Shown here in pieces: positions 1 to 34,504 of a stretch of DNA of 34,504 bases; positions within the stretch are counted from its first letter, which is position 1; the number at the start of each line of letters is the position of its first letter. Source of the DNA: Candidatus Woesearchaeota archaeon (GTDB lineage: Archaea; Nanobdellota; Nanobdellia; Woesearchaeales; DSVV01); NCBI GenBank assembly GCA_018657385.1, contig JABHXF010000046.1, positions 1 to 34,504 of the forward strand, written 5' to 3'. Below the pieces are notes generated by a model. The model was not told the origin of the DNA. It worked only from the letters and a program-made list of their open reading frames with translations, and made no database searches. The translations under genes were made by a program, and so were the position numbers.

Positions 1-33
1 CAGACGAATCTTTAAATCCAACAACATGGCCGG

Positions 34-121
34 GAAAATAACAACTTGGCCAGGCGAGCCGTTAGGCGAGTAGGATTTTTGCTTGCAAAAGTCCGTCTGT
101 GCCACTGTTGTTGTTATTTTC
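34..121 (+). repeat. Structured intergenic element, copy A (three-way junction)
   Basis: This 88-bp element is bounded by perfect 12-bp inverted ends (GAAAATAACAAC at 34-45, GTTGTTATTTTC at 110-121). Inside are GGC/GCC with one bulged T, CAG/CTG, a hairpin GC-GA-GCC-gtta-GGC-GA-GT, and a hairpin GGATTTTTGC/GCAAAAGTCC closed as a CTTG loop. It is near-identical to copy B at 2943-3030 in inverted orientation. Bases 18-33 (CCAACAACATGGCCGG) look like the 5' arm of a second, truncated copy. It lies beyond the 3' end of the surface-protein gene and is antisense to it. No similarity to tRNA T-loop or anticodon-arm sequence was seen. Confidence 0.85.
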
Positions 122-220
122 ATAATATGTATATTAAAATTAATTAAAAAATTCAATAGAAACATGTCCTACGGACCTAGTCAAAAAAATAATTAAAAGA
201 AAAAATAAAAAAACAGAAAA

Positions 221-2536
221 TTATTTTCTGCCAATTGCTACAACTAAACCAACTATTACTAATAACACAATAACAATAGCTGCAATTAAAAATCCTACAT
301 ATACTCCAGAGTCAAAGAAGCTATCTTGTTCAACTTCATCATCTGTACTATCTGTAGTTGCAGTTGCTGTTTGAGATGTGCTTGTAATTGGTGCAGCAGT
401 TGTAATCACTTCAACAGTTTCTTCTTGTTCGTCATCTAAGTCTACAGTTGTACCTGTTGCAGTTGAAGATCCACCACATCCAACAACATTTAATATTGCT
501 GAAATTGCTTCATCTTCATCCCCATCATCATAGTAAACTTTTCCTGTAAGAACATAACTTCCAAGATTTGCATCTGAAGGAATCTGTAAATTGTATGTTT
601 TCTTAAAGTAAGTGTCATCATCATCTGAATCGCCTTCTTCAAGTCTATCAATTAACTCAATTTCTTCAATGTTTAATTCACTGTTTGAGATTACTAACTC
701 AATATCGTCTTCATCATTATCTCCAATGTTTACTAACTTAACTGCTAATTGTGTGTTAAATGTACAACTAACTGTTGATGGGTTTAATGAAAAAGTGTTA
801 AACTTAAGTTTGTGAGATTCTTTGTCAACAATTACATCAACTGTTACTTGATCAGTTTCATATAAGTCGCCAGATTCTTTATCATAACCAACAACATCAA
901 TTGTTATTGTGTATGTTCCTTTATCTGCATCATCTGGAACTTCAAATGTAAAATCTTGAGTATCATCTTCATCGACATCTAAGTCTTTGTAAGTTTCATC
1001 AAAATCTTGTTCATCTTCATCTTTGATTTCTTCTAAAACTGCAGTAACTTCAATTTCTTCAACTTCATGATCATTGTCATCTTCTTCTTCACAAATGTTT
1101 TCAACTTCAATACTTAGTACAACAATATCTCCTGGTTGAGCTTCTACATCTCCACCATCTTTGTCAGCACCTGAATCAGAGTCAAGATCATCTGAATTAG
1201 GACCAACATCTGCGTCAATGTCCTTAATTGCAAGACATGATGGGCCTTTAACTCTTACTTTCAAAGTAACTGAAACAGTTTCTTTTTGTTGTCCTGAAAT
1301 CATATAAGTTGCTTTAACATTAATTGTATGGTCTCCTTTATCAGTTTCTGTTGGAACCCATGTTAATTTGTTATTTGTGTTTGTTCCTTCTGAAGAAACA
1401 GTCATTGTATTTGGTTTGTTTGTTACTTCAAATGTTACTGGAACATTACTTGGATTTGCTAACATACTGTTTAAGTTGTATGTAAAGCTTGTACTAAATT
1501 CAACACCTGTTGTTTTACTTGAAATGCTAGGTTCTGAAGGATTTGAAACTCCTAATGAGTATTCTTGTTTAATTTCCTGATCTCCAGCTGTAACTGTAAT
1601 AACTACATTTTCAGATATAGCTAAATTTGGAGTTCCAGAAACAGTAAATCCTGTTTTTGTTTTATCCTTAACACTTAACCAAGCAGGTGAAACATCAACA
1701 TTTAATGTTAATTCGTCAGGGTTACTAACTGTAACAGCATATGAATATTCAACATCTACTGTTGCACTTCCTGAAGCACTTGATGTAAATGTAATTGAAT
1801 CTGCACCATCATTAGTTACTTTAAAACAAACATCATCTTCATCTGAACCACTATTGCTGTCTGTTACTTTAACTGTGCAACAAGCATCATTACTATTTGT
1901 GTTAAAATAATCTGCAGCTGGTTTAAATGTAAACTCTGAACCATCTGTTGTTACAGCACAATCAACTTTTGCTGTGTTTTCAGATGCAATAGAGTAAGAA
2001 AGATCAAAACCATCTTCAGTATCAATACCGAAAGCTAAGAATATTTCTCCTTCTTCAGAATCTTCATCAATATTTTGAACATCAACATTTGAAAGATCTA
2101 ATACTGGATCATAGTTACCAATTGTTTTTGTTTTATCATCTGAATCTGTGAATGTGTCTTCACCAACTTCTAATGTTGCTGTGATTTCACATTTAATTGT
2201 ATCTCCAACTTCCAATGAAGGATTTGGCATACTTACATCAATATCTTCACTAAATACCAAATCTTGAGCATCTACTGCTACAAAGTCAGTTAGGTCTCCA
2301 TTTTGATACCAATCTACTTTTACATCCATGTCATCTAAATTATCTTCAACATCTGAATTAGTTGTATATAATTTAAATGTACAAACTGGGTTTGCATCTA
2401 CGTACAAAGTTGTTGCACCATCACTATCTGTTAATTTTGTTGGTCCAACACTTAAGTCTACTGCACTTACACTCATAATACTAACTAAAAGTACTGCAAG
2501 AACAACAAACATTTTACTAATAATTCCAATTTTCAT
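221..2536 (-). CDS. Secreted, membrane-anchored Ig-like surface protein
   Basis: A 771-residue acidic cell-surface protein. The N-terminus has a basic start and a hydrophobic signal peptide ending near VSA. The middle has several Ig/cadherin-like beta domains, one with the pattern PAWLSV...GFTVSGTPN that is typical of putative-Ig (He_PIG) repeats. Very Asp/Glu-rich stretches (EEEDDNDHEVEEIEV and similar) follow. Near the C-terminus is a Thr/Ser-rich linker, then one transmembrane helix (about 23 hydrophobic residues) and a short GRK tail. This is a type I membrane topology with the body outside. Start: an in-frame ATG lies at 2551, but it overlaps a GGAGGT Shine-Dalgarno site that sits 7 nt before the ATG at 2536, so 2536 is preferred. 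It is likely an S-layer-like or adhesion protein; the role is inferred from architecture only. Confidence 0.85.
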   Translation of the reverse strand: MKIGIISKMFVVLAVLLVSIMSVSAVDLSVGPTKLTDSDGATTLYVDANPVCTFKLYTTNSDVEDNLDDMDVKVDWYQNGDLTDFVAVDAQDLVFSEDIDVSMPNPSLEVGDTIKCEITATLEVGEDTFTDSDDKTKTIGNYDPVLDLSNVDVQNIDEDSEEGEIFLAFGIDTEDGFDLSYSIASENTAKVDCAVTTDGSEFTFKPAADYFNTNSNDACCTVKVTDSNSGSDEDDVCFKVTNDGADSITFTSSASGSATVDVEYSYAVTVSNPDELTLNVDVSPAWLSVKDKTKTGFTVSGTPNLAISENVVITVTAGDQEIKQEYSLGVSNPSEPSISSKTTGVEFSTSFTYNLNSMLANPSNVPVTFEVTNKPNTMTVSSEGTNTNNKLTWVPTETDKGDHTINVKATYMISGQQKETVSVTLKVRVKGPSCLAIKDIDADVGPNSDDLDSDSGADKDGGDVEAQPGDIVVLSIEVENICEEEDDNDHEVEEIEVTAVLEEIKDEDEQDFDETYKDLDVDEDDTQDFTFEVPDDADKGTYTITIDVVGYDKESGDLYETDQVTVDVIVDKESHKLKFNTFSLNPSTVSCTFNTQLAVKLVNIGDNDEDDIELVISNSELNIEEIELIDRLEEGDSDDDDTYFKKTYNLQIPSDANLGSYVLTGKVYYDDGDEDEAISAILNVVGCGGSSTATGTTVDLDDEQEETVEVITTAAPITSTSQTATATTDSTDDEVEQDSFFDSGVYVGFLIAAIVIVLLVIVGLVVAIGRK

Positions 2537-2577
2537 CTTTTTGACCTCCATTTACGGTTTTTAGGCTAATATCTAGT

Positions 2578-2600
2578 TATAACCAAATAAAAAGGTTATA
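2578..2600 (-). promoter_or_regulatory. Hairpin in the leader of the surface-protein gene
   Basis: Perfect 7-bp arms (TATAACC at 2578-2584, GGTTATA at 2594-2600) around a 9-nt loop, 42-64 nt upstream of the preferred start at 2536. It would lie in the untranslated leader whichever upstream TATA box is used. A role in mRNA stability or translation is inference. Confidence 0.45.
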
Positions 2601-2656
2601 CGTGACTCTAAGTAATCATAAGCCCAACTATCCACCCTTTTTTTTAAGAATAACCC

Positions 2657-2693
2657 TTAATAAGAGTCTTATTAACATATATAATATATTATT
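2657..2693 (-). promoter_or_regulatory. TATA box with adjacent 19-nt palindrome (candidate operator)
   Basis: Bases 2657-2675 form a palindrome with 9-bp arms (TTAATAAGA, one base, TCTTATTAA). Just upstream on the minus strand is a TATA-rich stretch at 2676-2693. If that box is used, transcription of the surface-protein gene would start near 2658 and the palindrome would cover the box-to-start interval, a common place for archaeal repressors. A second TATA box (TTATATAAA, 2741-2749) would give a leader of about 180 nt. Confidence 0.4.
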
Positions 2694-2794
2694 AAGCCTC
2701 TACACCCCATGTTATGTGTTATTATAGAGTAGTCACTACCTTATATAAAGTTTGTGGTAGATTCAAGAGTAAAAGTTTTTCTTTTAGTTTTTTT

Positions 2795-2826
2795 AACAAG
2801 CCGGCAGGCTCCTTTTGTTGTGATTT
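2795..2826 (+). repeat. 32-bp GC-rich repeat, copy 1
   Basis: The core AACAAGCCGGCAGGC followed by TCCTTTTGTTGTGATTT recurs 96 bp downstream with three changes. It can form a small hairpin, GCC-ggca-GGC, inside AACAA/TTGTT arms. It is much shorter than the three-way-junction elements and lacks their GGA...TCC arm, so it is treated as a separate repeat or a decayed relative. Confidence 0.6.
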
Positions 2827-2890
2827 CTTTTTATTAACATTATCAATTATAAGGTATAGAATGAATAATTAAATTTTTATTTTCTTTTTT

Positions 2891-2922
2891 AACAGGCCGG
2901 CAGGCCCCTTTTGTTGTGATTT
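2891..2922 (+). repeat. 32-bp GC-rich repeat, copy 2
   Basis: Second copy of the repeat at 2795-2826, with AACAGGCCGGCAGGC followed by CCCTTTTGTTGTGATTT. T-rich sequence precedes both copies and ATTAATATTAT-like sequence follows, so the duplicated unit may be about 55 bp. It directly precedes structured element B. Confidence 0.6.
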
Positions 2923-2942
2923 TAATTTATTAATATTATGTC

Positions 2943-3030
2943 GAAAATAACAACAACCATGGCACAGACGGACTTTTGCAAGCAAAAATCCTACTCGCCT
3001 AACGGCTCGCCTGGCCAAGTTGTTATTTTC
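2943..3030 (-). repeat. Structured intergenic element, copy B (three-way junction)
   Basis: On the minus strand this 88-bp element matches copy A (34-121) almost base for base, including the GCC/GGC version of hairpin P2 and the 12-bp inverted ends. Similarity to the copy A region continues outward over 3031-3056 (a reversed CCAACAACATGGCTGGG, again like the 5' arm of another copy) and more weakly inward. It lies downstream of the coiled-coil gene 3123-3839 and upstream of the surface-protein gene, in the same orientation as both. Confidence 0.85.
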
Positions 3031-3122
3031 CTTCCCAGCCATGTTGTTGGATTTTAGATTAGAAATTCACTAAAAACAGATTATCCAAATTTAATTAAGA
3101 AAAAATAAAAGAAAAAACAAAA

Positions 3123-3839
3123 TTACTTATTTACTCCATAATAAAAGAATTTCTCTACACATACATCATTACTATCATAACCACCTGTTTTATGGTTAGG
3201 ATCTTCATTAACAGGTGTTGATGTAGGCGGTACTTGTACAGGCTGTTGCACTGGTTGTGCTTGTTGTGGTTCTGTAGTTTGTATAAATTGTGGTTGTGCC
3301 TGTATATTTACATTGTTTTCTGGCTCTGATGCAATAATATTGTTTTCTGGCTCTGAATTCAGAGTTGTTTGTGGAGAATATGGTTGCTGCATTTCTTGGG
3401 GTAGGGGTTGAACAGGTTGAATTTGTTGTTCAGATTGGGAAGTAGCAGCTTCCATTAATTGTTCTTGTAAATAATTGAATTTAATTTCTAAACCTTTAAT
3501 TTGAGCATTAAGCTGACTCATTTCTTCACTGAATAGATCACAGAATTTTTGAAGAATTGATTCTACCTGAGGTTTTGTCATAAAGTCTGATGTTTCACTT
3601 GGTTTTTCCATATTATGTTTATCTAATACCATTTGTTGACCATTAGATGTATGCACAACTTCCATTTCTTGTTTTTCATTAACTTTTAATCCATTAAGAT
3701 AATCCATTTCTCCGCCGCCATTAAACTCTTTAGCTAATTCTGCAGCATCTTGTCTGTTAACAGCTAATCCATGCTTATTTAATGTATTAGCTAAGCTATT
3801 CACTTTCTTAAGCTGTGCTATGTTTATTACATCTCCCAT
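3123..3839 (-). CDS. Gln/Pro-rich coiled-coil protein of unknown function
   Basis: A soluble 238-residue protein with no signal peptide or membrane segment. Residues 1-45 are helical and include NIAQLKKVNSLANTLNKHG. A coiled-coil segment lies near 85-130 (VESILQKFCDLFSEEMSQLNAQIKGLEIKFN). Residues 135-205 are a low-complexity Gln/Pro/Glu linker with a duplicated SEPENN. The tail (NHKTGGYDSNDVCVEKFFYYGVNK) is compact and unlike the linker, so it may be the conserved part. The start is supported by a GGTGA Shine-Dalgarno site 4 nt upstream. A TATA-like stretch near 3868-3880 and a stronger BRE/TATA (3993-4012, minus orientation) both lie upstream. The family is not recognised. Confidence 0.75.
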   Translation of the reverse strand: MGDVINIAQLKKVNSLANTLNKHGLAVNRQDAAELAKEFNGGGEMDYLNGLKVNEKQEMEVVHTSNGQQMVLDKHNMEKPSETSDFMTKPQVESILQKFCDLFSEEMSQLNAQIKGLEIKFNYLQEQLMEAATSQSEQQIQPVQPLPQEMQQPYSPQTTLNSEPENNIIASEPENNVNIQAQPQFIQTTEPQQAQPVQQPVQVPPTSTPVNEDPNHKTGGYDSNDVCVEKFFYYGVNK

Positions 3840-3992
3840 CCTGTCACCTTCCTTTTTTGCCTTTGTGTATTAAATATATTGAAATTATCAACCATCTAGA
3901 CAATTCCAACAATCCTTGTGTGTGTGTTTAATCATATAATCACTATTAGTATATGTTTTTGTATATTAGTACCTTTATTAAGCTCTTAGGTT

Positions 3993-4013
3993 ATATATAA
4001 ACCTTTCGTTTTT
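3993..4013 (-). promoter_or_regulatory. BRE/TATA promoter, minus orientation
   Basis: On the minus strand this reads AAAAACGAAAGGTTTATATA, a BRE-like CGAAA followed by a TATA box. Eighteen bases (3996-4013) recur exactly at 23400-23417 upstream of the winged-helix gene. It would serve the coiled-coil gene at 3839 with a leader of about 130 nt. Confidence 0.5.
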
Positions 4014-4053
4014 ATAGTAGTATAACTACTTAAAAGTGATAATTATAGTAAAC

Positions 4054-4063
4054 TATATAAATA
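4054..4063 (+). promoter_or_regulatory. TATA box, leaderless promoter of the kinase-like gene
   Basis: TATATAAATA is centred about 26 nt before the ATG at 4084, with no Shine-Dalgarno site between. The distance predicts transcription starting at the start codon. Confidence 0.65.
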
Positions 4064-4083
4064 ACCACAATAGTTGATATTAC

Positions 4084-5523
4084 ATGCAACTTAAACAAGA
4101 TTTAGGCAGAGCCATAATTGATAATAAAGTAATTGACTTAGTTGTAAATCCTGTAGCATGGAATTCTTATTTTCATTTTAGAATTTATGATGGAACAATA
4201 ATTTTTGATGAAGATCAAGAACCAAACCAACCAGATAGAGTTAAATTTTTTAGAACTGGATTAAAAACACAACAACCACAATTAAGACATCCTGAAGCAG
4301 AAATTAGCTTAGCAAGAGAAAGATTATTAAATAAAAATAGAGGATCATATACTACAAAAAATGTTAAATGTTCACCATTAAAAAATGGAGAAGAATTTTT
4401 TGAACATTCTGAAATGAGATCAATTCTTGAACAGCTAGGATTAAGTTCATTAAATTTAATGTACCAACCTGAACATTTTGGAATGGAAACATTAGAAGAA
4501 CAAGTAGATGCAACAATTCAAGTAGTCAAGGTTGAAAATAATCAAAGAATGTTAGGACGTTCTTTAACAATTGATAAACCAGTAAGAATTAATGGAGAAT
4601 TATATTTATTAGAAGTAAAAGGAATAAATTATTGTGATCTACCAATTGATACAACAAAACAATATGGAACAAGAACTAAAGACCCACCAGGTGGTATGGC
4701 ATTTCCAAATTTTGTTAGAACACTAAATAATATTACTGAGCTAAATAAAAATGGACTTGATACAACATTATTAATTGGAGCATATTTGTTACCAGGAATT
4801 ACATCATCTGATGGTCAACCATTAGGAGCAGTTGTAAGAGCAGTAAAATGTTCACCAACAGTTGCACATTTTTATAATGTATTTGAACAAATCCCTGAAA
4901 TAATTGGAAAAGATCAGATAGAATTTTCAAGATATTTTATTGATGGACCAATTACAGATATGGTTAAAGTATGGAATGCAGGTTTTACACATAATGGCCC
5001 AGCACATGAACAAAATATAAGATTAGGACAAATAACTGATTTTAGAGATTCTAAAAAAGTAGAAGAAATAGGATTTAAAGGAATCATATTAGACATAACA
5101 ACATTAGAAGCAAGTTTAGTTAACTTATTAACTAAATGTTATGATCAAGAATTTATTAGAAGTAATGAAGCAAGAGCAGATAGTGATTATAATGAATTTA
5201 GAAATGTATTAGAAGATAAAGATAAAATTGCTTATTTTACAAGAATTGGAAAAGATTACCAAATATATCATAGAGGGATTAGTGAGATTCATTCTGATGT
5301 TAGAAATAGATTAATTGATGAAGTCAATGAACAATTTGATTTAGACTTACAACATGATTCAGGAAACTTAGAAGTTTGTTTAAGTATTTATAGAAGATTA
5401 AGTGAAAGAGGACAAGTTGATCCTAATGAACAAACTGAATTAGCAATTGGAAATAAAGAACAAACAAGAGATGGTTATAAATTAGTTAATGAAGAAGTAA
5501 CTATGTTAAAAAATTTGCTGTAA
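4084..5523 (+). CDS. Uncharacterised protein with kinase-like (SelO/IucC-like?) motifs
   Basis: A soluble 479-residue protein. The family is not recognised with certainty. Residues 157-181 (LGRSLTIDKPVRIN...LYLLEVKGIN) resemble a kinase N-lobe strand pair ending in a possible nucleotide-binding Lys179. Residues 303-322 (HNGPAHEQNIRLGQITDFRD) resemble a catalytic loop, with His/Asn (H308, N311), followed by a metal-binding DF (D319) in place of DFG. The combination recalls the SelO pseudokinase and IucA/IucC-type folds, where a HxxN and D element also occurs; this is inference from motif spacing. Residues 70-120 and 340-479 match nothing recognised. The gene stands alone with a predicted leaderless promoter. 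No mobile or toxin features were seen beside it. Confidence 0.7.
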   Translation: MQLKQDLGRAIIDNKVIDLVVNPVAWNSYFHFRIYDGTIIFDEDQEPNQPDRVKFFRTGLKTQQPQLRHPEAEISLARERLLNKNRGSYTTKNVKCSPLKNGEEFFEHSEMRSILEQLGLSSLNLMYQPEHFGMETLEEQVDATIQVVKVENNQRMLGRSLTIDKPVRINGELYLLEVKGINYCDLPIDTTKQYGTRTKDPPGGMAFPNFVRTLNNITELNKNGLDTTLLIGAYLLPGITSSDGQPLGAVVRAVKCSPTVAHFYNVFEQIPEIIGKDQIEFSRYFIDGPITDMVKVWNAGFTHNGPAHEQNIRLGQITDFRDSKKVEEIGFKGIILDITTLEASLVNLLTKCYDQEFIRSNEARADSDYNEFRNVLEDKDKIAYFTRIGKDYQIYHRGISEIHSDVRNRLIDEVNEQFDLDLQHDSGNLEVCLSIYRRLSERGQVDPNEQTELAIGNKEQTRDGYKLVNEEVTMLKNLL

Positions 5524-5633
5524 TTAATTTTATTGATTAAAACTAATTCAAATCATTGAAAAGAATTCTATATGTAAATTAATCATATAAAAGAGAACAA
5601 ATTATTTAAACCAATAACCTAAACAATATAATT

Positions 5634-6251
5634 ATGAAACTAATTAGTCAAGGAGCAGAAGCTAAAATATACTTAACTGAGAATAAGATAGTTAAAGATA
5701 GGATTAGAAAAGATTATAGAATAAAAGAAATAGATGAAAAACTAAGAGGATTTAGAACAAGAAGAGAAGCTAAAATTCTTGGTAAACTAGAAAAGTTTGG
5801 TTTTGTTCCAAAAGTTTTGTATAATGACAAAAAAGAGAAATTAACATTAGAATATTTAGATGGACCTAAGATTAGAGATGTAATTGATGAGTTATTTGTT
5901 AAAGATAAGAAAAAATGTTTTTCTGTTTGTAAAGACATGGCTAAAAAAATAAGATTAATGCATGATAATGATATTGTCCATGGTGATTTAACAACAAGTA
6001 ATATGATTTTATTTAATGATGTTGTTTATTTCATTGACTTTGGCCTTAGCCAAGTCTCAACAAAAGATGAAGACAAAGCAGTTGATTTACATTTATTAAA
6101 ACAAGCTTTAGAAAGTAAACACTATAAAATATGGGAAGCTTGCTTTAAAGTGATTGCAAAAGAGTATGGAAAATCAAAAAACAATAAAGAAGTTCTTAAT
6201 AAATTAGAAAAAGTTGAAGCTAGAGGCAGAAATAAGAATAAAGGAAGCTAA
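5634..6251 (+). CDS. bud32: Bud32 / KEOPS-associated atypical kinase
   Basis: Small atypical protein kinase/ATPase of the KEOPS complex, which with Kae1 makes the N6-threonylcarbamoyl-adenosine modification at tRNA position 37. It begins directly with the glycine strand (LISQGAEAKIY, 3-13) and has an invariant-type Lys21, the RTRREAKIL segment (41-49), the catalytic loop HGDLTTSN (116-123), the metal-binding DFG (135-137) and a basic tail (EARGRNKNKGS) like the archaeal RGR tail. Its 205 residues fit stand-alone archaeal Bud32 and no Kae1 domain is fused. Kae1, Cgi121 and Pcc1 are not in this window. A TATA-like TTATTTAAA at 5602-5610 lies about 28 nt before the ATG, so the mRNA is predicted leaderless. 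Confidence 0.95.
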   Translation: MKLISQGAEAKIYLTENKIVKDRIRKDYRIKEIDEKLRGFRTRREAKILGKLEKFGFVPKVLYNDKKEKLTLEYLDGPKIRDVIDELFVKDKKKCFSVCKDMAKKIRLMHDNDIVHGDLTTSNMILFNDVVYFIDFGLSQVSTKDEDKAVDLHLLKQALESKHYKIWEACFKVIAKEYGKSKNNKEVLNKLEKVEARGRNKNKGS

Positions 6252-6334
6252 TTAGTTCAAGTAAATTTAACTTTTATCATTACCTATTCTTCATTAAATA
6301 AATCTTTTTAAACCAACCCATAATTCTTTCATAT

Positions 6335-7342
6335 ATGAATATAGGAATAATAGGCGGTAGTGGAGCAAATAAAGTTATTGAAGCATTAGGTGTAACAGCA
6401 AGTAAAGATAGGATACATCAACCTGATGGAGCAAGAACAATAGATGCAGTTGACTATATCAATTTTAGATATGAAGATCATAAAGTTGTATTCATTTCAA
6501 GACATGGTGCAAACCATAATACAGACCCACTAAGATTAAATCCAACTTTTTTAGTTAAAGCATTAGAAGAATTAGTTGGAACAGATGGATTAATTATTCA
6601 AACAAGTGCATCTGGATGTTTAGATCCTTATGATAAAAAATCAGACACAGGAACTAAACTAGTTGATGAAGGTGGCATTGTTGTTTGCGATGATATTTTA
6701 AGAAGTTTTGGCTATGAAAGCCATTCATTTTCTGGAGAAGGTGGAAGAGATTTACATGCAGTTATTGAAAATGCATATTCTCAACAAGCAAGACAACTTG
6801 CATTAGATGCTATTGCAAAAGTAGATGGAGCTACAGGTTATGATGGTGGGATTTATGTTAATGTTTCTGGAAATCAATTTGAAAGTCCAGCAGAAGTTGC
6901 TGATTTATTTTGTAGACTTGACACACCAAGAATAAGAATAATGGAATTAGAAACAGCATTTCTTGAACATGCAATAGCTCTTCAAAATATAGCAAAATTA
7001 AAAGATGGAAATAAGGCAGCTGGTGATTTATTTAAAAAAAGAGAAGAAAAAACAAGATTTTATGAAAAAAGAATTGAAGTATATGAAAGATTAGCTAAAT
7101 CATTAAGAATAGATCATGCAACTGTTTCAATGAATGCTGCTAAAGAATTATCATTATTAGTTGAAGCAAGATTTAAACATAAAGTATTATTATCATTACC
7201 AGTTAATTATGGTGTTGGATTAATTCCAGGTGAACAAGTAGACCATAAAAGAACAGAAAATGCAATAGAAAATGCATCAGCACCATATATTGCACCTACC
7301 CTAATTAATATGATTAAGATGGCAACACAATATATTAAGTAA
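6335..7342 (+). CDS. Divergent MTA/purine nucleoside phosphorylase family protein
   Basis: Probable phosphorylase of the PNP/MTAP superfamily, which splits a purine nucleoside or methylthioadenosine using phosphate. Family signs are the N-terminal phosphate loop IGIIGGSG (3-10), FISRHGANHNTDPLRLNPTF (53-72, compare SRHG...H..P) and a later NVSGNQFESPAEVADLF that corresponds to the GPxFET-type substrate motif. It is longer than typical MTAP (335 versus about 260-290 residues). The extra length is mainly a basic helical insertion near 205-265 (KLKDGNKAAGDLFKKREEKTR...). The motif GPxFET is altered (SGNQFES), so substrate cannot be assigned. TTTTTAAA at 6305-6312 about 27 nt before the ATG predicts a leaderless mRNA. 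It sits just before the riboflavin genes but has its own promoter. Confidence 0.75.
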   Translation: MNIGIIGGSGANKVIEALGVTASKDRIHQPDGARTIDAVDYINFRYEDHKVVFISRHGANHNTDPLRLNPTFLVKALEELVGTDGLIIQTSASGCLDPYDKKSDTGTKLVDEGGIVVCDDILRSFGYESHSFSGEGGRDLHAVIENAYSQQARQLALDAIAKVDGATGYDGGIYVNVSGNQFESPAEVADLFCRLDTPRIRIMELETAFLEHAIALQNIAKLKDGNKAAGDLFKKREEKTRFYEKRIEVYERLAKSLRIDHATVSMNAAKELSLLVEARFKHKVLLSLPVNYGVGLIPGEQVDHKRTENAIENASAPYIAPTLINMIKMATQYIK

Positions 7343-7436
7343 TTTTTTATTTCTTCTAGATTATTAATTGGATTAATTATTAATTCCCAATGATTATTAT
7401 TAATTATTCGTATACATAACCCATTACTTATTTTTG

Positions 7437-7460
7437 AGTACCATAAAGTATATAAGTACT
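7437..7460 (+). promoter_or_regulatory. rbkR promoter with repeated AGTAC/AGTAT half-sites
   Basis: AGTAC (7437-7441), AGTAT (7447-7451) and AGTACT (7455-7460) overlap the TATA stretch TATATAA upstream of rbkR. The ribB promoter has ATACT-aag-AGTAT in the equivalent position, so these may be half-sites for the HTH domain of RbkR. The leader after the TATA box is about 15-20 nt and carries GGTGAG before the ATG. Confidence 0.4.
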
Positions 7461-7495
7461 GACATATCCTAAATTACCATTAGGGTGGGTGAGTT

Positions 7496-8221
7496 ATGGA
7501 GACAAAAAGAAAAAATAGCAATAGTATAAATCAAGAATTAGATGGTAACATTCAACATTTGCCATTATTATTATATCTATCGCAAAAGCTTGGCTTGAAT
7601 AAAACTAATATTCTTTCTACTGTTGAAATTGCAAATGACATGAAATTTTCACAACAAACAGCTTCTAGAAAAATGTTAGATTTAGAAGAATTAGGATTCA
7701 TCAAAAGAAAATATTCTCCAAATGGTTTAATGATTGGATTAACTGAAAAAGCTGTTGATTTGTTAAAAGCTAATTATAATCATCTGAAAAATATGTTTGA
7801 TAATTCTAAATCCTCAAAACAAGATAGAAAAATCAATGGGTTAGTAACTTCTGGAATTGGAGAAGGTAAATTTTATGTTCAATTACAAAGATATAATGAA
7901 GAATTTACAAAATTACTTGGCAAAAAACCATTTCCAGGAACATTAAATTTAATTGTTGATAGAGATGAGTATAAAGAATTATTATTAAAAAAAGAATTAG
8001 TTAAAGTTGAAGGTTTTAAAACAAAGGAAAGAAGTTTTGGATGTATCAATTGTTATAAAATAAATGTACAGAATGTTAAGAACAATAAAAGAACAGTTGA
8101 GGCATTCATAATTATTCCAGAAAGAACTTCCCACCCAGAGAATGTTGCAGAAATTATAGCAACAGATTATCTTCGTGAAAAATTAAAAATTAATGATAAT
8201 GACAAAGTAGAGATATTATAA
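7496..8221 (+). CDS. rbkR: RbkR: HTH regulator fused to CTP-dependent riboflavin kinase
   Basis: Bifunctional archaeal protein. The C-terminal half (about 113-241) is the archaeal riboflavin kinase (DUF120), which phosphorylates riboflavin to FMN using CTP; it shows SGIGEGKFYV (119-128), FPGTLNL (146-152), FGCINCYKI and a conserved PERTSHP near 208. The N-terminal half (about 20-95) is a winged helix (STVEIANDMKFSQQTASRKMLDLEELGFIKRK) of the kind that makes RbkR proteins transcriptional regulators of riboflavin genes. The ATG at 7496 follows GGTGAG with short spacing. It is the first of a co-directional run with ribC and ribH. Autoregulation is plausible from the half-sites at its promoter. 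The family is well established; regulation here is inferred. Confidence 0.93.
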   Translation: METKRKNSNSINQELDGNIQHLPLLLYLSQKLGLNKTNILSTVEIANDMKFSQQTASRKMLDLEELGFIKRKYSPNGLMIGLTEKAVDLLKANYNHLKNMFDNSKSSKQDRKINGLVTSGIGEGKFYVQLQRYNEEFTKLLGKKPFPGTLNLIVDRDEYKELLLKKELVKVEGFKTKERSFGCINCYKINVQNVKNNKRTVEAFIIIPERTSHPENVAEIIATDYLREKLKINDNDKVEIL

Positions 8222-8252
8222 GTAATCATGAAAATAATTTGAACTAATTAAT

Positions 8253-8315
8253 GATAAATTAAACAAAATTAAGAATAAATTAAACAAAATTAAGAATAAA
8301 TTAAACAAAATTAAC
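8253..8315 (+). repeat. Three 21-bp direct tandem repeats
   Basis: The 21-bp unit AATAAATTAAACAAAATTAAG is repeated at 8253-8273, 8274-8294 and 8295-8315, with changes only in the first base of copy 1 and the last base of copy 3. The third copy runs into the left arm of structured element C, so its AACAAC arm end may have been generated from, or seeded, the tandem. It lies in the rbkR-ribC gap. Confidence 0.85.
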
Positions 8316-8392
8316 AACAACCATGGCACAGACGGACTTTCCTTCGGAAAATCCTACTCGGCTTCGCCTCGCCTGGCCAAGTTGTTAATTTT
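8307..8392 (-). repeat. Structured intergenic element, copy C (three-way junction)
   Basis: Read on the minus strand: arms AAAATTAACAAC/GTTGTTAATTTT, GGC/GCC with bulged T, CAG/CTG, hairpin GC-GA-GGC-gaa-GCC-GA-GT, and hairpin GGATTTTCC/GGAAAGTCC with a GAA loop. The GGC/GCC stem is the mirror of the GCC/GGC stem in copies A and B. It lies between rbkR and ribC but antisense to both, ending about 6 nt before the first ATG of ribC. Confidence 0.85.
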
Positions 8393-8410
8393 TTTAATAT
8401 GATTATAAAA

Positions 8411-8887
8411 ATGAAAATTGGAATTGCAGATACAATGTTTAGTAGAGTTGATATGTTTGAGATAGCTAAAAAAGCAATTGAAGATTCAATGCAAGCAATT
8501 AAAATTGAAAGATACACTGTGCCTGGTGTTAAAGACCTACCATTAGCTTGCAAAAAATTAATTGAAGAACATAATTGTGATATTTGTTTAGCACTTGGAA
8601 TGCCAGGTTCAGAAAAGATAGATAAAACTTGTGCACATGAAGCATCCCAAGGATTAATTTCAACACAACTAATTACTAACAAACATATTTTAGAAGTTTT
8701 TGTTCATCTCGATGAAGGAAATGATAATAATGGAGAATTAAATAAAAAAAAACTTCAAGAAATGACTCATAATCGTGTTTATGATCACACAATGAATGCA
8801 ATTGCATTATTAAAATCAAAAACATCATTATCACCAAAAGCAGGTCAAGGAATTAGACAAGGCCATGAAGATGCAGGACAATTATAA
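8411..8887 (+). CDS. ribC: Archaeal riboflavin synthase
   Basis: Makes riboflavin by dismutation of two 6,7-dimethyl-8-ribityllumazine molecules. This is the archaeal type, a paralogue of lumazine synthase and unrelated to bacterial riboflavin synthase. It shows the family N-terminus KIGIADTMFSRVDM, VPGVKDLPLACKKL, the LALGMPGSEKIDKTCAHEAS core, and an Arg/Gly-rich tail GQGIRQGHEDAG. An in-frame ATG at 8399 would add MIIK; the ATG at 8411 is preferred because the family begins with M(K)xGIxDTxFxRVDM. No clear Shine-Dalgarno site is visible and structured element C lies just upstream, so it is probably transcribed from the rbkR promoter. The length of 158 residues is normal. Confidence 0.95.
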   Translation: MKIGIADTMFSRVDMFEIAKKAIEDSMQAIKIERYTVPGVKDLPLACKKLIEEHNCDICLALGMPGSEKIDKTCAHEASQGLISTQLITNKHILEVFVHLDEGNDNNGELNKKKLQEMTHNRVYDHTMNAIALLKSKTSLSPKAGQGIRQGHEDAGQL

Positions 8888-8891
8888 TATT

Positions 8892-8985
8892 GAAAATAAA
8901 ACAACAAGGCCAGATGAGGCGAAGCCGAATAGGATTTTTTCTGAAAGAAAAAGTCCGTCTGTGCCATTGTTGTTGTTTTATTTTC
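8892..8985 (+). repeat. Structured intergenic element, copy D (three-way junction)
   Basis: A 94-bp element with perfect 14-bp inverted ends (GAAAATAAAACAAC/GTTGTTTTATTTTC). Internal pairing is GGC/GCC with bulged T, CAG/CTG, hairpin AT-GA-GGC-gaa-GCC-GA-AT, and hairpin GGATTTTTTCT/AGAAAAAGTCC with a GAA loop. The flanking GC/GT pairs of copies A-C have become AT/AT here. It fills the ribC-ribH gap in the sense orientation, starting 4 nt after the ribC stop. Confidence 0.85.
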
Positions 8986-9014
8986 CAACATTATTTTAAA
9001 AAAATTAAAAAGAA

Positions 9015-9443
9015 ATGGAGTTGATAAAAGTGACAAATGAAAAAATAGGATTAGTAGTATCTGATTTTAATGCAGACATTACACATACAATGGAAAAGTT
9101 AGCAAATGAACATGTAACATTTTTAGGTGGAGAAGTTGTTAAAACAATCCATGTTCCAGGTGCATTTGATATGCCTTTGGCAGTAAAAAAATTAGTTGAA
9201 GATGAAAATGTTGATGGAGTTGTAACTTTAGGTGTAGTTATTGAAGGCGACACTGACCATGATACAATTGTTGCACAAAATGCTGCAAGAAAAATAACAG
9301 ATCTTAGTGTTGGTTTTAACAAACCTGTTTCATTAGGTATTTCAGGTCCAAAAATGACAAGAGCAGATGCAGTTAAAAGATTAGATGGCTACGCAAAAAG
9401 ATCAGTAGAAAGTTGCTTTAAGATGTTAAAGAATTTAAAATAG
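9015..9443 (+). CDS. ribH: 6,7-dimethyl-8-ribityllumazine synthase
   Basis: Lumazine synthase condenses 5-amino-6-ribitylamino-uracil with dihydroxybutanone phosphate, giving the substrate of RibC. Visible motifs are VVSDFNADI (14-22), VPGAFDMPLAVKKL (47-60), the TLGVVIEGDTDHD active-site segment (71-83, catalytic His at 82) and SLGISGPKMTRADAVKR (106-122). The length of 142 residues is normal. The start is uncertain: ATG at 9015 has no Shine-Dalgarno site, whereas GGAG at 9017-9020 lies 9 nt before a GTG at 9030 that would give a protein starting just before NEKIGLV. It follows structured element D in the rbkR-ribC-ribH run. Confidence 0.95.
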   Translation: MELIKVTNEKIGLVVSDFNADITHTMEKLANEHVTFLGGEVVKTIHVPGAFDMPLAVKKLVEDENVDGVVTLGVVIEGDTDHDTIVAQNAARKITDLSVGFNKPVSLGISGPKMTRADAVKRLDGYAKRSVESCFKMLKNLK

Positions 9444-9446
9444 GTT

Positions 9447-10253
9447 TTATCTTCTTTCTCTTTTTTTTTCAAATCCTAAAAAAGACCATTTATTATTATC
9501 AGGATGCACTCCATACATATAAAATCCAAACTTAAATTCTGGAACTTCATGTTTATACCTTGGTTCAAATTTAAATTCAGGTTCAGGTGGTTTTTCAGGA
9601 ACTTTTTGTAAATCAGGAATATCATTATATTTATCAATAATATATTGTTCAGTGGTAATACCTTTTTTCTTTGCTTGTCTTCTTGCCCACCAACCTATTC
9701 TTGAATCAATAATTTCTTGTCTTTGTTTATTATCCCTTTTTACATTTTTTGCTTCTCTTTCTAATTTAGAACATTCATTCCCCCATATTTCCACATCATA
9801 CTCATGCAATTCTCTTTGATAAGCTTCTTCTTCTGCCAAATAATCAAATCCTTGAATATGTTCTCTTAGTAAAGGTAATAATTTATCTTCAACAACTTCC
9901 TTAGGGATCCCACCATACTGAGTTGATCTTCCATGAATAACAATCTTATCTTCTTCATATCTTAATTCAAAACCACCAAAAACATCATTATCAGAAACAC
10001 CATTAAGATTAGCTATTTCAAAATGAAGATTAAGTCTTCTTGGATTGCCATCTAAATTATATAAATGCCCAAGATTTTTCATATAAGCAACTAATGCATA
10101 ACCATCATCTTGATTACCTTCTAAAGCTAAAATTAGTTTAGCCCCATCACCAAACCTACCATACCATAATCTAACTGGATCAAAATCACCTATTCTAAAC
10201 TCTAAAGAATCTTTTCTTTCTTCAGGTGTCATATCTTCAAAAGCTTTTCCCAT
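9447..10253 (-). CDS. Conserved-looking protein of unknown function
   Basis: A soluble 268-residue charged protein, family not recognised. The N-terminal half (about 15-130) looks like a compact alpha/beta domain, with LILALEGNQDDGYALVAYMKN and KIVIHGRSTQYGGIPKEVVE. The middle (about 135-200) is a long charged helix with coiled-coil character and IGWWARRQAKKKGITTEQYI. The C-terminus is rich in Pro/Glu/Phe with repeated EFKF words (PEFKFEPRYKHEVPEFKFGF). It lies inside the riboflavin region on the opposite strand, tail-to-tail with ribH (3-nt gap) and head-to-head with ribB. TTTATAAA near 10276-10283 in minus orientation sits 26 nt before the ATG, giving a leaderless promoter. No link to riboflavin can be shown. 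Confidence 0.7.
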   Translation of the reverse strand: MGKAFEDMTPEERKDSLEFRIGDFDPVRLWYGRFGDGAKLILALEGNQDDGYALVAYMKNLGHLYNLDGNPRRLNLHFEIANLNGVSDNDVFGGFELRYEEDKIVIHGRSTQYGGIPKEVVEDKLLPLLREHIQGFDYLAEEEAYQRELHEYDVEIWGNECSKLEREAKNVKRDNKQRQEIIDSRIGWWARRQAKKKGITTEQYIIDKYNDIPDLQKVPEKPPEPEFKFEPRYKHEVPEFKFGFYMYGVHPDNNKWSFLGFEKKRERR

Positions 10254-10296
10254 AATACAAAGAAACTTATTTGGTTTTATAAATCTTTCATTAACT

Positions 10297-10315
10297 TTTT
10301 ATATACTAAGAGTAT
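10297..10315 (+). promoter_or_regulatory. ribB promoter with candidate RbkR operator
   Basis: A TATA box (TTTTATATA, 10297-10305) is overlapped by an inverted repeat ATACT-aag-AGTAT (10303-10315). The predicted transcript starts near 10327 and carries GGAG at 10335-10338 before the ATG at 10346. A repressor on the repeat would block preinitiation. Assignment to RbkR is inference from the related AGTAT/AGTAC half-sites at 7437-7460. Confidence 0.5.
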
Positions 10316-10345
10316 CAACACAATTATGAGTAAAGGAGAGATAAA

Positions 10346-10984
10346 ATGCAACAAATACTAAATGAACTAAAATCTGGCAATTTCATTATTGTTACAGATC
10401 ATAAAAACAGAGAAGATGAAGCAGATTTAATCATAGCTGCAGAATTCATTACAAAAGAAAAGATTGCTTTCTTACTAGATCATTGTTCTGGAATTATTTG
10501 TGTTCCAATGAGTAAAGAAAGAATTGAAAAAATTGGAATTCCAATCATTGAAAATATAACTGAAATAATAAATAAAGGTGAAAAAACTTGTCCATTTACA
10601 GTTGCAGTTGATGCAAAAGAATGTCATACAGGAATTAGCGCAGAAGATAGATATTTAACAATTAAAAAACTCTGTGATGACAATGCAACAATTAGTGATT
10701 TTTCACTTCCTGGCCATATGTTCCCATTATCTGCACATCCTGAAGGATTAGCAAAAAGAAAAGGACATACAGAAGCAGGTGTTGAATTAATGAAATTAGC
10801 AGGACTTAAAGATGTTTCAGTTATTTGTGAACTAATGAACAGCTCAGCAAACCTAAATAAAAGAAATGATATAGATGAAACAGAAAAAAAAAAAAGATTA
10901 GGCACAGTAATGAAAACTGAAGACATCAAAGCTTTTTCTGAAAAACATAATTTAAAAGTTATAGGTATTGAAGAAATTAAATAG
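10346..10984 (+). CDS. ribB: 3,4-dihydroxy-2-butanone 4-phosphate synthase
   Basis: Converts ribulose 5-phosphate to dihydroxybutanone phosphate and formate, feeding RibH. Motifs are the acidic loop NREDEADLI (21-29), the HTGISAEDR segment (94-102), LPGHMFPL (121-128), KGHTEAGVEL (139-148) and CEL (161-163). Length 212 is normal for the single-domain enzyme with no RibA fusion. The start at 10346 has AGGAGAG upstream. It has its own promoter, separated from rbkR-ribC-ribH by the minus-strand gene 9447-10253. The earlier pathway steps (archaeal GTP cyclohydrolase, deaminase/reductase) are not in this window. Confidence 0.97.
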   Translation: MQQILNELKSGNFIIVTDHKNREDEADLIIAAEFITKEKIAFLLDHCSGIICVPMSKERIEKIGIPIIENITEIINKGEKTCPFTVAVDAKECHTGISAEDRYLTIKKLCDDNATISDFSLPGHMFPLSAHPEGLAKRKGHTEAGVELMKLAGLKDVSVICELMNSSANLNKRNDIDETEKKKRLGTVMKTEDIKAFSEKHNLKVIGIEEIK

Positions 10985-11005
10985 AATACAAAAATAAGAA
11001 AAACA

Positions 11006-11899
11006 TTACATCAGATCACTATTACCAACATGTTCTAACCGTTTTACTTCAATAGAAATAGCTTTTTCATTTACTCTAATGTATTTAGGACATTCAACAT
11101 ATTCTAATTCATTTCTTTTGCAATATTCAAGTAATTTTTTCTTATCTGAATCTTTTTTTGCTTCTGCAATTACAACTATTCCTTTTTTATCAGGATGAAA
11201 TACATTTAATCCAATTCCAACTAATTCTTCCTTAATCTGATTACAATTTTCTACTAAAAATACTAATCGTTCATGTGCTAACTCTAAATTTTGTAATAGT
11301 TTTAATTCATCTAACTCTTTAGGTTTTATTTTTTCACTAACTCTTTCAGACTTTTCAATAACATCCATTACTTTCTTATCTTTTGAAGAAATAAAACCAC
11401 CATGTTTATTATTAACTACTTTCCATTTACCAAAACTTCCAACAATTATGTCTGCAAGCTTGCCATTACATAATTTATTTTTATTATTTTTTGAAATTGC
11501 ATCACCAAATGCATTTGTATCTTCAATAAAGAATATTTTATTTTTCTTGCAAACCTCAGATATTTCATTTAAAGGTTGTTCTGCATAATAACCAGCTAAG
11601 CTTGTTACAATAAATGCTATTTTTTTATTCTTGCATTTTGTAATTAGTTTTTCTAACTCTTTTAATAGAACAACTCCTTTATCTGTCTTCAATTCAATAA
11701 CATCTAATTTCAACTTTTTACAATATTGCTTATATGTTATCCATCCACCTTGATCAGGAATAATAATTTGCTCATAACCTTGCTCTTTAAGAAAAAAGAA
11801 GGCAGCATAAATAGCCTTATTCCCAGAATCAGTTACTTTAACATACTTATGATTAGTATTCTTCTTAATATTTTCAATAATCTCATTGTTTAAGGACAT
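11006..11899 (-). CDS. DegT/DnrJ/EryC1/StrS-type PLP aminotransferase
   Basis: Fold-type I PLP enzyme of the sugar aminotransferase (AHBA synthase/DegT) group, which usually aminates nucleotide-linked keto-sugars for surface glycans. Visible are KVTDSGNKAIYAAF (21-34; compare the SGTxAL cofactor loop), IIIPDQGGWITYKQ, the PLP-pyridine Asp in FFIEDTNAFGD (123-133) and the Schiff-base Lys in GSFGKWK (154-160; K158 or K160). At 297 residues it is shorter than typical members (about 370-400), with the C-terminal domain reduced. Lys-rich and AT-rich codon use matches its neighbours. A TATA box at 11921-11930 in minus orientation lies about 27 nt before the ATG (leaderless). The substrate is not predictable; no sugar-nucleotide genes adjoin it. 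Confidence 0.8.
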   Translation of the reverse strand: MSLNNEIIENIKKNTNHKYVKVTDSGNKAIYAAFFFLKEQGYEQIIIPDQGGWITYKQYCKKLKLDVIELKTDKGVVLLKELEKLITKCKNKKIAFIVTSLAGYYAEQPLNEISEVCKKNKIFFIEDTNAFGDAISKNNKNKLCNGKLADIIVGSFGKWKVVNNKHGGFISSKDKKVMDVIEKSERVSEKIKPKELDELKLLQNLELAHERLVFLVENCNQIKEELVGIGLNVFHPDKKGIVVIAEAKKDSDKKKLLEYCKRNELEYVECPKYIRVNEKAISIEVKRLEHVGNSDLM

Positions 11900-11935
11900 A
11901 AAAAAGAAAAAGAATAAAGGAATTTAAATATTTTA

Positions 11936-12934
11936 CTAACTCATTCTTTCTCTAACCATATTTTCTAATTTCCTTGTATCATTATAGAAAGATCTTATAC
12001 CTTCGCTCAACTTATATGATGCCATTGGATCAAGGCACATTTTTAATCTAAAATCACTTTCACGGATAACTTCATTTTCCTGTCCAGATTGTTTAGCACC
12101 TTCCATTGAAAGAATTATTGGAACATCATCATAACGTTCTTGAAGCTCATGAAGAAGATTAGGGGATATTGTCAATAAATCACATCCTGCTAAAGCAATT
12201 ATCTGATCAGCATGTCTAAAGCTTGCTCCCATAACTTCCGTCTTAAAATCATATTTTTTTAGAAGATTATATATTTGGACTACAGACTGAACTCCGTAAT
12301 CATCATCAGCAACAGGATATTCAGTCAAACCATTCTCTTTCATATGATAATCAGTTATTCTTCCAACAAAAGGAGAAATTAAAGTCCCCTCATACTGAGC
12401 TACTACCAAGGCCTGTATATAACTAAAAATTAATGTTGCATTAGTATGTATACCTTCTTCTTCTAAACTTTCTACTGCACATATGCCTTCCCATGTTGCA
12501 GGCACTTTTATTAAGATTCTTTCACGTGGAATATCTGCTTCTTCGTATAAAGATATAAGTCTTTCAGCTTGTATACAAGTATTATCATAATCAAAGGAGA
12601 ATTTAGCATCAACTTCAGTTGAAACTCTTCCAGGAATATGTTTTAATATTTCAACACCAAAGTTTACAGATAATTTATCTAAAGCTAATGTTACTTTATC
12701 CACTTTCATACCATCAATTAAAGAATCACCATGTTGTCTTGCATAACTAATAGCTTCATCAAATAAATGAACATATTCTGGCATTTGTGATGCTTTCAAT
12801 ATTAAACTAGGATTTGTTGTTGCATCTTGTGGTTTATGTTCTTTAATTGCATTAATATCTCCTGTATCAGCAACTACTGTTGTATGCTTCATTAATTGAT
12901 CTAAAGAACTCATTGGTTTATCTGTATCTGCCAT
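11936..12934 (-). CDS. tal: Transaldolase
   Basis: Transfers a dihydroxyacetone unit between sugar phosphates in the non-oxidative pentose phosphate pathway. It has the class signatures DATTNPSLILKAS (37-49), the Schiff-base Lys143 in ILIKVPATWEG (140-150), THATLIFS-like TNATLIFSYIQALV, and SPFVGRITD. Its 332 residues match the TalB-type (classical) enzyme rather than the short archaeal MipB/TalC type. A GAGGTG Shine-Dalgarno site lies 6 nt before the ATG, and a TATA-like stretch lies near 12968-12980. It could supply pentose phosphate used by RibB, but it is a separate transcription unit. Confidence 0.95.
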   Translation of the reverse strand: MADTDKPMSSLDQLMKHTTVVADTGDINAIKEHKPQDATTNPSLILKASQMPEYVHLFDEAISYARQHGDSLIDGMKVDKVTLALDKLSVNFGVEILKHIPGRVSTEVDAKFSFDYDNTCIQAERLISLYEEADIPRERILIKVPATWEGICAVESLEEEGIHTNATLIFSYIQALVVAQYEGTLISPFVGRITDYHMKENGLTEYPVADDDYGVQSVVQIYNLLKKYDFKTEVMGASFRHADQIIALAGCDLLTISPNLLHELQERYDDVPIILSMEGAKQSGQENEVIRESDFRLKMCLDPMASYKLSEGIRSFYNDTRKLENMVRERMS

Positions 12935-13049
12935 TTTAACACCTCGTTTATTAAAATTAAAATATTAAATATATCTAATCTAAAACATAATTGATTTATT
13001 AAGATTATTACAATAGAACATATAATTAAAAGAAAAAACAATAAAGTAA

Positions 13050-14786
13050 TTACGAGTTAGCCATGAAAAAATCCCATTGTTCTTGGTTATGGCTTGAATC
13101 CCATTCATGACCAAAACCAAATATTTCATGTTTCTCAACAGGTGAATGACCTTTAGCTAACATTTGTGATTCTAATGCATCTGCATATTCTTTTGGTGCA
13201 ATACCATCATCATCTGAATAAATAATAATTGCTGGTGTATTACCATTAGCTGCTGCAGTTAAAGGTTGCATTGGCCAATAAACAGTAAATCCAAATACAT
13301 CATAAGGAATTAACCCTGCTGAATGTGTTCCAAATGCTTTAATCTTATCATTTAAAACAAAATTAATATAATAGCTAAAATACCCACCATAAGAATGACC
13401 TGTTGTAAAAACTTTTGATTTATCAACATCATACTCAGCATCAACTTCATCAATCATATCTTCTACAAATTGTGTATCTTGTGTTTTTTCAAAAGTTAAT
13501 GGTGTTAAATCCCAATGTTTTCCAGGAACATCATAAGGTTTTGATTCTGTTAGGGTTAATGAATTAGGAAATACAACAATAAAGCCATTTTCATTAGCTG
13601 TTTCTTGCCATTCATAATTATTAATTGGAAATTGTTCAGTTTCTCCTAATCTATGAAATACAAATAATAAAGGACATTCCTTATTTACACAAATTCCTGG
13701 TTCATATACATAATATAATCTGTCTTTTACTTGATTGTTAAAACTAACATCTATATGGTGTTTAGTTAAAACACCATCATATTCACAACTACCATCATCA
13801 ATCATTGCAAACTCATCATAATTAGTTGCTTCTGGATCTGTGCATCCTTCAGGATCAATAGTTTTGTAAACATTAATCACTACAGCTTCTTCATCTACAC
13901 CACCATATAAATCCCAAGCATAAAACTTAACTCCTTTAACTCCACTAGATTCCATTGTAGTTTTCCATTCAAATTCACCAGTATAAGGATTAAAACTAAC
14001 TCCTTCTGGATAAGGTTTTTCATTTGAATGATAACATCCCCCATAATCTGCAAAACCATCATAATCAGGACACCAATACAAATAAAAGCCTAAGTGATTT
14101 TCATTATCAGCATCAGTTGCTTGTAAAGTAAAACTTAATGTTTCTCCTACTTCAATATTCTTCATTCCAATTGGAGATAAAACAGGATTTTGATTAGTAT
14201 ATTTAACAGTTATTTTGACTTTCATCCAATTAGAATAAAATTCTCCATCAAAAGCTCTAAACTTAGTATAAAACTTTTTAGTAAACTCATAATTTGAATG
14301 TTTTAGATAATCATAACCAGGATTTAAACTAAATTTACCTGTGTTTTCATTAAATGTAGCTTGTGGTGGTAAATCTTTTGCTTCATAAGTTAAATCATCT
14401 GCGTCTTGATCATTTGCAGATACTTGAAAATTTAAACTTTCAGTTTCATAAACTAGTTGATCACCAATATTTTGCATAACTGGAATATTATTATAAACAA
14501 CACATGCCCCATCTTGGCATTCATAATTTCCGCCAACTATTTCTTTACAATTTTTTTGATATCTTACAAACTTCCCATTTCGACATCCAAAGTCAAATAA
14601 ATAAGTTTTCCCACTTTTAAAAGTATAACATTTATCATCTACTCCATTTGGATAATTGTTGGTATATGTAGTTCCTTTTACTAAATAATCATTCTTATCT
14701 GTATCTTCACACACTGCACTTACAAAACTAACTGAAACTAACAATATAAATAATATAATTATTGAATTTATTACAATTTTCTTCAT
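13050..14786 (-). CDS. Secreted esterase with Ig-like modules (PHB-depolymerase/CE1 type)
   Basis: A 578-residue exported hydrolase. Order: signal peptide (1-24, cleavage after VSA), a Cys-containing N-terminal segment (26-96), two Ig/cadherin-like domains (about 100-197 and 200-308), a short Cys module GCTDPEATNYDEFAMIDDGSCEY (314-336), then an alpha/beta-hydrolase (about 342-578). The catalytic triad is visible as Ser465 in GHSYGG, an Asp in SDDDG (about 525-527) and His560 in GFGHEW. This resembles LpqC/feruloyl-esterase or polyhydroxybutyrate-depolymerase families. The oxyanion loop reads FHRLGE rather than the usual HGxG. The Cys module is common in secreted proteins of Bacteroidetes, so the gene or part of it may have been acquired; this is inference. 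No C-terminal anchor is present. A GGGGTA-like site precedes the start. Confidence 0.85.
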   Translation of the reverse strand: MKKIVINSIIILFILLVSVSFVSAVCEDTDKNDYLVKGTTYTNNYPNGVDDKCYTFKSGKTYLFDFGCRNGKFVRYQKNCKEIVGGNYECQDGACVVYNNIPVMQNIGDQLVYETESLNFQVSANDQDADDLTYEAKDLPPQATFNENTGKFSLNPGYDYLKHSNYEFTKKFYTKFRAFDGEFYSNWMKVKITVKYTNQNPVLSPIGMKNIEVGETLSFTLQATDADNENHLGFYLYWCPDYDGFADYGGCYHSNEKPYPEGVSFNPYTGEFEWKTTMESSGVKGVKFYAWDLYGGVDEEAVVINVYKTIDPEGCTDPEATNYDEFAMIDDGSCEYDGVLTKHHIDVSFNNQVKDRLYYVYEPGICVNKECPLLFVFHRLGETEQFPINNYEWQETANENGFIVVFPNSLTLTESKPYDVPGKHWDLTPLTFEKTQDTQFVEDMIDEVDAEYDVDKSKVFTTGHSYGGYFSYYINFVLNDKIKAFGTHSAGLIPYDVFGFTVYWPMQPLTAAANGNTPAIIIYSDDDGIAPKEYADALESQMLAKGHSPVEKHEIFGFGHEWDSSHNQEQWDFFMANS

Positions 14787-14903
14787 TTTTACTACCCCAA
14801 TAAGGTAAAGAATGAGTGTTTTCTATATAAGGCTTTGGGTTTTATGATATATACATCTATATAGATTTGAATTTAATTTAATATTTTTAAATAGAATAAA
14901 CTT

Positions 14904-15323
14904 TTACTCTGCTACAAAATTCTGTACTTTCTCACTGCAATAAGGACAGTTATTAGGAGTGCCTTTATCAAAATTATACACAAATTCATATTTGCATTTT
15001 TGGCAAATGTATTTTACCCTAGAATTATCTAATTTTTGTGCTTTTACTGCATTTTCCATTTCTTCTTTAACTTGTTCTTGTTTTTCCTCATATGCTTGCT
15101 CAACTTCTTTATCTTCTTCAATAATAATTAAATCTTCTTCATTTCTTATAGCTTCAGCACTTTCTTCTGCCTGAACCTTGTCTTTCTCTAGCTTTACCTT
15201 AGTATTTCTATCCCTAATACACATTGGACAAGCCATTTTCTTAAAATATGGATCTAAAACAAACTCAGTTGCATTTGCAGCTCTACCACATACTCTACAT
15301 GTTGCTTTAACTTCTTCAGTCAT
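14904..15323 (-). CDS. Double zinc-ribbon protein with central coiled coil
   Basis: A 139-residue soluble protein of unknown function. The N-terminal zinc ribbon uses C9/C12 (CRVC) and C32/C35 (CPMC). A Glu/Lys-rich helix (about 40-100) is probably a coiled coil. The C-terminal zinc ribbon uses C107/C110 (CQKC) and C126/C129 (CPYC). Two metal sites on either side of a long helix suggest a binding or scaffold role, possibly on nucleic acid; that is inference. TTATATTTAAA at 15343-15353 in minus orientation is about 26 nt from the ATG, predicting a leaderless mRNA. It is divergent from the cytidylate kinase gene. Confidence 0.8.
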   Translation of the reverse strand: MTEEVKATCRVCGRAANATEFVLDPYFKKMACPMCIRDRNTKVKLEKDKVQAEESAEAIRNEEDLIIIEEDKEVEQAYEEKQEQVKEEMENAVKAQKLDNSRVKYICQKCKYEFVYNFDKGTPNNCPYCSEKVQNFVAE

Positions 15324-15446
15324 AAAAACCCCAAAGGAATTCTTATATTTAAAGTTATATGTAGTAGAATGAATAGATGGGATAAAGGACTATTAGATAG
15401 GGACTAGCAATTAAGTTGTTGTTTCCCCTTAATATCTATAATTAAC

Positions 15447-15455
15447 TTTATAAAG
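15447..15455 (+). promoter_or_regulatory. TATA box, leaderless promoter of cmk
   Basis: TTTATAAAG is centred 27 nt upstream of the ATG at 15478, with no Shine-Dalgarno site. The predicted transcription start coincides with the start codon. Confidence 0.65.
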
Positions 15456-15477
15456 AATAACATACAAAAACATCATT

Positions 15478-16035
15478 ATGATAATTACACTATCAGGAAA
15501 TGTTGCATCTGGAAAATCAACAGTAGGAAAAGCATTAGCTGAAAAATTAAAACTTAAACATTATAGTACTGGGGATTTTATGAGGAAAATTGCTAAAGAA
15601 CAAAAAGTATCATTATATGAATTAGCTGAAGAAGCAGAAAAAAGCAATAAAATTGATAGACTAATTGATGAAAAAACAATTAAACTTAGCAAAACTAAAG
15701 ATAATTTTTTAATTGATTCAAGATTAGCATGGTATTTTATTCCAAGTGCTGTAAAGATTTATTTGTATGCAGGTCCAAAAGTACAAATTAAAAGATTAAA
15801 GCTAGACAAAAAACTTAACAGAAGAAAAGAAGAAGATCTTAAAGATGAAAAAGATATGATGGAAAAGATTAAGTTAAGAGAAGATTCTGAAAGAAAAAGA
15901 TACATGAAATATTACGGCATTGATTATCATGAAAAACGATTTTATGATTATTGGTTAAACACAGACAAGTATAGTATAGAAGAATGTGCAGACAAAATTT
16001 TAGAATACATTAAAAAGAAGAAATTACTAAATTGA
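15478..16035 (+). CDS. cmk: Cytidylate kinase, archaeal type 2
   Basis: Phosphorylates CMP/dCMP with ATP. It has the P-loop SGNVASGKSTVGKALAEKL (6-24), the LKHYSTGDFMRKIAKE substrate segment (27-42), the IDSRLAWY motif (78-86) and an Arg/Lys-rich lid (KLNRRKEEDLKDEKDM...LREDSERKRYMKYYGID) characteristic of type-2 archaeal CMP kinases. Length 185 is normal. Its 3' end overlaps the Nog1-like gene on the opposite strand by 9 bp (16027-16035), tail to tail, leaving no room for separate terminators. Confidence 0.93.
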   Translation: MIITLSGNVASGKSTVGKALAEKLKLKHYSTGDFMRKIAKEQKVSLYELAEEAEKSNKIDRLIDEKTIKLSKTKDNFLIDSRLAWYFIPSAVKIYLYAGPKVQIKRLKLDKKLNRRKEEDLKDEKDMMEKIKLREDSERKRYMKYYGIDYHEKRFYDYWLNTDKYSIEECADKILEYIKKKKLLN

Positions 16036-17007
16036 TTTTATTGTTTCTTTAACTAATTTATCTTTATCAGTAAATACTTTTATTGTTTTATACTTTTTAT
16101 TAAACTCTTTCTCAAATTCTGTAACCTTACTCTTGTCTACAAGATCTATTTTGCTAAGATAAACAAAAACAGGCACATCATTTTTTATTTTTTTCAAATT
16201 CTCAAACAATTTAAATTGTTTATCAAAACTATAACTTTCTGTTAAATCAAATACATAGACAACTGTATCACAACAATATTTTAATGCTAAATAAGCTTGT
16301 TGTTCAATTTCATTCATATTATTAAATCTATCCAAAGTTCCAGGAGTATCAACAAATTGATATCTTTTTTCGTTATGTATATAAGTACCTAAATTTAATC
16401 TCTTAGTTGTAAAAGCATAATTTTTAATTTCTGGTTTTGCATCAGTTATTTTACCTAATAATGTTGATTTACCAACATTTGGAAATCCAAAAATACAAGT
16501 TGTTTTAAGAGAAGTCTTAATATTTGGAAAAGCTTTCATTTTTTTTCTTACTTCTTCTAAAAAATTAAGATCATTTCTAATTTGTTTCATAACAGAACTA
16601 ATTCTCCCATAAAATTCTCTCCTATAAACATTAACTTTTTTCATATCTCTAGTTCTCAAAATTTTTCGATTATAATCTTTGAAAAAGAAATCAATTTTTT
16701 TTAAAGCCCATCCAACTGCCCCTAAAGATTTTTTTAGATCTCTGAAATCAATAGTTATTTTAACTAATTCTTGATAAAAATCAGGTAAATCATCAAATTG
16801 TGGAAATGATTTAAGAATATTTAACATATGAGAAATTAAAGTATTTCTTGCTGTTGTTATCCTCTCAGATTCAATCTTCTTAGATTTAGACAGTTTATCA
16901 TTTGCTTTTGTAGTTGCAAGTTCTTCTGCTCTCTTTTTAGCAGCTAAAAAAGCAAAATCTAAATATTTATCTGATGTTTCAACATTTAATAGTTTTTGAA
17001 AGTTCAT
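16027..17007 (-). CDS. Nog1-like GTPase
   Basis: GTPase of the Obg/Nog1 class, expected to act in large-subunit ribosome biogenesis. The N-terminal helical NOG1 domain (about 1-165) is followed by G1 GFPNVGKST (174-182), a G2 threonine near 200, G3 DTPG (220-223) and G4 SKID (285-288, in place of NKxD). The G domain ends near the C-terminus, so the long C-terminal extension of eukaryotic Nog1 is absent, as in archaeal members. TTTATAAAGG at 17031-17040 (minus) lies 27 nt before the ATG, giving a leaderless mRNA. Confidence 0.9.
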   Translation of the reverse strand: MNFQKLLNVETSDKYLDFAFLAAKKRAEELATTKANDKLSKSKKIESERITTARNTLISHMLNILKSFPQFDDLPDFYQELVKITIDFRDLKKSLGAVGWALKKIDFFFKDYNRKILRTRDMKKVNVYRREFYGRISSVMKQIRNDLNFLEEVRKKMKAFPNIKTSLKTTCIFGFPNVGKSTLLGKITDAKPEIKNYAFTTKRLNLGTYIHNEKRYQFVDTPGTLDRFNNMNEIEQQAYLALKYCCDTVVYVFDLTESYSFDKQFKLFENLKKIKNDVPVFVYLSKIDLVDKSKVTEFEKEFNKKYKTIKVFTDKDKLVKETIKSI

Positions 17008-17052
17008 AGAAACAATAAAACATTATTCGGTTTATAAAGGTTTAGATAAAAT

Positions 17053-17184
17053 TAAGTTATAAGTAAGAAGTAATAAGTTTGTAATGGGTTGTAAGTTTGT
17101 TAGTTAGTAGTTCGAGTAATAAGTTTGTAGTCATAAGTGTACTTATAACTACTCACGACCTATCAACTACTTACTTATAACTTA
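17053..17184 (-). terminator. Inverted array of AAGT-type words after gene 17192-17698
   Basis: Perfect 15-bp arms (17053-17067 and 17170-17184, TAAGTTATAAGTAAG and its complement) enclose a second near-perfect hairpin at 17127-17152 (GTAGT-c-ATAAGT-gt-ACTTAT-a-ACTAC). The whole stretch is built from degenerate AAGTTATAAGTAAGTAGTT-like words, forward in the left half and inverted in the right half. It begins 7 nt after the stop of the minus-strand gene at 17192, so a 3'-end hairpin or terminator role is suggested. Confidence 0.55.
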
Positions 17185-17191
17185 GAACTAC

Positions 17192-17698
17192 TTACTTTAT
17201 TTCACTATCATACTTAACATTAGCATGATATTCTCCCATAATGTCTTTTACAACTCGTTTCATACCTGATGCAATCTGTTCAATCTCTTGCTCCTTAGAA
17301 GACATTTCTTCAACAACTTCATTAAACACATCATACAAATAGCCAACAGTTTGTGCATCATCCCCTGTTATTGCTTCTCTTTCAGCATAAACTTTTATTT
17401 TTTCATAAAGATCAATTGCATTCTCAACAGGATTTGCATATTGTATGTGACCTTCAGGAGGAATATCTGGTATTTTCTCATGAGCAATAGTATCTTCTAA
17501 TTTTCTACCTGTAAACTCTCTTAGATCTTGAGGTGGTTTATCTTCTGCAACTGCTTTTTCAAACATTTGCATTTCTGCTTGTTTTTTTAATTTTTCAGAT
17601 TCTTCAATTTCTTTTTTTCTTTGGTCTTCCATTTCATCAAGCTTTTTTATCCTCTCAGCTGGACTTAATTTCATTAATTCATTTTTATCAATGACCAT
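17192..17698 (-). CDS. Helical protein of unknown function
   Basis: A 168-residue soluble, charged protein, family not recognised. Residues 1-50 are a Lys/Glu-rich helix (SPAERIKKLDEMEDQRKKEIEESEKLKKQAEMQ). A Pro-containing linker (IPDIPPEGHIQYANP, about 86-100) follows. The C-terminal half is helical, with DAQTVGYLYDVFNEVVEEM and IASGMKRVVKDIMGEYHANVKYD. A TATA box TATAAATAAT at 17721-17730 (minus) lies 27 nt before the ATG, so it is probably leaderless although only 53 nt from the upstream gene. Its position right after the unknown 480-residue gene suggests, but does not prove, a shared role. Confidence 0.7.
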   Translation of the reverse strand: MVIDKNELMKLSPAERIKKLDEMEDQRKKEIEESEKLKKQAEMQMFEKAVAEDKPPQDLREFTGRKLEDTIAHEKIPDIPPEGHIQYANPVENAIDLYEKIKVYAEREAITGDDAQTVGYLYDVFNEVVEEMSSKEQEIEQIASGMKRVVKDIMGEYHANVKYDSEIK

Positions 17699-17751
17699 AT
17701 AATATAGAAAGTAAGATTAGTATAAATAATTTGTGAGAAAAAATCAAATAA

Positions 17752-19194
17752 TTACCAGTTCAAACATCTATTCTTTTTCTTAAAGTTCTTATAAACCTGC
17801 CATAAAGTACCCTTTGCATCTCTTGCCGCAAGAGCTCTTTCCTTAGCTATAAGCACTCCTGGAACCCTTTTATTACCTTTTTTATCTGTAGAAGCAAATA
17901 CATTAAATACACCCCTAATTGGTGCAATAAATGGATCATATATTGTTGGTGGTTTTCTAGGATTAAATTTCTTTTCTTTAGGAAGCTCAATTTCCTCACC
18001 AGCTTCTCTTAAATATTTTTCTAACTCATCTCCTAAAGCCTCCATTGCTGCCTTTACAGATCCATCAACTGTTTCTAACAAATGCATATCTTCCTGTTCC
18101 TTCATTTTAATATAATTATCAACTTCTTTTTTTGTCCAAGCATAAGCTCTTAATTGCATATCAAATAATCCTGAATGCAATGGACCTTTATTATATTCTT
18201 GATGAAAACCCATATTTGGTTTTGTTCTATGATAAACATAGACTAAGAAAACTGCATAAACATGTTTATTAGTTATCATTGGTTTATCTAAATCAAGATT
18301 ATTAGTAAATCTTTTGCATAATAACTCTACTTCAATAATTGAGCCTTCAAAAGCACTGATTAAATCAGGTGATTCTTGTCTTTCTGCTAATTGCAATCGT
18401 CTAATATTTTTAAGGTATGGCTTAACCCAAGACATATACATCTTAATAATATCAAAATGTTGTCTAAGATATTTTAAAGTGAAAGTTCTTCTACTCATTA
18501 ATTCATGGAAAGTTCTTTCTTTCCAATCTAAATAAGTTCTTAATTTTCTTTTCAAAACTTCTTTGATTTTTCTATTAAAATCAAGTTGATCAACAATACC
18601 ATCAACATCTCTAGATGTTACAGGATGAATAGAAAAGAATAAGTCAGGTAGAGAAGTAAATTGTAGTTCTCTAGCCATACCATAAACAGATGCAGGATTT
18701 TTTGCTCCTTGCTCAACCATATCAATCCAAATTCCTTTTAATGTAATCTCTGCACTTTCTCTACTTCTACTAGTAGCAGCCATACTATCATTGTAATAAC
18801 CAACTCTTTCATCTAATATTCTAAGCTCTCTAACTAATTGGAATAATTCTTTAACCATTTTACCAATAGTAGCTAAGAATTGTGAAACTTTATCTTGTTG
18901 TAGCCCTATTCTCTGTTGAGCACTTCCAAAAAAGCTAGATTGTTCAGAAGCAGCAAATATATCAGAAATTTTAGTAATATCTTTGTAACCTTGATCTTGT
19001 TTAAGTTGTTCTACCAACCAGAAATATTTTTCTTCAACAGATTGATTAAATTCTTGCAAAACAACCCTCCTATACTGAGATGGTTTAGGAAATCCAGTTG
19101 GTCCCAATACAATATGTCCAGCATTATCTCTACCTATTTCTTCAATTTCTTCTTTAAAACCAAATTGCTTAAGTAATTTTGAATCTGTTGGCAT
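17752..19194 (-). CDS. Large helical protein of unknown function
   Basis: A 480-residue soluble protein with no signal peptide, membrane helix or recognised catalytic motif. It is mostly helical. Segments that look conserved by composition are HIVLGPTGFPKPSQYRRVVL near the N-terminus, ELRILDERVGYYNDSMAATSRSRESAEITLKGIWIDMVEQG (long helix), LREAGEEIELPKEKKFNPRKPPTIYDPFIAPIRGVF, and a basic C-terminus ending KKKNRCLNW. The Trp/Tyr-rich helices and basic tail could suit a structural or nucleic-acid-associated role; this is inference. The start is supported by GAGGT 5 nt before the ATG. Gene 17192-17698 follows after 53 nt and yhbY precedes it by 54 nt. Confidence 0.75.
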   Translation of the reverse strand: MPTDSKLLKQFGFKEEIEEIGRDNAGHIVLGPTGFPKPSQYRRVVLQEFNQSVEEKYFWLVEQLKQDQGYKDITKISDIFAASEQSSFFGSAQQRIGLQQDKVSQFLATIGKMVKELFQLVRELRILDERVGYYNDSMAATSRSRESAEITLKGIWIDMVEQGAKNPASVYGMARELQFTSLPDLFFSIHPVTSRDVDGIVDQLDFNRKIKEVLKRKLRTYLDWKERTFHELMSRRTFTLKYLRQHFDIIKMYMSWVKPYLKNIRRLQLAERQESPDLISAFEGSIIEVELLCKRFTNNLDLDKPMITNKHVYAVFLVYVYHRTKPNMGFHQEYNKGPLHSGLFDMQLRAYAWTKKEVDNYIKMKEQEDMHLLETVDGSVKAAMEALGDELEKYLREAGEEIELPKEKKFNPRKPPTIYDPFIAPIRGVFNVFASTDKKGNKRVPGVLIAKERALAARDAKGTLWQVYKNFKKKNRCLNW

Positions 19195-19248
19195 ATTTAC
19201 CTCTTTTTGTATATTCTAAGTCTATTTTCTTCTTTTTATGTATTATAT

Positions 19249-19530
19249 TTATCTATCTTTATTAACCTTTATATTTTTTTCCTTATAAAGGGTTACTACT
19301 CCACCTTGGACAAGTATTAATTCTGAACTTGTTGCTAATGCTAACTCTTTAGCAATTGATTTCCTATTACCCTCTGCCAAGCAAGATTTTAATAATTTAA
19401 CCTTAACAAGCTTATGTAATTTAAGCTGTTTATTTACTTCAACAACAACATTATCTGAAATACCAGACTTACCAATTCTAACCAATGCTAGCAAATTCTT
19501 TGCTTTATCTTTTAATTCTTTTTTATTCAT
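19249..19530 (-). CDS. YhbY/CRM-domain RNA-binding protein
   Basis: A 93-residue single CRM (CRS1-YhbY) domain, a small RNA-binding fold linked to ribosome assembly in bacteria and archaea. The sequence covers the whole domain: helix KKELKDKAKNLLALVRIGKSGISDNVVVEVNKQLKLHKLVKVKLLK, then the second alpha/beta part with RKSIAKELALATSSELILVQGGVVTLYK. The GxxG-type loop lies at GKSGIS. AGGTGA 6 nt before the ATG supports the start. It lies between the antiporter gene and the 480-residue unknown gene, all on the minus strand. Confidence 0.9.
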   Translation of the reverse strand: MNKKELKDKAKNLLALVRIGKSGISDNVVVEVNKQLKLHKLVKVKLLKSCLAEGNRKSIAKELALATSSELILVQGGVVTLYKEKNIKVNKDR

Positions 19531-19544
19531 TTTTTCACCTTTTG

Positions 19545-19619
19545 AAGGTTTGGATAATCCAGATAATCTAAAATTTTTACATTCTTACCTTCCATACACT
19601 CTAAACCTCCCTAACACTA
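19545..19619 (-). terminator. Imperfect inverted array after the antiporter gene
   Basis: GAAGGTTTGGATAATCC (19544-19560) and the oppositely oriented ACCTTCC...CTCTAAACCTCCCTAAC (19588-19616) form an imperfect inverted array of GGTTT/GGAAGG-like words, starting immediately after the antiporter stop codon at 19621. Pairing is weaker than in the 17053-17184 array. It is listed because of the same placement after a minus-strand stop. Confidence 0.35.
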
Positions 19620-19620
19620 A

Positions 19621-21399
19621 TCAATCATGAGGGATATGATGTTCTTCATCAATATGCACATCTTCTAAAAAATGTTTTTTATGTTTATGTAACTCTTTAA
19701 TATGGGCCTGTCTTTTTTTAGTTAGCTTCTTTAAATTTTTCTCACCCAATAAATAAGTAATATAATCACCACTAAGGAAATTAGGTAAAATAACATAATC
19801 TGCCCCCTCACTATATAACATCAATGCTTCAGAGACTTTATTTGCACAATCAATAATCATAATTTTAGGATTAATTGATTTAACTTCTCTGATTAATGAT
19901 AAAGATGAATCAACATTTCTAATTGTATTAATTACAATTTTAACTTTCTTGAAATTAATATGTTCTAAAACATCTTCATTTGTAACATCACCATACATAG
20001 CAGGAATATTTTGTTCTCTTAATTTATGAATAATTTTAGGATTATAATCAATAACTAATGGCTGTGTCCCATCATGCATTATTTTATTAAGAATGCTTCT
20101 ACCCATCCTATCACATCCAGATAATACAACGTCCCCACTAGGTCTATTATAATGATGATGTGTTTTATGCAAATGATCAGTAAATTCTAAAAAATTAAGT
20201 TCATGTTTTAGTTTTCTGTATAAGGAACTTTGATTCCTAATAACATATGAAGTCATTGTTATTGTAACAATTGCCAATAATACTACGACTGAAAAAACAC
20301 TTTTTGAAACAAATCCAAGCAATAGACCTTGACTAATTAGTATAAGTGAAAATTCACTAATCTGAGATAAAGATGTCCCAACTTTAAATGCTGTATATTT
20401 TCTATATCCAAATGCCCCAACAATACTCATTGACAAAAAAGGTTTAACAAATGAAATAACAACAAAAGCAGCAATAAAAAAAGGCAATAGTCTAACTGTT
20501 CCTGCTAAATCTAACTGCATTCCTAAACTTACAAAAAATAAAGTTGCAAAAAAGTCTCTTAAAGATCTAATCCTACCAATAATTTCATAATTATATGGCA
20601 AATTACCAAGTAAAATACCTGCAACAAATGAACCAATTACAATTGAAAAACCAATGCTATGAAAAATCAAACTAAATAAAAAACAAGTTCCAAGTGCAGA
20701 TAAGAATAAAATATCTTTTGAACTTGCCACAAATTTAAATACCTTAGGCAATATTATGTTACTAAGGAAAATAAGAATTGAAATAACAACTATGGCTAAA
20801 AGAATTGACATTGTAAAAGAAACAAGAGAAAATTCTTTAATTGTAGTTAGTACAAGTAATGCAATTATCGCCACTAAATCTTCTACTAATAAAAAACCAA
20901 TAATTATTTTCCCATGCAAACTATCAATTTCTTTTCTATCAGACAATGCTTTAATCAATACCATTGTACTGCTAAACACAAAAATAAATCCTAAATAAAC
21001 AGCTTCTACCCCCCTAAAACCAAATACTAAAGAGATAATAAAACCAAAGCCAAGCAACATAAAAATATTAATCAAAGCACCATATGTAGTTACTTTTCCA
21101 ACTTCTTTAAAACTCTTTAAATTTATTTCTAACCCAACTATAAATAGTAATAATGCAATTCCTACTTCAGATAAAGTTCTGATTAATTCATGATTTGCAA
21201 TAATTTCTATACCAGGAGCAAAATGAAAAATATTTGCTATAAATGCAGTATTTGCTAACCATATAAATCCAGGACCAATTATTAAACCTGCAAATATGTA
21301 AGCTGGAATTAAAGGTTGCTTAAACCTTTTAGCTAGAAGTACAACTAATGTAGCTGCAATAATTATAATCCCTATGTCTAAAAATACATTTTGTGTCAT
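19621..21399 (-). CDS. CPA2/Kef-type cation:proton antiporter with RCK domain
   Basis: A 592-residue membrane transporter. About 12-13 hydrophobic helices (1-385) carry the CPA2 pattern, including LIIGPG (39-44), FIVGLEINLKSF (86-97) and VEDLVA (172-177; the ion-binding Asp is D174). A cytoplasmic RCK/TrkA-N Rossmann domain follows from about 420, then a His-rich tail (HKHKKHFLEDVHIDEEHHIPHD). Monovalent cation/H+ exchange or K+ efflux is expected for the family. The nucleotide-binding GxGxxG is changed to SGCDRMGRS (427-435), and a His-rich linker (HLHKTHHHYNRP, 409-420) precedes it. It lies 21 nt downstream of the nnr gene with no Shine-Dalgarno site, so probably the same transcript. Confidence 0.92.
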   Translation of the reverse strand: MTQNVFLDIGIIIIAATLVVLLAKRFKQPLIPAYIFAGLIIGPGFIWLANTAFIANIFHFAPGIEIIANHELIRTLSEVGIALLLFIVGLEINLKSFKEVGKVTTYGALINIFMLLGFGFIISLVFGFRGVEAVYLGFIFVFSSTMVLIKALSDRKEIDSLHGKIIIGFLLVEDLVAIIALLVLTTIKEFSLVSFTMSILLAIVVISILIFLSNIILPKVFKFVASSKDILFLSALGTCFLFSLIFHSIGFSIVIGSFVAGILLGNLPYNYEIIGRIRSLRDFFATLFFVSLGMQLDLAGTVRLLPFFIAAFVVISFVKPFLSMSIVGAFGYRKYTAFKVGTSLSQISEFSLILISQGLLLGFVSKSVFSVVVLLAIVTITMTSYVIRNQSSLYRKLKHELNFLEFTDHLHKTHHHYNRPSGDVVLSGCDRMGRSILNKIMHDGTQPLVIDYNPKIIHKLREQNIPAMYGDVTNEDVLEHINFKKVKIVINTIRNVDSSLSLIREVKSINPKIMIIDCANKVSEALMLYSEGADYVILPNFLSGDYITYLLGEKNLKKLTKKRQAHIKELHKHKKHFLEDVHIDEEHHIPHD

Positions 21400-21420
21400 T
21401 TTATTTTGTTTATTTTTTTA

Positions 21421-22914
21421 TTAGTTAGTATATTTAACTATTACCTTTGGTATTTCTTTAAATAAATCTGAAGCAATTAAACCATTGCCTACAACTTTTT
21501 CAACTTTATCTCCTGCTAAACCATCAACAAATGCTGCTGAACATGCACTATTGAATACATCATATTTTATTGTATTACCATCAACATATTTTGATTGTGC
21601 TAAAAAACCAGCACATAGCCCAGCTAATACATCACCAGTACCACCAACAGTCATAGCTGGATTGCCAGTATAATTTAATTTAATTTGATTTTTATACGCA
21701 ATGATATCAGGATTGCCTTTTAATAGTATTACATTATTTTTAGCAAACATTTTTACTGTTTTAATTTTTTCATTTAGTTTTTTTGGCAGCTTTTTTCCAA
21801 ACATTAGTTCAAACTCTTTTGAATGTGGAGTTAAAATGGTATTTTTCAGTTTTCTTAAATTGTTTTTATCAATTGCTTTTAATGCATCAGCATCTAAAAC
21901 CATTGGTTTTTTCATTTTCACTAATTTGTCTATAATTCCATTAACAAATTCATCACTATTTCTCCCAAACCCAGGACCAAAAACAATAACATCATTATTC
22001 TTTACTAATTTTAATACATCTTTTACATGTTCTTTTCCTAAAAATTTACAAGGAAACTTTTTAACAATTAAATCTGGCAAATATTTATGTATTATCCAAC
22101 CAACATTTGATGGAGCAGCTATTGTTACTAAATCTGTTCCTGTTCTTAGGGCCACTAGTGCTTTTGCAACTAAAACAGGAGCACCAGCATATTCTTCTGA
22201 ACCAGCAATTATTAAAATTTTACCATAATTACCTTTATGAGAATTTGGTTTCCTTTGTTTTATTATTAGTTTTAATTCTCCAGGACCAACTCCATTAATT
22301 GCTTTTTCAGGAATATTAATATCAATAACTTTCTTGACTAATTTTTTAGATCCAAATTTTTTTAGATGCTTAAGGCCAAACTTATTATCATGTAACTCTA
22401 ATAACAAGTTTGGCTTAATATGCAAGGACCCCTTCCCTTTATTAGCATCTAAACCACTTGGTATATCTATTGATATTTTGTAAACATTTGCTTTATTAAC
22501 TTTTCTAATCACTCTTGCGTAATTTTCTTTGACTTTTCCTTTAATTCCAGTGCCCAATAGAGCATCAACAACAATTTTAGCATTAGATAAGCATGAATTA
22601 AGATCTTTTGCATCAATAAACTTAGATTTCTTTAGTTTTTTGTAATTAACTAAAGCTTCTTTCTTTAATTTCTTTTTATCTCCAACAAAATAAACATTGC
22701 AGTTAAGGCAGGAGGCAATAACAAATCCATCGCCCCCATTATTTCCTTGACCTGCAATAACTAACACCTCTTTTTCACGCGCTCTTTTTTTGATCATAAT
22801 TTTCTTAATAGCTTTTGCACTATTTTTACCAGCATTCTGCATTAGTTTTAGTTTACTAACTCCAAAAAACTCAGAGTTTTCTTCTAAAGTTTGCATTTGT
22901 TGTATTGTTATCAT
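21421..22914 (-). CDS. nnr: Bifunctional NAD(P)HX epimerase/dehydratase
   Basis: Repairs hydrated NADH/NADPH. The N-terminal YjeF_N epimerase domain (about 1-210) shows AGQGNNGGDGFVIA (54-67) and VVDALLGTGIKG. The C-terminal ADP-dependent dehydratase (YjeF_C, ribokinase-like, about 220-490) shows KGNYGKILIIAGSEEYAGAP, VFGPGFGRN, VLDADALKA, LTPHSKEFELMFG and the catalytic GGTGDVLAGLCAGF near 420-433. Length 497 is normal for the fused enzyme. No clear Shine-Dalgarno site is present. It is probably first of a two-gene unit with the antiporter. Confidence 0.95.
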   Translation of the reverse strand: MITIQQMQTLEENSEFFGVSKLKLMQNAGKNSAKAIKKIMIKKRAREKEVLVIAGQGNNGGDGFVIASCLNCNVYFVGDKKKLKKEALVNYKKLKKSKFIDAKDLNSCLSNAKIVVDALLGTGIKGKVKENYARVIRKVNKANVYKISIDIPSGLDANKGKGSLHIKPNLLLELHDNKFGLKHLKKFGSKKLVKKVIDINIPEKAINGVGPGELKLIIKQRKPNSHKGNYGKILIIAGSEEYAGAPVLVAKALVALRTGTDLVTIAAPSNVGWIIHKYLPDLIVKKFPCKFLGKEHVKDVLKLVKNNDVIVFGPGFGRNSDEFVNGIIDKLVKMKKPMVLDADALKAIDKNNLRKLKNTILTPHSKEFELMFGKKLPKKLNEKIKTVKMFAKNNVILLKGNPDIIAYKNQIKLNYTGNPAMTVGGTGDVLAGLCAGFLAQSKYVDGNTIKYDVFNSACSAAFVDGLAGDKVEKVVGNGLIASDLFKEIPKVIVKYTN

Positions 22915-22932
22915 TTTTTTAATGTTTTGAAG

Positions 22933-23002
22933 GTTAGGAGTTTGGAATGTTCGGAATATTTTTTACCATTCAAACCTTCCGAACCCTCCGAACCGTCCTA
23001 AC
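22933..23002 (-). terminator. Inverted array of GGTTCGGA-type words
   Basis: GTTAGGA (22933-22939) pairs with TCCTAAC (22996-23002), and inner TTCGGA (22950-22955) with TCCGAA (22978-22983 and 22988-22993). The left half repeats GGTTAGGA/GTTTGGAA/GTTCGGAA and the right half carries the same words inverted. On the minus strand it starts 3 nt after the stop at 23005 of the frameshifted extension of the winged-helix gene, which supports 23005 as the true gene end. Confidence 0.5.
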
Positions 23003-23004
23003 TT

Positions 23005-23101
23005 TTAATCATGAATAGCTTGAAAGGCAAGACTTTGATGTGAGTTTTCGCCAAAAAACTTAAATTTTTGCCAATCTTCCCGATCAAGCCATGAGCGTAA
23101 T
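23005..23101 (-). pseudogene. Out-of-frame C-terminal extension of the winged-helix gene
   Basis: Directly after the stop at 23102 an open frame one base out continues with clearly protein-like sequence (KLRSWLDREDWQKFKFF, then GENSHQSLAFQAIHD) to a TAA at 23005-23007. Removing one A from the AAAAA run in the last codons of the upstream gene would join the frames into a protein about 30 residues longer. There is no ATG for independent translation. Either a sequencing/assembly indel, a real frameshift mutation or programmed shifting could explain it. Confidence 0.5.
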
Positions 23102-23374
23102 TTACTTTTTCTTTGATTTAGTGATTGATTCCTCCATGTCAAGGATTGATTTCATTCGTTTCCATAATAATGAATTTTGATTAAGCTCAATAATCTTCAA
23201 GTTCTTTTTCTTTCTCTCTGAAACTAGCTTGTATTTTTTGAATAATTGAATAGCACTATGTACTTTTCCAGGAGAAATATGTAACATATCAGCAACCTCT
23301 CGTATATGAACAGTATTTTTTGATAGAAATATGAGTATCTCAAGGTTTTTTCTTGTAAATAACTCATGCACCAT
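23102..23374 (-). CDS. Winged helix-turn-helix transcription regulator
   Basis: A small ArsR/MarR-like DNA-binding protein. The start at 23374 (MVHELFTRKNLEILIFL) is preferred over the in-frame ATG at 23395, because the TATA box (TTTATAAATA, about 23396-23405, preceded by CGAAAGG) lies only a few bases from 23395 but 27-28 nt from 23374, the leaderless spacing used elsewhere here. The wHTH reads NTVHIREVADMLHISPGKVHSAIQLFKKYKLVSERKKKN, with recognition helix SPGKVHSAIQLF. It probably continues past the stop at 23102 by a one-base frameshift to 23005. It is divergent from the alcohol dehydrogenase, with element E between, so regulating that gene is a reasonable guess. Confidence 0.75.
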   Translation of the reverse strand: MVHELFTRKNLEILIFLSKNTVHIREVADMLHISPGKVHSAIQLFKKYKLVSERKKKNLKIIELNQNSLLWKRMKSILDMEESITKSKKK

Positions 23375-23509
23375 ATCAATTTCAATAATGTTCATTATTT
23401 ATAAACCTTTCGTTTTTTAACTAAATACATTTTGTTTGCTATTAAAATACATATTGTTCAGTAATAGTGAACAAGCATGATGACAATAAAAGATTCAAGT
23501 ATAAAAAGC

Positions 23510-23600
23510 AAAAAAGACCATCATGGCCGGGCGAGGCGAAGCCGAGTTGGATATTTTCTTTAAGAAAATGTCCGTCCGTGCCTATGATGATGGTTTTTTT
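23510..23600 (+). repeat. Structured intergenic element, copy E (three-way junction)
   Basis: The outer arm is CCATCAT/ATGATGG (replacing the CAAC/GTTG arms of the other copies) within A6/T6 ends. Internal pairing is GGC/GCC with bulged T, CGG/CCG (CAG/CTG in A-D), hairpin GC-GA-GGC-gaa-GCC-GA-GT, and hairpin GGATATTTTCT/AGAAAATGTCC. Both strands of each helix changed together. It lies between divergent genes (winged-helix regulator and alcohol dehydrogenase), not at a gene 3' end. Confidence 0.85.
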
Positions 23601-23618
23601 GGCAAGATAATACACAAA

Positions 23619-23629
23619 TATTTATAAAA
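23619..23629 (+). promoter_or_regulatory. TATA box of the alcohol dehydrogenase gene
   Basis: TATTTATAAAA is centred about 36 nt before the ATG at 23661. The expected transcription start is near 23650, so the mRNA would begin just at the Shine-Dalgarno site AGGTGAT (23651-23657). Confidence 0.55.
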
Positions 23630-23660
23630 TAAAGAAATACCCATAAAATTAGGTGATAAT

Positions 23661-24851
23661 ATGGATAACTTCACATTTCAAAATGAAACTAAAATAATAT
23701 TCGGCAAAGATACAGAACTTCTAATTGGAGAGGAGACAGCACAGTATTTAGAAAATGAAAAACTCAGTAAAAACATCCTATTGCATTATGGCAGTGGAAG
23801 TATAAAAAAATCAGGATTATATGATAAAGTTGTTGATTCTCTAAAAAAAGCAAATATTAACTTCATAGAATTAGGTGGAGTTGTACCAAATCCAAGGCTA
23901 AGCTTAGTAAGAGAAGGTATCAAGCTTTGTCGTGATAAAAAAATCGATTTTATTTTAGCTGTTGGTGGAGGAAGTGTAATTGATTCTGCAAAAGCAATCT
24001 CAGCTGGTACATATTATGAAGGAAACGTATGGAAATTGTTTGAAACAATGGGAACTATTGAAAATGCAGTGCCAATTGGTGTTATCTTGACGATACCTGC
24101 TGCTGGAAGTGAATCTAGCTGGACATCTGTTGTAACAAATCAAGAAAATAAAAGAAAATTACATTTTAGATCACCATGGATAAGACCAAAATTTGCAATA
24201 ATGAATCCAGAATTAAATTTTACTCTGCCTGATTACCAAACATCATGCGGAGCATCTGATATGTTAGCCCATGTTTTAGAAAGATATTTTACAAACACAA
24301 AACATGTTAATTTTACTGATGAGCTTTGTGAAGCAACAATGAGAACCATAATTAGAAATACACCCCTAGCATTAAAAGATCAAAAAGATTATAATCCTAG
24401 GGCAGAGTTAATGTGGGCTAGCACAATTGCACACAATGGTTTACTTAACACAGGAAGAGAAGGAGATTGGTCCAGCCATATGATAGAACATGAATTAAGT
24501 GCTATGTATGATATTGCTCATGGTGCAGGTTTAGCAATTGTATTTCCAGCATGGATGAAATATGTGTATAAACAAGATATTCAAAGATTTGTGCAATTTG
24601 CAGTGAAAGTTATGGATGTAAAAATAAGTGATTTAGAAACAACAAACAATGAAGAAACTGCATTAAAAGGCATTGAAGCATTAGAACAATGGTTTACAAC
24701 AATAAAAATGCCAATTAAGTTAAGCCAAGCAAATATTGATGCATCTAAATTCCAAGAAATGGCAGAATTATGCACAAAAAAAGGACCAGTTGGTTGTTTT
24801 GTAAAGTTAGAAAAAGAAGATGTTGAAAAGATATATGAATTAGCAAAGTAA
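23661..24851 (+). CDS. Iron-dependent alcohol dehydrogenase (YqhD/BDH type)
   Basis: Group III metal alcohol dehydrogenase, reducing aldehydes to alcohols with NAD(P)H. The fold starts FTFQNETKIIFGKD. The cofactor loop is GGGSVIDSAKAI (102-113). The metal ligands D200, H204 (GASDMLAH), H273 (WSSHMIEHELS) and H287 (DIAHGAGLA) are all present and spaced exactly as in E. coli YqhD shifted by six residues. A Ser-rich AAGSESSWTSV segment follows the nucleotide domain. Length 396 is normal. AGGTGAT lies 3 nt before the ATG. It faces the winged-helix gene across element E. A fermentative aldehyde-reducing role is likely; the substrate is unknown. Confidence 0.95.
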   Translation: MDNFTFQNETKIIFGKDTELLIGEETAQYLENEKLSKNILLHYGSGSIKKSGLYDKVVDSLKKANINFIELGGVVPNPRLSLVREGIKLCRDKKIDFILAVGGGSVIDSAKAISAGTYYEGNVWKLFETMGTIENAVPIGVILTIPAAGSESSWTSVVTNQENKRKLHFRSPWIRPKFAIMNPELNFTLPDYQTSCGASDMLAHVLERYFTNTKHVNFTDELCEATMRTIIRNTPLALKDQKDYNPRAELMWASTIAHNGLLNTGREGDWSSHMIEHELSAMYDIAHGAGLAIVFPAWMKYVYKQDIQRFVQFAVKVMDVKISDLETTNNEETALKGIEALEQWFTTIKMPIKLSQANIDASKFQEMAELCTKKGPVGCFVKLEKEDVEKIYELAK

Positions 24852-24870
24852 TTATTTTCTATTGAAATAC

Positions 24871-24949
24871 AAAAAACAACAACATGGCTGGATGAGGCGA
24901 AGCCGAATAGGACTTTAGTCCGTCCATGCCTATGATGTTGTTGTTTTTT
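24871..24949 (+). repeat. Structured intergenic element, copy F (three-way junction)
   Basis: The shortest copy (79 bp), with perfect 15-bp ends (AAAAAACAACAACAT/ATGTTGTTGTTTTTT). Internal pairing is GGC/GCC with bulged T, TGG/CCA, hairpin AT-GA-GGC-gaa-GCC-GA-AT, and a minimal hairpin GGAC-ttta-GTCC. The fourth pair of the last hairpin is C-G, where the other five copies have T-G. It lies between two co-directional genes, 19 nt after the alcohol dehydrogenase stop, in the sense orientation. Confidence 0.88.
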
Positions 24950-24968
24950 ACCCTATATCTTACAAAAA

Positions 24969-24976
24969 TATATAAA
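24969..24976 (+). promoter_or_regulatory. TATA box, leaderless promoter of the permuted GTPase
   Basis: TATATAAA is centred 27 nt before the ATG at 24999, with no Shine-Dalgarno site, so the GTPase gene is transcribed separately from the upstream dehydrogenase. Confidence 0.65.
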
Positions 24977-24998
24977 TCCCATACAACAAACACCAATC

Positions 24999-25760
24999 AT
25001 GGCAAACTTTTGGAAAATTGTTAATGAAGTCATTAGTAGTGCAGATGTATTACTGCTTTTATTAGATGCACGAATGGTTGATAAAACAAGAAATGAAGAA
25101 ATAGAAAATAAAGTAAAAAAAACAGGCAAACCATTAATCTATGTTATCACAAAGAGTGATTTAGCTAACAAAGATGAAACTGAGAAATATAAAAAAGAAT
25201 TAAAGCCATGTGTTTTTGTTAGTGCTGTTAAACATCATGGAACAACAATGCTAAGAGAAAGAATTTTAATTGAAGCATCAAAAGCTAATGTTAAATTTAA
25301 AGTAATTAGAGTTGGGATATTAGGTTATCCAAATGTTGGAAAATCTACTTTAATAAATGCATTAAGTGGAAGAAAAGCAGCAAAAACAAGTAGTATGAGT
25401 GGTTATACAACAGGTGTACAAAAAATTAGAGCAGATACTAGAATAATGTTATTAGATACACCAGGAGTTATTCCTTACAAAGAAAAAGATGATGATAAAC
25501 ATGCATTTATTGGAACCCAAGATCATACTAAAATAAAAGAACCAGATTTAGTTGTAATGAAATTAATAGAAGAATATCCTGGAAAAATTGAAGAATTCTA
25601 TAAGGTTAAGGAAAAAGATGTTGATGATTTTGATGATAAAGAAGAAATTATTGAACACATTGCAATAAAGAAAAAACTTCTAATGAAAGGAAACAAACCA
25701 GACATCAAAAGAGCTTCTAAAATGATTATTAGAGACTGGCAAGAAGGAAAGATTGTTTAA
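24999..25760 (+). CDS. Circularly permuted GTPase (YlqF/RbgA-like)
   Basis: Ribosome-assembly type GTPase with the motif order G4-G5-G1-G3: TKSD (51-54), SA (75-76), GYPNVGKST (109-117) and DTPG (153-156). This circular permutation defines the YlqF/YawG family, which acts late in large-subunit assembly. The G2 region reads SGYTTGVQ. The C-terminal part (about 180-253) is charged and helical. Length 253 is typical of short archaeal members. Its stop abuts the stop of the convergent Fic gene (25760/25761) with no gap. Confidence 0.92.
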   Translation: MANFWKIVNEVISSADVLLLLLDARMVDKTRNEEIENKVKKTGKPLIYVITKSDLANKDETEKYKKELKPCVFVSAVKHHGTTMLRERILIEASKANVKFKVIRVGILGYPNVGKSTLINALSGRKAAKTSSMSGYTTGVQKIRADTRIMLLDTPGVIPYKEKDDDKHAFIGTQDHTKIKEPDLVVMKLIEEYPGKIEEFYKVKEKDVDDFDDKEEIIEHIAIKKKLLMKGNKPDIKRASKMIIRDWQEGKIV

Positions 25761-26630
25761 TCACAAATACTCCTTATTCCACTTCAAAAATCGTTTATAG
25801 ATATATTTTAAGAATTCCCATTCTGTTTTTTTGTCAGCTTGATTTAAGGCATGATAATAAGATTGTCTTTTTTTGTATTCAATAATTAATATAGGAAAAC
25901 CATGTTTATGTAAGATAAAATTCATTATTAACCTTGTTATTCTCCCATTGCCGTCTCCAAAAGGATGTATTTTAACAAATCTATAATGTGCTTTTGCAGC
26001 TAACTCTACAGGATGTATAGAAGGAGATCTCTTTTTTTCTTTATTATACCATTTGATGAAATCTTTCATAAGTTGTGGAATATCTTGCCAATCAGGACAT
26101 AAATAATTTCCAACTTTAACTAAATATTCTCTATAAATTCCAGCCATGTCTGGCTTTGATTCTTTAAAAACATCTAAATGCCATTTCATAATCAATTTAA
26201 TAGAAAGCTCATGGTATTTATTTCCCATGATATCATTAAATACTTTTGTGTGATTCATTGACTCCATAATATCTCCAAATGGTTTTGTTGGAGTAATTTT
26301 ATAATGTATCAATCTCCTTGTCTCATCTAATGTTATAGTAGATCCTTCAATTGCATTTGTATTATATGTAAAATCTATTGCTTGTTTTTCAATAATCTTT
26401 TTTTTGACTGATTCTGGAATTTTTTTCCAATTTTTCAAGTAATTATTCTTAATTAAATCAAATTTTTTAAAAATTGTTTGAGAATTTATTTGTCTTAAGA
26501 AATCATCTTTAATCTTTTCAATGTTTTTAGGAATGGATTTACCTAAATAAAGGTCCTTTGAATTAAGATCCCCATCTATTTTATACACATGTTGTAGGTA
26601 AAAGTAACCATGTTTCTTTACTATTTCCAT
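25761..26630 (-). CDS. Fic-domain protein (AMPylase-type)
   Basis: Fic proteins usually transfer AMP or a related group from a nucleotide to a hydroxyl of a target protein. The full catalytic motif HPFGDGNGR is at 222-230 with catalytic H222. The autoinhibitory motif TNAIEG (91-96, fitting [S/T]xxxE[G/N]) is present upstream, so this is a self-inhibited class II type enzyme with a helical N-terminal Fic_N region (about 35-100). The first 30 residues form an extra small domain (KHGYFYLQHVYKIDGDLNSKDLYLG). No antitoxin gene adjoins it. The leaderless promoter TATA (26651-26660, minus) sits inside a 13-bp inverted repeat. The target is unknown. Confidence 0.93.
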   Translation of the reverse strand: MEIVKKHGYFYLQHVYKIDGDLNSKDLYLGKSIPKNIEKIKDDFLRQINSQTIFKKFDLIKNNYLKNWKKIPESVKKKIIEKQAIDFTYNTNAIEGSTITLDETRRLIHYKITPTKPFGDIMESMNHTKVFNDIMGNKYHELSIKLIMKWHLDVFKESKPDMAGIYREYLVKVGNYLCPDWQDIPQLMKDFIKWYNKEKKRSPSIHPVELAAKAHYRFVKIHPFGDGNGRITRLIMNFILHKHGFPILIIEYKKRQSYYHALNQADKKTEWEFLKYIYKRFLKWNKEYL

Positions 26631-26640
26631 ATAAAATACA

Positions 26641-26691
26641 TACCCTAACTTTTATTTAAATCTTTTGATTTTAAACCGAAAAGTTAGGGTA
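26641..26691 (-). promoter_or_regulatory. Fic gene promoter flanked by a 13-bp inverted repeat
   Basis: Perfect arms TACCCTAACTTTT (26641-26653) and AAAAGTTAGGGTA (26679-26691) lie 25 nt apart. The TATA box for the Fic gene (TTTAAATAAA in minus orientation, 26651-26660) is at the edge of the inner arm, and the ATG at 26630 is about 26 nt from the box centre. The inner arm therefore occupies the space between TATA box and transcription start. It could be an operator for a dimeric repressor; the hairpin could also end the upstream minus-strand gene transcript. Confidence 0.5.
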
Positions 26692-26731
26692 AAAAATTAA
26701 AAGAATTAAGCACACTATGATTAAAAACAAG

Positions 26732-27718
26732 TTATTCTTCTTTATTCCCTTTAAACGCTTTACTAATATTCTTAGTCCAGAAGCTTGGCAAAGGATTGTC
26801 TACAAAACCTGTAAATTCATCAGAATAAATATATGTAATACCCTTAACATTATCTTTTTTGTACTTCTTAAGTTTTGCACCAATGTCTTCATAAATTTCT
26901 TTGATTTTTTTACGTTCAAAATCTTTTTGCAATAATGAAGATGGTTTTAAAACTAAATAATCTGCCTGTCTAATTGCATTTATTTCTAGATTAGCAGAAT
27001 TTTGTGAAATAAATATAATACTAATACTTTTATGTCTAGCAATAAACATTAACTCACTCAATAATTTATTTGGTTCAGCCATAGAACTTCTTGAACTGAA
27101 TAAAATCCCGCCTTCATCAATCAATACAAACGATTTATTTTTCAATTGTTTAATATCTTCAACAACATCAATCCAAATAGGCATATCTTCTTCTTGAAAA
27201 CCCATTGCATAACATCTTTTTTTTGTTTTTGCATAAATATTTTCTAATAATTTAATAGATATAGCTGTTTTACCTGATCCTCTTGCTCCCAATACTAACC
27301 CAATCGTAGAATCACTCTTAGCAATCTTTTTTTCAAATTTATCATAATCTCCTGCATCATGTTCAATTAAATTAAATTTTTGATATTCAGCAGAAACTTC
27401 AGCTCTTTTTTTGTTAATTTTCTTTTTCTGAACAAATTCTGTTGTTTTATCTGTTGCTTTAAAAAATAATCTGTAAGCCCAAACAATTGCTTTAACCAAG
27501 AACTCACTAAATTTATAGATGCCATAGAATAGCCAGTAAATTAGCTTGTAAACTGCATAGATTACATAATATACACCAAGAACAGGATAATAGATAAAAC
27601 TAAGCTTCTTTTTACACCAGTTTTGGAAGGAATTCCATGTTTTACTAGATTTTCTGGATTTAGCTTTTGTTTTTAATTTTTTACCAGTTCCTGCTTTACT
27701 GCTCTTTTTTTTAGGCAT
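26732..27718 (-). CDS. Zot/HerA-like P-loop ATPase with N-terminal membrane segment
   Basis: A 328-residue ATPase starting at the ATG 27718; an upstream TTG in frame at 27724 is rejected because the TATA box (GTTTAAATTG, 27741-27750) is 27 nt from 27718. The N-terminus is very basic (PKKKSSKAGTGKKLKTKAKSRK), followed by an aromatic membrane-associated stretch (about 39-86, FIYYPVLGVYYVIYAVYKLIYW). The P-loop VLGARGSGKT is at about 142-151, Walker B FVLIDEGG near 197-204 and the sensor segment IIFISQNSANLEINAIRQAD near 234-251. This layout resembles the Zot/pI branch of the FtsK-HerA ATPases, which act in filamentous-virus assembly or DNA transfer. No other viral gene is nearby. Its role is undetermined. 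Confidence 0.8.
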   Translation of the reverse strand: MPKKKSSKAGTGKKLKTKAKSRKSSKTWNSFQNWCKKKLSFIYYPVLGVYYVIYAVYKLIYWLFYGIYKFSEFLVKAIVWAYRLFFKATDKTTEFVQKKKINKKRAEVSAEYQKFNLIEHDAGDYDKFEKKIAKSDSTIGLVLGARGSGKTAISIKLLENIYAKTKKRCYAMGFQEEDMPIWIDVVEDIKQLKNKSFVLIDEGGILFSSRSSMAEPNKLLSELMFIARHKSISIIFISQNSANLEINAIRQADYLVLKPSSLLQKDFERKKIKEIYEDIGAKLKKYKKDNVKGITYIYSDEFTGFVDNPLPSFWTKNISKAFKGNKEE

Positions 27719-27812
27719 AATCAAACAATAGAATGTTAGTGTTTAAATTGTTTTTGAAAAAAGAATAGATAATAAAAGAAAGTTTAAAAATTACACTGCA
27801 TTTCCTTAATCT

Positions 27813-28811
27813 ATGGAAAGAAGATTAGGTTTCAGAAATAATATGGATTATAGCAGATTTAAATTTAGGTCTGATTTTAATATGGGGAGTTACAGAAAAT
27901 ATATTAGAAAACTTAAAGAATCTGGAGCAATAGAGATAGAACATGTTGGTAAGAATCTGCAAAAAAGAAAACAAAGGCAGAGGGCAAAAGAAGCAATCAA
28001 AGCAATACATGATCAAGACATGAAAGCAATTCTATACACAGGTATATTTGGAGGAATTAATATAAGTGGTGATAGTGAATTAAGAAGATTTGCCCAAAGA
28101 AATAAAGATGGAAAAATTCTCAGCTATCAAAATGGTGGAGAAGCATCAGCAATGATGTGTCCTTCTTCAAAATATATTGAACATTTCGTAATTCCACAAA
28201 TAAATAGAACATTAGAATTTGCAGATTATGATGGAATATTTTTAGACATACCATGGATCATGCATGGGGGATGTGATTGTAATAATTGTTATGAACTCAG
28301 AGAAGACCAAGAAGCTGAAGGAAAAAGCAATAATGAGATAAACGCAGCCAATGTAAGACATGGATTAGAAAAATTTGTAAAGGAAATGAAAAAAAATCAC
28401 CCTTATGTAAAAATATCAATTAATGCAAGTGCACCAACAATATACACTCATAAATGGCATGGTGCTGAAATAGACAACCTTGCAGGATTATTTGACCAGT
28501 ATGTAACAGAATGGAACCCATTAAGGACCAGACAGAATGTTTCAGTTGTTACAAGATGCATTGAAAAAGCAATTGAGACTGTTGAGGGAATAGAAAAAAT
28601 TGAAGGCATACAACAAACACCTGAATTCTATCATGCAACAACCTGCACAGATGGAAATAGAAAAGTTTATCCTGCAGAGAAGCTTTCCGGATTATTCCAT
28701 GCAATCTTAGAAGGAGGCGCATTACCTAGATTAGGTGTTGCATTTGGTAATGATGGTTTAGGAATAATTAAAGAAGCATGGCATAGTGCAGTTGAAATGT
28801 ATAAAAAATAA
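27813..28811 (+). CDS. TIM-barrel protein of the GHL6/glycoside-hydrolase-like type
   Basis: A 332-residue cytoplasmic protein. It resembles the hypothetical glycosyl hydrolase 6 (GHL6) group: an early strand MKAILYTGIFGG (70-81), MMCPSSKYIEHFVIPQINRTLE (114-135), then YDGIFLDIPWIMHGGCDCNNCYE (139-161), where D145 is the likely catalytic or binding acid and the CxCxxC cluster is typical of the group. Later conserved-looking parts are ISINASAP and EFYHATTCTDGNRKVYPAEKLSG. No signal peptide is seen, so the substrate would be intracellular. TTTAAAAA at 27783-27790 lies 26 nt before the ATG (leaderless). The substrate is unknown. Confidence 0.75.
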   Translation: MERRLGFRNNMDYSRFKFRSDFNMGSYRKYIRKLKESGAIEIEHVGKNLQKRKQRQRAKEAIKAIHDQDMKAILYTGIFGGINISGDSELRRFAQRNKDGKILSYQNGGEASAMMCPSSKYIEHFVIPQINRTLEFADYDGIFLDIPWIMHGGCDCNNCYELREDQEAEGKSNNEINAANVRHGLEKFVKEMKKNHPYVKISINASAPTIYTHKWHGAEIDNLAGLFDQYVTEWNPLRTRQNVSVVTRCIEKAIETVEGIEKIEGIQQTPEFYHATTCTDGNRKVYPAEKLSGLFHAILEGGALPRLGVAFGNDGLGIIKEAWHSAVEMYKK

Positions 28812-28825
28812 CAAAAAAAGAAAAA

Positions 28826-30124
28826 TTATTCTGCTAATGGATCATTCATTTTACCCATGAACAAAATGCTTCCAGTTGACTTCTCCTGTATCATAAATAC
28901 AAAAGGATGGTCAGCCTTAAATATGGTTTGTGGAGCAGGCATTGCTGAAGTAACTTTAAAACTAACAGCTGTTGCAGCTGCTGCCTCTGTTCCTTTCTCA
29001 TTAACTTCAACAAAAGCTTTGTGTAAAACATTACTAATGTAAAGATCTGTTGTCCCATCTAACCCAGAAAAGTCAGCACCTGGCCAAGTAAATGCCTTTG
29101 TCATTCCCAATTGAATTAAATGATCATTTAAGCCATATTTTGTTTCAAATGTAAACCTTGGAAAATAGATTATAACATGTTCCTTAGACATGCTATTTTT
29201 GACTTCAACTAATTTTACAGGATCAAAATATTCCTCAACTACACTTGCATCAAAAATACCTGTTTCATCAACTTTAGGCAAAAACACAAGCATTGATAAT
29301 TCTTCCCCTTGATAAGGCATTTCTAACACTTGTATTTCATCATTTTCCATGTAATTAAACTTAAACTCATCTTCATTCAAATACATCATATCTACTTCTT
29401 TTTGACCATTTGGAGTTTTGAAAAACATATCTTTGGTATCACTTTTATCAAACTCATACTTCCATTTTCCTTTAAAATAGATTGCGTTTGTTAAAACTAA
29501 TCTTGTTTGTGAATCTAAACTGGATATAATATTTTTGATTTTATTATTTGTATTGTCTTCCACCCAATCATTAATTTCCTTAACTGATTTTTTGTTTTCA
29601 TTAACAAAATCAAGATTAGCATTTGTTCCACCATAATACCTCCCAATTACGTTGAGATAATCAGGCAAAAAAGAATAATCGTGTTGAGCCCAAAAAGCAT
29701 TTGCAACATTTAGTTTGTATTCTTTTTCTTCTTCATTGAATACATTATTCAATTTTGCAAACGATGATCTCAACAGATTATAATCTTCAGGAAGATGCAA
29801 AACATTTCTCATTTCTTCTTCTGTTTCTCCATTTGCTCCTTCATAAGCCATTGCTAATGCACTAGAAATACTATATGGAGAAAAGAAAATATTTTTTGTA
29901 CTAGCACTATTTGCTTGATTTAACTGTTCATACATTTCAAGAGCAAATTCATTATTACCTATAACAACTTGAGCAACACCCTCAGCAGTTGCTTGGCTAT
30001 CATCAGTGGGTTGACCTTCATAAGGTGCTAAATTATCATAAGACACCTTATTGTCACATCCTAAAATAAAAATACTGAAAACAACCAAACTCATTAAGAT
30101 TATTGTAAACATTTTATTATTCAT
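28826..30124 (-). CDS. Lipoprotein serpin (inhibitory type)
   Basis: A 432-residue serine-protease inhibitor of the serpin family. The start at 30124 follows GGTGAT by 5 nt; the in-frame TTG at 30136 is rejected. The N-terminus is a signal peptide ending in a lipobox-like FILGC, so it is probably lipid-anchored outside the cell. Serpin signatures include FFSPYSISSALAMAYEGANG, LTNAIYFKGKWKYEFD, ISNVLHKAFVEVNEKGTEAAAATAV and KADHPFVFMI. The reactive-loop hinge (EKGTEAAAATAV) has the small residues needed for loop insertion, so it should inhibit. Counting from the hinge Thr (P14), P1 falls on Thr or Ser in KVTSAMP, arguing against a trypsin-like target. Confidence 0.95.
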   Translation of the reverse strand: MNNKMFTIILMSLVVFSIFILGCDNKVSYDNLAPYEGQPTDDSQATAEGVAQVVIGNNEFALEMYEQLNQANSASTKNIFFSPYSISSALAMAYEGANGETEEEMRNVLHLPEDYNLLRSSFAKLNNVFNEEEKEYKLNVANAFWAQHDYSFLPDYLNVIGRYYGGTNANLDFVNENKKSVKEINDWVEDNTNNKIKNIISSLDSQTRLVLTNAIYFKGKWKYEFDKSDTKDMFFKTPNGQKEVDMMYLNEDEFKFNYMENDEIQVLEMPYQGEELSMLVFLPKVDETGIFDASVVEEYFDPVKLVEVKNSMSKEHVIIYFPRFTFETKYGLNDHLIQLGMTKAFTWPGADFSGLDGTTDLYISNVLHKAFVEVNEKGTEAAAATAVSFKVTSAMPAPQTIFKADHPFVFMIQEKSTGSILFMGKMNDPLAE

Positions 30125-30220
30125 AATTATCACCAATTTAACAGTAGAACAAGCTTTTATATAAAGATATTGATGAGTTTGAATTGAGTTGAAGTTAAAT
30201 AAGAAAATAAAAAATTCATG

Positions 30221-30244
30221 AGCTACATTGGCTTCGCCCTAGTT
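30221..30244 (-). terminator. Small GC hairpin after the NFACT-R gene
   Basis: AGCTA (30221-30225) can pair with TAGTT (30240-30244), and GGC/GCC closes a TTC loop at 30230-30238. On the minus strand it follows the NFACT-R stop by 15 nt and is followed by T-rich sequence. The GGCGAAGCC core equals hairpin P2 of elements C-F, but the rest of that element is absent. It may be a terminator or a decayed fragment. Confidence 0.35.
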
Positions 30245-30259
30245 AAAAAAAATTAAGAT

Positions 30260-31111
30260 TTATCTTTTCCTAATACTAAATGCACCACTTGGCAAAGCCC
30301 TGATAATATCATCTAATTCTCCACCAAATTTCTTTCTAACTTTTTTAGCAATATCACTTACTTTATCTTTACCTTGTTGTAATACAATAAAATCTTTTGT
30401 TTGATTTGAAATAGCAGATTCAGGTCCAGATATAACTATAATAACTTTTTTACCATTTTCATCAAATTCTTTAATACCTATTGCAACTTCCATTTTACCA
30501 GCTTTCATATAAGTTGTTTTTCCACGTATCATAAATGCTCCTTTTGGTAAAAACTCACCAGTATTTGCAGATTTAGTAACTTGTTCAGGTAAAACATGAA
30601 ATACTTCAGATGCTGACATTCCTAACTTCCATGCCCTACTATATACAACTGTTGCATTTGCAACCTCTTGTAATGTTATTTCAGTTGGTTTTTTTGTTGT
30701 TTTTGTTTCTTTACCATCCTTAATCTTTATCTTACTTTTCACAACAAAGAATGGGGAACCACTCATATCAGTATGAAATACAATATCATCATTATCTGTA
30801 TGTTTTTTAATAACAATCTCATTAGTAGTAGCATCTCTCCCCCCTATTACTAAAAATCCCTCAGAAGAAACAAACCATCTAAACTTTTCATACCAATGTT
30901 TTTTTATTCTTTTGTTTGCTGCCTTTTTCTGCTTTTCATTTTCCAATACTTGTTCTTCCTCAAACTTAGCTTTTTCTTTCTCAAGCTTTTTCTTACTTTT
31001 CTCAATAGCTTCTAAAGCTCCATCTAGCTTTTTCTTTGCTTTTTTTGACTTTTCAAAGTAGATGGCAGCATTTTCCTGCACTGTTTTGTTAAGTTTAAGG
31101 ATTATCTTCAT
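30260..31111 (-). CDS. NFACT-R domain protein (C-terminal half of Rqc2/RqcH type)
   Basis: A 283-residue protein with a Lys/Glu coiled coil (about 8-70) and an NFACT-R (DUF814) RNA-binding domain (about 72-210; FRWFVSSEGFLVIGGRDATTNE, IVFHTDMSGSPFFVVKS, AWKLGMSASEVFHVLPEQVTK, LPKGAFMIRGKTTY). Full archaeal Rqc2/RqcH homologues are roughly 600-680 residues and have an N-terminal NFACT-N domain plus HhH; here the protein starts at the linker (KLNKTVQENAAIYFEKSKKAKKKLDGA). A leaderless promoter (TTTAAATAATT near 31137-31147, minus) lies about 28 nt before the ATG, so the start is real rather than a truncated frame. A split Rqc2 with the other half elsewhere is likely. Role: ribosome quality control on stalled large subunits. 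Confidence 0.9.
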   Translation of the reverse strand: MKIILKLNKTVQENAAIYFEKSKKAKKKLDGALEAIEKSKKKLEKEKAKFEEEQVLENEKQKKAANKRIKKHWYEKFRWFVSSEGFLVIGGRDATTNEIVIKKHTDNDDIVFHTDMSGSPFFVVKSKIKIKDGKETKTTKKPTEITLQEVANATVVYSRAWKLGMSASEVFHVLPEQVTKSANTGEFLPKGAFMIRGKTTYMKAGKMEVAIGIKEFDENGKKVIIVISGPESAISNQTKDFIVLQQGKDKVSDIAKKVRKKFGGELDDIIRALPSGAFSIRKR

Positions 31112-31181
31112 GATTTACATGAAATAGGCATGGAAGTTTAAATAATTTTCCAAAGAAAAAATAAGAAATCATAAGAAAACA

Positions 31182-31189
31182 TTTTTATA
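31182..31189 (+). promoter_or_regulatory. TATA box, leaderless promoter of the ATP-grasp gene
   Basis: TTTTTATA is centred about 27 nt before the ATG at 31213, with no Shine-Dalgarno site. It should drive both the ATP-grasp gene and the overlapping hydrolase gene. Confidence 0.6.
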
Positions 31190-31212
31190 CTATCTACATC
31201 TAAAAAGATTAT

Positions 31213-32541
31213 ATGGTATGTATAATAACATTTGCAAGAAGCTGGCAAACTTTGATCGCAGCAAGGGCATTAGGAAAACAAGGAATAACAGTTATCACTG
31301 CTGATAGTGAGAAATTTGCAACTACTTTCTTTTCAAAGTATAGTAAAAATAATTTCATATACACTGATCCTAACGAAAATGAGAACAAATTTGTAAATGA
31401 TTTAATTAAAAAAGCAAAGGAGTATAAAAAAAAATACAATGAAGAAATTATGCTTCTACCTGTTCATAAAGAAACATATACAATTTCTAAATATAGAAAA
31501 AAGTTAAGTAAACATATGAAAATATGTGTTGATGATTATGATAAAATAATGAGTGTACATAATAAAAGAAAAATACCTTTGCTTCTCAAAAAATATAAAA
31601 TACCTACCCCTAAAACAATAATAGTAAAAGATATTTTAGAATTATACAAAATAACTCCAAAACTAAATTTTCCTGTTTTTATTAAACTTCCTGAATCAGC
31701 TGCATCAATTGGACTAGTTAAAGTTAAGAATAGAGATGATTTAATCTATGAATTTAGTAATGCTGTTAAAAAATCTAAATTAAAACCAAGAAATTATCCT
31801 ATAATCCAAGAAGGTGTAGGTGGTGAAGATTATTGTGTAACTGCCTTGTTTAACAAAGGTAAAAAAAGAGCAATGATGACTTATAAGAATATAAAAACAT
31901 ATCCATACAAAAGTGGTCCAAGTGTATACAGAAAAAATGTCAACGCAGAAGAGATGGAAAAGATTGCCACAAAATTTCTTGAAAAAATCAAGTGGCATGG
32001 ACTTGCTGAGATTGATTTTAGAATGGGATCAGATAAAAAACCAGTTTTAATAGAAATCAATCCTAGATTTTGGGGTGGTCTGAATCAATCAGTAGCTTCA
32101 AATGTAAATTACCCATTATTAGCTTATGAAATCGCAGTAAATGGTGATTGTAAAACTATTAAAAAATATGATAAAAGTGTTAGAACTGAAAATCTCACAA
32201 CAGCTATATTAGCACTCTTTGATGAGATTAACAAAGATGAAAAAAAGAAAAAAGAGATTAAAAAGTTAGAAAAACATTGGAAAAAAGCATTTAAATCAAA
32301 CTTTAAGCTGCATATTTCTGAATTTTTCAAACAAGTTAAACATATCAACAATAAAAAATATACCAGGAAAAAAATTAAAGAGTTTGTTAAAAGAAGAAAT
32401 AAAATAACAAAAGATGATATTATTGATGTCAAAGATCCTTTTGTTGTTCTTGGAGTTCTTTATCCAATCCATTTATTTTTAAAATATGGAAAAGTTGACA
32501 AAAAAATGCTAACTGGTGAAGGATCAGGAAAGAAAAAATGA
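31213..32541 (+). CDS. ATP-grasp carboxylate-amine ligase family protein
   Basis: A 442-residue ATP-grasp enzyme expected to join a carboxylate to an amine through an acyl-phosphate. The N-terminal pre-ATP domain (about 1-115) begins ITFARSWQTLIAARALGKQGITVITAD. The ATP-grasp core shows FPVFIKLPESAASIGLVKV (153-171, with K158), the adenine-binding PIIQEGVGGEDYCVT (196-210) and the metal-binding EINPRFWGGLNQS (281-293). The layout is like PylC, D-aspartate ligase or carbamoyl-phosphate-synthase-like peptide ligases. The C-terminal extension (about 320-442) is Lys-rich and helical with no family seen. It overlaps the next gene by 4 bp (ATGA), implying translational coupling. Substrates are unknown. 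Confidence 0.88.
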   Translation: MVCIITFARSWQTLIAARALGKQGITVITADSEKFATTFFSKYSKNNFIYTDPNENENKFVNDLIKKAKEYKKKYNEEIMLLPVHKETYTISKYRKKLSKHMKICVDDYDKIMSVHNKRKIPLLLKKYKIPTPKTIIVKDILELYKITPKLNFPVFIKLPESAASIGLVKVKNRDDLIYEFSNAVKKSKLKPRNYPIIQEGVGGEDYCVTALFNKGKKRAMMTYKNIKTYPYKSGPSVYRKNVNAEEMEKIATKFLEKIKWHGLAEIDFRMGSDKKPVLIEINPRFWGGLNQSVASNVNYPLLAYEIAVNGDCKTIKKYDKSVRTENLTTAILALFDEINKDEKKKKEIKKLEKHWKKAFKSNFKLHISEFFKQVKHINNKKYTRKKIKEFVKRRNKITKDDIIDVKDPFVVLGVLYPIHLFLKYGKVDKKMLTGEGSGKKK

Positions 32542-34313
32542 AATATTACTATAAATTCCTTAAAAAACATTTTAATAAAAATAACATAATACCATTTATA
32601 ATATCATTTGTTCTTACTGCTGCAACATTTGTTGCAATAGTTACAAGACTTTTTTATCCATATCATGTACATGTTGGTCTTGGTTTTTATCTTGCATCGT
32701 GGGTTATTTACATTTACCCTTTTATCCATCATTTAAGTGTATCAAGAATTAAAAAAAATAAAAAATTTAAATTTTTCAAAAAATATTATATCTTTTTAAT
32801 AGGTATTACGTTTTTCTTAATATTCCTATATTTAATCTTTTCATTATTTCCAGTCAATAATATTAAGATTGCTAAGTCTGAAATACCAGAACTAATGGAA
32901 AAACTAGACAAAGATACAATATATCTTAAAGAAACTTTAGTATCATTAGATAAATCTTATGAAGAACTTATTAATTCAGAGTTATTAGGTTTAGATATGA
33001 AAAAAGCAACTCCTGAAAATACATATGAACTAAAAACTCTTTTTGCAAAAGTTGTTGATCATATAATAATATTAGAAAACTTTAATGAAGAATACAAGTA
33101 TTTTTATCAAATTAATTACTTTAAGTATCCTGAACTTAATATAAGAGCATTTGTTATTGCATATACATCTTACCTTACAAAATACAAGGTAACAATAAAT
33201 ATTGCAAATGAAATAAATAACAACTATTTTGTTGAGATGCAATTAAATGAAGTTTTGCCAGGGACTAACATATCTAATTCATATATGATATTAAAAAATA
33301 ATTTATATTATCCATCTACATCTGCAAAAATTGAAGCAGGTAACGCATATATAAAATATATTAAACAATTTCATTCACTTAATGATGATATTATAGAACT
33401 TATGGAAGTTGATTCAAAAGATTATTATGATTTACTTGGTGATACAGGTAAAATTTCATACATTAAACTTGACAGCATATTTGATACATTTGAAACACAT
33501 ACAATGGATCAATGGTTACCTATACAAAAAAGTGTCAGTAATCTCATGGGAGAAACAAGAATCAAAACAAGGCATCATAATATAATCACAATTGAAAGAA
33601 TTCAAGAGGTTTATGAAAAACTTGAACCAGGAGACATTATTTTCCAGAGAAGAAATTGGTATGTAAGCAATGCAGGTATGCCAGGATTCTGGACACATGC
33701 AGCATTATATGTTGGTACTTTAGATGTATTAGATGAATATTTTGAAGAAGAAGCAAAAGAATTATTAGGGATGAAAGTTAGTGAATATGTCAAGATAAAC
33801 TTCCCTAAATTATATGAAGATAAAAATAAGTTATATGAAGGGAAATATCCTTATACTACTATAGAAGGTAAAGCTGAAGGAATTATAATTCTTCCACTTG
33901 AAGTATCTGCAACATCAGATTATTTTGCAGCAATTAGGCCAAAACTTTCTAAGATGGATAAGCTTAAAGCCTTGCTTTATACATTTGATAATTATCTTAA
34001 GCCTTATGACTATAATTTTGATTTTGCATCAGAGGATGTCTTAGTATGTTCTGAACTTGTATATAAAGCTTATTTGCCGTCAGATAGTAAAGAGGGATTA
34101 AACTATGAATTAGAAAAAATAGCTGGAAGATGGATGCTTGCACCAAATGATATGGTCAGAATTTTCAACATGAAATATGGGACAAGCGAAGAACAAAATG
34201 AATTTGTATTTTTTATTGATGGAAATGAAGAAACCTTTAATTCTGAGTATAAAGGTGTTGAAGAGTTTAGAGAATCATGGAAAAGATCTAAATACACTAT
34301 TTTATTGGATTAA
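32538..34313 (+). CDS. Membrane-anchored permuted papain-like hydrolase (YiiX/C92 type)
   Basis: A 591-residue protein with three N-terminal hydrophobic helices (about 18-38, 48-66 and 83-105), an alpha-helical middle (110-355) and a C-terminal papain-like domain with permuted catalytic order. The domain starts KLEPGDIIFQRRNWYVSNAG (from about 361), has the catalytic His in WTHAALYVG (H387) and the catalytic Cys in VLVCSELVYKAYL (C504). This pattern matches the YiiX/YebB-like (peptidase C92, DUF830) amidase/lipid hydrolase group. The ATG overlaps the ATP-grasp stop by 4 bp. A ligase coupled to an amidase-like hydrolase suggests making and trimming or attaching an amide-linked product at the membrane; this is inference. 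Confidence 0.85.
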   Translation: MKYYYKFLKKHFNKNNIIPFIISFVLTAATFVAIVTRLFYPYHVHVGLGFYLASWVIYIYPFIHHLSVSRIKKNKKFKFFKKYYIFLIGITFFLIFLYLIFSLFPVNNIKIAKSEIPELMEKLDKDTIYLKETLVSLDKSYEELINSELLGLDMKKATPENTYELKTLFAKVVDHIIILENFNEEYKYFYQINYFKYPELNIRAFVIAYTSYLTKYKVTINIANEINNNYFVEMQLNEVLPGTNISNSYMILKNNLYYPSTSAKIEAGNAYIKYIKQFHSLNDDIIELMEVDSKDYYDLLGDTGKISYIKLDSIFDTFETHTMDQWLPIQKSVSNLMGETRIKTRHHNIITIERIQEVYEKLEPGDIIFQRRNWYVSNAGMPGFWTHAALYVGTLDVLDEYFEEEAKELLGMKVSEYVKINFPKLYEDKNKLYEGKYPYTTIEGKAEGIIILPLEVSATSDYFAAIRPKLSKMDKLKALLYTFDNYLKPYDYNFDFASEDVLVCSELVYKAYLPSDSKEGLNYELEKIAGRWMLAPNDMVRIFNMKYGTSEEQNEFVFFIDGNEETFNSEYKGVEEFRESWKRSKYTILLD

Positions 34314-34442
34314 TGAAATATATTTCTTATTATGATAGATTATAATCATAAATTACATAAGATATGTGCATAGCTTTTTTTATGATGTTGTTACTGCCTC
34401 AAATTTGTTATAGTGGCATTATATGTTTTTTTATATTGGGAA

Positions 34443-34501
34443 CTGAAATCCAATTATACACTACATAACGTGTTTTAATAAATTATTCAATGGGATTTCA
34501 G
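34443..34501. repeat. 9-bp inverted repeat near the window edge
   Basis: CTGAAATCC (34443-34451) and GGATTTCAG (34493-34501) are perfect inverted copies 41 nt apart. The gene-free tail 34314-34504 otherwise shows nothing I can name. The repeat may continue beyond the window, so it cannot be interpreted further. Confidence 0.4.
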
Positions 34502-34504
34502 CCA

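Follow-up and report, generated by a model that had tools for sequence, protein, structure and literature searches.

The genome of a Candidatus Woesearchaeota archaeon was found to carry two overlapping genes, the first predicted to encode an ATP-grasp carboxylate-amine ligase and the second a long, membrane-anchored protein of the permuted papain-like Peptidase_C92 family. In the order of this archaeon the genes overlap on one strand in each of the four genomes that hold both. The pair is read here as a cytoplasmic ligase and an extracytoplasmic acyl-hydrolase or acyltransferase that would act on the same envelope- or lipid-linked amide, to which we assign a probability of about one half. The stretch of DNA analysed, here called the window, is 34,504 nucleotides long and constitutes the whole of contig G000:C14 from a 1.54-Mb genome.

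An overlapping gene pair in Woesearchaeales

The ligase gene (442 aa) occupies positions 31213–32541 of the forward strand and is followed on the same strand by the gene for the long C92 protein (591 aa, 32538–34313), such that the stop of the former and the start of the latter share the ATGA at 32538–32541 (junction sequence AAAAAATGAAATATT). The overlap had been proposed in an initial annotation made from the sequence, and both reading frames were recovered at these positions. An identical 4-base overlap is present in loci L081 and L082. The contig ends 191 bases past the pair, and its downstream side is therefore unseen. Contamination is an unlikely source of the two genes, as their neighbours are of archaeal type (RqcH, CTP-dependent riboflavin kinase) and homologues occur in independent Woesearchaeota bins.

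Within the order, 353 archaeal genomes were surveyed. A strong orthologue of the ligase (E below 1e-100) was detected in six of them (G000, which is the genome of the window, G010, G244, G252, G238 and G084) and a long C92 in five (G000, G010, G184, G244 and G252), a weak fragment matched in G168 being left out of the count. The ligase gene precedes the C92 gene with the ATGA overlap in G000, G010 and G244, and in G252 the order is reversed and the overlap kept, so that it is conserved in genomes from three families within the order, with the ligase gene leading in two. Ligase identities to the window protein are 66% in G010 (L081), 58% in G244 (L082) and 36% in G252 (L103). Co-occurrence, with the ligase clade present in four of the five long-C92 genomes, has a hypergeometric probability of 1.2e-7 that is uncorrected for kinship or block transfer, and adjacency in all four strengthens the evidence for pairing. 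The genes flanking the pair differ among the contigs and none match other genes of the window; adjacency that recurs in G010, G244 and G252 in such different surroundings is not due to chance. The pair is thus kept in relatives (4/353), if patchily, and its absence from all relatives, named beforehand as evidence against a functional pair, was not what the neighbourhoods revealed.

Each gene is also found without the other. G184 has a long C92 and a true Peptidase_C26 (C26) but no ligase match, G238 and G084 have the ligase and no long C92, and the sole genome of the same genus has neither. No additional long C92 was found in a sample of 371 genomes of the phylum, where the other matches were weak, partial and mostly to small C92s; the small C92s (about 240 aa) of other Woesearchaeales have no ligase nearby. 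A single-sequence search of the genome contigs with the C92 protein gave no matches. In G238 a radical-SAM gene overlaps the 3' end of the ligase gene (L083:7305–8690), and its product has sub-threshold similarity to TrsS and to the tetraether lipid synthase Tes.

Features of the two proteins

Several Pfam models matched the first protein above cut-off, namely ATPgrasp_Ter (PF15632, 4e-13), ATP-grasp_3 (PF02655, 3e-11) and Dala_Dala_lig_C (PF07478, 2e-9), in agreement with the ATP-grasp identity read earlier from its motifs, and the RimK model gave a partial match of 20.8 bits (cut-off 21 bits). A profile search brought up 2pn1, CPSase, 4dim and an L-amino acid ligase. AlphaFold2 gave a good model (pLDDT 86.7, pTM 0.84), for which the Foldseek matches include 2pn1 (7e-17), biotin carboxylases, RizA and PylC; a C-terminal helical extension covers approximately aa 328–434. 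An alignment search retrieved 205 relatives. K118, K158, N283 and R285 are identical in 91/91 relatives, and E281 is kept in 88 of the 91 and replaced by D in the other three. By profiles, by fold and by conservation of the ATP/Mg-binding lysines, E, N and R, the protein belongs to the ATP-grasp family, the enzymes of which make acyl-phosphates and amides, and it is probably a carboxylate-amine ligase that joins amides inside the cell. In the tree the window ligase and those of L081, L082, L083 and L103 form one clade (98/75) beside the entire bacterial set. An archaeal outgroup ligase resides in another gene group (L116:4458–8979), with deacetylase-like, PHP-like, kinase-like and thymidylate-kinase-like genes.

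The sole family matched by the second protein is Peptidase_C92 (PF05708), at aa 362–513 (33621–34076, forward strand) with 39 bits against a cut-off of 27 bits, and the profile of its relatives matches the YiiX structure 2if6 at 5.5e-19. The catalytic domain has the permuted order His387, Glu443, Tyr490, Cys504, and all four residues are identical in every long homologue spanning this region (41 of 41). This confirms the permuted papain domain and the H387 and C504 of the initial annotation, and with the ligase residues above it shows that the catalytic positions, whose loss in homologues was to have spoken against the proposal, are conserved in both proteins. The protein is not a member of the NCBIfam YiiX equivalog NF007458, for which it scores 17.5 bits where 216 are required.

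The AlphaFold2 model of the C92 protein is only fair (pLDDT 66), with the active-site loops, where a hydrophobic S1 pocket or lipid-binding site would be sought, poorly modelled, and Foldseek found no significant match to a solved structure for it, the helical region included. Three N-terminal membrane helices are predicted at aa 14–36, 43–71 and 79–103 (32577–32846, forward strand); the model is consistent with the number originally proposed, and hydropathy gives three spans in the G010 homologue and two in the window protein. They are followed by a helical region at aa 109–298 (32862–33431, forward strand). Structure prediction of segment 110–355, suggested at the outset as a check, gave mostly helix, with confidence between about 117 and 290 (approximately 117–187 and 198–290). 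This region is common to Verrucomicrobiota homologues and was found in the long C92 family only. A lysine-rich loop precedes the third membrane helix, and a charge-rich loop before the last span with few charges after it is seen in archaeal and Verrucomicrobiota long C92s as well as in those fused to PlsC. Judged from hydropathy and charge, the positive charge ahead of the final span, with little beyond it, suggests that the papain domain lies outside the membrane, and the ligase inside.

Hydrolase partners and relatives in bacteria

The relatives of the ligase are mostly bacterial, as seen in a survey of 80 genome loci. In 60 of these a Peptidase_C26 gene (gamma-glutamyl-hydrolase type) is located directly downstream of the ligase gene or, in four cases, fused to it. 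Such loci occur in Planctomycetota, Verrucomicrobiota, Lentisphaerota, Spirochaetota and Alphaproteobacteria; as in the archaeal pair the ligase, here of a sister clade, adjoins a hydrolase, but C26, with the class-I glutamine-amidotransferase fold, stands in place of C92. The fusions are alphaproteobacterial (Ponticaulis, Caulobacter and another; positions 5857–8040 in both L158 and L160, L152:5707–8043 and L157:4048–6198). The C26 partner is PuuD-like (Pfam 8e-46), its best NCBIfam match being gamma-glutamyl-GABA hydrolase, below the cut-off of that model. The locus of an ATP-grasp gene with a downstream C26 is a new observation; literature searches for ATP-grasp together with YiiX, peptidase C26 or Woesearchaeota returned no papers.

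The C26 of Planctomycetota, Verrucomicrobiota and Lentisphaerota is mostly anchored at its N-terminus, where basic residues commonly precede the anchor, which suggests a location outside the membrane; that of Spirochaetota and Alphaproteobacteria has no N-terminal anchor. From these features the hydrolase partner looks extracytoplasmic in the archaeal pair and in PVC-group bacteria. In six Verrucomicrobiota loci a different, short C92 (about 210 aa), carrying the lipobox LSGC in five of the six, is encoded directly upstream of the ligase, and C92 and C26 are kept side by side. A cysteine hydrolase is thus a recurrent companion of the ligase family. Common descent of the archaeal pairing and that with the short C92 found no support, as the long archaeal C92s group apart in the tree, and within the limits set by long branches the adjacency of ligase and C92 probably arose at least twice.

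The bacterial partner brings up reversible conjugation, in which a small soluble amide made by the ligase (an amino-acyl conjugate, for instance, or a gamma-glutamyl one) would be cleaved at the same bond by the hydrolase, nothing lipid being involved. The models are GspSA acting on glutathionylspermidine and PuuA/PuuD acting on gamma-glutamyl intermediates, with the archaeal C92 replacing the bacterial C26. The PuuD-like nature of C26 and its fusion to the ligase in four Alphaproteobacteria agree with this, and replacement would fit the archaeal genomes: no C26 is encoded near the four pairs, and the only C26 matches in the pair-bearing genomes are weak and look like class-I glutamine amidotransferases rather than the PuuD type. 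However, the archaeal C92 and the C26 of the PVC group are membrane-anchored and look extracytoplasmic, and would therefore miss a soluble cytoplasmic product; moreover, the relatives of C92 favour lipids, and C92 and C26 adjoin in Verrucomicrobiota, hence they are not simple substitutes. Reversible conjugation is considered rather unlikely.

The long C92 proved to be a cross-domain family, shared by archaea and Verrucomicrobiota. It was matched in 31 of 196 genomes of one Verrucomicrobiota order, and three ligase-bearing Verrucomicrobiota genomes (G353, G354 and G356) also encode, elsewhere, C92 proteins of 706–741 aa that are homologous over the helical and catalytic regions. Constant co-occurrence of ligase and C92 was rejected, as in the same order ligase matches were three strong and two weak and two genomes were shared. 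Among 45 ligase-bearing genomes reached via other loci, six had a match to the long C92 (A5), one of them to a short C92. Since few genomes share both, and most ligase genomes are without a long C92, the two are not obligate partners.

Several long C92s bear an N-terminal PlsC-type acyltransferase domain (PF01553; tested in L185 and L187, with L194 from Planctomycetota), so that PlsC, membrane helices and C92 are united in single proteins of about 965–1167 aa (L185:3852–6746, L187:4027–6987 and L194:3013–6513). No description of such fusions was found in the papers searched. These proteins of roughly 1000 aa had been considered as ligase fusions, which the identity of the N-terminal domain excluded; likewise, an apparent C26 beside C92 in L187 is GMP synthase, the copy in L186 having the same length and domain position.

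The fusions bear on another explanation, that C92 is an LnsA-like N-acyltransferase which would pass an acyl or isoprenoid-derived group to an amine, the ligase making the amine-bearing acceptor and the pair being wholly biosynthetic. PlsC-fused C92s would fit this, as would LnsA itself: Staphylococcus aureus requires it to N-acylate lipoproteins, and the structural homologue ranked first for it is YiiX (PMC7387801). Against it, the archaeal pair has no adjoining acyl-CoA or fatty-acid gene, and searches of G000, G010 and G252 for PF01553 were negative. As the core lipids of archaea are, in addition, ether-linked, a purely biosynthetic pair seems improbable.

Predicted role and comparison with known systems

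The reading preferred here, of one amide handled on both sides of the membrane, would run as follows. The two genes would form one expression unit, presumably co-translated; working in the cytoplasm, the soluble ligase would activate a carboxylate as acyl-phosphate and couple it with an amine. Anchored by about three helices, the C92 protein would expose its permuted papain domain, with Cys, His and Glu, on the outside of the membrane and there cleave, or transfer via a thioacyl-enzyme of the kind formed by permuted NlpC/P60 enzymes, an acyl or amide bond in a molecule linked to the envelope or to a membrane lipid. The common amide product would thus be made inside and trimmed or transferred outside. 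A lipid connection is offered by the YiiX crystal, which binds fatty acid and led to the proposal of a lipid amidase (PMC3142127), and by the permuted relatives Tox-Act1 and TseH, phospholipases that act on lipids (PMC12994826). Together with LnsA these point to a substrate that is probably membrane-associated. The general idea of the initial annotation, an amide ligase with an amidase or acyl-hydrolase serving a lipid or surface molecule, agrees with the predicted topology and the PlsC–C92 fusions; as an exclusive layout it does not hold, given that the usual partner of the ligase is C26 and most long C92s are without a ligase.

In the literature searched, the ATP-grasp amidoligase survey of Iyer et al. 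2009 aside, no description of an archaeal system that combines the two was found, as had been anticipated. The pair may work in the manner of the Rlo operon and of known ligase–hydrolase pairs, and by the comparisons below would be a member of none. The Rlo operon of Pseudomonas aeruginosa likewise encodes a cytoplasmic ATP-grasp protein (RloC) with an extracytoplasmic hydrolase, the secreted retropepsin-like protease RloA, and a membrane protein, RloB, with an inactive transglutaminase domain; in Pseudomonas loss of the ATP-grasp protein is epistatic to loss of the secreted proteases, which indicates one process and shows that such proteins can act together in the envelope (PMC12239564). However, the Rlo hydrolase is an aspartic protease and not a permuted papain, and RloC is RimK-like (24% identity), whereas the archaeal ligase is nearer to ATPgrasp_Ter, PRK06849 and CPSase-like forms. 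Families of the RloA and RloB type were absent from the neighbouring genes tested, the downstream side lying beyond the contig end. RimK–RimB also combines an ATP-grasp ligase and a peptidase in one locus, but both are cytoplasmic and serve glutamylation of a ribosomal protein, and the RimK model matches the archaeal ligase only in part. In GspSA an ATP-grasp-fold ligase and a papain-like (CHAP) amidase act on one amide bond; it differs in its canonical papain fold, in its ATP-grasp family and in being soluble and fused, whereas the archaeal C92 and ATPgrasp_Ter-type proteins are encoded by separate genes. YiiX/YaeF and LnsA share the permuted His...Cys papain domain, with lipid binding in YiiX, but YiiX is a stand-alone protein of about 200 aa, to which the window C92 adds membrane helices and the helical region.

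Recurrence of the pairing in distant relatives, with each half drawn from a wider family that includes bacteria, hints at unknown surface or lipid chemistry. Tentatively, it could represent an unrecognised inside–outside tailoring system for an amide-linked molecule (a membrane lipid or a surface molecule anchored through lipid), common to Woesearchaeota and PVC-group bacteria, in which the ligase clade would form the amide on the cytoplasmic side and long C92s, in bacteria often fused to PlsC, would hydrolyse or transfer it outside. That the adjacency is instead a horizontally transferred cassette devoid of joint function appears highly improbable: the patchy distribution, the same-genus genome with neither gene and the presence of both families in bacteria would agree with it, but the start–stop overlap persists at 58–66% protein identity and survives reversal of the gene order in G252, and in further lineages the ligase is accompanied by different hydrolases.

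Little is known about the chemistry of lipids and cell surfaces in DPANN archaea, and the bacterial C92 enzymes have no settled substrate. The genetic link of the ligase clade to C92 and C26 hydrolases provides a testable pairing, the PlsC–C92 fusions point to glycerolipids, and bacteria with ligase relatives (Caulobacter, Hyphomonas) are cultivable, so that the gene can be removed.

Other genes of the window, all on the reverse strand, include one for an RqcH-like protein of 283 aa (30260–31111), whose match to archaeal RqcH is confined to the C-terminal part (381–644 of 645), with no N-terminal half at the locus. A serpin (28826–30136; Pfam 4e-119) has a lipoprotein-signal-like N-terminus, unusual for a Woesearchaeon. 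A Fic/DOC family protein is encoded at 25761–26630, and a putative S-layer protein at 221–2551 matches the PACE-CTERM model below cut-off.
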